A DNA stretch of 64,000 nt. It comes from Pseudolabrys sp. GTDB taxonomy: Bacteria > Pseudomonadota > Alphaproteobacteria > Rhizobiales > Xanthobacteraceae. The stretch covers positions 35,555 to 99,554 of the forward strand of contig JAUXXH010000035.1 in NCBI GenBank assembly GCA_030684935.1, given 5' to 3'. The notes beneath the pieces are model-generated. The model was not told the DNA's origin. It saw nothing but the letters and a program-made list of their open reading frames with translations, and made no database searches. The translations under genes were made by a program, and so were the position numbers. Shown here piece by piece: positions 1 to 64,000 of this stretch (position 1 is its first letter; every line of letters starts with the position of its first letter).

Positions 1-1
1 C

Positions 2-70
2 GGCGGCGTGTTCGTGCTGCTGTTCCTTGCCGCGGCCATGACCGGCATTGAAGGCACCGAAAACCGCTAG
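2..70 (+). CDS. C-terminal fragment of an unidentified protein (…VFVLLFLAAAMTGIEGTENR*)
   Basis: Open frame from the window edge ending in TAG at 68-70; hydrophobic C-terminus; truncated by the window. Confidence 0.3.
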   Translation, partial: GGVFVLLFLAAAMTGIEGTENR

Positions 71-100
71 GCTCCGGCACTGCCGCCTTGGCCGCCTACG

Positions 101-128
101 AAAAAACCCCGCCGTTTCCGGCGGGGTT
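101..128 (-). terminator. Rho-independent terminator downstream of ctrA
   Basis: CCCCGCCG-tttc-CGGCGGGG stem, followed on the minus strand by TTTTTT. Confidence 0.7.
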
Positions 129-242
129 TGAGTTGGGAGGAGTGAGCCGAAAAGGCTCCTCAAGATGTACGCAGACGCAACGGGTGGATTTCAAATCACA
201 CTCGCAGTGTCGCGGGCAGGGCGGTTGAACCGCCCGCCAAAC

Positions 243-944
243 TTAAGCGGGGATCCGCTCCTCGGCCTCATGCGGCTCGCGCAGCACGTAGCCGCGGCCC
301 CACACGGTCTCGATGTAGTTCTTGCCGCTCGACGCGTTCGCCAGCTTCTTGCGCAGCTTGCAGATGAACACGTCGATGATCTTGAGTTCGGGCTCGTCCA
401 TGCCGCCGTAGAGATGGTTGAGGAACATCTCCTTGGTGAGCGTGGTGCCTTTGCGGAGCGAGAGCAGCTCCAGCATCTGATATTCCTTGCCCGTCAGGTG
501 GACACGCTGGCCGCCGACTTCGACCGTCTTGGTGTCGAGGTTGACCACCAGATCGCCGGTGTTGATGACCGACTGGGCGTGACCCTTGGAGCGGCGCACA
601 ATGGCGTGGATGCGGGCGATCAGCTCGTCCTTGTGGAACGGCTTGGTCATGTAATCGTCGGCGCCGAAGCCGAGACCCTTCACCTTGTCCTCGATACCGG
701 CGAGGCCGGAGAGAATTAGGATCGGCGTCTTGACCTTGGACACCCGGAGGGACCGCAGCACCTCGAAACCCGACATGTCGGGGAGGTTCAGGTCCAAAAG
801 GATGATGTCGTAGTCGTACAGCTTGCCGAGATCGACCCCTTCTTCCCCGAGATCCGTCGTATAGACGTTGAAACTCTCGGATTTGAGCATCAGCTCAATC
901 GATTGGGCGGTCGCGCTGTCGTCTTCAATCAGTAGAACGCGCAT
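243..944 (-). CDS. ctrA: Cell-cycle response regulator CtrA
   Basis: [23 protein letters not shown]…, OmpR-type receiver plus winged helix, highly CtrA-like; next to fliI. Confidence 0.95.
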
Positions 945-1165
945 TTAAGTCCCCTTCTCGCCGCAACCGGGCTTCAGGTCAGCGCCGCGAAAGGCGGCGA
1001 GTGTGAAAAAACGCGGTGGGACAAACCGATTCGACACTATGCGGACATGGTTAACAAAACCTGATTCTTCAGTGCAAGCATTCGCTGGCGAAAGCAAGCC
1101 GAATCGCCCTAAGATGTTGCCACTGAGTGATTTTTTAGCCACGGCCCGCTTAATGCTCCAGATCA

Positions 1166-1187
1166 AGAGTCGTGGTTAAACGACTCT
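1166..1187. promoter_or_regulatory. Perfect inverted repeat AGAGTCGT-ggttaa-ACGACTCT in the ctrA/fliI intergenic region
   Basis: 8-bp perfect arms, 6-nt spacer GGTTAA; each arm carries a GANTC site. Confidence 0.6.
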
Positions 1188-1271
1188 ACAGACTCGCCCC
1201 TTCCGTCCTGGCCGGGCGATTCGATTGGCCGTAGTCCCAATGGACGATGACCCAATGATTAACGACGCGGG

Positions 1272-1286
1272 TAAACACCAAGTTAA
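1272..1286 (+). promoter_or_regulatory. Candidate CtrA box upstream of fliI (TAAA-N7-TTAA)
   Basis: taaaCACCAAGttaa, one mismatch from TTAA-N7-TTAA. Confidence 0.35.
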
Positions 1287-1295
1287 AGTCCGGCC

Positions 1296-2738
1296 TTGGC
1301 CGGTAAGCCTAAGGGCGAGTTTACGGCCTTTTCGCGTTTTTTCGCCAGAGTGGTGCCTTCGGGAACCGTTAAAGACGTCCCGCGGCGAATCGGCACGCGT
1401 CGGGGACCCGTTTTGAAAGCTCTGGCCGAACAGATCGCGGATATCGACGGTGTCGAGATCTACGGCCGCGTCGTCGGCGTGCGCGGGCTGATGGTCGAGG
1501 TCGCCGGGCCGATCCAGGCGATGTCGGTCGGCGCCCGGCTCAATATCGAGAGCGGCACAGGACGCGCCATTCCCTGCGAGGTGGTCGGCTTTGCAGGCGC
1601 CCATGCGCTGGCGATGCCGTTTGCGGCGCTGGAAGGCGTGCGGCGCGGCTGCCGCGCCATTGTCGCCACGGCGGCGGGCACGGTGCGGCCGTCCGAGCGC
1701 TGGCTGGGCCGCGTCATCAACGCCATGGGTGAGCCGATCGACGGCAAGGGGCCGCTGCCGCCGGGCCCCGCGCCTTATCCGTTCCGCGCCGCGCCGCCGC
1801 CGGCCCATGCCCGCCGCCGGGTCGGCGATCCCCTCGATCTCGGCGTTCGCGCGCTCAATACCTTCATTACGGTTTGCCGCGGCCAGCGCATGGGCATCTT
1901 CGCCGGTTCCGGGGTCGGCAAGTCGGTGCTGCTGTCGATGCTGGCGCGCAATGTCGCCGCCGACGTGTCGGTCATTGGCCTGGTCGGCGAACGCGGCCGT
2001 GAGGTGCAGGAATTCCTCCAGGACGATCTCGGCGACGCCGGCCTGGCGCGTTCGGTGGTGGTGGTGTCGACGTCCGACGAGCCGGCGCTGATGCGCCGCC
2101 AGGCTGCCTACCTGACGCTGGCGATCGCCGAGTATTTCCGCGACTTGCACAAGGATGTGCTGGTGCTGATGGATTCGGTCACCCGCTTCGCCATGGCGCA
2201 GCGCGAGATCGGCCTGTCGGCCGGCGAGCCGCCGACCGCCAAAGGCTATACGCCGACGGTCTTCACCGAACTGCCGCGTTTGCTGGAGCGCGCCGGGCCC
2301 GGTACTGATGCCGGTACGATTACTGGCATCTTCAGCGTGCTGGTCGATGGCGACGACCACAATGAGCCGGTGGCCGATGCGGTGCGCGGCATTCTCGACG
2401 GCCATATTGTCATGGAGCGCGCCATCGCCGAGCGCGGGCGCTATCCGGCTATCAATATCCTGAAATCGATCTCCCGCACCATGCCGCGGGCCTGCGATCC
2501 CGCCTTTCTACCGGCGATCACCCGGGCCAAGCAGGTGATGGCAACCTATGCCGACATGGAGGAACTGATCCGGCTCGGCGCCTACCGGGCCGGTACCAGC
2601 CCCGAGGTCGATGAGGCGATCGGCCTGAACAAGCCGCTGGAGGCATTTTTGTCCCAGGGCAAGGACGAGGCCTCGACCCTCGCCGAGGGTTATCAGTGGA
2701 TCGAGCGAATCCTCGCCGGCAAAGAAACCGAAAACTAA
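1296..2738 (+). CDS. fliI: Flagellum-specific ATPase FliI (start uncertain; a downstream start near 1414 is plausible)
   Basis: Walker A GSGVGKS, F1-ATPase/T3SS ATPase family sequence; followed by fliJ. Confidence 0.93.
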
Positions 2739-2845
2739 CGATATTGCCCCACAGTCGCTGCCTGAACGTCCGGCACGTCCGCGCATGGCCATGGATATTG
2801 GCTTAGCCAGCAGGCGAATTCGCGGCTTCGGGGAGTATTGAGTCG

Positions 2846-3268
2846 ATGAAGTCACGCGAAACCCTCATCCGCCTGAAAAAGTTTCAGGTCGACGAGAAGC
2901 GGCGCAAGGTCGCCCAGATCGAGGCGATGATCGCCGATTTCGACCGCATGGCCGGCGATCTCGAGCGCGAGATCAAGCACGAGCAGGACCGCGCCGGGAT
3001 TCACGATCCCAGCCATTTCGCTTATCCGACCTACGCCAAGGCGGCGATCGGCCGGCGCGAGAACCTCAAGCGCTCGGCCGACGAACTCAAGGTTCAGCTC
3101 GACGACGCCAAGGCGGTGCTCGGCGAAGCCTTCGAGGAATTGAAGAAGGTCGAGATGCTGGACGAGCGCGACCACGCCCGCGAGAAGGCCGAGCAGAACG
3201 CCCGCGAGCAGAGCGAACTCGACCGCATCGCGGCGATGCGGTTCACCGCCGGCTCCGCGCACGCGTGA
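2846..3268 (+). CDS. fliJ: Flagellar export chaperone FliJ
   Basis: MKSRETLIRLKKFQVDEKRRKVAQIEAMIADFDRMAGDLEREI…, coiled-coil, directly after fliI. Confidence 0.85.
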   Translation: MKSRETLIRLKKFQVDEKRRKVAQIEAMIADFDRMAGDLEREIKHEQDRAGIHDPSHFAYPTYAKAAIGRRENLKRSADELKVQLDDAKAVLGEAFEELKKVEMLDERDHAREKAEQNAREQSELDRIAAMRFTAGSAHA

Positions 3269-3318
3269 GGCAGGCGGGGGCCTGAGTTCAGTCCCGCCAG
3301 CGATGCTGTCTGGCCGGA

Positions 3319-4119
3319 TTAAGCGCCGGTAAAATGCGGCTTGCGTTTGTCGAGCCAGGCGGAAATCCCTTCCTCAATGTCTTTGGTTGGCACCATGCGG
3401 GCGAAGTGACCGGCCTCAACGGCTAGTCCTTCGTCAATCGGCAGATTGATGCCGCGGGTGACACTGTTAAGGCAGGCCGCCAGCGCCAGCGGTGATTTCT
3501 CGGCGATGACATGCGCGAGGTGGAAGGCTTCGTCATAGAGACTGTCATGGGGGACCACCTCGTTGATGAGCCCGAAGTCGCGTGCCTTCCACGCTCCGAT
3601 CGGCTCGCCGGTCAGGATCATGCGCAAGGCGCGCTTGCGGCCGATCAGCCGCGGCAGCCGTTGCGACCCGCCGAACGGCGGAGCAAAGCCGAGGCTGATC
3701 TCCGATTTGCAGAATTTTGCGCGCTCGCTGCCGATGGCCAGCGGCGCAGCCTCTGTGATCTCCGAACCGCCACCATAGGCCAGCCCGTTGACCGCCACGA
3801 TGATCGGCTTCGGGAACGTCTCGATGCGCGCGGTCAACCGCTGTCCCCGCTGCACGAAGTCGCGCAGCGCCGTCGCTGCGCCGCTGCGGACGCTCGGCGC
3901 GAAGTCGGCGATATCGGCGCCGGCGGAAAAAGCCCGGTCGCCCGCGCCGGTGAGGATGACCACGCGCACCCCGTCGTCGGCTTCCACAGCGTCAAGCAGG
4001 CGCGTGAGCCGATCGATCAGGGAATAGTTGAGTGCGTTGAGCTTGTCGGGCCGGTTCAAGGTGAGCAGAGCGACGGCCCGGTCGATCTGGCAAAGTACGG
4101 TGGCGTCGGATGCGGTCAT
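3319..4119 (-). CDS. Enoyl-CoA hydratase/isomerase family protein
   Basis: Crotonase signature (LTGAGDRAFSAGADI…). Confidence 0.88.
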   Translation of the reverse strand: MTASDATVLCQIDRAVALLTLNRPDKLNALNYSLIDRLTRLLDAVEADDGVRVVILTGAGDRAFSAGADIADFAPSVRSGAATALRDFVQRGQRLTARIETFPKPIIVAVNGLAYGGGSEITEAAPLAIGSERAKFCKSEISLGFAPPFGGSQRLPRLIGRKRALRMILTGEPIGAWKARDFGLINEVVPHDSLYDEAFHLAHVIAEKSPLALAACLNSVTRGINLPIDEGLAVEAGHFARMVPTKDIEEGISAWLDKRKPHFTGA

Positions 4120-4214
4120 GGCTTTTCACCTCGGCGGTGGCGGACAGGAAGCTGCCGCCACCGTGGCAAAGCCGGTGCCTTGCGTACACACACTAGTCAG
4201 TATACTTTGGATTT

Positions 4215-4787
4215 ATGCCACGCGACGCCGCAGTGACCCGCAAGCGCATTTTGGCCGCGGCTTCCAAGCTGTTCTACGGCGTGGGCATCCGCGCCGTCGG
4301 CGTCGACGAAATTGCGGCGCGCGCCGGCGTCACCAAGCGCACGCTCTATTATCACTTTCGCAGCAAGGACGACCTGATCGCCGCCTATCTGGAAGGGCGC
4401 GACGCGCCGACGCTGGCCATCATCGTCGGCTGGCTGGATGCTGCCAAGGGCTCTTTCGCCGACCGGATCGTCGCGGTGTTCAGGGAGACCGGCAAGCTGG
4501 CGCGCCATCCGAAATGGCGTGGCTGCGGCTTTCTGCGCACGACGGCCGAGCTTGTCGCCACGCCCGGTCATCCGGCGATCAAGGCCTGCGCCGCTCACAA
4601 GAAGAAACTGGAGGCGGAATTCGAGCGCCGCATTGCAGTGGATGGCCTGAGCGACCCGGCGACGCGCGCGCGGCAAATCATGCTTCTGTTCGATGGGGCT
4701 TTCTCATCGATGCTGGTGCATCGCGATCCGGCCTATGCCGAGGCGGCTGGGCAGGCGGCGGCCGCGCTGGTGCGCAAGGCGCGCTGA
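4215..4787 (+). CDS. TetR family transcriptional regulator
   Basis: N-terminal HTH …ILAAASKLFYGVGIRAVGVDEIAARAGVTKRTLYYHFRSKDDL. Confidence 0.9.
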   Translation: MPRDAAVTRKRILAAASKLFYGVGIRAVGVDEIAARAGVTKRTLYYHFRSKDDLIAAYLEGRDAPTLAIIVGWLDAAKGSFADRIVAVFRETGKLARHPKWRGCGFLRTTAELVATPGHPAIKACAAHKKKLEAEFERRIAVDGLSDPATRARQIMLLFDGAFSSMLVHRDPAYAEAAGQAAAALVRKAR

Positions 4788-4981
4788 CCGCTGCTTCGCG
4801 CCAGCAAGCCAGGATGCTGGACGTGTGCCGGCGCGGCGGTTGATTCAGATCAATACGCTGCGGCCAAACGCGCAACAGTCTGACCACGCGTCAGTGCTGC
4901 CGTCCCAACGGCGGTTCTGGCTCGCCATTGGAACTCCGCATGCGGGCACCAGGCGCCATTTCCTAAAATGTGTAGGTCACA

Positions 4982-6196
4982 ATGAAGCCAGCAGCCGACG
5001 GTCAAGCAGCAAGGTCGGGTCTCGCTGGTATCGCACAGCGGCCTTGGTTCAAGGCCGCGATCGCGATCATCGTCATCGTCGGCGTGATCGCCACAGCCGC
5101 CTTCATCTATGCGAACCGCCCGGTTATCGTGCAGGTGGCGACCGCCACGGAGAACGTGCCGATTCGCGTATTCGGCCTCGGTACGGTTGAAGCCCAAGTC
5201 CTCTCGAAGATCGGGTTCGAGGTTGGGGCCACGCTGGTTGAGCTGAACGCCGACCATGGCGACCGTGTGACCAAGGGTCAGGTGCTGGCGCGCCTCAATC
5301 TCGGCGAGCAGGAGGCCAAGGTTGCCAAGGCGCGGGCCGCGCTTCTTGTCGCCGAGGCCAATATCAAGAAGGCCGGTGCCAATCTTGAGAAAACGCAGGC
5401 CGTGCTGGCCCAGAAGCAGGCCGCCAACCAGCGCAAGCAAGCCCTTGTCGGTCGCGACATCGTCACCCAGCAGGTCGCCGAGGAGGCCATCAGGGACGAG
5501 GCCGTCGCCATCGCCGACGTGGCCGTCGCGAAGAGCGAGGTGGAGACCGCCAAGGCGCAACGCATCGATGCATCGGCGCAGACCGAGTTTGAGGAGACCT
5601 TGCTGCGGCACCGGACCTTGGTCGCGCCCTATGATGCCACGGTCATCGAGCGTCACAAGGAGCGTGGCACAGTCATCAAGGCCGGCGATCCCATATTCAC
5701 GCTGGTCGCGAATGCCTCCTATTGGGGCCTCGCCTATGTTGACGAGGCCCGCGCCGGTTTCATCCAGGAAGGCCAGCGCGTCGATGCTCGCCTCCGATCG
5801 CGTCCGCAGGATGCTTTCACCGGCCGCGTTGTCCGCATCGGCCTGGAAAGCGACCGTGTCAGCGAAGAGCGGCGCGTCTTCATCAAGGGCGACAGTCCGC
5901 CGTCACAGGTCTATCTCGGCGAGCAGGCCGAATTCTGGATCACCGTTGCCCAGCTCGACAAGGCCTTGCTTATCCCGGAAGCCGCCGTGCAAGGCTACGA
6001 CGGTCGGGAAGGACGGGTCTGGACGGTTGAATCGGGCCGGCTGCAGCGCCGTCTCATGAAGTTCCGGCACCGTACTGAGGACGCGCGGCTTGAGGTTGGC
6101 GAGAGCCTGCCCGTGGGGGTGCAGATTGTCTCGCAGGTAGAAAGCGGTTTTCGGGAAGGCCGTGCGGCAAGGGCAATAGAGGCCAGAACGAAGTGA
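4982..6196 (+). CDS. HlyD/DevB-type periplasmic adaptor (membrane fusion) subunit
   Basis: N-terminal TM, paired biotinyl-lipoyl-like regions and coiled coil; followed by a DevC/DevA-like permease and ATPase. Confidence 0.85.
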   Translation: MKPAADGQAARSGLAGIAQRPWFKAAIAIIVIVGVIATAAFIYANRPVIVQVATATENVPIRVFGLGTVEAQVLSKIGFEVGATLVELNADHGDRVTKGQVLARLNLGEQEAKVAKARAALLVAEANIKKAGANLEKTQAVLAQKQAANQRKQALVGRDIVTQQVAEEAIRDEAVAIADVAVAKSEVETAKAQRIDASAQTEFEETLLRHRTLVAPYDATVIERHKERGTVIKAGDPIFTLVANASYWGLAYVDEARAGFIQEGQRVDARLRSRPQDAFTGRVVRIGLESDRVSEERRVFIKGDSPPSQVYLGEQAEFWITVAQLDKALLIPEAAVQGYDGREGRVWTVESGRLQRRLMKFRHRTEDARLEVGESLPVGVQIVSQVESGFREGRAARAIEARTK

Positions 6197-7326
6197 ATCT
6201 CGCCTATCGAGATATTCGACACAATCTCGGTCGCTTTTTGCTGACCTGCGTCGGGCTCGGGCTCCTGCTCGGCGTGGTCATGGCGATGATCGGCATCTAC
6301 CGCGGCCTCGTCGTCGATGCTCTCACGATCGCCCGTGCGCCGGCCGTCGATCTTTGGGTGGTGGAAGCCAATACGCGCGGTCCATTCGCGGAAGCTTCGC
6401 GGATTCCCGGTGACATTCGCAACGCTGTTGCCCGCATCGCAGGCGTCGCCGCCGCCGGCAGCATCACGTATCAGACGGTCGAAGCGGAATATCGGGACGC
6501 CAAATTGCGGCTTTATATCATTGGCTATGAACCGACTCGCCCCGGCGGGCCGCCCGAAATCGTGCGCGGGCGCGGCATCGCCCGCAGTCACTATGAGATG
6601 GTCGCTGACCGCACCGCCGGTCTCGAACTCGACGATCGCATTTCTCTCGGCCGGAACACGTTCACGGTCGTTGGGCTCACGCAGAACCAGGTCAATACTG
6701 GCGGCGATCCGGCCGTCTACATCACCTTGTCTGATGCGCAGAAGCTGCAATTCGACCTCGCGCCACCTGCCCAACGTGTGCAGCTGGCGCGGGGCGCCGG
6801 TACCGCAAGTCGAGATACCGTCAATGCCGTCGTCGCCCGGCTTCAGCCCAATGCCTCGGCCAATGCCGCCGCGGACACGGTCCGTCGCTGGAAGCACCTG
6901 TCTGCCATCACGCAGGAAGCGCAGGAGGAAATTCTGTCCCGGTCTTTGGTCGACCGGGCGCGGCGCCAGATCGGACTCTTCACGTCGCTCCTGCTGATTG
7001 TCTCAGCGGTCATTATTGCGCTTATCATCTACACGATGACGATGGAAAAGCTGAAGCCGATCGCAACGTTGAAATTGATCGGGTCGTCTGACCGGACCAT
7101 CATCGGCATGATCGTCCAGCAAGCCCTGGCGCTTGGCTTCATCGGTTTTGCCATTGGGGTCGCCCTCATTCTCGGCATAAAGGATTCCTTCCCGCGGCGT
7201 GTCGTGCTTGAGCCCGACAACGTGTTGATGCTTGGGCTGGTCGTTTTTGTGGTGTGTCTGTTGTCCAGCGGACTCGGCGTGCGCGCTGCCCTCAAAGTCG
7301 ACCCGGCGACGGCGCTTGGAGGCTGA
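6193..7326 (+). CDS. ABC transporter permease, FtsX/DevC-like
   Basis: FtsX-type topology; overlaps upstream adaptor gene by 4 nt. Confidence 0.85.
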   Translation: MNLAYRDIRHNLGRFLLTCVGLGLLLGVVMAMIGIYRGLVVDALTIARAPAVDLWVVEANTRGPFAEASRIPGDIRNAVARIAGVAAAGSITYQTVEAEYRDAKLRLYIIGYEPTRPGGPPEIVRGRGIARSHYEMVADRTAGLELDDRISLGRNTFTVVGLTQNQVNTGGDPAVYITLSDAQKLQFDLAPPAQRVQLARGAGTASRDTVNAVVARLQPNASANAAADTVRRWKHLSAITQEAQEEILSRSLVDRARRQIGLFTSLLLIVSAVIIALIIYTMTMEKLKPIATLKLIGSSDRTIIGMIVQQALALGFIGFAIGVALILGIKDSFPRRVVLEPDNVLMLGLVVFVVCLLSSGLGVRAALKVDPATALGG

Positions 7327-7327
7327 C

Positions 7328-8080
7328 ATGGCGACAGCAAGAGACGATAGACCACTCGTGCGGGTCGACAGTGTTTCAAAACATTTCGGCGCAGGAGAAA
7401 CCCGGGTCGACGCACTGATAGACGTATCGATCACGGTCTATCCCCAGCAACTCATCGCGCTGCTTGGCCCCTCCGGCTCCGGCAAGACAACGCTGCTCAA
7501 TATCATCGGCTGCATTCTCAACCCTTCGTCGGGGGCGATGGAGCTGGACGGCGAACCGGTCGTTCGGGACGGCCGTTGGCTGCGCAGCGACCTGCGTCGT
7601 CTGCGACTCGACAAGATTGGGTTCATTTTTCAATCGCACAACTTGCTGCCGTTCCTCAACGCGACTGACAATGTCGCGATCGTACTGCAATTGGCCGGCG
7701 TCGATGCCGCGAACGCACGCAGGCGGGCGGTCGAGCTGCTCGACTATCTGGAGGTAGGCCACCGCAAGGACGCAATGCCGGCCCATCTTTCCGGAGGGGA
7801 GGGTCAGCGGGTCGCCATCGCCCGCGCACTCGCCAACCGGCCGCGCATCATTCTTGCCGATGAACCGACGGCGGCGCTCGACTCGAAGCGGGCGCAGATT
7901 GTGATGGACCTTCTTCGCAAGCTCGCCATCGAGCAGAACGCCGCTATCATTGCCGTCACCCACGATGAGAAGATTTTCGATCGCTTCGATCGCATTTTCC
8001 AGTTGCGCGACGGCCGCCTCGATAATGGCGGCGAAGCGCAGAACGGTGCCATGGAGACGGCACACGCCCAGGGCGCGTGA
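7328..8080 (+). CDS. ABC transporter ATP-binding protein (DevA/LolD-like)
   Basis: Walker A GPSGSGKTT, signature LSGGEGQR, Walker B IILADEPTA. Confidence 0.93.
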   Translation: MATARDDRPLVRVDSVSKHFGAGETRVDALIDVSITVYPQQLIALLGPSGSGKTTLLNIIGCILNPSSGAMELDGEPVVRDGRWLRSDLRRLRLDKIGFIFQSHNLLPFLNATDNVAIVLQLAGVDAANARRRAVELLDYLEVGHRKDAMPAHLSGGEGQRVAIARALANRPRIILADEPTAALDSKRAQIVMDLLRKLAIEQNAAIIAVTHDEKIFDRFDRIFQLRDGRLDNGGEAQNGAMETAHAQGA

Positions 8081-8134
8081 CGCATGACCCCACAAACGGC
8101 GCCCAGGGGGCGCCGCTCGCATTGAGACGTCGCG

Positions 8135-8425
8135 TTACTTCTTTGCCGGCTCGGATTTGGCCCGCATCTGTTTCACCTCGCCGTCAAGCCGGGTCAGCGC
8201 CGCCTGCAGCGCGGCGATCTCGGCCTGCGCCGCAGCCAGTCTCGCGTTGCTCTCGCGTTTCACCTTGGCGAGTTCCTGCTGCAGGAAATTGTCATTGGCC
8301 TGCAGGCAGCCGGTGCGGCGGTCCATCTGCTTTTCGGCGGTGCAGACTTCCAGGCCGCGAATATCCTGCGCGACGGCGGGCGTGGCGAGCAGAGCCAGCA
8401 GGGTCAAAGCGGCGGCTGTTTTCAT
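8135..8425 (-). CDS. Small secreted coiled-coil protein, unknown function
   Basis: Signal peptide MKTAAALTLLALLATPAVAQ; coding-like composition. Confidence 0.6.
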   Translation of the reverse strand: MKTAAALTLLALLATPAVAQDIRGLEVCTAEKQMDRRTGCLQANDNFLQQELAKVKRESNARLAAAQAEIAALQAALTRLDGEVKQMRAKSEPAKK

Positions 8426-8490
8426 GGCGAGGGTGATCCCGGTTCAAGGCGTCCGTCTGCATAGCCTGCCATCGCGGCATTGTCGCGATG

Positions 8491-9630
8491 CTACGGCCCG
8501 AACGCCGCCGCCAGTTCCCGGGCGCCGGGCTGTTGCGCGCCTTTCGCCATCTTGGCGTCCATGTCCGAAATCAGGTTGGCGACCACGCCGGTGCGGCGCG
8601 CCACCGGATTGCGCTCATAGCCGTTGCGCTGGAAGAAGTTCGCCGTCGGCACGCGCTCACGCATCGCTTGCGGCATCAGCACCATGTCGATGCCGTTGCC
8701 GTCGCCGGTCAGATTCATCAGTTCAAGTTCCGCCGCGGTCAGCGGCCGCTTGAGACGGCGCGTGCGCGCAAACTGCACCGAGGTGACCAGCTTCTGCACC
8801 TGCACCAGCGGGCCGAGATCGATGTCCAGCACGATGGCGTGCAAGCCCCAGCCGCCGCGCGTGGTCTTGGCCAGTTTGTCGAGCGCGGCCCACTGATAGG
8901 GAACGGTACGGGCGTGGGCGATCATGCGCCGCAGCGCCTCGATCTTGCGGTTCATCGCCTGGCGCTCGGCGCCGCTGAGCATTTTCGATTTCTGCTGCAG
9001 CGCCGACAGCAATTGGGGGCCGTGGCTGTGCAGGGTCGCGGCCGAAATGGTGCTGAGCAACTGGTTGTAGCCGACCGCCGGCGAGATCGGCCGCGTGCGG
9101 GTCGCCGACACGCCGGCCTGGGTGTCGTGGGTGCCATTGCCGCCGGTCTCGAAGACATAGATGCCGACGATCTGGTCGCGCGTCAGCCCGGCCGCTGCGG
9201 CGGCCCTGGCATAGGCGCGCATGAACTCGCTTTCGGTTTTCGGGCGGTCGGGGACGAAGCCGAACTGTTCGGCCGCCGCTTCGATAAAATCGGCGATGGT
9301 CGGCATCTCTTCGCGCTCGACCGGCGGTCGTGGCGGCGCGTCGGGATCGACCGGACGCGGCGGCCCGGTATAGACCGGCGGCTGCGTCAGCACATAATCC
9401 TCGAGCAGGATCCGCTCGCCGCTGCGGTGCTTGGCATTGCGGATGCGGCGCTTGGCGGCAACCGCGTCCCAATAGGCCACGGCCTGGCGTTCGTAAGGGC
9501 CGTACGCGGCTTCATAGGCGGCAAGCCGCGCCAGATAATCGGACCGCTGTGCTTGCGCAGGCGCCGTCGCCAGCATCAGCACGGCGGCGATCAGTCCGGT
9601 GAAAAGAGTGCGAATCAATTGGCTTTTCAT
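8491..9630 (-). CDS. Secreted protein of unknown function, possibly lysozyme-fold/transglycosylase-like
   Basis: Signal peptide; IVGIYVFETGGNG…AVGYNQLLSTI segment. Confidence 0.7.
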   Translation of the reverse strand: MKSQLIRTLFTGLIAAVLMLATAPAQAQRSDYLARLAAYEAAYGPYERQAVAYWDAVAAKRRIRNAKHRSGERILLEDYVLTQPPVYTGPPRPVDPDAPPRPPVEREEMPTIADFIEAAAEQFGFVPDRPKTESEFMRAYARAAAAAGLTRDQIVGIYVFETGGNGTHDTQAGVSATRTRPISPAVGYNQLLSTISAATLHSHGPQLLSALQQKSKMLSGAERQAMNRKIEALRRMIAHARTVPYQWAALDKLAKTTRGGWGLHAIVLDIDLGPLVQVQKLVTSVQFARTRRLKRPLTAAELELMNLTGDGNGIDMVLMPQAMRERVPTANFFQRNGYERNPVARRTGVVANLISDMDAKMAKGAQQPGARELAAAFGP

Positions 9631-9672
9631 GACCGCCCTTCTCGAGGTTTTTTGCCGATTCGCCCATCTGAC

Positions 9673-9701
9673 AAAAAAGCGCGCCGCAAAGGCGGCGCGC
9701 T
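9673..9701 (-). terminator. Rho-independent terminator
   Basis: Minus strand AGCGCGCCGCC-ttt-GCGGCGCGCT followed by TTTTT. Confidence 0.8.
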
Positions 9702-9767
9702 AGGGGGGAGGTAGATGCTCAGACAGACCGTTTGCCGGCTGGAACCGGCATGCGGGTAGAAAAACTG

Positions 9768-9977
9768 CTATCGGATCGTGATGCCGTCGCGCGCGGTGTA
9801 AGCCACGGGGCCGCCCGCCTTGATCACGGTCGGACCCTGGGCCGTCATGATATCGGTGCCGAGATTGAGCTGGCGCGCCGAGATGCCGATCACGGCGATC
9901 AGCAGCGCTGCGGCAAGCCCCACCACCACGATCTTGAGGTGGGTGGTGCGATCGGCGGTATACATCGACCAGTTCAT
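9768..9977 (-). CDS. Small single-TM protein, unknown
   Basis: MNWSMYTADRTTHLKIVVVGLAAALLIAVIGISAR…; terminator just downstream. Confidence 0.6.
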   Translation of the reverse strand: MNWSMYTADRTTHLKIVVVGLAAALLIAVIGISARQLNLGTDIMTAQGPTVIKAGGPVAYTARDGITIR

Positions 9978-10225
9978 GATGTCCTCCAAGGGTACGCCAG
10001 TCAGTCGGCCCGGCCTTGGCAAAGGTTCAAACGGGAGACGCGATTGTTCGCCCAGTAAACGTGGGAAACCGGTCTTGGTTCCGGAAGACCTTTCACGGAT
10101 CGTTGAGACCCGCGTGAAAAATGGAGCGTTTTCACTCGAAAATGGCTTAAAATGCCCAAGATTAGGCGCAATTTCGCCCCGGGCGTTAATGCGACAGTGA
10201 CGACGTCGAGATGATCGGGCGGCTG

Positions 10226-10420
10226 TTATTCGCCGCGGCTGAGCTGGTGTTCCTCGGCGATGCGCTCGAACGATTCAGCCAGACTCTTGATGCGGTACGA
10301 CCGCCGGTCGTCGTTTTCGACCGGCAGCGGCCGCACGATCTTGTACTTGCCGCGCGCGGCGGCGTTGCCGAAGGTCGGCTCGTAATAGACATTGTCCCCG
10401 GCGGCATATCGGTGCGTCAT
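10226..10420 (-). CDS. Small hypothetical protein
   Basis: MTHRYAAGDNVYYEPTFGNAAARGKYKIVRPLP… ORF with plausible composition. Confidence 0.55.
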   Translation of the reverse strand: MTHRYAAGDNVYYEPTFGNAAARGKYKIVRPLPVENDDRRSYRIKSLAESFERIAEEHQLSRGE

Positions 10421-10469
10421 GGCCTTGTTCGCCTTCTTGTTCTTGAGCGGTCGGGGGATGCATGAGCTA

Positions 10470-10494
10470 AAACGCCCGGCACGAGGCCGGGCGC
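10470..10494 (-). terminator. Terminator hairpin downstream of the cold-shock gene
   Basis: GCCCGGCctcgtGCCGGGC followed by GTTTTA on the minus strand. Confidence 0.55.
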
Positions 10495-10523
10495 TGAACC
10501 GTTTTTATCGTGCAGAAGCGAAA

Positions 10524-10727
10524 TCAGGCGTTCTGCAGATTGGACGCCGCCTGCTTGCCGCGCTCGGTGACGATCTCGTAGCTCAAGCGCTGGCCTTCGT
10601 TGAGGGTGCTCATGCCGGCGCGCTCGACCGCGCTGATGTGCACGAACACGTCGCGCGAACCGTCGCTCGGCGTGATGAAACCGAAACCCTTCTGGGTGTT
10701 GAAGAACTTAACCGTACCTGTGGCCAT
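10524..10727 (-). CDS. Cold-shock protein CspA family
   Basis: [38 protein letters not shown]. Confidence 0.95.
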
Positions 10728-10956
10728 CGTAGCTACCTTTTGCGTTATCGCTGCTCGTGTTGAGATGCGCCCGGGCACTAAGGCCCGGTGCGATCGAAAC
10801 ATCAGGGTTTCAGGGGTGCATTGATAAGCGCCCTAGAAGGGGGCAGCGCAGCAAGGCAGAGTAAAACACTTAGTTTCAACGAAACAAATCATACCGGAAT
10901 TGGCGTAAACCGTCAAACCAGCGTGATTTCACAGCGCTAAACTCATCTCGGCAGGG

Positions 10957-11202
10957 TTAGTTCGCCAGCTTCTTGTGCGGGAAGCGTTCGCTCTCGTAGA
11001 GCGCGCGAATATCCTTGTGGCCGAGCCGGCTTTCATCGATCTCGATGAAGGCGCCGAGCAGCAGCGGCTCCGGCAATTCCTCGACCGCGTAGCGGATGGC
11101 GTCGGCGGCGGTGTCAAAACGGCGATATTTGACGCGGCTGGCGATCTTGCGGTTGCGCGAGGGAAACAGCTCTGCGGGCGCACTGAAATCGAATTTTTCC
11201 AT
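10957..11202 (-). CDS. Small hypothetical protein
   Basis: MEKFDFSAPAELFPSRNRKIASRVKYRRFDTAADAIRYAVEELPE…. Confidence 0.65.
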   Translation of the reverse strand: MEKFDFSAPAELFPSRNRKIASRVKYRRFDTAADAIRYAVEELPEPLLLGAFIEIDESRLGHKDIRALYESERFPHKKLAN

Positions 11203-11453
11203 GACAAACTCCAATGATATCGGGGCGGACCGAACGCATCCGGGCGGGCCGAACGTGATGAATATGAAACGATGGACCGCATATAGGTACGAATTGGCGG
11301 TTTTCCAGAGGGTGCGGTGCACCTAAAAGCGCAGGCCGTGCCGCCGATTTAGATCGGTTGCACGGCCTGAGCGAATAAAGCCGTCTCGTCTGGCGGGAGG
11401 GCTCGTGCTCGCGGTCCGGCGCCATCGGGCCGCGAGCCGACGCGTCCTGGCCT

Positions 11454-12455
11454 TTACAGCGTGCCTTTAACGCCGGTCTCGGTGGCGACCCGGTCCCATT
11501 TCTTGAGCTCCTCTCGCATGAACGCGGCGAAGGCGTCCGGTGACATCGGCGGATAGGGTTCCAGGAACGCCACCTCGAACGCCTTTTTGGTTTCGGGCTC
11601 CGACATTATCGCCTGCAATTCCTTGTTGAGGCGATCGACGATCGGTTTCGGCGTCTTGCCGGGCGCGAGCAGGGCGGTCCAGGCAGCGATGTCGTAGTCG
11701 TTAAGCACCGACAATCCGGACTCGCGCAAGGTCGGCGTGTCGGGTGAAAAGATCGAGCGCTTGGAGGTCGATACCGCGAGGGCCTTGATCTTTCCGCCCT
11801 TGACCAGGGCATTGGCCGACGTCATCGCGTCGAACATGAAGGTGACGTTGCCGCCCATCATGTCGGTGAGCGCCTGCCCGCTGCCCTTGTAGGGCACCGC
11901 GACCATTTTGAGTCCCAGCGCGAGCTTGAAGGCTTCCATCGACAACTGGCTCAGGGTGCCGATGCCGATATGCGCCGAGTTGAACTCGGCCGGGTTCTTT
12001 TTGATCAGCGCAACGGCCTCGGCGATGGTGTTGGCCGGTACGTTGTTGTTGGTGACGAACATCATGCCGGTGAAACCGAGCAGCGAAACGGGCGCGAGGT
12101 CGCGGGTCGGATCGTAGGGCAGGGCCTTGAACAAAGCGGGGTTGAGCACCATCGGCGACAGGGATGTCACCAGCAGCGTATGCCCGTCGGGCTCTGCGCC
12201 GGTGACCAGTTGCACGCCGAGAATGCCGCTGCCGCCGGGCCGGTTTTCGATCACGACCGGCTGGCCAAGGCGCTGCTGCAGCTTGTTGCTGATCAGCCGC
12301 GCCGCGACATCCGACGCATTGCCGGGCGGGAACGGGACTATCAAGCGAATGGTGCGGGTGGGATAATCCTGGGCGACCGCGACTCCCATCGCGGGCTGGA
12401 TACAGGCAAGGGCGGCGGCGGCAAGGCTTCCGCGTAGCAAGGATCTTAAGTTCAT
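11454..12455 (-). CDS. Tripartite tricarboxylate transporter (TctC/Bug) substrate-binding protein
   Basis: YPTRTIRLIVPFPPGNASDVAARLISNKLQQRLGQPVVIENRPG. Confidence 0.92.
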   Translation of the reverse strand: MNLRSLLRGSLAAAALACIQPAMGVAVAQDYPTRTIRLIVPFPPGNASDVAARLISNKLQQRLGQPVVIENRPGGSGILGVQLVTGAEPDGHTLLVTSLSPMVLNPALFKALPYDPTRDLAPVSLLGFTGMMFVTNNNVPANTIAEAVALIKKNPAEFNSAHIGIGTLSQLSMEAFKLALGLKMVAVPYKGSGQALTDMMGGNVTFMFDAMTSANALVKGGKIKALAVSTSKRSIFSPDTPTLRESGLSVLNDYDIAAWTALLAPGKTPKPIVDRLNKELQAIMSEPETKKAFEVAFLEPYPPMSPDAFAAFMREELKKWDRVATETGVKGTL

Positions 12456-12501
12456 CGGCGTCTCTCCCTGAAGATCAAATTTCTTGTTATGGACGGTATA
12501 A

Positions 12502-12511
12502 TGTTATAACA
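12502..12511. promoter_or_regulatory. Perfect palindrome TGTTATAACA, candidate GntR operator
   Basis: Lies between divergent TctC and CoA-transferase genes of a cluster encoding a GntR/UTRA regulator. Confidence 0.4.
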
Positions 12512-12550
12512 AATGACCAATTCGGTCAAGCATGCCGGGAACTCTGAAGA

Positions 12551-13756
12551 ATGACACTGTCGATCCTGAACGGAGTTCGCGTACTGGCCGTCGAACAATA
12601 CGGCGCCGGCCCGTTCGGCACGCAGTTTCTGTCCGACCTCGGCGCCGAGGTGATCAAGATCGAGAACCCGACCGATGGCGGCGATGTCTCCCGAAGCGTC
12701 GGGCCGCATTTCAATGCCGCGCTTCCGGCCACCGCCGAGAGCTACTTCTTTCACAGCTTCAATCGCAACAAGCGCAGCCTGACGCTCAATCTCGCCGACC
12801 CCCGCGGTCGCGACATTTTTCAGCGGCTGGCCCGCACCGCCGACGCGGTGGCGAGCAATCTGCGCGGCGACGTGCCGGAGCGGATCGGCATCACCTACCC
12901 GGCGCTGGCGCCCTTCAATTCGCGCATCGTCTGTGCGCATCTCACCGGCTATGGACGCGACAATGAGCGCGCCAACTGGCCGGGCTACGATTACCTGATG
13001 CAGGCCGAGGCCGGCTATTTCCAGCTCACCGGCGATCCGTCCGGCCCGCCGTCGCGCATGGGCCTGTCGATCGTCGATCTGATGACCGGATCGGTCCTGA
13101 GCCTCGCGCTGGTCAGCGCGTTGCTGGAAGCGCGGCGCACCGGCCTGGGCCGCGACGTCGATGTCAGCCTGTTCGATCTCGCGATATACAACCTCAACTA
13201 CATCGCGCACTGGCAACTGAACGCCGGCGTCAACACCGTTCGGCTGCCGCGTTCGGCGCATCCGTCGCTGACGCCATGCCAGACCTATCGCACGGCCGAC
13301 GGCTGGATTTACCTGATGTGCAACAAGGAGAAGTTCTGGCCGCTGTTGTGCCAACGAGTCGGGCATCCGGAATGGGGTGACGATCCGCGCTTCCGGCGTT
13401 TCCCGGACCGTCTCGCCAACCGCGACATCATCACCGGCTTGCTGGACGGCGCGCTGTCGACACGGACCACCGCGGAATGGCTGGCCGAATTCGCCGGGGT
13501 CATTCCCGGCGCGCCGATTCTCGATGTCGCCCAGGCGCTCGACAATCCCTTCGTGAAGAATCGCGGCGCCATCGAAACCGTAACCGCCGAAGGCGGGCAA
13601 ACGGTGAAGCTGATGGCCAGCCCGATCCGTTCCAGCGAAGCCCAGACGCCGTCGAAGCCGGCGCCTGTTCTGGGTCAGGATACGTCGAGCCTGCTAGGCG
13701 AAATCGGCATCGGCGCGGACGAGGTCGCGTCATTGCGCAGCGAGGGCGTGATATGA
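12551..13756 (+). CDS. CaiB/BaiF (family III) CoA-transferase
   Basis: LSILNGVRVLAVEQYGAGPFGTQFLSDLGAEVIKIENP. Confidence 0.92.
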   Translation: MTLSILNGVRVLAVEQYGAGPFGTQFLSDLGAEVIKIENPTDGGDVSRSVGPHFNAALPATAESYFFHSFNRNKRSLTLNLADPRGRDIFQRLARTADAVASNLRGDVPERIGITYPALAPFNSRIVCAHLTGYGRDNERANWPGYDYLMQAEAGYFQLTGDPSGPPSRMGLSIVDLMTGSVLSLALVSALLEARRTGLGRDVDVSLFDLAIYNLNYIAHWQLNAGVNTVRLPRSAHPSLTPCQTYRTADGWIYLMCNKEKFWPLLCQRVGHPEWGDDPRFRRFPDRLANRDIITGLLDGALSTRTTAEWLAEFAGVIPGAPILDVAQALDNPFVKNRGAIETVTAEGGQTVKLMASPIRSSEAQTPSKPAPVLGQDTSSLLGEIGIGADEVASLRSEGVI

Positions 13757-14538
13757 GCGTCGGCATCGCAGCCCGGTCGGCGCCGCTTTATGCCCGCATC
13801 GCCCAGCAGATTGCGGAAGACATTGAGGCGGGGCGCTATGCGCCCGGCAGTCTGCTGCCACCGGAGGTGGCGCTGTGCAAACAATTCGGTGTCAGCCGCA
13901 TCACCTTGCGCGCTGCGCTGAAGGAACTGCAACTCAACGGCATGGTGTCGCGCCGCGCCGGCGTCGGCACCCGCGTCGAGGCCGGCGGGTCGCGCGAACA
14001 TTTCCTGCTCGAAAGCAAATCGCTCGAAGAACTGATTCAGTTCACCGAGGAATTGATCGTGAAGGTGATCGAGATCGACGAGGTGAACTGCGATGCCCTG
14101 CTGGCGGCAGAGCTTGGCTGCGAAATTGGGGACAAATTTACCCGCATCCAGAATTTGCGTTCGCCCAAGCGGGGTCCCGCTGTCTGCCTGTCGACGCATT
14201 ACGTGCCCAATCTCGATCCCGGTCAGGCGAAGGCTTTTAACGGCCGGTTCGGTTCGCTGGCGACCATGGTCGAACAGGCGCAAGGCGCGAGTATCGAAAG
14301 CATTCGGCAAAGCATGGACGCCGAACGGCTCAACGCGCGGCAGGCCAAGCTGCTCGATGTGGTGACCGGCGAAGCGGCGTTGTCTCGCTGGCGCTGGTAT
14401 CGTGGGCCGCAGCAGCGGCTGATCATGGTCAGCCACACGTTGTTTCCGCGCAAACGTTATTCCTACAGCTTCACGGTCTGGCGCAGGCCGGGCCGGCCAT
14501 TTGATTCTTCGCCTGCCTCATTCCCGACAACGGCCTGA
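13753..14538 (+). CDS. GntR family regulator with UTRA domain
   Basis: N-terminal wHTH (YAPGSLLPPEVALCKQFGVSRITLRAALKEL…), C-terminal UTRA-like; 4-nt overlap with upstream gene. Confidence 0.9.
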   Translation: MSVGIAARSAPLYARIAQQIAEDIEAGRYAPGSLLPPEVALCKQFGVSRITLRAALKELQLNGMVSRRAGVGTRVEAGGSREHFLLESKSLEELIQFTEELIVKVIEIDEVNCDALLAAELGCEIGDKFTRIQNLRSPKRGPAVCLSTHYVPNLDPGQAKAFNGRFGSLATMVEQAQGASIESIRQSMDAERLNARQAKLLDVVTGEAALSRWRWYRGPQQRLIMVSHTLFPRKRYSYSFTVWRRPGRPFDSSPASFPTTA

Positions 14539-14542
14539 CGCC

Positions 14543-15589
14543 ATGCCACTGCTCACCGCCTATTCGAAAATCGGTCCCGGCCGCTATCGCGAACGTTTCG
14601 GGCTAGACTTCGAGGACTTTGCGATCGGGCAGCGCTTTCGCCACCGGCCGGGCATCACCTTCTCGCAGCAGGAGAACGTCGACGACGCGCTGGACACTTT
14701 CAACGGCGCAATGCTGCACTTCGACGCGCATTATGCGGCCCACACGCCATGGGAAAAGCCGCTGATGGTCAGCACGCTGACGCTGCAGCGCGCGATCGGC
14801 ATGGCCAGCAAGACCTTCGGCCGGCGCAAAGCCATCCCCCGTTTCAAAGAGATCGTGATGACGGGTCCGGTTTTCGGCGGCGATACCCTGTACGCGGAAT
14901 CCGAAATTCTCGGCACGGCAGAGGCCGATGCGGACACCGGCGTGGTGACGGTGCGCACCGTCATGGTGAAGCCGGACGGCGCACCGGTCGCGCGGCTGGA
15001 ATATCAGGTCCCGGTCTACCGGCGCGGCTGCGGGCCGGTCAAGGACGGCGGTGAGCCTGTCGACGAGGCCCGCTTTGCCGCCTATCGCGTCGATGCCGAA
15101 GGCTTTCTTGTCGAGCAGGCGGGCCTGTACTTCGAGGATTTCGCCGCCGGCGAAAGCTTCGTGCATTTCCCGCGCCGCAGTTTTTCGGCGGTCGAAGCCA
15201 CCCGTCAGCTCCGCCGCACGCTCGATCTGTCGCCGCAGGCTTATGACGCGGCCTGGGCCGGCGACGGGGAGGGCCGTGCGCGGCATATTCCGGAAGCATT
15301 CCTGATCGGCGCGGCGACGGCGCTGACGACGCGGACCTTCGGCCGCGTGGTGGCCAATCTCGGCTGGTACGACGTCGAATTGCCGGTTCCCGTGATGGAC
15401 GGCGATATCGTCGAGGCTGAATCCGACGTGATCGATGCGCGGGTGTCGCGTTCGCGCGAGGGCGAAGGCGTTCTGACGGTGGATACGCGGCTGTTTAACC
15501 AGCGACGCGAGCGCGTGTTGTCGTTCCGGCGCAAGCTGCTGGTGTGCCGGCAGAGCGGCGCCGGGCTGTACACCCAAGCCGGATACTGA
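14543..15589 (+). CDS. Double hot-dog MaoC-family acyl-CoA hydratase
   Basis: FEDFAIGQRFRHRPGITFSQQENVDDALDTFNGAMLHFD… with a second hot-dog half FEDFAAGESFVHFPRRSFS…. Confidence 0.82.
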   Translation: MPLLTAYSKIGPGRYRERFGLDFEDFAIGQRFRHRPGITFSQQENVDDALDTFNGAMLHFDAHYAAHTPWEKPLMVSTLTLQRAIGMASKTFGRRKAIPRFKEIVMTGPVFGGDTLYAESEILGTAEADADTGVVTVRTVMVKPDGAPVARLEYQVPVYRRGCGPVKDGGEPVDEARFAAYRVDAEGFLVEQAGLYFEDFAAGESFVHFPRRSFSAVEATRQLRRTLDLSPQAYDAAWAGDGEGRARHIPEAFLIGAATALTTRTFGRVVANLGWYDVELPVPVMDGDIVEAESDVIDARVSRSREGEGVLTVDTRLFNQRRERVLSFRRKLLVCRQSGAGLYTQAGY

Positions 15590-15598
15590 TTCCGGAGA

Positions 15599-17713
15599 TT
15601 ATATGCTTCCCACCGTCTTGAGCCTGGCGCGCGGGTGGATCTCGCCTTGCGAAATCACCGGCGTCTGGGCGCGGAAGCGCTCTACAATGCCGCGCACGAA
15701 TGGGCGGATCGCGGGCGAGGTGACCAGCACCGGCGCTTCGCCTTCGCGGGCCGCGGCTTCGAACTTCTCGCGCACCAGCTTGATGAATTCCGACAGCTTC
15801 GACGGCTGCATCGCCAGTTGCCGGTCGTCGCCCTGGCCGATCATGGATTCAGCGAAGGCCTGCTCCCACTGCGCCGACAGCGGGATCAGCGGCAGATAGC
15901 CGGCGTAGCTCGTATGCTGGGCGCAGATCTGGCGCGACAGCCGCGCGCGCACATGTTCGGCCAGCGTCGTGGGGTTGCGCGAACTGCCGATGCCGTCGGC
16001 GATGCCTTCGAGAATGGTCGACAGGTCGCGGATCGAGACGCGCTCGGCCAGGAGGATCTGCAGCACGCGCTGGATGCCGGACACCGTGACCAGCGACGGC
16101 ACCAGGTCCTTGAGCAGTTCGGCCTGATCCTTCGGCAGTTCCTTGAGCAGCTTCTGCACTTCGCCGTAGGACAGCAGCTCCGACATGTTGGTCTTCAGCA
16201 ACTCGGTGAGATGCGTCGACAGCACGGTGGCGGCGTCGACCACGGTGTAACCCTTCATCGACGCTTCTTCCTTCACCGAAGCGTCGACCCAGGTGGCGGG
16301 CAGGCCAAAGGTCGGTTCGGTGGTGTGGGTGCCGGGCAGCTTCACCTGGCCGCCGGACGGGTCCATGACCATGTAGTGGCCGGTCCACAGCTTGCCGCTG
16401 CCGGCTTCGACCTCCTTGACCTTGATGACGTAGCTGTTGGCGTCGAGCTGGACGTTGTCGAGAATGCGCACGGCCGGCATCACGAAGCCCATCTCGGTGG
16501 CGAGCGAGCGGCGCAGCGCCTTGATCTGCTCGGTCAACCGGTCGGTGCCGTCGGGCGAGTTGACCAGCGGTAGCAGGGCATAGCCGAGTTCGACCTTGAG
16601 ATCGTCGATCTTCAGCGCGGTGGTGATCGGCTCGTCGGCGGCCTCGACCTTGGCTTCGGCGGCCGCCTTGCGCGCCTCCGACGCCACGGTGGCCTTGCCG
16701 CGCTTGTCGAAAATGAAGGCCATGGCGCCGGCGCCGACGCCCAACGCCAAAAACGGCAGCATCGGGATTCCCGGCAGCAGCGACATCACAATCATGACGC
16801 CGCCCGACATGCCGAGCGCCAGCGGGTAGCCGGTGAACTGGCGCAGCAGCGCCTTGTCGGCGGCACCGGTGATGCCTGCTTTCGACACCAGCAGGCCGGC
16901 GGCGGTGGAAACGATCAGCGCCGGCACCTGGGTGACCAGGCCGTCGCCGACGGTCAGCAATGTGTAGGCCTGCGCGGCGTCGGCAAAGCCCATGCCCTGC
17001 TGGGCCATGCCGATGATCATGCCGCCGATGACGTTGATGAACACCACCAGCAGGCCGGCGATGGCGTCGCCGCGCACGAATTTGGAGGCGCCGTCCATGG
17101 CGCCGAAGAAGCCGCCTTCGTCCTCCAGCGTCTTGCGGCGGCGGCGGGCTTCCTTTTCGTCGATCAGGCCGGCCGACATGTCGGCGTCGATCGCCATCTG
17201 CTTGCCCGGCATGGCGTCGAGGTGGAATCGGGCGGCGACCTCGGCGATGCGGCCGGAGCCCTTGGTGATGACCACGAAATTGACGATCACCAGAATGGCG
17301 AAAACGATGATGCCGATGACAAAGTTGCCGCCCATGACGAAATTGCCGAAGGCGGCGATGACGTGGCCGGCGGCCTGCGGGCCTTCATGGCCGTGCGACA
17401 GGATCAGGCGCGTCGACGCCAGGTTGAGCGCCAGCCGCATCATGGTCGAAATCAGCAATACGGTCGGGAAGGCGGAGAATTCCAGCGGCGTGTGGATAAA
17501 CAGCGCCGTCATCAGGATCAGCACCGAGAAAATGATCGAAATCGCCAGCGCCAGATCGAGCAGCACCGGCGGCAGCGGCAGGATCAGGATGACCAGGATG
17601 GTCAGCACGCCGACGGCGAGGGCGATGTCGCCACGCCTGAGGAAAATGCCGACTTCGCCGATGCCGGGCAGCTTGATGCTGCGGGGTGTGGAGGCGGCGG
17701 TAATGTCGCTCAT
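15599..17713 (-). CDS. flhA: Flagellar biosynthesis protein FlhA (likely start MSDITAAS at 17713; ORF extends to 17821)
   Basis: Multi-TM FHIPEP family (LPGIGEVGIFLRRGDIALAVGVL…, NFVVITKGSGRIAEVAARFHLDAMPGKQMAIDADMSAG). Confidence 0.95.
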   Translation of the reverse strand: MSDITAASTPRSIKLPGIGEVGIFLRRGDIALAVGVLTILVILILPLPPVLLDLALAISIIFSVLILMTALFIHTPLEFSAFPTVLLISTMMRLALNLASTRLILSHGHEGPQAAGHVIAAFGNFVMGGNFVIGIIVFAILVIVNFVVITKGSGRIAEVAARFHLDAMPGKQMAIDADMSAGLIDEKEARRRRKTLEDEGGFFGAMDGASKFVRGDAIAGLLVVFINVIGGMIIGMAQQGMGFADAAQAYTLLTVGDGLVTQVPALIVSTAAGLLVSKAGITGAADKALLRQFTGYPLALGMSGGVMIVMSLLPGIPMLPFLALGVGAGAMAFIFDKRGKATVASEARKAAAEAKVEAADEPITTALKIDDLKVELGYALLPLVNSPDGTDRLTEQIKALRRSLATEMGFVMPAVRILDNVQLDANSYVIKVKEVEAGSGKLWTGHYMVMDPSGGQVKLPGTHTTEPTFGLPATWVDASVKEEASMKGYTVVDAATVLSTHLTELLKTNMSELLSYGEVQKLLKELPKDQAELLKDLVPSLVTVSGIQRVLQILLAERVSIRDLSTILEGIADGIGSSRNPTTLAEHVRARLSRQICAQHTSYAGYLPLIPLSAQWEQAFAESMIGQGDDRQLAMQPSKLSEFIKLVREKFEAAAREGEAPVLVTSPAIRPFVRGIVERFRAQTPVISQGEIHPRARLKTVGSI

Positions 17714-17860
17714 GCGGCGGAAAAGAGCCTGACCAAAACCCGCCAAAACCGGGCGGCGCGGACGCGGACGACAATACAAAAGGTCATCAAATCGGATGCC
17801 GGCGGCCCGGATAAGCCGCAAGCCATCAGCAGAACTGCTGACGGTAGAACCCCTGACCCG

Positions 17861-17899
17861 GTAATATTTGCCCAGTTTATGGTTAGCGGTCGGTTAACG
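17861..17899 (-). promoter_or_regulatory. CtrA-type promoter block upstream of flhA
   Basis: Plus strand ATTTGCCCAGTTTATGGTTAGCGGTCGGTTAA; TTAG-N7-TTAA at 17883-17897; near-identical block precedes fliF. Confidence 0.6.
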
Positions 17900-17997
17900 G
17901 GTACCGTCGCCGCGCCTGCGGCATCCTGGCATGGAAAGACCCTCCCCCCGGGGGACTGGGGAGAGGGCCGCGTGCGCTTCCGGACGATGAGGAGCGA

Positions 17998-18576
17998 TTA
18001 GCCCGGGAGCAGCACGGTGTCGATCACGTGGATGACGCCGTTCGACTGCTTGACGTTGGCGATGGTGACGGTGGCTTCGTTGCCCTTGCCGTCGACCAGC
18101 ACGATCTTGTCGCCGCTCATCTTCGCGTTGACGGTGCAGCCGCCGACGGTCTTGACCGGATACATGCCGTTGCCGTCCTTGATCATCTTGGCGAGGGCCG
18201 AGGACATGACATCGGCGGCAACGACGTGACAGGTCAGAATCTTGGTCAGCGTCGCCTTGTTCTCGGGCTTCACCAGATTGTCGACGGTGCCGGCCGGCAG
18301 CTTGGCGAATGCGGCGTTGGTCGGCGCGAACACGGTGAAGGGGCCTTTGCCCGACAAGGTTTGGACCAGACCGGCGGCCTTCACGGCGGCGACCAGCGTG
18401 GTGTGGTCCTTCGAATTGACGGCGTTCTCGACGATGTTCTTGTTGGCATACATCGGCGCGGCGCCGACGGTGACGGGCTTGTCGGCCATCTGCGCGGCGC
18501 TCGGGACGACGGCGGCGAAGCCGAAGCCAAGCGCCAGCGCGGCGGTCCCGGCCAAGGCGAGTTTGTGAAGGGTCAT
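17998..18576 (-). CDS. Secreted fasciclin (FAS1) domain protein
   Basis: Signal peptide; FTVFAPTNAAFAKLPAGTVDNL…NGVIHVIDTVLLP. Confidence 0.92.
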   Translation of the reverse strand: MTLHKLALAGTAALALGFGFAAVVPSAAQMADKPVTVGAAPMYANKNIVENAVNSKDHTTLVAAVKAAGLVQTLSGKGPFTVFAPTNAAFAKLPAGTVDNLVKPENKATLTKILTCHVVAADVMSSALAKMIKDGNGMYPVKTVGGCTVNAKMSGDKIVLVDGKGNEATVTIANVKQSNGVIHVIDTVLLPG

Positions 18577-18664
18577 GATCAACTCCGTTTGCTCTTTTTC
18601 GCGTCTCCGTGGTGGAGACATCGGGAGCTACGGAGGCGGCGGCGCTAAAGACGCGGCGCGGCTG

Positions 18665-19369
18665 TCACAGGTTCGTGAGCTTGCCGCTGGCGATGACGGG
18701 GCCGGTAGGCTGTCCGGTCGGCGAGCCGCCGGACGGCTCCAGCGAAACCGCGAGCACGGCGTCGCTGGTGGCGAACGGACGCAGCGCTTGCGGTATCGAG
18801 ATGACGACGCCGCCGTCGGCGCGCAGCAGGCCGAGCGGGCGCGGCCGGCCGTCGGCCGGAATCAGCCACAATTCCGGTACCCGGGTGGCGTCGGCGGTGA
18901 ACGCGGCCGGTGCCACGGCGACGCTGCCGCGGGCGGGATCGAGGGTGGCGACGAAATGGCGGTGACCGCCGCCGTCGATCGAGGCCATCAGCGGCGGCCG
19001 CTCCGGAACAGTGCCGCGGTAAATCAGAACGCCGATGCAGGCGGCGGCCAGCGCGCCGCTGGCCAGCGACAGCCCGCGCCAGAACGCCAGGCTCTGCCAC
19101 CAGCCGCCGGTTGGCGCGGGCGGCGTCTCAGAGGGGAGGGCGCCGGCGATGGTGTCCCACAGATGCGCCGGCGGCGTGACTTCGGGGATGCCGGCCGCCC
19201 AGGGCGACAGCCGCGCTTCCCATTCCGCGACCATGGCGGCAAAGCCGCGCTCGCGCGCGATGCGCTGCTCCGCGGCGGCACGGTCGGCGCCGGCCAGCAC
19301 GCCGAGCGCGTACTCGGCGGCGAGCAGTTCGTCGGCGGGAAGCCCGCTATGGTCGGCCGTGTCGCTCAT
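18665..19369 (-). CDS. Anti-sigma factor, RskA-like
   Basis: LAAEYALGVLAGADRAAAEQR ASD-like N-terminus, single TM, RskA-like C-terminal domain; overlaps ECF sigma gene by 4 nt. Confidence 0.85.
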   Translation of the reverse strand: MSDTADHSGLPADELLAAEYALGVLAGADRAAAEQRIARERGFAAMVAEWEARLSPWAAGIPEVTPPAHLWDTIAGALPSETPPAPTGGWWQSLAFWRGLSLASGALAAACIGVLIYRGTVPERPPLMASIDGGGHRHFVATLDPARGSVAVAPAAFTADATRVPELWLIPADGRPRPLGLLRADGGVVISIPQALRPFATSDAVLAVSLEPSGGSPTGQPTGPVIASGKLTNL

Positions 19370-19923
19370 GTCTCCAGGCAGCTCTTGAGTTTGACCATGG
19401 CCCGCCGCACCCAGCTTTTCATCGTGCCCAGCGGCACGTTCATGCGCGCGGCGAGATCGTCATAGGTATTGCCGTCGAAAAATGCGCCGCGCAGCGCGTG
19501 GCGTTCGTGGACCGCCAGACCCTCGAGGCAACCGTGCAACCGCGCATTGTCCTCGCTTTTTTCCAGCGCGCGGTCGGCGGTCTCGGCGCCGTCGGCAATC
19601 TCGGCGGCGCTGTCGATCGGGTCCATGTGCCGGCTGGAGCGGGTCGCGCGCAGCCGGTCGATGGCGCGATTGCGGGCGATCGCAATCAGCCAGGTCATGG
19701 GGCTGGCGCGGCCGGAATCGAACTGATCGGCCTTTCGCCACACCGTAAGGTAGACCTCCTGCACCACGTCTTCCGCCTCGCTGCGTTCTCCCAAGATACG
19801 CAGCACCACGCCAAAAAGCTTCGCCGAGGTCAGCCGATAGACCGTTTGCAGCGCCGCGCGGTCACCGCCCGGGATGCGCGCAAGTGCGGTCGTGATCAGG
19901 CTGCGGTTGGCGTCGAGGTCCAT
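19366..19923 (-). CDS. ECF RNA polymerase sigma factor
   Basis: Sigma70 region 2 (AEDVVQEVYLTVWRKADQFD) and region 4 (YDDLAARMNVPLGTMKSWVRRA). Confidence 0.92.
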   Translation of the reverse strand: MDLDANRSLITTALARIPGGDRAALQTVYRLTSAKLFGVVLRILGERSEAEDVVQEVYLTVWRKADQFDSGRASPMTWLIAIARNRAIDRLRATRSSRHMDPIDSAAEIADGAETADRALEKSEDNARLHGCLEGLAVHERHALRGAFFDGNTYDDLAARMNVPLGTMKSWVRRAMVKLKSCLET

Positions 19924-20016
19924 CGAACCCTTGAAAATGTTCAGTTAATTCCGCTGCTGACGCCGGGCGGACCCGTTCGAGGCGGCGAGATCAACATGCC
20001 GCCACCGCGCCGAACT

Positions 20017-20340
20017 CTAGGCGGCTGGACGACCCGGGACAATGATCGGAGAACCAGCGTCATCTCGGATTAGCAGGTGCATCTCGCCGCAGTCGACGCA
20101 GCGGATGCGCGCGCGGGGGCGGGCAATGTCGGCCAGGGCCTTTTCATCCGTCACCAGCACCAGGCTGTCGGTCGCCGGGCATTGATAGCGTACGGCGCCG
20201 TGCGGACGCAGAGTCGCCGGCACGGGTTTCAAGGGATTGGTGGTTTCGCTGAAAACGGAGGGGTGGATATTGCCCCAGGTCTGGCTCAGAATCGGCATGC
20301 GTCCCGTCCGGAATTTTTTTGCGCCGCACAATAATGCCAC
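20017..20340 (-). CDS. Hypothetical protein with CxxC motif
   Basis: …RARIRCVDCGEMHLLIRDDAG…. Confidence 0.5.
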   Translation of the reverse strand: MALLCGAKKFRTGRMPILSQTWGNIHPSVFSETTNPLKPVPATLRPHGAVRYQCPATDSLVLVTDEKALADIARPRARIRCVDCGEMHLLIRDDAGSPIIVPGRPAA

Positions 20341-20396
20341 GGTAAGCGGTTAGGTTCCACACAACTGCCAATTTTTGAGTCAATTCCCGCCGATGC

Positions 20397-20741
20397 TCAG
20401 GTTTCAAGCACCGGCAGGACATGGTGGCCGGCGGGCCCGAGCGGCAGCGGTTCGCATTTGACCACGGCGGCCAGGTCCAGCGGCCCGTACAAATGCGGGA
20501 ACAAGGCGCCGCCACGTGAGGGCTCCCACTTCAGCCGGTCGCCGAGCGGCGCGGTATCGACATGCACCAGCAACAGCTCGCTCTGGCCCGTGAAATGTTT
20601 GGCCGCGGTCTCCGCCACCTGAGCCGCTGAGGAAAAATGAATGAAGCCGTCGCGCGAGTCGTGCTCCGAGCCGTTGAACACCCCGTTACTTTCAGCGTCG
20701 CGCCACAGCGCGGCCGGCACGATCTTGTAAATCACCGTCAT
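20397..20741 (-). CDS. DUF952-family protein
   Basis: IYKIVPAALWRDAESNGVFNGSEHDSRDGFIHFSSAAQVAETAAKHF. Confidence 0.85.
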   Translation of the reverse strand: MTVIYKIVPAALWRDAESNGVFNGSEHDSRDGFIHFSSAAQVAETAAKHFTGQSELLLVHVDTAPLGDRLKWEPSRGGALFPHLYGPLDLAAVVKCEPLPLGPAGHHVLPVLET

Positions 20742-20813
20742 TTTATTTCCCGCCTATGTCGTTGGCATACCAACGATTATCAGGCGCGTGCGCGCGCGCA
20801 TGCGACCCATCCA

Positions 20814-20828
20814 TTAACCAACCTTGAA
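20814..20828 (+). promoter_or_regulatory. Candidate CtrA box (TTAA-N7-TGAA)
   Basis: ttaaCCAACCTtgaa about 54 nt upstream of the small ORF at 20882. Confidence 0.3.
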
Positions 20829-20881
20829 TTGCTTCATTTGCTGTGCATATCCCTTTCAGATCGAGGACGGGATTTGTCGAA

Positions 20882-21073
20882 ATGACCACAGCAGAATACC
20901 TCATCGAGACCGCGGACCGGTGCAACCGGCTGGCGCGTGAGGGCCGCGAACTGGTAGCCAATCTTGAGGCCGTCAGCAACGAGTTGATGGCCAAAGCGGT
21001 CGAGCTCGATACGATCAGGGACAAAAATGAAAACCGGCGACAGAAGCGCGCGGTTCGCTCGGTCAGGCGATAG
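20882..21073 (+). CDS. Small helical protein of unknown function, adjacent to flagellar genes
   Basis: MTTAEYLIETADRCNRLAREGRELVANLEAVSNELMAKAVELDTIRDK…. Confidence 0.6.
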   Translation: MTTAEYLIETADRCNRLAREGRELVANLEAVSNELMAKAVELDTIRDKNENRRQKRAVRSVRR

Positions 21074-21101
21074 CCGGCTTCCCTAGCCGCCAAAACTGAC
21101 A

Positions 21102-21134
21102 ACAAAAAAACCCGGCCATCGTGCCGGGCTTTTC
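21102..21134. terminator. Bidirectional terminator between convergent genes
   Basis: AAAAAAACCCGGCcatcGTGCCGGGCTTTTC. Confidence 0.75.
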
Positions 21135-21158
21135 ATTGCCGTGTCGGTGCGGCCGGCT

Positions 21159-22529
<1,371 letters not shown>

Positions 22530-22531
22530 GA

Positions 22532-22891
22532 TTAATTCCTGTCCGCCTTGATGATTTCCGTCATGGTCACGCCGAGCTTTTCTTCGACCAGCACCACCTC
22601 GCCGCGGGCGACCAGGCGGTTGTTGACGTAGATGTCGATTGCCTCGCCGACCTTGCGGTCGAGTTCGAGCACGGCGCCGGGTCCGAGCTTGAGCAGATCG
22701 CCGACCGCCATGCGGGCGCGGCCGAGCACCGCCGACACCTGCACCGGTACGTCGAACACCGCTTCCAGATCGGACGCGCCGCGGTTGACCGATTCATTGT
22801 CGGACGGCGCCAGCATGCCGGCATCGTCGACCGGCTGTATTCCCGGCCCGCCTTCGAGGTCGGGAAGCGGCACCTTGCTGTCGTCACTCAT
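22532..22891 (-). CDS. fliN: Flagellar motor switch protein FliN
   Basis: VSAVLGRARMAVGDLLKLGPGAVLELDRKVGEAIDIYVNNRLVARGEVVLVEEKLGVTMTEI. Confidence 0.93.
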   Translation of the reverse strand: MSDDSKVPLPDLEGGPGIQPVDDAGMLAPSDNESVNRGASDLEAVFDVPVQVSAVLGRARMAVGDLLKLGPGAVLELDRKVGEAIDIYVNNRLVARGEVVLVEEKLGVTMTEIIKADRN

Positions 22892-22911
22892 TGCATCCGT
22901 CTCCTGAAGTC

Positions 22912-23535
22912 CTAATCGATCGTGTCGGGCTGCCGCGCCGCGATGTAGCGGCCGACCATGTCATTGATGGCAGACAGTGTGGCCGCCTCATCGCGCTTGA
23001 TGCCGCCATCGGCCCATTCGATCCGGCAGTCGCCGGGCGCCATCGTGTCGTCGGTGCGGATCACCAGCCGGCCCTCGAATCCGCGCGCCTGCGCGATCTC
23101 CTCAAGCCGGACCTTGGCCTCGGCGTGAATGGCACTGCCGATGTGCACCACCACATGCGGCGTCGTCACCAGATGGTGGAAGCAGTCGGTGGCCAGCGCG
23201 GAAATCTCGGCGAACGGCTCGCGCGCGATCAGTTGCGGCGCAAGCTTGCCGGCGACCGCAACGGCGACCTCGACCGCCTCGGTTTCCAGCCGCGCTTCGA
23301 TGCCCTTGAGCGCGCGATCGATCCCGGCCAGTCCGTCTGCGAGCCGGGCCAGCGCTTCGGCGGCAAGCTGCGCCGTCTCGCCCTGCGCCTGCGCAAGGCC
23401 GGCAGCAAAGCCGTTGCGATAGGCCTGCGATTCGGCGTCGGCGCGCCGGCGTTCGGCCTCGACCACAGAAATGGTCGGCCGCTCGCCGGTGGCGAAATCC
23501 TCGTCGAACATGTATTTCGCAGACGTCGCCTTCAT
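22912..23535 (-). CDS. fliH: Flagellar assembly protein FliH-like
   Basis: Position between fliN and fliG; FliH-like helical region and C-terminal …CRIEWADGG…. Confidence 0.75.
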   Translation of the reverse strand: MKATSAKYMFDEDFATGERPTISVVEAERRRADAESQAYRNGFAAGLAQAQGETAQLAAEALARLADGLAGIDRALKGIEARLETEAVEVAVAVAGKLAPQLIAREPFAEISALATDCFHHLVTTPHVVVHIGSAIHAEAKVRLEEIAQARGFEGRLVIRTDDTMAPGDCRIEWADGGIKRDEAATLSAINDMVGRYIAARQPDTID

Positions 23536-23542
23536 GGGTGTC

Positions 23543-24643
23543 TCAATAAATCAGTTCGTCTTCGCCGCGACTCTTGGAAATCAGGATTTCGCCCTTTTCG
23601 GCGAGCTCCTTGGCCCTGTTGACCAGCAGGGTCTGCGCCTCGTCGGCGTCGCGCAGCCGCACCGGACCCATTGCCTGCATTTCGTCGACCAGCATCTTGG
23701 CGCCGCGCGTCGACATGTTGTTGAAGAAGAACTGGCGCACGGCTTCGTTGGCGCCCTTCAGCGCGATCGCCAGCTTGTCCTTGTCGATGTTGCGCATCAG
23801 CGTCTGCGCCGACCCGGTGTCGAGCTTGATCAGGTCGTCGAAAGTGAACATCAGCGCCTTGATGCGCTCGGCCGCGTCGCGGTTTTCCTCTTCCAGCGCG
23901 GCGAGAAAGCGGGTCTCGGTCTGCCGGTCGAAATTGTTGAAGATTTCCGCCATCACCTCATGGGCGTCGCGGCGGCGGGTCTGCGACAGGTTTGACATGA
24001 ACTCGGTGCGCAGCGTCTCCTCGACGCGCTCGATCACTTCCTTCTGGATCGCTTCCATTTTCAGCATGCGGCTGACGACGTCGAGCGAGAAGTCCTCGGG
24101 CAAAATCGACAGCACGCGAGCAGCGTGCTCCGGGCTGAGCTTGGACAACACCACCGCCACCGTTTGCGGGTACTCGTTCTTGAGATAGTTCGCCAGCACG
24201 GCTTCCTGCACGTTGGCGAGCTTCTCCCACATGTTGCGGCCGGCCGGTCCGCGGATGTCGTCCATGATGCCGTGCACGCGCTCGCTTGGCAGGTATTGCT
24301 GAAGCAGCCGCTCGGTGGCGTCGTAGTTGCCGAGCAGCGCGCCGGAAGCCGACATGCGCGAGACGAATTCCAGCAGCAGTTGTTCGACCGCGTCGGCCTC
24401 GATGGTGCCGAGCGATGACATGACGATGGAGATCTGGCGCAATTCGTCGTCGTCGAGGAGGCTGAAGATATTGCCGCCATATTGTTCGCCGAGCGCCAGC
24501 ATCAGCACCGCGGCGCGTTCCGGGCCGGTCAGCTTGCGGCGACCGACCGCGACCTGGGGACGGCTGGCAAGTTCTGCCATCAGGCCGCCGATATCGTCGC
24601 GCACCGCGTCGGCTTTGTGCTTTTCGGCTGCTGCTGGCGCCAT
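23543..24643 (-). CDS. fliG: Flagellar motor switch protein FliG
   Basis: [43 protein letters not shown]…. Confidence 0.93.
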
Positions 24644-24646
24644 GGC

Positions 24647-26416
24647 TTACGCTGCGTCCTCGTGGAGCCAGGTGCGGATAATGGCGACGGCTTCATGCGG
24701 GTTTTTCTGGGCGAGCTCGCCCACCTTCTGCACCGACTGTGCGTGAACCTGGCCTTGCACCTGCGCCACGTCGATCATGGCGGAGGTGCGGTTGGAGATG
24801 GCGACGGATTCGTTGCCGCCGACGATCGAAATCGTGGCGCCGCTGGTATTGGAGATGCTGCCGCCGCCGCCGGTAGAGGTGACGTTCGTTCCCGGTGCGG
24901 TCGACGTCAAAGCGCCGCTGGAAGCGCCGGCCGCGCCAATCGCGCTTGCGACGCCCGCGACGCCCGCGGCACCGGCCAGCAGGGCGGTTTCAGGGGTGAC
25001 GATCCGGCGCACCAGCGGCCGCACCACCAGCAGCAGCACGATCAGTCCGAGCAGCGCCATCACGCCCATCTCGGCGCCGCGCATGATGTCCTGCTTGGTG
25101 AACTGCAAATAGTTCATCCAGCCGGTCGGCTCGTTGATCGGCGAAGCGTTGGGTTCGGCAAAGCGAAGGTTGACCACTTCGACCTGATCGCCGCGTTTGG
25201 CGTCGAAGCCGATCGCCGAGCGCACCAGCGCGGCGATGCGATCGATGTCTTCCTTCGAGCGCGGCGTATAGACCGGCTCACCCCGGTCATTGCGGGTATA
25301 GGTGCCGTCGACCAGCACCGCGGCCGAAATCCGGTTGACGCGGCCGGCTTCGGTCACCTCGGTCTTGGTGGTGCGCGAGATCTCGTAGTTGACGATTTCC
25401 TCGCTCTTGCGGTTCTGATCGCCGGAATTGACCGGCTCCGGCGGCTTGTTGCCGCTGGGCAATTCGGTGGCGACCGAGACCTGGTTCGACTTGGTCTCGC
25501 CACTGCTCGACTGCTCCTCGCGGGTCTGGCTCGAGCGCAGCACGCGTCCGTCCGGGTCGAATTTGTCGGAGGTCTGGGTGATGCGGTTGAGGTCGAAATC
25601 GGCGGTGAGCTGCACCCGCGCGCGTCCGGGTCCGACCACCGATGAGACGATGGCCTCGACCTGATCGCGCAGGCGATTTTCGAAAACGGTCTTTCGCTCG
25701 TCGGCGCCGAGGCCGGTCGCCGCATTGTCGCGCGCGGCGCCATCGGCGAGAAGCCGGCCGGATTCGTCGATCACCGACACCCGCTCCGGCTTCATGCCGT
25801 TGACGGCGGTCGCGACCAGATGACGGATGGCGCGCACCTGCTGCGGCTCAAGCGCGCCGCGCACCTTCAGCACGATCGAGGCGGTCGCCTCCGCCTTGTC
25901 GCGCGAGAACAGCGCTCGCTCCGGCAGCACCAGATGCACGCGCGCCGCCTGTACCCGGTCGATACCGCGGATGGTGCGGGCCAACTCGCCTTCAAGCGCA
26001 CGCAGATGATTGATGTTCTGGATGAAGCTGGTGGCGCCGAGCGCATCCGACTTGTCGAAGATCTCGTAACCGACGCCGCCGCCTTTGGGCAGGCCGCCTT
26101 CGGCCAGCTTCATGCGGATCCGCGCCACTTGTTCCTTGGGCACCATCACGATCGAGCCGTCGTTCCTGATCTGATAGGCGATGGCCTGGCGTTCCAGATC
26201 CTTGATGATGGCGCTGGAATCCTCGACCGACAGGTCGGTGAACAACGGCACCATCTGCGGCGCCGTCATTTTCAGCGTCAGAAATGCGAAAAAGCCGATC
26301 AGGGCCAACGTCACCGCGGCCATCGCCGCCATCCGTGCCGCACCCAGCGACTTCACAAAATCGAAGAAACCCTGCACCGGCGATTCATCCCACAAGGCGC
26401 GCGTGATGCGCTTCAC
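24647..26416 (-). CDS. fliF: Flagellar M-ring protein FliF (start possibly GTG at 26377)
   Basis: FliF/YscJ family, two TM segments, PQMVPLFTDLSVEDSSAIIKDLERQAIAYQI. Confidence 0.93.
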   Translation of the reverse strand: MKRITRALWDESPVQGFFDFVKSLGAARMAAMAAVTLALIGFFAFLTLKMTAPQMVPLFTDLSVEDSSAIIKDLERQAIAYQIRNDGSIVMVPKEQVARIRMKLAEGGLPKGGGVGYEIFDKSDALGATSFIQNINHLRALEGELARTIRGIDRVQAARVHLVLPERALFSRDKAEATASIVLKVRGALEPQQVRAIRHLVATAVNGMKPERVSVIDESGRLLADGAARDNAATGLGADERKTVFENRLRDQVEAIVSSVVGPGRARVQLTADFDLNRITQTSDKFDPDGRVLRSSQTREEQSSSGETKSNQVSVATELPSGNKPPEPVNSGDQNRKSEEIVNYEISRTTKTEVTEAGRVNRISAAVLVDGTYTRNDRGEPVYTPRSKEDIDRIAALVRSAIGFDAKRGDQVEVVNLRFAEPNASPINEPTGWMNYLQFTKQDIMRGAEMGVMALLGLIVLLLVVRPLVRRIVTPETALLAGAAGVAGVASAIGAAGASSGALTSTAPGTNVTSTGGGGSISNTSGATISIVGGNESVAISNRTSAMIDVAQVQGQVHAQSVQKVGELAQKNPHEAVAIIRTWLHEDAA

Positions 26417-26423
26417 CCGGCAA

Positions 26424-26456
26424 GATTTGCCCAGTTTATGGTTAGCGTCTGGTTAA
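26424..26456 (-). promoter_or_regulatory. CtrA-type promoter block upstream of fliF
   Basis: Plus strand ATTTGCCCAGTTTATGGTTAGCGTCTGGTTAA; TTAG-N7-TTAA at 26442-26456; 23 nt identical to the flhA block. Confidence 0.6.
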
Positions 26457-26587
26457 TGCGGCAGGAATCCAGGATCCTGCGCGTGCCGTAATGCACGGGG
26501 CGCGCTGGTGAAATGCGAACTGTCGGCAAAAACGAAATCGCCGGCCAACGTGGCCGGCGATGTTTCGGAAACTGACTCTGGAAAAAA

Positions 26588-26863
26588 CTACTGACGATAT
26601 TGCTGAATGCGCGTGGTGCGCAGGCCGGCAAGGCCGTGCTGGTCGATGGAATACTGCCAGGAGAGGAATTCCTCTACCGTCAGTGTGTAGCGGGCGCAGG
26701 CTTCCTCGAGCGACAGCAGACCTCCGCGAACCGCTGCGACCACCTCAGCCTTGCGGCGGATGACCCAGCGTTTGGTCGTTGGCGGGGGCAGGTCCGCAAT
26801 GGTAAGCGGACTGCCATCGGGCCCGATGACATACTTTACCCTCGGGCGGTGGGGCTCGGTCAT
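26588..26863 (-). CDS. DUF1153 protein, SciP-like regulator
   Basis: KYVIGPDGSPLTIADLPPPTTKRWVIRRKAEVVAAVRGGLLSLEEACARYTLTVEEFLSWQ. Confidence 0.85.
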   Translation of the reverse strand: MTEPHRPRVKYVIGPDGSPLTIADLPPPTTKRWVIRRKAEVVAAVRGGLLSLEEACARYTLTVEEFLSWQYSIDQHGLAGLRTTRIQQYRQ

Positions 26864-27077
26864 TGGTACTCTCACAACACTCGACTGACAGTTACTCAGG
26901 AAAAACTACAGGCGGCGGCTTAAAAATTGGCTAAGCACGCTATGTAAACAGGTAAATGTTTGCCCCGGTTTTGCTAACCTTTTGGTTACGGTTGAAGGTA
27001 GCAGGGCGAAGGTGAAACACTGCGAAATTCCGTTCAGGCCTGCGATTATAGGGCCGAATGGCTCTGCCGGGGTAGCC

Positions 27078-29579
27078 GTGAAAAAGTTCCCATTCGCCGC
27101 CGTCACCAACAGCCGCGCGCCGGGCGCCACTATTTTTCTCCTGGTGGTGGTCGGCCTTGCCTATTTTTTGCTGGCGCGGCTCGGTTTGCAGCTCGCCTCC
27201 ATCAATCCCAGCGCCAGCCCGATCTGGCCGGCCACCGGTCTGGCGCTGGCGGCGGTGCTGCTGGGGGGCGTGCGGGTCTGGCCGGCGATCCTGATCGCCG
27301 CCTTTGCCGCCAATGCCGTCACTGCCGGCACGCCCGCCACCGCGGCGTTTATTGCCGTCGGCAACACTCTTGAAGCCGTGGTCGGCGGTTTCCTGGTCAT
27401 GCGCTGGTCCGGCGGCCGCGATACCTTTTCGACTCCGGCGCAGGTCGTCAAATTCGCCCTGATCGTGTTCGGCGCGGCAACGGTCATCAGCGCCACGGTC
27501 GGCGTTGTGACATTGTGCGTCGCCGGCCTGGCGCCCTGGGCGAACTTCTGGCCGATCTGGATCACCTGGTGGCTCGGCGACGCAGCCGGTGCGCTGGTGG
27601 TGACGCCGGTCATTGTGCTGTGGGCGCTGACCGACCTGCGTTCGCTCAACGGGCGCGAAGTGCGGGACATTGCGCTGGCGCTCGGCGGTACGGTGGCCGT
27701 CGGCCTGATTGCCTTCAGCCCGTTGCTGCCGCGCTCCGAATACACCAGTCCGCTCGCCTTTCTGGCGATCCTGCCGCTGCTGTGGTCGGCCTTGCGGCGC
27801 GGTCCGCGCGACACCGCAACGGTGGCGCTGATCCTGACCGCCTTCACGATCTGGGCGACGCGGGCGCAGGCGGGACCGTTCGCCGGTGTGGAGCAGAACG
27901 AGACCTTCGTGCTGCTGCTCACATTCATCATCAGCGTCACGGTGCCGAGCCTGGCGCTCAGCGCCGACGTCGCGGTGCGCCGGACCACGGAAGACAATCT
28001 GCGCCGCACCTTCAGCGATCTCGACCAGAACCAGCGGCAGCGTACCGCGTTGTCCGACGCCAATATCCATCTGAAAGACGCGCAGCGGCTGGCCAATCTC
28101 GGCAGCTGGTCATGGGATATTCCCGAGAACAAAGTCGTCTGGTCGGACCAGCTTTGCGACATCTACGGCATCACGCGCGCCCGCGCGCCGACAAAGGTCG
28201 AGGACTTTGTCGACTTCCTGCATCCCGACGACCGCGACAAGGTGCAGGCCAGCATCGGCAAGGCGCTCGAGTCGGGCACCGACTTCAGCCATGACGAACG
28301 CATTTTGCGGCCGGACGGCAGCGTCCGGCATCTGCAAAGCGTCGGCGAGGTGGTCCGCGACGACAGCGGCGCTCCGCTGCGCATGCTCGGCGTCTGTCTC
28401 GATGTGACCGAACAGCGCGAAGCGCAGGTCACGCTCGAACAGACCCGCGAGCAGCTGGCGCAGTCGCAGAAGATGGAGGCGCTCGGGCAACTCACCGGCG
28501 GCATCGCCCACGACTTCAACAATCTGCTGATGATCGTGTCCGGCTACGCGCAGATTCTGCAGCGCCGGCTGAAAGAGCCGCGCGACGCTCAGGCCGTCGA
28601 GGCGATCCGCGCTGCCGCCAGCCGCGGCGAGAAACTGACCCGGCAGTTGCTGACGTTCTCGCGCCGCCAGCAACTGATGCCGGTGGTGGTGGACCTGCAC
28701 AAGGCGACCGAGACGGTGCACGGCCTGCTGGCCCCTTCGCTGCAGGGCAATATCGCTTTTGTCAGCAACATCGCCAACGACGTCTGGCGGGTCGCGGTCG
28801 ATCTCGGCGAATTCGAACTGGCGCTGGTCAATCTCGCGGTGAATGCGCGCGACGCCATGCCTGACGGCGGCACCATTACGCTGACGGCACGCAATGTTGT
28901 GCTGGACTCCGACGCGGCGACGGGCGGCCTGTCCGGCGACTTCGTCGCGCTGTCTGTCAGCGATAGCGGGATCGGGATCGCACCGGATGTGTTGCACCGG
29001 GTGTTCGAGCCGTTCTTCACCACCAAGCCCGTTGGCAAGGGCACCGGCCTCGGCCTGTCTCAGGTGCATGGCTTCGCCAACCTGTCGGGTGGCGCGGTCA
29101 CGGTGACGAGCGAGGTGGGGCTTGGCACCGCGGTCACGATCTATCTGCCGCGCGCCCGCGCCGAGATGGCGGCTGAAGCGGAGGAAGGGGCGGCGCCCGT
29201 CAACGGTCACGCGCAAGGCACCGTGCTGGTGGTGGAAGACAGCCGCGAGGTCGCCGAGGTAACGACGGCGCTGCTCGATCAACTCGGCTACCGGGTGGTG
29301 CGGGCCGAAAACGCCGCCGAGGCATTGGGCTATCTGGAGAGCGAGACCGCGTTCGATCTGGTGTTCTCCGACATTGTCATGCCCGGCGCGATCAACGGTC
29401 TGGGACTGGCGGACATGTGCCGGCAGCGCTTTCCCGGCTTGCCGGTGCTGCTGACCAGCGGGTTCAGCGAGGCGGCGCTGGCGCCGAACGGCCGCTTCGA
29501 AATCCTGCGCAAGCCCTTCGATCTGGCGGCGCTGGAGCAGGCGATCGAGGCCACCCGCGGCCGCGCCGCGCGAGGGTAA
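27078..29579 (+). CDS. MASE1-PAS hybrid histidine kinase with C-terminal receiver (likely GTG start; ORF opens at 26982)
   Basis: MASE1 multi-TM (SPIWPATGLALAAVLLGG), PAS, HisKA GGIAHDFNNLLM, HATPase, receiver VLVVEDSREVAEVTTALL. Confidence 0.9.
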   Translation: MKKFPFAAVTNSRAPGATIFLLVVVGLAYFLLARLGLQLASINPSASPIWPATGLALAAVLLGGVRVWPAILIAAFAANAVTAGTPATAAFIAVGNTLEAVVGGFLVMRWSGGRDTFSTPAQVVKFALIVFGAATVISATVGVVTLCVAGLAPWANFWPIWITWWLGDAAGALVVTPVIVLWALTDLRSLNGREVRDIALALGGTVAVGLIAFSPLLPRSEYTSPLAFLAILPLLWSALRRGPRDTATVALILTAFTIWATRAQAGPFAGVEQNETFVLLLTFIISVTVPSLALSADVAVRRTTEDNLRRTFSDLDQNQRQRTALSDANIHLKDAQRLANLGSWSWDIPENKVVWSDQLCDIYGITRARAPTKVEDFVDFLHPDDRDKVQASIGKALESGTDFSHDERILRPDGSVRHLQSVGEVVRDDSGAPLRMLGVCLDVTEQREAQVTLEQTREQLAQSQKMEALGQLTGGIAHDFNNLLMIVSGYAQILQRRLKEPRDAQAVEAIRAAASRGEKLTRQLLTFSRRQQLMPVVVDLHKATETVHGLLAPSLQGNIAFVSNIANDVWRVAVDLGEFELALVNLAVNARDAMPDGGTITLTARNVVLDSDAATGGLSGDFVALSVSDSGIGIAPDVLHRVFEPFFTTKPVGKGTGLGLSQVHGFANLSGGAVTVTSEVGLGTAVTIYLPRARAEMAAEAEEGAAPVNGHAQGTVLVVEDSREVAEVTTALLDQLGYRVVRAENAAEALGYLESETAFDLVFSDIVMPGAINGLGLADMCRQRFPGLPVLLTSGFSEAALAPNGRFEILRKPFDLAALEQAIEATRGRAARG

Positions 29580-29591
29580 GTTAAGCGGCGG

Positions 29592-30278
29592 CTAGCCCGA
29601 ATAACCCGGACGCACGATGCGCTGGACCTGGTTGACCGGGTAGTTCTGCCCGCCGATCGACAGCAGCGGCGGCGTCTGGGTCAGGTCGACGGAGTCGACG
29701 GTGGCTTGCACCGACGCCGAGACCGCGACCGGCTGGTTGTTGGCATCGAGCGCGGTGGCTTTCAGGGTGTAGTTGCCGGTCGGCCAGGTGCGGCCATCAT
29801 TGCCCTTGCCGTCCCAGGTGAATTTCACGCCACCCGGATTGACCGTGAAGCTGCCGGTGTAGGCGGTCTGGCCGGTCGAGTCCGAGATGGTGATTGTCGC
29901 CGTCGACGGCGAGGGCACGGTAAGGTCCCAGGCTGCGCTGCCGTTCTCCAACTGCGTGGTCGAGCCATCGACCACAACGGTGGCGCCGACATAGGCCAGC
30001 GCCGCGGTCGACTGGGCGGTCTGGTTGATCGAGATCAGCGTTTCCAGCTGCGTGTTTGACTTCATCTGCTGCTCGACCTGGGCGAACTGCACCAGTTGCT
30101 GGGTGAACTGGTTGGTGTCGAGCGGATCGAGCGGATTCTGGTTCTGCAACTGCGTCGTCAGCAGCGTCAGGAACGTCGTGAAGTTGTCAGCGATCATCGC
30201 CGTACTGGTCGCAGTGCCGGCGGTGGTTGCCGCGGTCGCTCCGGTGGTCGGGATCGGGGTCGATGTGATCGCTGACAT
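29592..30278 (-). CDS. flgD: Flagellar hook assembly scaffold FlgD
   Basis: NFTTFLTLLTTQLQNQNPLDPLDTNQFTQQLVQFAQVEQQMKSN. Confidence 0.92.
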   Translation of the reverse strand: MSAITSTPIPTTGATAATTAGTATSTAMIADNFTTFLTLLTTQLQNQNPLDPLDTNQFTQQLVQFAQVEQQMKSNTQLETLISINQTAQSTAALAYVGATVVVDGSTTQLENGSAAWDLTVPSPSTATITISDSTGQTAYTGSFTVNPGGVKFTWDGKGNDGRTWPTGNYTLKATALDANNQPVAVSASVQATVDSVDLTQTPPLLSIGGQNYPVNQVQRIVRPGYSG

Positions 30279-30288
30279 GATTGTATCC

Positions 30289-31638
30289 TCAGACCTGTAT
30301 ATCGAGCCCGCCGGCGCGGGCGAGCGGCCGGCGATATTCGGCGGGTATGATGTCGGCGGTGCTTGTCGCGTCGTCGGTCGCGATCATGTGAGCGCGGTCG
30401 GACTGGCCGCTATTGTGTTGATGATCGGCGGACTGGTCGCGCAGCGAGAATTGCAGGCCGTTGCCGGACGTTTTCAGGCCGGCGTCCTGCAAGGCGCGCT
30501 CGAGATTGGGGGCGTCACGGCGCAGCAGGTCGAGCGTGTCGGGGCGTTCGACCACCATCCGCGCGGTCACCTTGCCATCGCGGTCGACATCGAGGCGCAC
30601 ATCGATGCGGCCGAGTTCGGCCGGATCGAGGCGGATTTCGAAACGGTTCTTTCCCTCCAGCGCCTTGCCGGCGATGGCAATCGGCACGCCGGCCAGCGGT
30701 ACGGCGGCCGACTGCGGCGCCGACGGAGCGGCCGGCGCGACGGCGGCAGCGGCTGTCGGTGGCGCGGTGTTCTGCTGCGGCGCGGTCAGCGGCGAGGGCA
30801 GGGGGGCATCGGCCGAGGGCTGCGGCGCAACGGCATTCGATGACGCGGCCGGGTCAACGACGGGTGGTGCGGCGTGCTGCGGCTTGGCCTGAGAGTCGAC
30901 CGGCACTTGTGCCTTGGCCACTTCGGCTTCGGCGGCGGTGAGTTGGGGCTTGGCGGCGGTTAACTGCGGCAAAGCGGTCGCCGTTGTGGTTTTGGCGTCG
31001 GCCGGCACGGCGGTTTCGGCGGGCTGTTCGCCGTTCGTTTTCACCGGCGTGAGTGTCTTGGCCTGCAGCGTCGCCACGGTCATGGCGCCGGCCTGAATGG
31101 TGGCCGGCTGCGCCGCCGGCTGGCCGGCCTCGGGCGCGTTTGTGAGAGGGAGCGTCGCCGCATCGGCGGGCGGCAAGGTCTGCCCCGGGTATGCGGTGGC
31201 GATCGCTGGCGCGGCGGGTTTCGCGGCGTCGGTGGCGACAGCTTCGGTGACGACGGCGGCGGCGTCGCTTTCGATCAGCGTCGCAGGCGCGGCATCTGCG
31301 CCGTCGGCTGTGGCGGTGCTGTCCCCGGTTGCGGCCGCGTCCTTGGTCGCGGTCTCGGCGGTGGATTTCGACTCGCCCGATGGCGCGGTATCAGTCTTGT
31401 CCGCAGGCTTCTCCGATGCCTTATTGGCCGCTTTGTCGGCGGATCTGGCGTCCGGCGTCCGCGCCGGCTCGGCGCGGCTGGCGCGCGCGTTGTCGTCTTG
31501 TTTCGGCCTGTCGCGGACCGGGGCCTCAAGCAGGCTCTCGAACGGTGCGGCATCGTCCGGCGCAGCCGCCTGACGCGACGCAGGCGCCGGCGGCCGGATT
31601 GACGCGGTATTTTTTGTTTCGAACGCAACTTGCGGCAA
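30289..31638 (-). CDS. fliK: Flagellar hook-length control protein FliK-like
   Basis: Low-complexity Ala/Pro/Thr-rich N-terminus and Flg_hook-like LRLDPAELGRIDVRLDVDRDGKVTARMVVERPDTLDLLRRDAPNLERALQDAGL. Confidence 0.85.
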   Translation of the reverse strand: MPQVAFETKNTASIRPPAPASRQAAAPDDAAPFESLLEAPVRDRPKQDDNARASRAEPARTPDARSADKAANKASEKPADKTDTAPSGESKSTAETATKDAAATGDSTATADGADAAPATLIESDAAAVVTEAVATDAAKPAAPAIATAYPGQTLPPADAATLPLTNAPEAGQPAAQPATIQAGAMTVATLQAKTLTPVKTNGEQPAETAVPADAKTTTATALPQLTAAKPQLTAAEAEVAKAQVPVDSQAKPQHAAPPVVDPAASSNAVAPQPSADAPLPSPLTAPQQNTAPPTAAAAVAPAAPSAPQSAAVPLAGVPIAIAGKALEGKNRFEIRLDPAELGRIDVRLDVDRDGKVTARMVVERPDTLDLLRRDAPNLERALQDAGLKTSGNGLQFSLRDQSADHQHNSGQSDRAHMIATDDATSTADIIPAEYRRPLARAGGLDIQV

Positions 31639-31869
31639 GGCGGACTCCCCCGTATCTGCGGCTTACTTTGCAATCGTCAGGCCAGCCCGGCGGCCTTGAA
31701 AAATCCTTTTTGCTCAACCACTTGTCTTTGTGCAAAGCGGCCGCCCGCGGAGTCGGCGGGGGCCGAAGCTGCCGATCCGGCAGAATTTGCCGACGGCGGA
31801 AGGCGCTGGAGCAGTTCCAAACTGCTTTCATTGCGCCCACCCCGTCGCCACCTGTAGTAAGAGCGTGCC

Positions 31870-33060
31870 ATGCGAAACAGCCTCGACCTCGAAACCCGCC
31901 CGCAGGACACCCGCGTCGTCGTCGCCATGTCCGGCGGCGTCGACTCTTCGGTGACGGCTGCGCTGCTCAAGGCCGAGGGCTATGACGTGGTCGGCGTCAC
32001 GCTGCAGCTCTACGACCACGGCGCCGCCAGCCACCGCAAGGGCGCCTGCTGCGCCGGACAGGACATCTACGACGCGCGCGGCGTGGCCGAGCGCATCGGC
32101 ATTCCGCATTACGTGCTCGACTACGAGAGCCGCTTCAAGGAAGCGGTGATCGACCGGTTCGCGCAGAGCTATATCGACGGCGAGACGCCGGTGCCCTGCG
32201 TCGACTGCAACATGTCGATCAAGTTTCACGACTTGCTGATCACCGCCCGCGAACTCGGCGCTGCGGTGCTGGCCACCGGCCATTACGTGGCGTCACGGAT
32301 GCTGCCGACCGGCGGCCGCGCGCTGTACCGCGCCCGCGAGGAAGAACGCGACCAGAGCTATTTCCTGTTCGGCACCACGCGCGAGCAACTCGACATCCTG
32401 CGCTTTCCGCTCGGCGAGCGCACCAAGGCGGAGACGCGCGAACTGGCGCGGCAATACGGTCTGGCGATCGCCGACAAGCACGACAGCCAGGATATCTGCT
32501 TCGTGCCGACCGGGCATTACGTCGACATCATCGAGCGGCTGAAGCCCGGCGCGGCCGAGCCCGGCGACATCGTCGGTCTCGACGGCAAGGTGTTGGGCAC
32601 GCATGCCGGCATCATCCACTTCACCGTTGGCCAGCGCCGCGGCCTCGGCCTGTCGACCGGCGCGCCGCTCTATGTGGTGCGGCTCGACGCCGAACGGCGC
32701 CGCGTCGTGGTCGGTCCGCGCGAGGCGCTGCGCACCCGCCGCATCACGCTGCGCGACGTCAACTGGATCGGTGACGGCGATATCGGGCTAGAACTGGCCG
32801 ACGATCGCCGTGAGGTGTTCGTCAAGGTGCGCTCGACGCGGCCGCCGCAGGCCGCCTGGCTGCGCCACGGTGTCGGCGGTTACGAGGTCGAACTGGTCGA
32901 CGGCGAGCACGGCGTGTCGCCGGGCCAAGCCTGTGTGTTCTACGATGCCGGCGAGGGCCAGGCCCGCGTCTACGGCGGCGGCTTCATCAAGAGCGCGGTG
33001 GCGGCGGCCGACATGCCGCGCGCCGCGGAGCCCGCGACAGCCGCCGTGGTTCCGGGTTAG
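31870..33060 (+). CDS. mnmA: tRNA-specific 2-thiouridylase MnmA
   Basis: [34 protein letters not shown]…, HDSQDICFV. Confidence 0.96.
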
Positions 33061-33068
33061 GCTGACGT

Positions 33069-33743
33069 ATGGCGGGAGATATCGACAAGGCCGGGGTGGA
33101 GCGCGCTTATGCGCGCTGGGCGCCGGTATACGACCTGGTGTTCGGCAAGGTGTTCGACACCGGCCGCCGCGAGTCGATCAAGGCGGCCGAACAGGCCTGC
33201 GGTCCCGGCGGCGGCCGCATTCTCGAGGTCGGCGTCGGCACCGGCATTTCTCTGCCCGATTATGCGCGCGTCAACCGGCTGGTCGGCGTCGACCTGTCGG
33301 AGCCTATGCTGCGCAAGGCGCACCAGCGCGTCATCGACCACAAGCTCGACAACGTCGAGGTGATCTCGGTGATGGATGCGGCGCGCATGGCGCTGGCGGA
33401 TGCATCTTTCGACGTTGTGGTGGCACAATTCGTCATCACCGCGGTGCCGGACCCGGAGGCGACGATGGACGAATTCGCCCGCGTCACCAGGCCCGGTGGC
33501 GAGATCATCCTGGTCAACCACATCGGCGCCGAGAGCGGCTTCCGCAAAGTGTTCGAGCAGGGCTTCGCGCCGCTGGCGCGCCGGCTCGGCTGGCGGCCCG
33601 AGTTCCCGTTCCGCCGCCTGACCGACTGGGCGGCGCGCCATGGCGGCGTCCGCGTCATCGAGCGCCGGCCGATGCCGCCGATGGGGCATTTCTCACTGAT
33701 CCGTTTCGAGCGCCTCGACGACAGCGCGCGCCGCGCCGCCTGA
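33069..33743 (+). CDS. Class I SAM-dependent methyltransferase, PmtA-like
   Basis: YARWAPVYDLVFGKVFDTGRRESIKAAEQACGPGGGRILEVGVGTGISLPDY. Confidence 0.85.
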   Translation: MAGDIDKAGVERAYARWAPVYDLVFGKVFDTGRRESIKAAEQACGPGGGRILEVGVGTGISLPDYARVNRLVGVDLSEPMLRKAHQRVIDHKLDNVEVISVMDAARMALADASFDVVVAQFVITAVPDPEATMDEFARVTRPGGEIILVNHIGAESGFRKVFEQGFAPLARRLGWRPEFPFRRLTDWAARHGGVRVIERRPMPPMGHFSLIRFERLDDSARRAA

Positions 33744-33793
33744 CGGAACTTCAGCTCCGGTTCGGCCGTTGTCTCCCGAACGGGAGAACACCT

Positions 33794-34147
33794 ATGCGCG
33801 CCTTGTCAGTCCGGACCGTCGCCGCCGCTGTCGCGATGTTGCCCGCGGTGGCTTTCGCGCAAGCACCGCCCGAGACCAAGCCGCCGCTGGCGCCGCGCAC
33901 CGAAACGACGGACCCAAGGGCCTGCGCGCCGAGCACGGCCACAACCGGAACGGGGCAGGGCGCCGACATCAACGTCACGCGGCCCGCGGGCACGTCGCTG
34001 AGCGACAAGCTGGCTCAAACAGGCGGCGTCATCTGCCCGCCGCCGCAGATCGATCCCGGGATGACCCAGCCGCCGCCCGAGGCCGGGCGCACCCCGGTGA
34101 TTCCGCCGCCGCCGCCCGGCAGCGCGCCGAGCGTGCTGCCGAAATAG
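33794..34147 (+). CDS. Small secreted Pro-rich protein, unknown
   Basis: MRALSVRTVAAAVAMLPAVAFAQAPPETKPP…; signal peptide; ATG after a purine-rich site. Confidence 0.6.
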   Translation: MRALSVRTVAAAVAMLPAVAFAQAPPETKPPLAPRTETTDPRACAPSTATTGTGQGADINVTRPAGTSLSDKLAQTGGVICPPPQIDPGMTQPPPEAGRTPVIPPPPPGSAPSVLPK

Positions 34148-34235
34148 CCGCCCTTCCGGCATTTCGGCCGGGTTGCTTGACAGCGTTTGCCGCGCCTCCC
34201 TATATCGCGCCATCCCGGCTCCGGCCGGGATCGGT

Positions 34236-34312
34236 GGCGGGGTAGCTCAGCTGGTTAGAGCGGCGGAATCATAATCCGTAGGTCGGGGGTTCGAGTCCCT
34301 CCCCCGCTACCA
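34236..34312 (+). tRNA. tRNA-Met (anticodon CAT, elongator type)
   Basis: Cloverleaf GGCGGGG…CATaatccg…GGGTTCGAGTCCC…CCCCGCTACCA; CCA encoded; anticodon 34270-34272. Confidence 0.93.
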
Positions 34313-34484
34313 AATAGGCAGCACACCCGTCTCCCCGCTATATGGACAGTGTGCCGGGGCGATTTCATTCAAGCTTTCGCAAGCATGGCGCCGTGTCGCA
34401 GACGCGCGGTTCACAGTCCGGCTACAGTGGCAAACCTGTCGCCCGTCGCGTTGAAGGACTTTGCCTGTGAATAGAGCGCCAAAA

Positions 34485-34868
34485 ATGCCGTCGAAGCTCC
34501 TTCTGTCCGCCGCCATTCCGTGCGCCCTCGCGCTGGCCGGGTGCGCCAGCCAAACGCTGCCGACACCGGTGCCCCAACCCTATCCCGTCAATTACCGTCA
34601 GATCGCCGCCAACGCGGTCGCAGCACTGCCAAAAGCCGACCGCTTCAAGAGCGCCTTGATCTCGGATCTGCAGCCCTCGGTGGCGCCGCAGCCGGCCGAC
34701 TGGTTTGCCTGTCTCAGGCTGAGCGACGGCGGTTTTATCGCGGTCTTTTACGGCGACGAAAAAATCACCGACATGCGGCGAAGCATCGGCTTCGATCGTT
34801 GCGACCGGGCTACAAATTACTCGCCGTTACCCCGGCCGGAGCCGCCGAAAAAGCCTCGATCCACCTGA
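34485..34868 (+). CDS. Small lipoprotein of unknown function
   Basis: MPSKLLLSAAIPCALALAGCASQ lipobox. Confidence 0.7.
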   Translation: MPSKLLLSAAIPCALALAGCASQTLPTPVPQPYPVNYRQIAANAVAALPKADRFKSALISDLQPSVAPQPADWFACLRLSDGGFIAVFYGDEKITDMRRSIGFDRCDRATNYSPLPRPEPPKKPRST

Positions 34869-34940
34869 CCTCTGCGCCAGACTGCGTGCGACCATGACGT
34901 CATCGCCCCGCCTTCCAAATATTAGACATCCGGAAACCGC

Positions 34941-35825
34941 ATGACCGACTACGACCGCGCCGCCTTCAGCACAATCTTCACCGCGCGGCGCGTCATGGCG
35001 CACGGCGCTTCGTTGCAGGTTGTCGAAGGCGGTGCCGGGCCCTTGCTTCTGCTGGTGCCCGGCTGGCCGCAATCGCTGCACACCTGGCGCAAGGTGATGC
35101 CCGCCTTGGCGGAGCGCTACCGCGTCGTGGCCTTCGATCCGCCGGGCTTGGGCGATTCCGAACCGCCGGTGTCGGGCCAGTACGACACGGCGCACATCGC
35201 CAGCCACATCGATCCGCTGCTCGACGATCTCGGCGCGAAGGACTGCCTGCTGGTGACGCACGATATCGGCGCCTGGCTCGGCTATGCCTATGCCGTGCGC
35301 CGGCCCGAGCGCGTGCGCAAACTGGTGGCCATCGACGCCGTCATCCCCGGCATGGCGCCACCGGACGTCTACACCATGACGCCGGAGCGGCTGCACAAGA
35401 CCTGGCACTTCGCCTTCAACTTTCTGCCCGAACTGCCGGAGCTTCTGATCACCGGCCGCGAGCGGGAGTTTCTGGCGTGGCTGTTCAAGGCCAAGTCGAT
35501 CGATGTAACCAAGACGATCGACACCGCGGCGCTCGACGAATACGCGCGGCTCTATGCGACGCCCGGCCGCTGGAGCATGGGGCTCGGCTTCTACCGCGCC
35601 ATCTTTGACTCGATTACGCAGAACCGCGCGACCGCAAATACCCCGCTGCCGATGCCGGTTCTGGCGGTCGGCGGCGAGGCCGGCCTTGGCGCAGCGATGC
35701 GCGGTTCGTTCGAGAAAGCGGCGCCTAACCTGACCGGCGCGGTGATCCCGGCCTGCGGTCATTACGTGCCGGAAGAATGTCCCGAGGCCCTGCTGGCGGT
35801 GATGGAGCCGTTCCTCGCCGGGTGA
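34941..35825 (+). CDS. Alpha/beta hydrolase (epoxide hydrolase/dehalogenase-like)
   Basis: LLLLVPGWPQSLHTWRKVMPALAERYRVVAFDPPGLGDSEPP. Confidence 0.9.
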   Translation: MTDYDRAAFSTIFTARRVMAHGASLQVVEGGAGPLLLLVPGWPQSLHTWRKVMPALAERYRVVAFDPPGLGDSEPPVSGQYDTAHIASHIDPLLDDLGAKDCLLVTHDIGAWLGYAYAVRRPERVRKLVAIDAVIPGMAPPDVYTMTPERLHKTWHFAFNFLPELPELLITGREREFLAWLFKAKSIDVTKTIDTAALDEYARLYATPGRWSMGLGFYRAIFDSITQNRATANTPLPMPVLAVGGEAGLGAAMRGSFEKAAPNLTGAVIPACGHYVPEECPEALLAVMEPFLAG

Positions 35826-35972
35826 GCGGCGATAAGGCCGTGCGGTCAAATTGTGCGCAATCGGGGCTTCCCCGGTTGCTCCGCAGGGCCACCGATGGAA
35901 CAATTGTCTCCATTATTCGTATGTGTATCTACAACCACTGCACTCGCGCGAAAAAAGTGACGGAGGAATTTC

Positions 35973-37211
35973 ATGGCGCGGACCGCAATGTCGCCGGTTA
36001 CGGCCGTCAGCACTCCGTCACTCGATGAATCGCGAGAAAAATGGACGGCGGCGTTTCGTCGCGTGCGCGGCGAGACCGAATTGCGCGCGTCGCATCTGTC
36101 GGCCGAGGACCAGATCATCCAGTCGATGGCCGACGCCAGCCCGACCAAATGGCACCGTGCGCATGTGACCTGGTTCTTCGAGCAGTTCCTGCTGGTGCCG
36201 AACGACCCGTCGTACCGGATTTTCGACGAGCGCTTTCCGTTTCTGTTCAACTCCTATTACGTCGCCGCCGGTCCGCGTCACGCGCGGCCGCAGCGCGGCC
36301 TGATCACGCGCCCGAACGGCGCCGAGGTCACCGCCTATCGCGCCCATGTCGATGCGGGCGTGGAGAAGCTGATCGCCACGGCGCCTGCATCCGCGGTGGC
36401 CGATGTGTTCAATATTCTCGAGATCGGCCTGCACCACGAGCAGCAGCACCAGGAATTGCTGGTCACCGACATCCTGCACGCTTTCGCGCAGAACCCGACG
36501 AACCCTGTGTATGATTCCGCGTGGCAGACGCCGGGCGCGGCGCCGGGCCCGCGCGGCTTCGTCGACGTGCCCCCGGGCATCCAGACCATCGGTCATGACG
36601 GCGACGGATACTGCTTCGACAATGAGCTGCCGCGCCACGACGTATTGATCCCGAAGGTCAAGATCGCGCGCCATCTCGTCACGAATGCCGAGTGGCTGGA
36701 GTTCATCGATGCCGGCGGCTACGAGACGCCGGCGCTGTGGCTGTCTGACGGCTGGGCCACGGTGCAGGCCGAAGGCTGGCAGGCGCCCGGCTACTGGCGG
36801 CGCGGCGATTCGGGCTGGCAGGTGATGACGCTTGCCGGCGTGCAACCCGTCGATCCAGCCACGCCGGTTCTGCATGTCAGCTATTACGAAGCCGAAGCCT
36901 TCGCCCGGTTCGCCGGCAAACACCTGCCCAGCGAGGCGGAATGGGAGGCTGCGGCGCGCGCAGGGCTGCTGCCCGATTCCTTCGGAACCGCTTGGCAATG
37001 GACACGCAGTGCCTATCTGCCCTATCCGGGCTACCGCGCGGCCGAAGGCGCGCTCGGTGAGTACAACGGCAAGTTCATGATCAACCAGATGGTGCTGCGC
37101 GGCTCGTCGCTGGCGACACCGCAACATCATGAACGGGTGAGCTACCGCAATTTCTTTCAACCGCCGGCGCGCTGGCAGTTCACGTCGCTGCGCCTCGCCG
37201 AATTCGTCTAG
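35973..37211 (+). CDS. egtB: Ergothioneine biosynthesis protein EgtB
   Basis: DinB-like N-terminus (HRAHVTWFFEQFLL), EIGLHHEQQHQELL, FGE-sulfatase C-terminus; followed by egtD. Confidence 0.93.
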   Translation: MARTAMSPVTAVSTPSLDESREKWTAAFRRVRGETELRASHLSAEDQIIQSMADASPTKWHRAHVTWFFEQFLLVPNDPSYRIFDERFPFLFNSYYVAAGPRHARPQRGLITRPNGAEVTAYRAHVDAGVEKLIATAPASAVADVFNILEIGLHHEQQHQELLVTDILHAFAQNPTNPVYDSAWQTPGAAPGPRGFVDVPPGIQTIGHDGDGYCFDNELPRHDVLIPKVKIARHLVTNAEWLEFIDAGGYETPALWLSDGWATVQAEGWQAPGYWRRGDSGWQVMTLAGVQPVDPATPVLHVSYYEAEAFARFAGKHLPSEAEWEAAARAGLLPDSFGTAWQWTRSAYLPYPGYRAAEGALGEYNGKFMINQMVLRGSSLATPQHHERVSYRNFFQPPARWQFTSLRLAEFV

Positions 37212-37225
37212 TCAAAGGTCACGTC

Positions 37226-38215
37226 ATGGTCGCACTCGCCCGTTCTTCCCGCCCGCAGCAGGCAGAGCCCTCGTCGTTCGAGACCGACGTGCTCGCCGGG
37301 CTTGGCGCGACTCCGAGAAAGATCCAGGCCAAGTATTTCTACGACGGCGCCGGCTCGCAACTGTTCGAGCGCATCACCGAGCAGCCGGAATATTACCCGA
37401 CCCGCAGCGAGATGCGCATTCTGAGCGAGCAGGGCGCCGACATCGCTAGGCTCATTCCGGAAGGCGCGGCGCTGGTCGAGTTCGGCAGCGGCTCGAGCAA
37501 GAAGGCGCGCATCATGCTGAAGGCGGCGCCGGCGCTTGCCGCCTATGTGCCGGTCGATATCTGCGGCGAGATGATCGAGCAGGAAGCGATCGACCTGCGG
37601 CCGGATTTCCCGGGGCTCAAGGTGCTGCCGGTGACCGCCGACATCACCAAGCCGTTCGATCTGCCGGCAGAAGCGAAAGCCGCGCCGGTCCGCGTCGGCT
37701 TCTTTCCGGGTTCGACCATCGGCAATTTCGAACCGCATGAGGCGGCGGCGTTTCTGCGCAATGCCGCGCAGATCCTCGGCAAGGGCGCGCTGATGATCGT
37801 CGGCGCCGACCTGATCAAGCCGGCCGACACGCTCAACGCTGCCTATAACGATGCCGCCGGCGTCACCGCGCGCTTCAATCTCAATCTGCTGGTGCGCATC
37901 AACCGCGAGCTGCGCGGCGACTTCAAGCTCGACAGCTTCGAGCATCACGCCTTCTACAACCGCGAGCGTCATCGCGTCGAAATGCACCTCGCCAGCCTGA
38001 AGCGGCAGCGGGTCAAGGTCGCCGGCGAGAGTTTCGATTTCCGCGCCGGCGAGACCATTCACACCGAGAATTCCTACAAATACAGCGTCGAATCGCTGGG
38101 CGCGCTGGCGCGCGGCGTCGGCTGGCTGCCGGTCGGCGCCTGGACGGATCCCGACAAGTACTTTTCGATCCAGGCCTTCAAGCTGGGTGAGCCCGCGCCG
38201 CGGGCGTCGTTCTGA
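37226..38215 (+). CDS. egtD: L-histidine N-alpha-methyltransferase EgtD
   Basis: YFYDGAGSQLFERITEQPEYYPTRSEMRIL…, VGFFPGSTIGNFEP. Confidence 0.94.
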   Translation: MVALARSSRPQQAEPSSFETDVLAGLGATPRKIQAKYFYDGAGSQLFERITEQPEYYPTRSEMRILSEQGADIARLIPEGAALVEFGSGSSKKARIMLKAAPALAAYVPVDICGEMIEQEAIDLRPDFPGLKVLPVTADITKPFDLPAEAKAAPVRVGFFPGSTIGNFEPHEAAAFLRNAAQILGKGALMIVGADLIKPADTLNAAYNDAAGVTARFNLNLLVRINRELRGDFKLDSFEHHAFYNRERHRVEMHLASLKRQRVKVAGESFDFRAGETIHTENSYKYSVESLGALARGVGWLPVGAWTDPDKYFSIQAFKLGEPAPRASF

Positions 38216-38294
38216 CCTTTCCGAACGCGCCTCATTGGGCTAAGCCTTGCCCGCGCCGGACGGTGCGATCGGTCGTCAAGCAAGGCAGGGGTCA

Positions 38295-39173
38295 ATGAAA
38301 ATCGTCGGTTTTGAAGATAACAACAGCGTGCGTCTCGGCGTCGTCGATGGCGACAGCGTCATCGATATCCAGGCGGTCGACGCCAGCGTGCCGGGCGACC
38401 TCGGCGATTATCTGCGCAAATCCAATGGCGACCTGAGCGCGCTTGCGGATATCGCCAAAAAGGCGCCCGCCTCGGCGCGCCGCCCGCTCGCCGGGCTGAA
38501 GTACGCGATGCCGGTGGCCAGGCCCGGCAAGATCATCTGCCTCGGCCTCAACTACCTTGATCACGTCAAGGAAGGCCCGCAGAAGGACAACATCCCGAAA
38601 TTCCAGTCGATCTTCTTCCGCATGGCGTCGTCGCTGGTGCCGCATATGGCGCCGATCGAGCGGCCGCAGAAGTCGATCCAGTTCGACTACGAAGGCGAGA
38701 TGGTGGTGATCATCGGCAAGCGCGCCAAGCACCTGACCATGGACAATGCAACCGACTGCGTCGCCGGCTACGCTATCGCCAATGAGGGCTCGATCCGCGA
38801 GTATCAGCGCCACACCACGCAGTGGGGCATGGGCAAGAACTTCGACCGCACCGGCAGCGTCGGTCCGTGGATGGTCACCGCCGACGAACTGCCGAAGGGT
38901 GGCAAGGGCCTCAAGATCGAGACGAGGCTCAATGGCACCACCATGCAGTCGTCCAATACCGATCTGCTGATGTTCCCGGTCGCCGAATCGCTGGTCTACC
39001 TGACCGAAGGCATGACGCTGGAGCCGGGTGATATCCTGCTCACCGGCACCCCGTCCGGCGTCGGCCATGCGCGCAAGCCGGAGCCGATCTGGATGAAGGC
39101 CGGCGACACCGCCGAGGTCGAGATCCAGGGCATCGGCGTGCTGCGCAATCCGGTGGTCGACGAGAAGGCGTGA
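38295..39173 (+). CDS. Fumarylacetoacetate hydrolase family protein
   Basis: KIICLGLNYLDHVKE…, QFDYEGEMVVIIGK…, ILTGTPSGVGHARKPEP. Confidence 0.92.
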   Translation: MKIVGFEDNNSVRLGVVDGDSVIDIQAVDASVPGDLGDYLRKSNGDLSALADIAKKAPASARRPLAGLKYAMPVARPGKIICLGLNYLDHVKEGPQKDNIPKFQSIFFRMASSLVPHMAPIERPQKSIQFDYEGEMVVIIGKRAKHLTMDNATDCVAGYAIANEGSIREYQRHTTQWGMGKNFDRTGSVGPWMVTADELPKGGKGLKIETRLNGTTMQSSNTDLLMFPVAESLVYLTEGMTLEPGDILLTGTPSGVGHARKPEPIWMKAGDTAEVEIQGIGVLRNPVVDEKA

Positions 39174-39275
39174 CGATTCCGGATTGACAGACCGGCGGTA
39201 AAATTCCGATCCTTGGTTTCACAACAATAAAAAGGCTCACCTTGTGGGGAGGTGGGCCGAACCAGGGAGGATAGT

Positions 39276-40244
39276 ATGAAGCGCGCACGCGTTGCGGCTG
39301 CTGTCGCGGCCTGTTTTTTCCTCGCCACATCGGCCATCTCCGCGCAGGAGTGGCCATCGTCGCCGGTCCGTATCTTGATCGGCTTCGGCGCCGGCGGCGG
39401 AACCGACGTCGCCACCCGTATCCTGGCCGAAGGACTGTCGGAGGCTCTCGGCCAGCAATTCATTGTTGAAAATCGTCCCGGCGCCGGCGGCAGCATCGCC
39501 GGCGGCATTGCCGCCAAGGCGCCGAAGGACGGCTACACCGCACTCGCCATCAGCATGGGCCACTCGGTGTCCGCAGTCATGGTCAAGCAGGTGCCGTACG
39601 ATCCGGTGAACGACTTTGCGCCCGTCGGCATTTTCACAAACTCGGCTTTTGTCGTCGCCGTGCCAAAGAACTCTCCGGCGACCGACATCAAGAGCCTGGT
39701 TGATTACGTCAACAAGCAACCAGGCAAGCTGAACTATTCGACGGTCGGCCTGGGCTCGACCCAGCATCTGATCGCCGAAGACTTGCGCCAGCGCACCGCG
39801 ATGAACGCGCAGGCCGTGTCCTACCGGACCACCGGCGAAGTCGTCAGTGCGCTGCTGCGCGGCGATGCCGCTTTTGCCGTCGAGCTCTACCATTCGCTCC
39901 GCGGCCAGGTGGATTCCGGCGATCTCCGGCTGATCGCGGTGGCCACGCCAAAGCGTTGGCCCGGAATTCCCGATGTGCCGACGCTGCAAGAGAGCGGCGT
40001 TGCCGGCATGAGCTATCTCGGCTGGTACGGGCTGGCGTTTCCTGCCGGTACGCCACAGCCGATCGTCGACAAGCTGCACCGGACGATGAAGGACGTGCTG
40101 GCCAAGGACAGCGTCAAGAAACGGCTTGAAGGCGTAGGCGCCGTCGTCAACCTGTCGACGCCGGCGGAGTTCCGTGCCGTGATCCAATCCGACATCAAGG
40201 CGCTGCAGGGAGTCGCCAGAACGGCCGGGCTCGAAGCAAAATAG
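39276..40244 (+). CDS. TctC/Bug-family substrate-binding protein
   Basis: WPSSPVRILIGFGAGGGTDVATRILAEGLSEALGQQFIVENRPGAGGSI. Confidence 0.92.
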   Translation: MKRARVAAAVAACFFLATSAISAQEWPSSPVRILIGFGAGGGTDVATRILAEGLSEALGQQFIVENRPGAGGSIAGGIAAKAPKDGYTALAISMGHSVSAVMVKQVPYDPVNDFAPVGIFTNSAFVVAVPKNSPATDIKSLVDYVNKQPGKLNYSTVGLGSTQHLIAEDLRQRTAMNAQAVSYRTTGEVVSALLRGDAAFAVELYHSLRGQVDSGDLRLIAVATPKRWPGIPDVPTLQESGVAGMSYLGWYGLAFPAGTPQPIVDKLHRTMKDVLAKDSVKKRLEGVGAVVNLSTPAEFRAVIQSDIKALQGVARTAGLEAK

Positions 40245-40375
40245 CGTCCAGGTACCGGCCGAGACGATCTGGCGGCCATCGGATTTGTGCGACGCTGCCC
40301 TCGCCACCGCGGGGCGGAGTGCGCTATGCCTCGGGCCGAACCTTCAACCAACATAAAACCAGCACGAGGAATGGA

Positions 40376-40939
40376 ATGGCCGAAAAACTGAACGTTGTGG
40401 TGATCTGCGGTTCGTTGCGCAAGGGCTCCTACAATGCGTCGTTGGTACGCGCTCTGCCGGAGCTGGCGCCGGCGGACATGACCATCACCGCGGCGCCGTC
40501 GTTCGCCGATTTCCCGCCCTACAATGCCGATGTCCAGAACGCCGGCGTGCCGGCCATGGTGACGGCCTGGGCCGACTCCATCCGCGCTGCCGATGGCGTC
40601 ATCATCGTGTCGCCGGAATACAACTGGTCGATCCCCGGCGCGCTGAAGAACGCCATCGACTGGGTGTCGAAGCTCAAGGATGTGCCGTTCAAGGACAAGC
40701 CGGTGGCGCTGCAGTCGGCCTCGACCGGGCAGATGGGCGGCGGCCGCATGCAGTATCACATGCGCATGGCGCTGGTGTCGATCGAAGCCATCATGTTCGG
40801 CAAGCCGGAAGTGTTCGTGAATTTCGCGGCCAAGAAATTCGACGAGAAGACCGGCGACCTGACCGACCAGCCGACCAAGGACATCGTCAAGCAGCAGCTC
40901 GCCGCGTTTGCCAAGTTCATCCCGCGGGTGAGGGCGTAG
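40376..40939 (+). CDS. NADPH-dependent FMN reductase
   Basis: VVICGSLRKGSYNASLVRALPEL…, ADGVIIVSPEYNWSIPGALKNAIDW. Confidence 0.92.
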   Translation: MAEKLNVVVICGSLRKGSYNASLVRALPELAPADMTITAAPSFADFPPYNADVQNAGVPAMVTAWADSIRAADGVIIVSPEYNWSIPGALKNAIDWVSKLKDVPFKDKPVALQSASTGQMGGGRMQYHMRMALVSIEAIMFGKPEVFVNFAAKKFDEKTGDLTDQPTKDIVKQQLAAFAKFIPRVRA

Positions 40940-40975
40940 CTTCTTCTCCCTCTCCCCGCGTTCGGTCTTGCGATT

Positions 40976-41060
40976 GTCATCACCGGGCTTGTCCCGGTGA
41001 TCCCGCTTAGGAAGGCACTGCGCTCTTAAGCGGGATGGCCGGGTCAAGCCCGGCCATGAC
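40976..41060. repeat. Intergenic palindromic repeat, family A copy 1
   Basis: CACCGGGCTTGTCCCGGTG and GGCCGGGTCAAGCCCGGCC nested dyads; related copy at 43208-43332. Confidence 0.7.
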
Positions 41061-42170
41061 TCAGGTGGTTGCCCTTTTCGGAAACACCTGCGGCCGCATT
41101 TTCGGATGCGCCGGCATGGTGCGCGGCGCATAAGGCGCCTCGGCGCCCAGCTCCTCGGCGGCATGCCAGGCCCAGCGCGGGTCCCACATCGCGCCGCGGC
41201 CGATGCAGATGAAATCCGCCTTGCCGGACGCGACGATGTCTTCCGCCTGCTGGTAGCCGGTGATGAGGCCGACTGTCATTGTCGGCAGGCCGGTCTCCTT
41301 GCGCACGCGTTCGGCGAACGGCGCGTTGTAGCCCGGCGCGAACGGGATCTGCTGGCGGGCATCGAGCTGGCCGCTCGATACGTCCATGTAGTCGCAGCCC
41401 AGCCCCTTCAGTTCGCGGGCGAAGGCCACGGTATCCTCGATGGTGGTGCCGCCCTCGACCCAGTCCACCGCCGAGACGCGGATGCCGAGCGGCTTGTCGG
41501 CCGGCCACGCCTTGCGCATGGCTTCGAACACCTCGAGGGGATAGCGCATGCGCTTCTCCAGCGACCCGCCGTATTCGTCGGTGCGCTGGTTGGACAGCGG
41601 CGACAGGAACTGGTGGATCAGGTAGCCGTGACCGCCGTGCATTTCGAGAAGATCATAGCCGACCCGCTCAGCGCGCTGCACGGTCGCGACATAGTCCTTG
41701 ATCGTGGCCTTCATCTCGTCCTGGGTCATGGCGCGCGGAATGTGCCAGCCGTCTCCGAACGGGATGGCCGACGGCGCCAGCGTCTCCCAAGCACCTTCCT
41801 CGGCCTTCAGCGGCTTGCCGCCGACGGCCGGCGGCGCGGTCGAGCCCTTGCGGCCGGCATGGCCGACCTGGAGACCCTGCTTGGCGATGCCATACTGCTT
41901 GCAGAAGTCGATGACGCGCTTCATCGCCTTTTCGTTGTCGTCGGAATAAAGGCCGGCGCATTTGTGGGTGATGCGGCCGACGGCGTTGACGTTGGTCATC
42001 TCGGTCATCACCAGCGCCGCGGCGCCGAGCGAGAACTGGCCGAGGTGCATGACGTGCCAGTCATTGGCCGAGCCATCGGTCGAATTGTACTGGCACATCG
42101 GCGACACCACGACGCGGTTCGGCAATGTGAGACCGCGCAGGGTGATCGGAGAAAACAGGACGCTGGCCAT
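41061..42170 (-). CDS. NADH:flavin oxidoreductase (Old Yellow Enzyme, YqjM/NamA-like)
   Basis: LTLPNRVVVSPMCQYNSTDGSANDWHVMHLGQFSLGAAALVMTEMTNV. Confidence 0.93.
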   Translation of the reverse strand: MASVLFSPITLRGLTLPNRVVVSPMCQYNSTDGSANDWHVMHLGQFSLGAAALVMTEMTNVNAVGRITHKCAGLYSDDNEKAMKRVIDFCKQYGIAKQGLQVGHAGRKGSTAPPAVGGKPLKAEEGAWETLAPSAIPFGDGWHIPRAMTQDEMKATIKDYVATVQRAERVGYDLLEMHGGHGYLIHQFLSPLSNQRTDEYGGSLEKRMRYPLEVFEAMRKAWPADKPLGIRVSAVDWVEGGTTIEDTVAFARELKGLGCDYMDVSSGQLDARQQIPFAPGYNAPFAERVRKETGLPTMTVGLITGYQQAEDIVASGKADFICIGRGAMWDPRWAWHAAEELGAEAPYAPRTMPAHPKMRPQVFPKRATT

Positions 42171-42184
42171 TATCGATTTCCTTT

Positions 42185-42580
42185 TCAGAACGGTGAGAAG
42201 CCGGAGACTTGGTAGGCGTGGAGCGCGAGCACCAGGCAGCAGATCGCCCAGAACACGCAGAATTCGATGCCGCCGATGACCCAGATCCATTTCCGGGACA
42301 ACTTGTAGGTGGCGGCGGCGGCCACCAGCAGATGGATGAAGCCGATGACGCCGAACAACGCCGTGTACATATCGAAAAACAGCGTCACGATCAAAACCAT
42401 CTCGATCGCGCCGGCCAGATACATCCAGAACGCCGGCGGCCGGAAGCCGACATCGACGTAGAATTGCAGTGCCTGCGGCACGGTGAATTTGGCGATGATA
42501 TGCGGAATGAAAAACAGCGCGCAGGTGACGCGCAGCAGGTTGAACGGCTCAAGCAGATTGAACTTGTCAGCAAACGACAT
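42185..42580 (-). CDS. DoxX-like small membrane protein
   Basis: LLRVTCALFFIPHIIAKFTVPQALQFYVDVGFRPPAFWMYLAGAIEMVL…; four TM. Confidence 0.7.
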   Translation of the reverse strand: MSFADKFNLLEPFNLLRVTCALFFIPHIIAKFTVPQALQFYVDVGFRPPAFWMYLAGAIEMVLIVTLFFDMYTALFGVIGFIHLLVAAAATYKLSRKWIWVIGGIEFCVFWAICCLVLALHAYQVSGFSPF

Positions 42581-42597
42581 GGTGGCCCCCAGCCTGG

Positions 42598-43197
42598 CTA
42601 TAGTTTGCGGCCCTTGAGCCACGCCGCGCCTTGCGCGTAGAGCGCGTCGAGCGCCGGCCCTTCGATGCCGGGCAGGTCGGCTTTCACGGTGTAGCCGATC
42701 TTGCTCTGCAGATAGGCGAGGTGACGATAGCCGTCGGGAAAGGCGGCCAGCCGCTTCTTGTCGAGTTTCGGCGCCTTGCCCGAGGTGACCGGATCGAGCC
42801 GGTCCTTTTCGTAGATGTGCCGGCGCAGCACGATGCCCCAAGTGCCCTTGCGCTTCTCCATGAAATCGTAGGCGCGGCCATAACAGGTGACGTCGCATTC
42901 GACGCCTTCGACGTTGGCGCGCTGCGCGATCGATATTTTGGTCTGGGCGATGGCGCGCTTGCCCTTGATGTCGATGGTGCTGCCGCCGAGCATGTGGAAA
43001 ATGCGCACGCCCTTGTCGAAGCCGTCCTGGCTGACTTTGATGAAGTCCTCGGCCGAGCCCTGAAACCAGGTCGCGCACATTGCCGCGTCTTTGTGCCACA
43101 GCGTGCGGAAGCGGTCCCAACGGCGGGCGTCGCGCCACAGCACCCAGTTCTCGATGATGGCGCGGATGGCGAGGTTGTCTTCGGCGGATTTCGTCAT
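42598..43197 (-). CDS. SnoaL/NTF2-like protein (ring-hydroxylating dioxygenase beta-like fold)
   Basis: IRAIIENWVLWRDARRWDRFRTLWHKDAAMCATWFQGSAEDFI. Confidence 0.75.
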   Translation of the reverse strand: MTKSAEDNLAIRAIIENWVLWRDARRWDRFRTLWHKDAAMCATWFQGSAEDFIKVSQDGFDKGVRIFHMLGGSTIDIKGKRAIAQTKISIAQRANVEGVECDVTCYGRAYDFMEKRKGTWGIVLRRHIYEKDRLDPVTSGKAPKLDKKRLAAFPDGYRHLAYLQSKIGYTVKADLPGIEGPALDALYAQGAAWLKGRKL

Positions 43198-43207
43198 ACC
43201 ATTCCTT

Positions 43208-43332
43208 GTCATGGCCGGGCTTGTCCCGGCCATCCCGCTTGGGTAGGCACATTGCTCGCCCAAGCGGGATCACCGGGTCAAGTGCCACGCCCGGGCCGGC
43301 CAGATGGCCGATCCCGGTTGGCGGCGATGACA
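43208..43332. repeat. Intergenic palindromic repeat, family A copy 2
   Basis: GGCCGGGCTTGTCCCGGCC…CCCGCTTGGG…CAAGCGGGATCACCGGGTCAAG; shares core with 40976-41060. Confidence 0.7.
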
Positions 43333-43345
43333 GGGGGGCTTCACC

Positions 43346-44113
43346 ATGTCCGGCAGACTCGCAGGAAAATTCGCGATCGTCACTGGCGGTGCCAAGGGCA
43401 TCGGACGGCATTATTCAGAAGCGCTGGCGGCACAGGGCGCCCAGGTGATGGTCGCCGACATCGAGGGCGCCCCGGAAGCTGCGGCGGAAATCATTGCCAA
43501 ATACGGCACCGATGCTGCGGCGAGCGCGACCTTCGATGTCGGCGACGAGGCGGCGGTCAAGGACATGGTGGCTCAGACCGTGGCGCGATTCGGCCGGATC
43601 GACATCCTGGTCAACAACGCCGCTCTCTATTCCAAGCTGACCCCGCGCGCCTTCACCGAGTGGGATACCGCGACCTGGGACCGGGTGATGGCGATCAATG
43701 TGCGCGGGCCATATTTGATGGTTCGTCATGTCGCCCCGCACATGATCGAGCGCCGCAGCGGCAAGATCATCAACATTGCCTCAGGCGCGCCTTACAAGGG
43801 GATCCCGCGCATGCTGCCTTATGTGACCTCCAAGGGCGCCGTCCTCGCCTTCACCCGGGCGCTGTCGCGTGAACTGGGGGAATACGGCATCGCCGTCAAT
43901 TCGCTGTCGCCGGGCTATATCCTGAGCGACACCGGGCTGGAGAACGCCGATCACGTCGCCGACGAGCGCATTCCGGTCCGCAACAGCCGCGCCTTCAAGC
44001 GCGACGGCTATCCGGAAGACCTGCTCGGGGCGCTGGTGTTCCTGGCCTCAAGCGACAGCGATTTCGTGACCGGCCAGTCGTTGGTGGTCGATGGCGGCTC
44101 GGTCAACAACTAA
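43346..44113 (+). CDS. Short-chain dehydrogenase/reductase
   Basis: IVTGGAKGIGRHYSEALAAQGA, ILVNNAALYS, YVTSKGAV. Confidence 0.93.
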   Translation: MSGRLAGKFAIVTGGAKGIGRHYSEALAAQGAQVMVADIEGAPEAAAEIIAKYGTDAAASATFDVGDEAAVKDMVAQTVARFGRIDILVNNAALYSKLTPRAFTEWDTATWDRVMAINVRGPYLMVRHVAPHMIERRSGKIINIASGAPYKGIPRMLPYVTSKGAVLAFTRALSRELGEYGIAVNSLSPGYILSDTGLENADHVADERIPVRNSRAFKRDGYPEDLLGALVFLASSDSDFVTGQSLVVDGGSVNN

Positions 44114-44168
44114 GGTTCCGGAGAATTAGTTACACAGGACCGCGCTGTTTCAGTCCGGGGCGAAGTGG

Positions 44169-44198
44169 GGTATACTAGTTGCAAATCTAACTAATACC
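44169..44198. promoter_or_regulatory. Imperfect inverted repeat upstream of the gentisate dioxygenase-like gene; candidate regulator operator
   Basis: GGTATacTAGTT-gcaaatct-AACTAATACC. Confidence 0.4.
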
Positions 44199-44225
44199 AG
44201 AAACCACGATCCAAGGAGCATTCCC

Positions 44226-45293
44226 ATGGCTGTCGCCACCGCCACCCCCGACGTCACCCCGGGCTCAAAGCACAACATTCAGGCGTCCCGGCAGGCCTAT
44301 TACGACAAGATCGCCAAGTACCACATGACCCCGCTGTGGGAGGTGCTGAAGGGCCTGGTGACGCCGGAGCCCAAGACCGCGGTGCAGCCGACGGTGTGGA
44401 AGTTCGCCGACGTCAAGAAGATGATCCTTGAAGCCGGCGAAGTGATCAGCGCCGAAGAGGCCGAACGCCGCGTGCTGGTGCTGGAAAACCCCGGCCTGCC
44501 GGGCAAGTCGCGCGCCACCAACACACTGTTTGCCGGCGTGCAATTGATCATGCCGGGCGAAATCGCCGACGTGCATCGCCACGTCTCGTCCGCCATCCGT
44601 TTCGTGCTGGAGGGCGAGGGCGCCTACACAGCCGTTGAAGGCGAAAAATCTCAGATGAAGCACGGCGACTTCATCATCACCGCCAACTGGGCGCCGCACG
44701 ACCATGGCAACCCCGGCACCCAGCCGGTGATGTGGCTCGACGTGCTCGACATGCACATCGTCAATCACTTCGAGACCTCGTTCGGCGAGCACTTCGATGA
44801 GAAGATGCAGAATACCAACCACGAGGACGGCGACTCGTTCGAGCGCTTCGCCTCGGGCGTGCTGCCGGACGGCCTCCCGGTGACGCAGAACCGCAGCCCG
44901 GTGGTGAATTATCCCTACGCCAAGATGCGGCCGATTCTGGAGCGGCTGAAGAACACCGGCGACATCGACAAGCGTTTCGGCGCGCGGGTGCGCTACGCCA
45001 ACCCGATCAATGGCGGGCCGGTGCTGCCGACCATGGGCGCGCATCTCGCGCTGTTCCCGAAGGGCTTCAAGGGCGAGCCCTATCGCTCGACCGACGGCAC
45101 CATCTTCTGCTGCGCCGAGGGCCATGGCACCACCATCATCGACGGCAAGCCGATCGAGTGGGGCGTCAACGACGTCTTCGTGGTGCCGGCGTGGAAGAGC
45201 TTTCAGCACCAGCCGGCGGAAGAGTCGGTGCTGTTTTCGATTTCCGACAAGCCGGCGCAGCAGGCGCTCGGTATCTGGCGGGAAGGGAAGTAA
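44226..45293 (+). CDS. Gentisate 1,2-dioxygenase-like bicupin
   Basis: Cupin motif PGEIADVHRHVSSAIRFVLEGEGAYT…GDFIITANWAPHDHGN. Confidence 0.87.
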   Translation: MAVATATPDVTPGSKHNIQASRQAYYDKIAKYHMTPLWEVLKGLVTPEPKTAVQPTVWKFADVKKMILEAGEVISAEEAERRVLVLENPGLPGKSRATNTLFAGVQLIMPGEIADVHRHVSSAIRFVLEGEGAYTAVEGEKSQMKHGDFIITANWAPHDHGNPGTQPVMWLDVLDMHIVNHFETSFGEHFDEKMQNTNHEDGDSFERFASGVLPDGLPVTQNRSPVVNYPYAKMRPILERLKNTGDIDKRFGARVRYANPINGGPVLPTMGAHLALFPKGFKGEPYRSTDGTIFCCAEGHGTTIIDGKPIEWGVNDVFVVPAWKSFQHQPAEESVLFSISDKPAQQALGIWREGK

Positions 45294-45296
45294 CTC

Positions 45297-45395
45297 TGTC
45301 CTGGGCGCAGCGCATCGCAACGTGATGCGCTGCAGAACCGGGACCGTTGCACACACGCATTACGGGACGGCCCCGTATCAGCGGCACACGTCGCC
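45297..45395. repeat. Intergenic palindromic repeat, family B copy 1 (approximate limits)
   Basis: GTCCTGGGCGCAGCGCATCGCAACGTGATGCGCTGCAGAACCGGGACCGTT; similar to 59362-59483. Confidence 0.65.
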
Positions 45396-45496
45396 ATAGC
45401 GCTGCAGGTGCGCTATGGCTCTGTGCTGCATCGCATCCGGGGCACGAACCTCTTTCGCTGGTGCGCGTTGTCGTCAGGGACCACGGAGACAATTCC

Positions 45497-46285
45497 ATGC
45501 AATTCGAGCAACTGACCGCCGGCCATGGCGCGCTGACCGCGGTGCGCACCGGGCAGGGCCGCGACATAGTGGTGCTGCATTCGCTGCTGGCCGACCGCCA
45601 CGCTTTCGATCCGGTGCTGCCGCAGCTTGCCGCGCGCCATCGCGTCACGCTGTTCAATTTGCCCGGCTTCCACGGCTCGGAGCCGCCGCTGCTGCCGCTG
45701 ATGGCCGCCTATGTCGCGGCCATCGAGGATGGCTTCCAGGAATTCGAGATCGGCAGCGACGCCATCCTGATCGGCAACGGCTTCGGCGGCACGGTGGCGC
45801 TGGCCTTCGCCATCGCCCATCCGGAGCGCATCGCCAAGCTGGTGCTGAGCGATGCCGCCGCCTGCTTCCCCCCTGAGGGCCGCAAGCAGTTCGAGGTGAT
45901 GGCCGCCAAGGTCGCCGAAGGCGGGCTCGGCAGCATCGCCGAGATCGCGGCCAGGCGCGTGTTCTCACCGGACCACCTTGCCGCCAATCCCGACCTGATC
46001 GAGGAGCGCAAGCGCGTGCTGATGGCGATCGACCCGAAGGCGTTCCAGGCCGCCTGCAAGATCCTGCAGGAGGCCGACCTGACCATTGATCTGGCCAAGG
46101 TTCAGATACCGACGCTGGTGGTGTGCGGCGAGTTCGACCAGGCGACGCCGCCGGCGCTGAACAGGCAGATCGCCGACAAGGTGGCCGGCGCGAAATATGT
46201 CGAGATGCCCGGCTGCGGCCATTGCCCGCCGCTCGAGCAGCCGGAGAAGTTCGTGAAGGCGATCAAGGAGTTTGTCGGGCTGTAA
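45497..46285 (+). CDS. Alpha/beta hydrolase
   Basis: VVLHSLLADRHAFDPVLPQLAARHRVTLFNLPGFHGS…, IPTLVVCGEFDQATPP, GCGHCPPLEQPEKF. Confidence 0.9.
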   Translation: MQFEQLTAGHGALTAVRTGQGRDIVVLHSLLADRHAFDPVLPQLAARHRVTLFNLPGFHGSEPPLLPLMAAYVAAIEDGFQEFEIGSDAILIGNGFGGTVALAFAIAHPERIAKLVLSDAAACFPPEGRKQFEVMAAKVAEGGLGSIAEIAARRVFSPDHLAANPDLIEERKRVLMAIDPKAFQAACKILQEADLTIDLAKVQIPTLVVCGEFDQATPPALNRQIADKVAGAKYVEMPGCGHCPPLEQPEKFVKAIKEFVGL

Positions 46286-46552
46286 TTGTCTGTCGCGGGC
46301 GCTGCACCGCGTCAGCGAAGCGAACGCTGCGCTGCCCGCACGGCACCGTTCAAGCGCTGACAGCGGCTAGACGGCCTTTAAATCCTGCAATATCGTGCCT
46401 GACTGGGCCGGGGGGCCACGACACCATTTGCACGCGAGGACCGGCGCCGACGACGGACAGTCGAACGGCCTGGTCCCGATCCACGTCCGATGGCGTGAAA
46501 ACCGATATTGTAGAATTGTGCCCCCGGCCGGCTTCGAAAGACGGAGGGGGGA

Positions 46553-47026
46553 ATGACGATACCTAGATCGTATTTTGTGTTTGCTATCGCTTTTTCGATT
46601 GCGGCGGCCGTCGCGATCGCGCCGTCGCAAGCCCGCGACCGGCCATCGCCACCGCCGAAATCTGCTGCCAATAAACAAAAAGCGAAGGATACCGCTGCAG
46701 CAAAAGGCGTCACTGGTGACAGGGCGAAGGCCAAGGCGGCGAACGCCACGCAGGCCCAGAAGGATCAGGCCTGGATGGCAGCGCAAAACAGGGTTTTCGC
46801 GAGGATCGATGCCGCCGCGCAGAAAGCGAGAGCGGAGTGCAAGTCAAACGCCCAGTGCCAGGCCAAGGCCGATCAAGCGAAAGCCGCCGCGAAAGCTCAA
46901 GCCAAGAAGGAAGCCCAAGCGAGCATACAGTGGTGCAAATCGAATCAATGCGCGTCGGAGTATATTGAGGCGAAGGTGTGGGAGATTTATTACCGAAAGT
47001 GCCCTCAATACTTCAATAACTGCTAG
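46553..47026 (+). CDS. Secreted Ala/Lys-rich protein with three CXnC pairs, unknown
   Basis: Signal peptide; ECKSNAQC…WCKSNQC…KCPQYFNNC. Confidence 0.6.
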   Translation: MTIPRSYFVFAIAFSIAAAVAIAPSQARDRPSPPPKSAANKQKAKDTAAAKGVTGDRAKAKAANATQAQKDQAWMAAQNRVFARIDAAAQKARAECKSNAQCQAKADQAKAAAKAQAKKEAQASIQWCKSNQCASEYIEAKVWEIYYRKCPQYFNNC

Positions 47027-47154
47027 GGCGCCATGCGATCGGACGCTGCGACGGCGCGCCAGACGCCGCCCTAGGACCGATCGACATTCAGGATTCCCAA
47101 GCGGTCTGATCGCTGATTCATAGGGCTCCGTGATTCTGGCACGGAGCTGCGACG

Positions 47155-47529
47155 ATGGGGATCAAGCGGTATGAGCTGAGCGATGGGCAATGGGCGAAGA
47201 TTGCACCCTTGCTGCCGGGCAAAGCCGGCGATCCGGGCCGGACAGGAGCGGATAATCGGCTGTTCGTGAACGGTTGTCTGTGGGTGCTGCGATCTGGAGC
47301 ACATTGGTGTGACCTGCCGGAGCGTTATGGCCGCTGGAAGACGGTGCATCGGCGGTTCAGCCGCTGGTGTCATGCCGGCGTTTGGGAGCGGGTATTCGGC
47401 GCCCTGACAGCCGACCGCGACAATCAATATCTGATGCTCGACAGCACCATCGTTCGCGCCCATCAGCAGGCGGCGACCGGAAAAGGGGGGCCCAGGATCA
47501 GGCGCTGGGGCGTTCCCGAGGCGGATTGA
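47155..47529 (+). CDS. IS5-family transposase, ORF A
   Basis: MGIKRYELSDGQWAKIAPLLPGKAGDPGRTGADNRLFVNGCLWVLRSGAHWCDLPERYGRW. Confidence 0.92.
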   Translation: MGIKRYELSDGQWAKIAPLLPGKAGDPGRTGADNRLFVNGCLWVLRSGAHWCDLPERYGRWKTVHRRFSRWCHAGVWERVFGALTADRDNQYLMLDSTIVRAHQQAATGKGGPRIRRWGVPEAD

Positions 47530-47912
47530 CCACCAAGGTCCACATGCTCGCCGATGCGCTGGGCCGCCCCTTGCGCTTCGTCGTGACCGCCGGGCAGGCC
47601 GGAGACATTACACAAGCCCCCGCACTCCTCGAAGGCCAGGCCGGGGGCGCCGTACTTGCCGACAAGGCCTATGACAGCAACGCCTTGCGTGCGCTCGTCG
47701 CCGGGATGGGCGCCGAAGCGGTGATTCCGTCAAACAGGACATGCAAAATCATCATCCCGCATGACGCCGGCCTCTACAAACATCGCAACCGAATCGAACG
47801 CTGCTTCAACCGTCTCAAGCACTTCCGCCGTTTCGCCACCCGCTACGATAGGCGCACCGTTCACTTCACTGGATTCGTTCATTTGGCCGCAGCCATGATC
47901 TGGTTACAATGA
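47367..47912 (+). CDS. IS5-family transposase, ORF B (probably expressed by -1 frameshift at AAAAGGGGGG)
   Basis: LTTKVHMLADALGRPLRFVVTAGQAGD…LADKAYDSNALR…HRNRIERCFNRLKHFRRFATRYD. Confidence 0.9.
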   Translation: MSCRRLGAGIRRPDSRPRQSISDARQHHRSRPSAGGDRKRGAQDQALGRSRGGLTTKVHMLADALGRPLRFVVTAGQAGDITQAPALLEGQAGGAVLADKAYDSNALRALVAGMGAEAVIPSNRTCKIIIPHDAGLYKHRNRIERCFNRLKHFRRFATRYDRRTVHFTGFVHLAAAMIWLQ

Positions 47913-47925
47913 ATGTCGATCCGGC

Positions 47926-49011
47926 CTAGTCCAGCGCCGCCATCACCGCCTTCGCTATCGCCGCCGTGCCATCGCTGCCGCCATATTCCATCGGCCTGAG
48001 GCCGCCGGCATAGGCTTGATCGACCGCGCGCTCGATGCGCTGCGCTGCCTCCGCCGCCGGCCCGTGGTCGTGCTTGTCGGCCAGCCAGTCCAGCATCATC
48101 GCAGCCGACAAAATCATGGCGGTCGGATTGGCCTTGCCTTGGCCCATGATGTCGGGCGCGGTGCCATGGCAGGGCTGGAACACCGCATGCGTGTCGCCGA
48201 TATCGGCCGACGGCGCGATGCCGAGACCGCCGATCAGGCCGGCGGCAAGGTCGGAGAGGATGTCGCCGAACATGTTCTCCATCACCATGACGTCGAAGTC
48301 CCACGGCTTCTTCACCATCAGCGCGGCGCAGGCATCGACATAGAGCAGGTCGGTTTTGACCTCGGGGAATTTCGCCTTGCGCTCGGTGAAGATATCGCGC
48401 TGCCAGTTGAACGCCTTGAACACATTGGCCTTGTCGACCAGCGTCAGCCGTCCCGGCCTGCCGCGTGTCTTGCGGCGCTCGGCGAGCTTCAGCGAAAAGT
48501 CGAACAGCCGCTCCGTGGTCTTGCGCGTCACCACCAGTGTTTCGCGGGCCTCGTCGTGCGTCGTCACGCCCTTGCCCATCGAGGCGAACAGGCCCTCGGT
48601 CGACTCGCGGATCAGCACGAAATCGATGCCGTGCTCCTGCGCGCCGACGATCGGGCTCGGCACCCCCGGGATCAGCCGGGCCGGGCGCACTCCCGCATAG
48701 AGATCGAAAATGAAACGCAGTTCGACCTGGGGCATGATCTCGGTGTTGTCGGGATAGCGCACGCTCGGCAGGCCGCAGGCGCCGAGCAGGATAGCGTCGG
48801 CTTCCTCGCACAGCTTGATGGTTGTCTCCGACATCGACTTGCCGGTGGCGCGATATTCATCGGCGCCGGCCGGCGCCTCGCTGAAGCGGAATTTCAGGCT
48901 CGGCGTGGTCGCCTCGATGCGGCGCAAGATGTCGAGCGTCGGCGCCATCACTTCGTGGCCGATGCCGTCGCCGGGCAGAACGGCGACGTGAAATGCGGTG
49001 TTGGCGGACAT
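47926..49011 (-). CDS. Isocitrate/isopropylmalate (tartrate) dehydrogenase family protein
   Basis: VAVLPGDGIGHEVMAPTLDILRRIE…, NMFGDILSDLAAGLIGGLGIAPSADIGD. Confidence 0.92.
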   Translation of the reverse strand: MSANTAFHVAVLPGDGIGHEVMAPTLDILRRIEATTPSLKFRFSEAPAGADEYRATGKSMSETTIKLCEEADAILLGACGLPSVRYPDNTEIMPQVELRFIFDLYAGVRPARLIPGVPSPIVGAQEHGIDFVLIRESTEGLFASMGKGVTTHDEARETLVVTRKTTERLFDFSLKLAERRKTRGRPGRLTLVDKANVFKAFNWQRDIFTERKAKFPEVKTDLLYVDACAALMVKKPWDFDVMVMENMFGDILSDLAAGLIGGLGIAPSADIGDTHAVFQPCHGTAPDIMGQGKANPTAMILSAAMMLDWLADKHDHGPAAEAAQRIERAVDQAYAGGLRPMEYGGSDGTAAIAKAVMAALD

Positions 49012-49100
49012 GGTTTTGTTTCCGGCTGGCGCTTCAGGCAATCGCCAGCTAATGAATACGCCCGCGCGCATACGCGCAAGTGATGATGCTCGAGGTCCTC

Positions 49101-49871
49101 ATGCCGAAATTTGCCGCCAATCTCGGCTACTTGTTCACCGACCGGCCGCTGCTGGCGCGGATCGACGCCGCGGCGGCGTCCGGTTTCAAGGCGATCGAGC
49201 TGCAGTTTCCCTATGACGTGCCGGCGGCGGACGTGAAGGCAGCGATCACCCGCAACAATCTCACGATGCTCGGCGTCAACACGCCGCCGGGCGACGGCGA
49301 GGGGACCTTCGGTCTGGCCGCGGTGCCGGGCCGCGAGCGCGACTGGGAGGTGTTGTTTGCCCGCGCGCTCGATTACATCGCCGCCATCGGCGGCAGCGCC
49401 ATTCATTGCCTGGCCGGTAAGGTGCCGCCCGAGCAGCGCCCGGCGGCCGAGCGCACCTATATCGCCAACCTGTCGCGCGCCGCCGATCTCGCCGCGGCCA
49501 AGGGCGTGACGCTGCTGCTGGAGCCGATCAATCCGCGCGACCGGCCGAATTATTTTCTCAACCACGTCGCGCACGCGGCCGACATCATCGCCAAGATCGG
49601 CAAGCCGAACGTGAAAATGCAGTTCGATTTCTATCACGTGCAGATCGTCGGCGGCGATCTGGTGACCCGGCTGGAGCAGTGCCTGCCGGTGGTCGGCCAT
49701 CTGCAATGCGCCGCGGTGCCGGTGCGCCACGAGCCGGACGACGGCGAAATCAACTACCCGTTTGTGTTCGCGGCGGTCGACCGGCTCGGCTACCAGGGCT
49801 GGATCGGCTGTGAATACCGGCCGCGCGGCCGGACCGAGGATGGCCTCGGGTGGATGGCCAAATACCGATAG
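49101..49871 (+). CDS. Hydroxypyruvate isomerase family (TIM-barrel) protein
   Basis: MPKFAANLGYLFTDRPLLARIDAAAASGFKAIELQFPYDVP…, LLLEPINPRDRPNYFLN. Confidence 0.92.
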   Translation: MPKFAANLGYLFTDRPLLARIDAAAASGFKAIELQFPYDVPAADVKAAITRNNLTMLGVNTPPGDGEGTFGLAAVPGRERDWEVLFARALDYIAAIGGSAIHCLAGKVPPEQRPAAERTYIANLSRAADLAAAKGVTLLLEPINPRDRPNYFLNHVAHAADIIAKIGKPNVKMQFDFYHVQIVGGDLVTRLEQCLPVVGHLQCAAVPVRHEPDDGEINYPFVFAAVDRLGYQGWIGCEYRPRGRTEDGLGWMAKYR

Positions 49872-49966
49872 TTCCGCCCGGCTGCCCAGTTGTTAACCAT
49901 CAATCGCCTTGAAAACCCACGCGTTTTCCCTTTGCGCCGGGCTGCCGAACTTGCTAAAATTAACCA

Positions 49967-50539
49967 ATGTTCGGACGTGGCACCCAGAAGACCGACGCTG
50001 TCGAGGCACCGAGTGTGCTCAAGGACGCCGTGCGCGATGCGCGCATCGAGGCGGCCGAGCGCACCGGCGTGGTGGTCGATCTGCGCGACGCCGAGGTGGC
50101 GCGGCTCGAACTGCTCAACGAAGCGCTCGATCCGCGCTTCAAGGAAATTCCGGCCGAAATCGAACTGTTCGACCGGGGCTTGAGCCGGGGCGACGTGCCG
50201 CGGCTGTGGATCGACGCCATCGCCCATATCGAGATGGGCCGCGACAAGCGGCAGTACCGTTTTGTGCAGGACACCCGCTACGGCCGCACCGTGCTGGCGG
50301 AGACCTACGACGTCCCGGAGATGGTGCAGGCTGTGACGCGCTATGTGGCGCGCCGGCTGGTCGAGCGCGAGCGGGCGCTGGCCGATGATGCCATGGTCGG
50401 TTACGGCACCGCGCAGAAGATGGTGCAGCAGGAGCAGCGTCGCGGCCGCATAAAGGCGCTGCGCAGCTTCTTCCTCGGCTTGTTCATCGGCATCGGCGCG
50501 CTGGTGGCACTGGCGCTGCTCAACGCGCCGCGGCCGTAG
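49967..50539 (+). CDS. C-terminally membrane-anchored protein of unknown function
   Basis: Long coding frame; C-terminal TM FFLGLFIGIGALVALALL. Confidence 0.75.
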   Translation: MFGRGTQKTDAVEAPSVLKDAVRDARIEAAERTGVVVDLRDAEVARLELLNEALDPRFKEIPAEIELFDRGLSRGDVPRLWIDAIAHIEMGRDKRQYRFVQDTRYGRTVLAETYDVPEMVQAVTRYVARRLVERERALADDAMVGYGTAQKMVQQEQRRGRIKALRSFFLGLFIGIGALVALALLNAPRP

Positions 50540-50545
50540 CGCCAG

Positions 50546-51430
50546 CTACTCCTCAAGAATCATGCGTTTCTGTTCGGTGATCTGACCGTCCATTGTGATG
50601 GCACGCGAGATCAATTCGCAGCGCCAGGCGCCCTTCTTCCCGTCGATGGCATAGAGATGATAGGCGGCCGGATCCTTGTCGCGGACCGGCACTGCCGAGG
50701 CCGACGGTACGCCGACCGCGGGAATGCGGCTGCCCTCGGGGCCGTTGAGCCAGTTGATCATGTGCTCATGGTCGTGGCCGTGCAGCAGCAGATCGGCGCC
50801 AAGCCCGGCGAGCACGCGCAGCAGCACCGGGGCGTCGAGCAAATGCTTGTGACGGGACGTCCGGCTCACCGGCGGATGATGGATCAGCACCACCCGGAAC
50901 AGGTTTTCGGTCTTGAGCTGGTTGAGCGCGGCGGCGAACTCGGTGAGTTGTTTGGTGCCGACCCAGCCGGTGGCGAGGAATGGCGCAGTCGGCACGCCCG
51001 AACACAGCCCGATCAGCGCCACCGGGCCGCGCCGCCGCACATAGGGAAAACCGGGCACACCTTCGTCGTCACTCATATAGGCGCCCCACTGCCGCCCGGC
51101 GAAGGCGGCCGCCTCGCGCACATAGATGTCGTGATTGCCGGGCACAACGCTGATGTCGCGCAGGCTGCCGAGATGCTCCAGCCAGTCACGCGCCCGGGGG
51201 AATTCCGGCGCCAGCCCGATATTGACCAGGTCGCCGGTGACCGCGATGTGGTCGGGCGCCTGCTTCACCACGTCTTCGGTGATCGCCGCCAGCACCGCGG
51301 GATCGTGAATGAATTGGCGCTTGCGCTGCCAGTTCAGATAGCCGGTGACGCGCTTGCCGATCAGGTCGGTCCAGCGCGGTTGGGGCAGGGGGCCGATATG
51401 GGGGTCGGACAGGTGGGCGAGTGTGAACAT
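50546..51430 (-). CDS. Metallophosphoesterase
   Basis: LAHLSDPHIGP…, AVTGDLVNIG, VPGNHDIYV, LLHGHDHEH. Confidence 0.93.
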   Translation of the reverse strand: MFTLAHLSDPHIGPLPQPRWTDLIGKRVTGYLNWQRKRQFIHDPAVLAAITEDVVKQAPDHIAVTGDLVNIGLAPEFPRARDWLEHLGSLRDISVVPGNHDIYVREAAAFAGRQWGAYMSDDEGVPGFPYVRRRGPVALIGLCSGVPTAPFLATGWVGTKQLTEFAAALNQLKTENLFRVVLIHHPPVSRTSRHKHLLDAPVLLRVLAGLGADLLLHGHDHEHMINWLNGPEGSRIPAVGVPSASAVPVRDKDPAAYHLYAIDGKKGAWRCELISRAITMDGQITEQKRMILEE

Positions 51431-51447
51431 CAGCGGGGGGTAACCCG

Positions 51448-52407
51448 CTATGCGCTTCCGATCAATATGCCGGCGATGAACACCAGCGTGCCGCCGACCA
51501 CGATCTGGAACGCCGCCTGCAGGAACGGCGTGTCCATGTAGCGGTAGCGGATGTAGGAGATGACCGCGAGCTCCACGATCACCACGATGATGGCGACGAT
51601 GGTGGCGACCCAGAAGTCGGGAATGAGGTAGGGCAGCGTGTGGCCGACGCCGCCCAGCGTGGTCATGACGCCGCTGACGGTGCCGCGCAGCCAGGGCGTG
51701 CCGCGCCCGGTCAGCGAGCCGTCGTCGGACAGCGCCTCGGCAAAACCCATCGAGATGCCGGCGCCGACCGAAGCCGCCATGCCGACCAGGAACGTCTCCC
51801 AGGTGCTTTGGGTGGCAAACGCAGCCGCGAACAGCGGCGCCAGCGTCGACACCGAGCCGTCCATCAGCCCGACCAGCCCGGGCTGCACGTATTGCAGCAG
51901 GAACATGCGCCGCGCAGTCTCGTCCTCTTTCTCGCGCGCGCCCTTGGTGAGGATGGTTTCGTTGAGCTTGTGGGCCAGCGACTCATGCCCGGCTTCGGCC
52001 TCCGCCAGTTGAATGAGCAATTGGCGCACCGAGGCGTCACGCGAGGTTTCGGCGGCCTTGCGGTAGAATCGTTCGGCCTCGAATTCCATGTTTTCGGCGA
52101 ACTTGCGCACCTCGTCGAGCGCCAGCGGATGCATCAACCAGAGTGGCTGCTTCGTCTGCATGAAGCCCTTGACGTCCTGGCGGCGGATCAGCGGCAGGTA
52201 GTCGCCAAATTTCTGCCGGTACAGGTCGAACAGCCATGAGCGGTGCTGCACTTCCTCCTCGGCCATCTCGTCGAACACCTTGGCCGACGCCGGGAATTTT
52301 TCGCGCAGGCCCTGGGCAAAGCCGCGGTAGATGCGGCTGTCCTCCTCCTCGTTGGTGATGGCGAGGGCAAGCACTTCTTGCTCGCTGAGGTCGGAAAATC
52401 GCTTCAC
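51448..52407 (-). CDS. mbfA: Ferritin-like/VIT1 fusion, MbfA-type iron exporter
   Basis: Rubrerythrin-like EEDSRIYRGFAQGLREKFPASAKVFDEMAEEEVQH…, followed by VIT1/CCC1-like TM domain. Confidence 0.87.
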   Translation of the reverse strand: MKRFSDLSEQEVLALAITNEEEDSRIYRGFAQGLREKFPASAKVFDEMAEEEVQHRSWLFDLYRQKFGDYLPLIRRQDVKGFMQTKQPLWLMHPLALDEVRKFAENMEFEAERFYRKAAETSRDASVRQLLIQLAEAEAGHESLAHKLNETILTKGAREKEDETARRMFLLQYVQPGLVGLMDGSVSTLAPLFAAAFATQSTWETFLVGMAASVGAGISMGFAEALSDDGSLTGRGTPWLRGTVSGVMTTLGGVGHTLPYLIPDFWVATIVAIIVVIVELAVISYIRYRYMDTPFLQAAFQIVVGGTLVFIAGILIGSA

Positions 52408-52446
52408 GGAAGAGCCTTTCGCTGCAACGGCAACGGAAGCTCTATA

Positions 52447-52461
52447 TTAGAATAATTCTAA
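52447..52461. promoter_or_regulatory. Irr-type iron control element (ICE-like) palindrome
   Basis: TTAGAAT-A-ATTCTAA perfect dyad 40 bp upstream of mbfA. Confidence 0.65.
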
Positions 52462-52540
52462 ACAGGGAAGCATTAGTTGCGGGCGAACCCAAAGAAAACC
52501 GATGACTGACAGTGACACCGGCGCGGGCTAAGGGTGGGCC

Positions 52541-53023
52541 ATGCCGCTGCATCCCTTCCGCCGCCTGATGGAGCCGCTGATCCGGCCGGCGTTCCATTTC
52601 TATTGGCGCTTTGCCCGCGGGGCGACGCTGGGGGCGCGCGCCGTCGTGATCGATGGCAGCGGCCGTGTTTTCCTGGTCAGGCACTCCTACGTCGACGGCT
52701 GGTATCTGCCCGGCGGCGGGGTCGAGACCGGGGAAACGATGCTGACGGCGCTCAAGCGCGAACTGGCCGAGGAGGGCAATATTGTGCTGACCGCGACGCC
52801 GCGGCTGCACGGCATTTTCCTCAATGCGCGGGTGTCACGCCGCGACCACGTCGCGCTCTATGTCGTGCGCGATTTCAGGCAGGATGGGGTGCCGCGCCCC
52901 AATTACGAGATCGTCGAGCACGGCTTCTTCGCGCCCGATATGCTGCCGGACGGCACGACGCGCGCGACCCGCGCCCGCATTGCCGAGGTGCTCAATGGCG
53001 GGCCGGCGAGCGAGGTGTGGTGA
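52541..53023 (+). CDS. NUDIX hydrolase
   Basis: LPGGGVETGETMLTALKRELAEEGN Nudix box. Confidence 0.92.
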   Translation: MPLHPFRRLMEPLIRPAFHFYWRFARGATLGARAVVIDGSGRVFLVRHSYVDGWYLPGGGVETGETMLTALKRELAEEGNIVLTATPRLHGIFLNARVSRRDHVALYVVRDFRQDGVPRPNYEIVEHGFFAPDMLPDGTTRATRARIAEVLNGGPASEVW

Positions 53024-53075
53024 ATGATGGCTGACGGTGGCGCCGGCGAAGCGACGCGTCAACAACCCCTTCTTC

Positions 53076-53873
53076 TCAGGACTTCCCGGCGTCCTTGAGG
53101 ACCTTGAGCAATTCCTTGAGAATGGCGTCGTTGCCGGCGGCGATATTGCCCGTGGCCAAGGGGTCCTCGCCACCGTCGCAATCAGCGACGTAGCCGCCCG
53201 CCTCGCGCACCAGGATCAGTCCTGCGGCCATGTCCCACGGCTTGATGTCGCGTTCCCAGTAACCGTCGAGGCGTCCTGCCGCGACCCAGGCCAGATCGAG
53301 CGCGGCGGCGCCGAAACGGCGCAGCCCGGCGACCCTTTCCTGCATGGCGCCGGTTTCCTTGCGCGCCAGTGCCAGATCACCGCGGCCGATATGCGGCAGG
53401 CCGCAGGCGATCACCGACTCCGCGAGCTGCTTGCGGCCGGCGACGCGGATGCGCTGATCGTTGAGGAACGCGCCTTTGCCCTTTTCGGCGACGAAGAGTT
53501 CCTCGATCGCCGGATTGTAGATCAGCCCGGCGACCACGGCGCCCTCGCGCGCGAGTGCGATCGAGATGGCGAACTGCGGAATGCCGTGCAAAAAATTGGT
53601 GGTGCCGTCGAGCGGATCGACAATCCACGTGTGACTGCCGTCGGCGCCTTCGCGCTTGCCGCCTTCTTCGCCGAGGAAGCCGTAGCCAGGACGGGCGCGG
53701 GACAGTTCGGCATAGATCGTTTCCTCGGCGCGCCTGTCGGCGGAGGAAACGAAATTGGCCGGGCCCTTGAGCGAGACCTGAAGCTTTTCAAGTTCGCCGA
53801 AATCGCGCTTGAGCGCCCGCGCGGCCTTGCGGGCGGCGGCAATCATCACATTGAGGAGGGCGGAGTGCTGCAT
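53076..53873 (-). CDS. Inositol monophosphatase family protein
   Basis: GEEGG…WIVDPLDGTTNFLHGIPQFAISIAL…, KPWDMAAGLILVREAGG. Confidence 0.94.
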   Translation of the reverse strand: MQHSALLNVMIAAARKAARALKRDFGELEKLQVSLKGPANFVSSADRRAEETIYAELSRARPGYGFLGEEGGKREGADGSHTWIVDPLDGTTNFLHGIPQFAISIALAREGAVVAGLIYNPAIEELFVAEKGKGAFLNDQRIRVAGRKQLAESVIACGLPHIGRGDLALARKETGAMQERVAGLRRFGAAALDLAWVAAGRLDGYWERDIKPWDMAAGLILVREAGGYVADCDGGEDPLATGNIAAGNDAILKELLKVLKDAGKS

Positions 53874-53907
53874 GGAGCGTGGGGTCTGCCCGTGCCGGGC
53901 CGTGCCG

Positions 53908-54888
53908 TCAAGGCTGCATCGACTGTGCGGTCGATTGCCATTTCGTGACGGCGGCCTCGGCGGCCTCCCGCACCGCCGGCGGCTGCTGACTGGCGAAGGC
54001 CTCGAGCTGGGGATCGCCAGCCCCGGCCGCCCGGGCAATGAAGTGCCATTTGACCGCCGCGGTGGCATCGGCCGGCATGCCGCGGCCGGCCATGAGGATC
54101 CGCGCCAGCCGGTTCTGGGCGATCGGGCTGCCGAGGCGGGCGGCGCGCAGGAACAACTGGGCGGCGGCGGATTCGTCCTTGGCGGTGCCGTCGCCGTTGA
54201 ACCGGGCGATGGCGAATTCGACCATGGCGTCGAGATTGCCCGCGATCGCGGCCTTCTCCATCAGGACCATGGCCTGGCTCGCGTCCTTGGGCACGCCCCG
54301 GCCTTCCTTGTACAGGGTGCCGAGCGCGTATTGCGCCTCCTGATTGCCCGCGTCGGCGGCGGTTCTGAACAGTTCGGCGGCGCGGGCGAAGTCCTGCGGG
54401 AACTGCTGGCCCTCCAGATAGAGCAGGCCGAGATTGTAGGCGGCGGCGGCATGTCCAAGCTTGGCAGCGGCGGCCAACTGACGCGCGGCCTCATCGGTGT
54501 TGCGCGGGCCGGCGCGGCCCTGGAAATTGAACATCGCCAGCGCGAACATGGCGTCGCGGTCGCCATTGGCGGCGGCGCGCTGGTACCACTCGGCGGCCTT
54601 GGCGTCGTCACGGCCGACGCCGAGCCCCTGCGCATAGAGTTCGCCGAGCAGCGTCATGGCGTCGGTGTCGTTCTGCTCGGCGCGCGCGGCGGCTTCCTTG
54701 AACGCGGTCAGATAGAAGCCGCGCTGGAACGCGCCGTAGGCCAGATCGGCGTTGGGGTCGACCGGCGGCGGCGCGGGTTGAGCCTGGGGTGCGGCCTTCG
54801 GCACCGGCGGGCGCTGCTGCGCCATCGCACTGGTGCTGGCAGCGACCAGGGCAATCATAGCCAGCAAGGCGCACGCCGCGCGTCTCAT
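53908..54888 (-). CDS. Secreted Sel1-repeat (SLR/TPR-like) protein
   Basis: Repeated A..LG.LY..G.GV..D...A..W…A..G motifs. Confidence 0.9.
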   Translation of the reverse strand: MRRAACALLAMIALVAASTSAMAQQRPPVPKAAPQAQPAPPPVDPNADLAYGAFQRGFYLTAFKEAAARAEQNDTDAMTLLGELYAQGLGVGRDDAKAAEWYQRAAANGDRDAMFALAMFNFQGRAGPRNTDEAARQLAAAAKLGHAAAAYNLGLLYLEGQQFPQDFARAAELFRTAADAGNQEAQYALGTLYKEGRGVPKDASQAMVLMEKAAIAGNLDAMVEFAIARFNGDGTAKDESAAAQLFLRAARLGSPIAQNRLARILMAGRGMPADATAAVKWHFIARAAGAGDPQLEAFASQQPPAVREAAEAAVTKWQSTAQSMQP

Positions 54889-55544
54889 ACCGTGTTCTCC
54901 GGCAGACGCATGTATTGCGCGGCGTCAGCGATCGTGACCGCGACGGCTTCCGGATCGCCCCAGACCCAGTCACCCAGCGCGATGAAATCGGCGCCGGCGG
55001 TGACCAGCGGTTCGATCTCGGCGATCGATGCGGCATAGGCGACGCAGGGCGCCTCGAACACCTCGGCCCACCAGGCGACGCGCTCGACGATGGCGGCAAA
55101 GTCCGGCCGCTCGCCGTGCCGATCGGGATCGCCGAACATCAAGTAATCGGCGCCGGCCTCGGCCGCGGTCATCGCATCGTGCCGGGTGTCAAGACTGCCG
55201 ACGCCGGCGATGCGTTCGGGCTTCAGGCGCTCCAGCGCGCCGGTGAAGTCGTCGATACCGCTCAGGTGCGCGCCATCGGCGCCGGCGCGGGCGACCAGAT
55301 CGACGGCACCGTCGAGCAGCAAGGCGGCGCCGGTCTTCTGCACCACATCGCCGAGCGCCTTGGCGCGGTTGATCAGCGTGCGCTCGTCGGCCTCGGCCAG
55401 ACGCAGCAGCACTGCCGCGACGTCGCCGGCGGTCAGCGCGGCCGTCAGTGCGGTGGTGAAAGTGGCCGAGTCGTCGACGCGCGGCGTCATTAGATAGAGA
55501 CGCGGCACCGGGCGCGGTTCAGCCTGTTTCGGTCGTGAAGCCAT
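54885..55544 (-). CDS. Thiamine-phosphate synthase (ThiE)-like TIM barrel
   Basis: RLYLMTPRVDD…LINRAKALGDVVQKTGAALLLDGAVDLVARAGADGAHL…. Confidence 0.82.
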   Translation of the reverse strand: MASRPKQAEPRPVPRLYLMTPRVDDSATFTTALTAALTAGDVAAVLLRLAEADERTLINRAKALGDVVQKTGAALLLDGAVDLVARAGADGAHLSGIDDFTGALERLKPERIAGVGSLDTRHDAMTAAEAGADYLMFGDPDRHGERPDFAAIVERVAWWAEVFEAPCVAYAASIAEIEPLVTAGADFIALGDWVWGDPEAVAVTIADAAQYMRLPENTV

Positions 55545-55821
55545 GGTTCCCCGCATGCTAGCCCAATCGGGCGGAAAATTGACCAGACGCCGAATCGGCC
55601 ACTGGCCGAGCGTCGCAGGCGCTTTTCCAGCCTCGCTAGCACCTTTCGCGGGCCGGCCAAACGCCGCATCGCCAAGATAGCGGCGCCACCGCAGGATTGG
55701 CCGGGTCCGCGCGTTCAATGATGAGCGGGTGCCCTGCAACCGGCACCTTAACAAGGAGCGCGTGGGAACCGACCGTGAGTTCGTTTGTTGACTCCCGCCT
55801 CCATTCAGCAAGGAAAACCTT

Positions 55822-56151
55822 ATGAAACTCACTTTATTGGCTTCGGCTCTCGCCCTGTCGATTTTCAGCCTGTCGCCGGCCAGCGCCGCTCCCGCCGCTC
55901 AGGCTATGCACCCGGGCATTAACGCGTCGATCATTCAGGCCCAGTTCTTCCAGCCGACGCAAGCGCGTCCTGGCCCCCAGCGCGCCGCGCCGCGTCGCGC
56001 TGCGCCGCGTCGCGCCGGTCCGCCGCAGCGTTACGTCCCCGGCCGTCGCTACAACTCCCCGCCGCGCGGTTACCGTCGCTATGACCGTCGTCCGGGCGAT
56101 TGGAACCGCCGCGGTTGCGTGATGGTCGGCCCGGTCTGGTTCTGCCCGTAA
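55822..56151 (+). CDS. Small secreted Arg/Pro-rich protein
   Basis: Signal peptide; QRAAPRRAAPRRAGPPQRYVPGRRY…GCVMVGPVWFCP. Confidence 0.65.
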   Translation: MKLTLLASALALSIFSLSPASAAPAAQAMHPGINASIIQAQFFQPTQARPGPQRAAPRRAAPRRAGPPQRYVPGRRYNSPPRGYRRYDRRPGDWNRRGCVMVGPVWFCP

Positions 56152-56172
56152 CGTCGATTAACTGAAAATGAA

Positions 56173-56202
56173 AGAGCCCCGGTTTGCGCCGGGGCTCTTT
56201 TG
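56173..56202. terminator. Bidirectional terminator
   Basis: AAAGAGCCCCGG-tttgcg-CCGGGGCTCTTTT. Confidence 0.8.
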
Positions 56203-56222
56203 TTTATTTGCTTGAGCAAAGG

Positions 56223-56852
56223 CTACGGCATCGGAATCGCGCCCATGTCCTTCGGCACCTTGTAGCCGCGCTGCACCGCGGGCCGCGCGGCGATCGTCGT
56301 GTACCAGCGCTTGACGTTCGGATAGGTGTTCAGGTCGATGGTCTGCCACTCGAAGCGCGAGATCCACGGCCAGATCGCGATATCGGCGATCGAGTAGTCG
56401 CCGGCGACGAAGTCGCGGCCCTCGAGCTGGGTGTTGAGCACCTTGTAGAGCCGGTTCGCTTCCTTGAGAAAACGCTCCTCGGCGTAGGCCGATTTGCCCG
56501 GATTGTATTTCACGAAGTGATGCACCTGACCCAGCATCGGGCCGGCGCCGCCCATCTGCCACATCAGCCATTCGATCACCTGATAACGTTCCTTGCCGGA
56601 CTTCGGCAGCAGCTTGCCGGTCTTGTCGGCGAGATAGATCAGGATCGCACCGGACTCCATCAGCGACATGCCGGTGTCGTTGTCGACGATCGCCGGAATG
56701 CGGTTGTTCGGCGCGATCTTGAGGAAGGCCGGCGCGAACTGCTCGTCCTTGGAAATATCGATGGCGTGCACGTTATAGGGCAGGCCGATTTCTTCCAGCA
56801 TGATGGAGGCCTTGCGGCCGTTCGGGGTGGTCCAGGTGTAAAGATCGATCAC
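56223..56852 (-). CDS. Glutathione S-transferase (Ure2p/YfcG-like)
   Basis: MIDLYTWTTPNGRKASIMLEEIGLPYNVHAIDISKDEQFAPAFLKIAPNNRIPAIVD. Confidence 0.93.
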   Translation of the reverse strand: MIDLYTWTTPNGRKASIMLEEIGLPYNVHAIDISKDEQFAPAFLKIAPNNRIPAIVDNDTGMSLMESGAILIYLADKTGKLLPKSGKERYQVIEWLMWQMGGAGPMLGQVHHFVKYNPGKSAYAEERFLKEANRLYKVLNTQLEGRDFVAGDYSIADIAIWPWISRFEWQTIDLNTYPNVKRWYTTIAARPAVQRGYKVPKDMGAIPMP

Positions 56853-57045
56853 GGGAAAATCCTTTATGTTTTTCTGTCGCCTTGTCCGCGCCGGTTGCGG
56901 ACATTCGCATCACTGTGCGAGCGGTCTTGAACGCGAGAACGTGGATGGCCGGGACAAATGGTGCGAAGATCGCGCCTTCTGCCCGGCCATGACGCATTAT
57001 CTATCGGAGTTTCCGCCGCCCGTCATGCGGCACACGCAGCTTTGA

Positions 57046-58071
57046 TTACGCCGCCTTCTTCTCCAGATCGGCTTTCCACTGTCCGAGCGCAGCGAGGCCG
57101 TTCATCTTTGCGCGATGTGAAAATGCGCTCTGTCCGGCTGCAAGATTTTCTGCCTTGCCACCCCACGCCTTCTGCGGTGCCGCCTGCAAGGCGCGGCCGT
57201 AAGAGAAGGTCAGCGCCCACGGCAGATTGCCGATCTTGTTCATGGCGTCGAGATGGGCGGTGGCTTCCTCGTCCGACTGTCCGCCGGACAGGAAGGCGAT
57301 GCCCGGCACCGCGCCCGGCACGCAATTCTTCAGCACCTTCACGGTGCGCTCGGCCACATCCTGCACGGACGCGCGTGCCTTGCTACCCTTGCCCGGCACG
57401 ATCATGTTCGGCTTGAGCACGATGCCTTCAAGCGCGACCTTCTGGTAGTAAAGCTGCTGGAAGGTTTCTTTCAGCACCCATTCGGTCACCATCTCGCATT
57501 GCTCGATGTCGTGGTCGCCGTCCATCAACACTTCGGGTTCGACGATCGGCACGATCTGGGCGTCTTGGCAGAGCGCGGCATAACGCGCCAGCGCGTGCGC
57601 ATTGGCGCTGAGGCAGGCGTAGCTGGGCTTGCCGGGGCCGACATCGATCACGGCGCGCCACTTGGCGAAGCGCGCGCCCTGGGCGTAATATTTAGGCAGC
57701 CGGTCGGCGAGTCTGTCGAGGCCGACGGTGACGACTTCACCGGGGCAGTTCGGCAGCGGCTTGGTGCCTTCGTCGACCTTGATGCCGGGCAGGGCACCGG
57801 CCTGCTTGATGATGTCGACCAGAAGCGTGCCGTCCTTGGCCTTCTGCCAGATCGTCTCGTCATAGAGAATGACGCCGGAGATGTGGTTCTTCATCGCCTC
57901 GGCGGTACGGAACATCATCTCGCGATAGTCGCGGCGGTTGTCTTCGGTGTTTTCGGTGCCGATGGCGTCAAAGCGCTTCTTGATGGTGCCGGTCGACTCG
58001 TCGGCGGCAAGGATGCCCTTGCCCGGCGCGACCATGGCGCGGGCGACCTTGTTCAATTCGTCCAGATTCAT
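57046..58071 (-). CDS. Class I fructose-bisphosphate aldolase
   Basis: ARAMVAPGKGILAADESTGTIKKRF…, EPEVLMDGDHDI…. Confidence 0.95.
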   Translation of the reverse strand: MNLDELNKVARAMVAPGKGILAADESTGTIKKRFDAIGTENTEDNRRDYREMMFRTAEAMKNHISGVILYDETIWQKAKDGTLLVDIIKQAGALPGIKVDEGTKPLPNCPGEVVTVGLDRLADRLPKYYAQGARFAKWRAVIDVGPGKPSYACLSANAHALARYAALCQDAQIVPIVEPEVLMDGDHDIEQCEMVTEWVLKETFQQLYYQKVALEGIVLKPNMIVPGKGSKARASVQDVAERTVKVLKNCVPGAVPGIAFLSGGQSDEEATAHLDAMNKIGNLPWALTFSYGRALQAAPQKAWGGKAENLAAGQSAFSHRAKMNGLAALGQWKADLEKKAA

Positions 58072-58153
58072 CGTTCTCTCCCTCGGATGCGCCCAAGTCC
58101 CGGACGGGGCGCGCCGTCAGTGGCGCGGCGTCGAGCCGGGACCGTCAAAAAAC

Positions 58154-59350
<1,197 letters not shown>

Positions 59351-59361
59351 TGCGGCGCTCT

Positions 59362-59483
59362 TGTCCCGGGCGCAGCGCAGCACGAAGTGATGCGCTGCTG
59401 AACCGGGACCGTTAAAGATTCCGGATTGAAAGATCCCGGGTCTGCAGCGCACCGCGAAAACGCGCTGCGCTGCGCCCGGGACA
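59362..59483. repeat. Intergenic palindromic repeat, family B copy 2
   Basis: GTCCCGGGCGCAGCGCAGCACGAAGTGATGCGCTGCTGAACCGGGACCGTT…CGCTGCGCTGCGCCCGGGAC. Confidence 0.75.
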
Positions 59484-59489
59484 CGTACG

Positions 59490-60497
59490 TCAGATCAACT
59501 TCCCCATCGCCACCGCGGTGTCGGACATGCGGTTGGAGAAGCCCCATTCATTGTCGTACCACGACATCACGCGCACCAGCGTGCCGTCGAGCACCTTGGT
59601 CTGGTCCATGTGGAAGACCGACGAGTGCGGGTCGTGGTTGAAATCGATCGAGACGTTCGGCTCGTTGGTGTAGCCGAGGATGCCCTTGAGCTGCTGCTCG
59701 GCGGCGCGCTTTATGGCGGCGTTGACCTCGTCCTTGCTGGTCGCCTTCTTGGCGACGAACTTGAAGTCGACCACCGAGACGTTCGGTGTCGGCACGCGGA
59801 TGGCGACGCCATCGAGCTTGCCGTTCAACTCGGGCAGCACCAGGCCGACCGCCTTGGCGGCGCCGGTCGAGGTCGGGATCATCGAAAGCGCGGCGGCGCG
59901 GCCGCGGTAGAGATCCTTGTGCATGGTGTCGAGCGTCGGCTGGTCGCCGGTGTAGGAGTGGATCGTCGTCATGAAGCCGTGCTGGATGCCGATGGCGTCG
60001 TTCAGCACCTTGGCAACGGGCGCCAGGCAGTTGGTGGTGCACGAGGCGTTCGAGACGATCAAATGATCCTTGGTCAGCTTGTCGTGGTTGACGCCGTAGA
60101 CCACGGTCAGGTCGGCGCCTTCGGCCGGGGCCGAGACCAGCACGCGCTTGGCGCCGGCGGTCAGGTGCATCGACGCCTTGTCCTTGGCGGTGAAGATGCC
60201 GGTGCATTCCAGCGCGATGTCGACGCCGAGATCCTTCCACGGCAGCGTGGTCGGGTCCTTGATGGCGGTGACCTTGATGGCGCCGTTGCCGACGCTGATG
60301 GTGTCGCCCTTGACGGTGACGGTGCCGGGGAAGCGGCCATGCACGCTGTCGAAGCGCAGCAGGTGGGCGTTGGTCTCGACCGGGCCGAGATCGTTGATGC
60401 CGACCACTTCGATGTCGGTACGGCCGGATTCGGCGATGGCGCGGAGAACATTGCGGCCGATGCGGCCAAAGCCATTGATGGCAACGCGGACTGTCAT
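59490..60497 (-). CDS. gap: Glyceraldehyde-3-phosphate dehydrogenase, type I
   Basis: [34 protein letters not shown]. Confidence 0.97.
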
Positions 60498-60608
60498 TTC
60501 AAATCGCTCCCGGTCTCATGTGCACACTGCATCCGGTGAACAAATGCCAGAAAACGGGGCGTTTTGTACCGGATCGCCCGCGTTCGCGGGCGCTAACGCC
60601 GAATATAG

Positions 60609-62639
60609 TTACTTCCCGAGCTTTTTCAGCGCCGCCTCAGCCACTGCCTCGGCGGTAATGCCGAATTTCTTGTAGAGTTCCTTGTACGGCGCGCTGGCGC
60701 CGAACGAATTCATGCCGACGAAGATCCCATCGGCGCCGATGATGGCGTCCCAGCCCTGCCGCACCGCGGCTTCGACGCCGATCCGGACCCTGGCGCTGCC
60801 GAGCACCGCCCGGCGCACGTCGTCCGGCTGCGCGGCGAACAGCTCGAAACTCGGCACCGAGACCACGCGGGCGGCGACGCCCTTGTCGGCCAGCAGCTTG
60901 GCGGCATCGACCGCGAGCGAGACTTCCGAGCCGGTGGCGAAGATGGACACGGCCGCGGCGCCGTCGGGACCGGCGATTTCATAGGCGCCCTGGGCGCAGA
61001 TGTTGTCGGCATCGTAGCGATTGCGCAGTTGCGGCAGGTTCTGCCGCGTCAGCGCCAGTACGCTCGGCCGGTCTTTGGACCGCAGCGCCAGCTCCCAGCA
61101 TTCGGCGGTCTCGACCGCGTCGGCCGGGCGGAATACCAGCAAATTCGGGATCGACCGCAGGGCGGCGAGATGCTCGACCGGCTGATGGGTCGGGCCGTCT
61201 TCGCCGAGGCCGATCGAGTCATGCGTCATCACGTGAATGACGCGCTCGCCCATCAGCGCCGCCAGCCGGATCGACGGGCGGCAGTAATCGGAGAACACCA
61301 GGAAGGTGCCGGAATAGGGGATGATACCGCCGTGCAGCACCATGCCGTTCATGGCCGCGGCCATGCCGTGCTCGCGGATGCCGTAATGGATGAAGCGGCC
61401 GGAGAAGTCGCCGGCGTTGATCGCCTGCATCGACTTGGTGCGGGTGTTGTTGGAGCCCGTCAGGTCGGCCGAGCCGCCGATCATTTCCGGCACGGCCGGC
61501 ACCAGGAACTCCAGCGCGAATTCCGACGCGGTGCGCGAGGCGATATCCTTCGGCGTGTCGGCCAGCGTCTGCTTGAGCTTGGCGACAGCGTCGCTCAGTG
61601 ACTGCGTGGGCAGGTCGCCTTTCATGCGGCGTTCGAACTCACTGCGTTGTCCGGCATCGAGCGCGGCCAGCGTCTTGGACCAGCCGGCATGCGCTGCCTT
61701 CGAGCGCTCGCCAGCCTTGCGCCAGCCGGCCAGGATGTCGGCCGGAATCTCGAACGGGGCGTGCGGCCAGCCGAGCGCGGCGCGCGTGGCCTTGATTTCA
61801 TCGGCGCCGAGCGGCGAGCCGTGCGACGACGACTTGCCGGCCTTGGCCGGCGAGCCATAACCGATGGTGGTCTTGCAGGCGATCATCACCGGTCTGTCGG
61901 ACGACTGCGCTTTCTCCAGCGCCGCGGCGATGGCCGCGGGGTCGTGGCCGTCGATGCGCCAGGCGTTCCAGCCGCAAGCCTCGAACCGCTTCACCTGATC
62001 GACCGAATCCGACAGCGATAGCGCGCCATCGATCGAAATGCCGTTGTCGTCGAACAGCACGATCAGCTTGCTCAGCTTCAGATGCCCCGCCATGGCGATG
62101 GCTTCGTGGCTGATGCCTTCCATCAGGTCGCCGTCTGAGGCGAGCACGTAAGTCTTGTGGTTGACCACGGCGTCGCCGAACACCGCCGCCATGTGGCGTT
62201 CGGCGATCGCCATGCCGACGGCATTGGCCAGTCCCTGGCCGAGCGGGCCGGTGGTGGTCTCGATGCCGGTGGTGATGAAATTTTCCGGATGTCCCGGCGT
62301 CTTCGAGCCGGACTGGCGGAAGCGCTTGATCTCGTCGAGCGACACGCTCGAATAGCCGGTCAGATAGAGCAGGGCGTACAGCAGCATCGAGCCGTGCCCG
62401 GCCGAGAGCACGAAGCGGTCGCGGTCGGGCCAGGCCGGATCGGCCGGATCGAATTTCAGGAACTGCGTGAACAGCACGGTCGCCACATCGGCGGCGCCCA
62501 TCGGCAGGCCGGGGTGGCCGGATTTGGCCTGTTCCACCGCATCCATCGCCAGCGCGCGAATCGCGTTGGCCATGCCGGCGTGAGCAGTCGCGGAGGCCGG
62601 TGGCGCGGTGCGCGCGGCGGGGGAAGCGTTTGAAGTCAT
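60609..62639 (-). CDS. tkt: Transketolase
   Basis: [26 protein letters not shown]…, [23 protein letters not shown]. Confidence 0.97.
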
Positions 62640-62869
62640 GGAAAAAAGCCTGTTTCTAGGGGCTGGATAGCATGTGCGGCCCTTGAGTCAATGCGACGCC
62701 GCAGACGCCTCAAAGCCGTCAACAGGCGCAACAAAACATCGGGGTAAACCGCCCGCCGAGCGTTGACCGCGACATCGCCAGACACGTAAGGTTCTTCGTC
62801 TAAATCTTTGCTGCGGCAAGGGTTTTTTCAGTGCGGCGCCGGGGCGCCGCGAGTTGGCGCGAACAGGAC

Positions 62870-63148
62870 ATGACCGAGCAGAGCGACGTCGATATGGCCG
62901 TGAAACGTCTGGCGCTGGCGCTCGATGCGCTCGACGCCGCGGTCGAGCGCCGCCGTGAGGCTGATCGCACCGAGGAAGCGCTTGCCAACCAGGTGCAGGC
63001 GCTCGGGCTCGACCGCAGCAACCTCGCTGCCAGTCTCGACGGCGAGGCGGCGCGCGCGCGCAAGCTGGAAGCGACCAACCGCGAGGTCGCGCAGCGGCTG
63101 GATACGGCGATGGCCTCGATCCGGTCGGTGCTCGACGCGAACGAGTAG
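62870..63148 (+). CDS. DUF4164-like small coiled-coil protein
   Basis: MTEQSDVDMAVKRLALALDALDAAVERRREADRTEE…, immediately upstream of zapA. Confidence 0.75.
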   Translation: MTEQSDVDMAVKRLALALDALDAAVERRREADRTEEALANQVQALGLDRSNLAASLDGEAARARKLEATNREVAQRLDTAMASIRSVLDANE

Positions 63149-63163
63149 AGCGAGAACAGAGCC

Positions 63164-63547
63164 ATGGCCCAGGTCAACGCCACCATCGCCGGACGCCAGT
63201 TCCGCCTCGCCTGCGAGGACGGGCAGGAAGAGCATCTGCAAAAGCTGGCGCACGATCTTGACCAGCGCATCATCGATCTGCGCGCCAAGTTCGGCGAGAT
63301 TGGCGATACGCGGCTGACGGTGATGGCGGGTCTGATGCTGGCGGACGAACTGTCGGAAGCGGCACGCCGCATGCGTGTGCTGGAAGAGGAAGTCGCAGGC
63401 CTGCAGGACGCGCGCGTGGTGTCGTCCGACCGCGCCAAGGCGGCTTCCGCCGCGGTGGTCAATGCCTTCAACTCGGCCGCCGAGCGGCTGGAAGGCATTA
63501 CCCGCAAGCTGAACCAGTCGCTCGGCAACGGCGTGGCGATTGGGTGA
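63164..63547 (+). CDS. zapA: Cell division protein ZapA
   Basis: AQVNATIAGRQFRLACEDGQEEHLQKLAHDLDQRIIDLRAKFGEIGDTRLTVMAGLMLADEL. Confidence 0.92.
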   Translation: MAQVNATIAGRQFRLACEDGQEEHLQKLAHDLDQRIIDLRAKFGEIGDTRLTVMAGLMLADELSEAARRMRVLEEEVAGLQDARVVSSDRAKAASAAVVNAFNSAAERLEGITRKLNQSLGNGVAIG

Positions 63548-63592
63548 CGAAAGCAGCCATGGCGCTGGCCCGCGCGAATGACTACATTGGCG

Positions 63593-63749
63593 TTGCGGGG
63601 CTGCGAGGTGCGTCGGAGACACATTCCCCGGGGCCTTACGATCCCATCGGGAGCTGTCCCTGGCCGGGCTCGTGGGCTCGGTCATATGGCGCCCACCTAC
63701 AACAGTAGGTTCCCGGGATCACGCTCTGACGGCCATTGCGGCTCCGCAC
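63593..63749 (+). ncRNA. ssrS: 6S RNA
   Basis: Immediately downstream of zapA (conserved synteny); long-hairpin RNA closed by GCGGGGCTGC / GCGGCTCCGC (G-U tolerant). Confidence 0.85.
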
Positions 63750-63760
63750 TCAATCAACTC

Positions 63761-63862
63761 CGTCACCCTGAGGTGCGAGGCCTCTTGGCCGAGCCTCGAA
63801 GGGTGGCGGCCCGAGAGTCTGCGGCCGTCCATCCTTCGAGGCTCGCTGCGCTCGCACCTCAG
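63761..63862. repeat. Palindromic intergenic repeat, family C (right end truncated by an IS)
   Basis: Arms CTGAGGTGCGAG / CTCGCACCTCAG and GAGCCTCGAAGG / CCTTCGAGGCTC. Confidence 0.75.
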
Positions 63863-63870
63863 AGTCTGAC

Positions 63871-64000
63871 TCATAATGCGTTTAATGTTTTAGGGGCTGC
63901 CAAACGCCTTGTCAGCAGCCTTAGATGAGCGACGAGGATCCATGCAGCTTCGGTTGCCGCTGACCCCTCGAAATCCTTGGCCAGGCGGCGACACCTGCCG
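63871..64000 (-). CDS. IS5-family transposase C-terminus, cut by window edge
   Basis: Minus-strand frame …GRCRRLAKDFEGSAATEAAWILVAHLRLLTRRLAAPKTLNAL*, not in the ORF track because it is partial. Confidence 0.8.
   Translation of the reverse strand, partial: GRCRRLAKDFEGSAATEAAWILVAHLRLLTRRLAAPKTLNAL

Follow-up and report, generated by a model that had tools for sequence, protein, structure and literature searches.

The region upstream of ctrA in the window (the whole stretch of 64,000 nucleotides that was analysed) contains the densest GANTC cluster of the MAG to which it belongs, and the signal in this cluster is three positioned sites, not the density itself. Judged from the sequence and its conservation, this region is probably the ctrA promoter and is best read as a promoter of the P1 type, timed by CcrM and GcrA and repressed by CtrA, with extra GANTC sites.

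Results

The genes and features of the region between ctrA and fliI are as follows (window coordinates; unstranded features carry no strand assignment).

243-944, minus strand: ctrA, response regulator CtrA (233 aa); NCBIfam NF045991 CtrA, 426 bits (cut-off 350)
1028-1032, unstranded: GANTC at ctrA -88, about +9 of the predicted P1 transcript; 29/29 genus members; fits YGAKTCK
1047-1055, minus strand: predicted CtrA half-site GTTAACCAT, over the predicted -10 TTAACC (1049-1054); kept across families
1063-1067, unstranded: GANTC at ctrA -123, in the P1-like spacer, about -27 of the predicted start; 28/29; fits YGAKTCK
1072-1077, minus strand: TTGCAC, predicted -35 of the P1-like promoter of ctrA; conserved TTGC and 17-nt spacer
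1101-1105, unstranded: GANTC at ctrA -161, about -65 of the predicted start; 28/29; fits YGAKTCK
1167-1186, unstranded: inverted repeat GAGTCGT-N6-ACGACTC; arms contain the GANTC at 1167 and 1182
1182-1195, unstranded: distal tandem pair GANTC-N4-GANTC (1182 and 1191), ctrA -242/-251; many Hyphomicrobiales; 14/29 and 15/29 in the genus
1218-1222, unstranded: GANTC at ctrA -278, position varies; 22/29, loose alignment overlap
1243-1276, unstranded: conserved block containing the half-sites GTTTAC and GTTAATCAT at a spacing of N8-N9; seen in genus alignments and in other families, including Rhizobium-like loci
1413-2738, plus strand: fliI, flagellar export ATPase, presumably starting at the TTG at 1413; TIGR03498 FliI_clade3, 652 bits against 587

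The sequence-only reading had listed seven GANTC sites between 1028 and 1222 and an eighth at 1387, and all eight positions were correct. In ctrA orientation, the seven sites lie at -88, -123, -161, -227, -242, -251 and -278. When the 468-bp ctrA-fliI intergenic region was shuffled, it contained 1.6 GANTC on average, and seven in 195 bp arose in 0 of 5000 shuffles (maximum 5). Across the 64 kb window, 127 GANTC were counted (1.98/kb) compared with 282 in dinucleotide shuffles; because GANTC is thus generally depleted in the window, the ctrA-fliI cluster stands out more. A cluster of seven in 195 bp necessarily includes three neighbouring GANTC within about 68 bp, and for the genome-wide density check that the earlier reading had proposed, all such triples were collected with two pattern scans and the sites around every triple were counted. 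The outcome agreed with that reading: in the 3.67 Mb MAG (89.6% complete), seven sites in 200 bp were found only at the ctrA locus, against a Poisson expectation of 0.02 for a 7-in-195-bp cluster in the assembly. Six sites were found at one place and five sites at five places. The second densest cluster, six sites in less than 200 bp (L067 894-1082, G000 contig C27), lies mostly between two open reading frames.

We next consider how the seven sites are kept within the genus, using an alignment of 29 members, own genome counted in. The proximal sites at -88, -123 and -161 were kept in 29/29, 28/29 and 28/29 members, and the distal sites at -227, -242, -251 and -278 in 10/29, 14/29, 15/29 and 22/29, respectively. 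Conservation within the proximal block was 98% at the fixed bases of its three GANTC sites compared with 83% in the other columns, at a mean pairwise identity of 78%. All three proximal sites also match YGAKTCK, the extended GcrA motif (PMC7987155), on one strand. L002, the nearest relative, was alone in having a clear counterpart of the eighth site at 1387, with a possible one in L024. Overall, the four distal sites turn over, and the seven sites are no single uniform switch.

The site at 1063 lies inside the spacer of TTGCAC-N17-TTAACC, in which the -35 and -10 elements are predictions from the conserved 17-nt spacing, and the predicted CtrA half-site GTTAACCAT covers the -10. The pattern TTG-N7-GANTC-N5-TTGTTAAC occurred exactly once per genome in 31 of the 37 genus genomes and adjoined ctrA in every genus genome with both positions listed; the same pattern reversed, used as a control, gave zero matches in the genus genomes. 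The predicted promoter is comparable, point by point, with Caulobacter ctrA P1: it lies directly upstream of ctrA, has a GANTC between its -35 and -10 and has a TTAA half-site over its -10. In Caulobacter, where the P1 start is mapped, the GANTC lies at -28/-29 and the CtrA half-site at -14 (PMC4287350). The same arithmetic applied here predicts a start at approximately window position 1040, which puts the GANTC of the spacer near -27 and its two neighbours near +9 and -65.

To describe how far this layout extends, we compared 80 named ctrA loci. The spacer GANTC was present in its layout in Bradyrhizobium, Tardiphaga, Methylobacterium, Rhizobium, Sinorhizobium, Shinella, Neorhizobium, Brucella, Ochrobactrum, Roseibium, Kaistia and Cohaesibacter, and the ladder of three sites in steps of 35-38 bp was also found in Bradyrhizobium and Tardiphaga. 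In a scan of 249 genomes of the order, 69 of the 70 GANTC-bearing matches had the GANTC at one fixed offset, representing 69 genomes from 14 families, with adjacency to ctrA confirmed for some matches, not every one. Among the ctrA loci compared, the spacer GANTC was absent in Agrobacterium, Devosia, Mesorhizobium and Hyphomicrobium. Because Agrobacterium, Devosia and some Rhizobium keep the promoter frame without the spacer GANTC, the order does not strictly require the mark. In spacers without the GANTC (L036, L037, L133, L135, L137, L156 and matches of the order scan), GAATT usually stands in place of GAATC, which creates TTAR-N6-TTAAC, a sequence similar to a CtrA full box; in two Rhizobium loci (L136 and L137), the spacer difference is that one base. 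One Brevundimonas and one Sphingobium genome (L184, L185) each have six GANTC in about 80 bp upstream of ctrA in another layout.

In the distal half, the -242/-251 pair (GAGTC-N4-GARTC) recurs in many families at a distance of 220-270 bp from ctrA, on its upstream side, and is not exclusive to ctrA, as it occurs in a few other places in relatives as well. GANTC is its own reverse complement, and because the sites at 1167 and 1182 form the arms of a single inverted repeat, two of the seven sites are not independent; both may be kept for dyad symmetry. The arms of this repeat (-227/-242) pair in 72% of cells at loop 6 compared with 23-30% at other registers, and pairing within the genus exceeded that of arms swapped between species (kinship ignored). 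In the 15 members without GANTC at -242, arm pairing was still in excess (0.57 versus 0.48, kinship ignored). As an explanation of the repeat, an intrinsic terminator was rejected on inspection by eye, as the T-run is absent. Further upstream, the block at 1243-1276 is strongly conserved and common to other families, including Rhizobium-like loci; inspection of it by eye called no canonical CtrA box (TTAA-N7-TTAA), the half-sites being spaced N8-N9.

With respect to the partners of such a promoter, the MAG encodes, by homology, a CcrM methylase: a 379-aa protein on contig C29 matches CcrM 6PBD (E 1.2e-157) and scores 609 bits with the NCBIfam CcrM model, under the cut-off of 830. The start codon of ccrM is closely preceded by two GANTC (GAGTCagagtagtGAGTCATG; L031 1360-1380, G000 contig C29). 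A search of the MAG for GcrA (PF07750) found no match, and GcrA was found in 33 of 36 congeners, weakly in one of these. In congener G018, phoB and argD flank gcrA, and contig C38 of our MAG starts 91 bp before argD, at the expected place of gcrA; the neighbouring argF shares only 65% identity with the G018 argF, so that the synteny is no more than suggestive. The gene is therefore probably missing from the MAG through a contig break, and loss of GcrA in the species was set aside as the less likely explanation. In two single-contig congeners, ctrA lies about 0.9 and 1.2 Mb from dnaA, taken as a rough marker of the origin.

Discussion

The matching P1 layout, the near-invariant proximal sites and the CcrM gene together support, at the level of sequence, the link between CcrM and ctrA that the sequence-only reading had drawn. 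In the mechanism that we favour, RNA polymerase with sigma-70 and GcrA would start from TTGCAC-N17-TTAACC, sensing the CcrM mark on the spacer GANTC at 1063. Passage of the replication fork would leave the sites hemimethylated and so permit ctrA transcription, CtrA~P on GTTAACCAT over the -10 would then turn the promoter off, and late CcrM synthesis would restore full methylation. The two extra fixed GANTC on either side of the promoter (near +9 and -65) may provide further contacts for GcrA or make the read-out sharper, and the distal pair with the inverted repeat would be a separate element linked to ctrA.

The other half of the earlier claim, a methylation switch acting on both divergent units, was not supported by the comparison with relatives. 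Although ctrA and fliI are divergent and adjacent in the genus and in several other families, as a single switch governing both would have it, the loci of Rhizobium, Sinorhizobium, Neorhizobium and Brucella keep the core and the distal pair where FliI was not found beside ctrA, and the fliI-proximal site at 1387 is not conserved. From the synteny and the conservation, we therefore rejected a switch that fliI would share, and we regard it as extremely improbable. It is also scarcely probable that the cluster is mostly a by-product, in which the distal sites would come from a dyad-symmetric element and chance turnover and only one promoter site would matter. Species turnover at four of the seven sites is what such an origin would give, as is the finding that two sites are arms of one dyad whose symmetry exceeds that of swapped arms even in congeners lacking GANTC there; however, none of the 5000 shuffles reached the density, and the sites at 1028 and 1101 are conserved like the spacer site.

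Two further explanations were considered. Given that MucR and CtrA can block CcrM at GANTC in Caulobacter and S. meliloti (PMC5172544), the cluster could be a shielded patch in which cover by MucR or CtrA keeps the sites under-methylated, so that they would report occupancy and would not drive transcription. We consider this very unlikely, as occlusion leaves unexplained a single fixed offset in the promoter spacer across families. Alternatively, the GAATCAG of the spacer could represent the first half of a CtrA full box (TTAR-N6-TTAAC) in degenerate form, with methylation being incidental. This is unlikely, even though spacers without GANTC usually read GAATTAG or GAATTAA and thereby form TTAR-N6-TTAAC: GAATCA is a poor CtrA half-site, yet GANTC is kept at the same offset in those 69 genomes, and C-to-T changes, such as that from GAATC to GAATT, are also the most frequent kind of mutation. 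On the sequences compared, a swap of a CcrM site for a CtrA half-site by a single base is possible; mutation bias may also explain the difference.

If the region is indeed a P1-type promoter, then the spacer GANTC would be one named site that bears on the timing of ctrA in rhizobia, brucellae and relatives, and the sister species that lack the spacer site but have the promoter frame would serve as natural controls. The fixed P1 layout with a CcrM site in its spacer, seen in many Hyphomicrobiales families, argues for shared ancestry. We tentatively propose that Caulobacterales and Hyphomicrobiales inherited the methylation/GcrA timing of ctrA P1 from a common ancestor and that it was not acquired separately by Caulobacterales and Sphingomonadales, with Hyphomicrobiales adding the three-site ladder and the dyad-symmetric distal pair as a second methylation-sensitive element. 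This consequence for the evolution of the circuit is testable.

Comparison with known systems

From a motif score and a single representative of each order, Adhikari et al. inferred that separate rewiring events placed ctrA under GcrA control in Caulobacterales and Sphingomonadales alone; for Hyphomicrobiales, they did not predict such control (PMC7987155). The positional conservation described above runs counter to this inference and questions it, GcrA binding here being putative. In the survey by Tomasch et al. (2021), the 300 bp preceding ctrA contained up to five or six GANTC in Sphingomonadales and Caulobacterales, and in Rhizobiales only 50% of the ctrA promoters had a GANTC at all (PMC8116508). 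The ctrA promoters of that study and the one described here are both GANTC-clustered, but here there are seven sites in 300 bp, with their positions and layout resolved. In S. meliloti, CtrA weakly activates P1 and does not repress it (PMC4433202), so whether CtrA activates or represses may depend on the family; that study left it to later work to find the regulators of ctrA (PMC4433202). Our search of the literature on Bradyrhizobium and S. meliloti for a control of ctrA through GANTC returned nothing direct. The gcrA promoter of Agrobacterium tumefaciens, a member of the same order, is similar in having six GANTC in 250 bp upstream of a cell-cycle regulator gene (PMC11514494). Full CcrM methylation represses that promoter, as measured there (PMC11514494), whereas our case concerns a different gene and sequence alone.

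The closest likeness is to ctrA P1 of Caulobacter crescentus, which is activated by GcrA, depends on hemimethylation and is repressed by CtrA, and with which the present promoter shares the place upstream of ctrA, the spacer GANTC and the CtrA half-site over the -10. Caulobacter sp. AP07 has the identical TTGCAC-N17-TTAACC with GATTC in the spacer, although the distance from GANTC to TTAA is 13 nt here compared with 15 nt there. The GANTC starts 4 nt into the spacer of the present promoter, whose P1 activity is predicted, and 2 nt into that of Caulobacter. Further, Caulobacter has one GANTC at P1 (PMC3667746), whereas here three fixed sites 35-38 bp apart are accompanied by a distal pair. Overall, the ctrA upstream region most likely represents a known kind of switch, that of Caulobacter P1, here with extra sites and in an order where a previous study inferred its absence.
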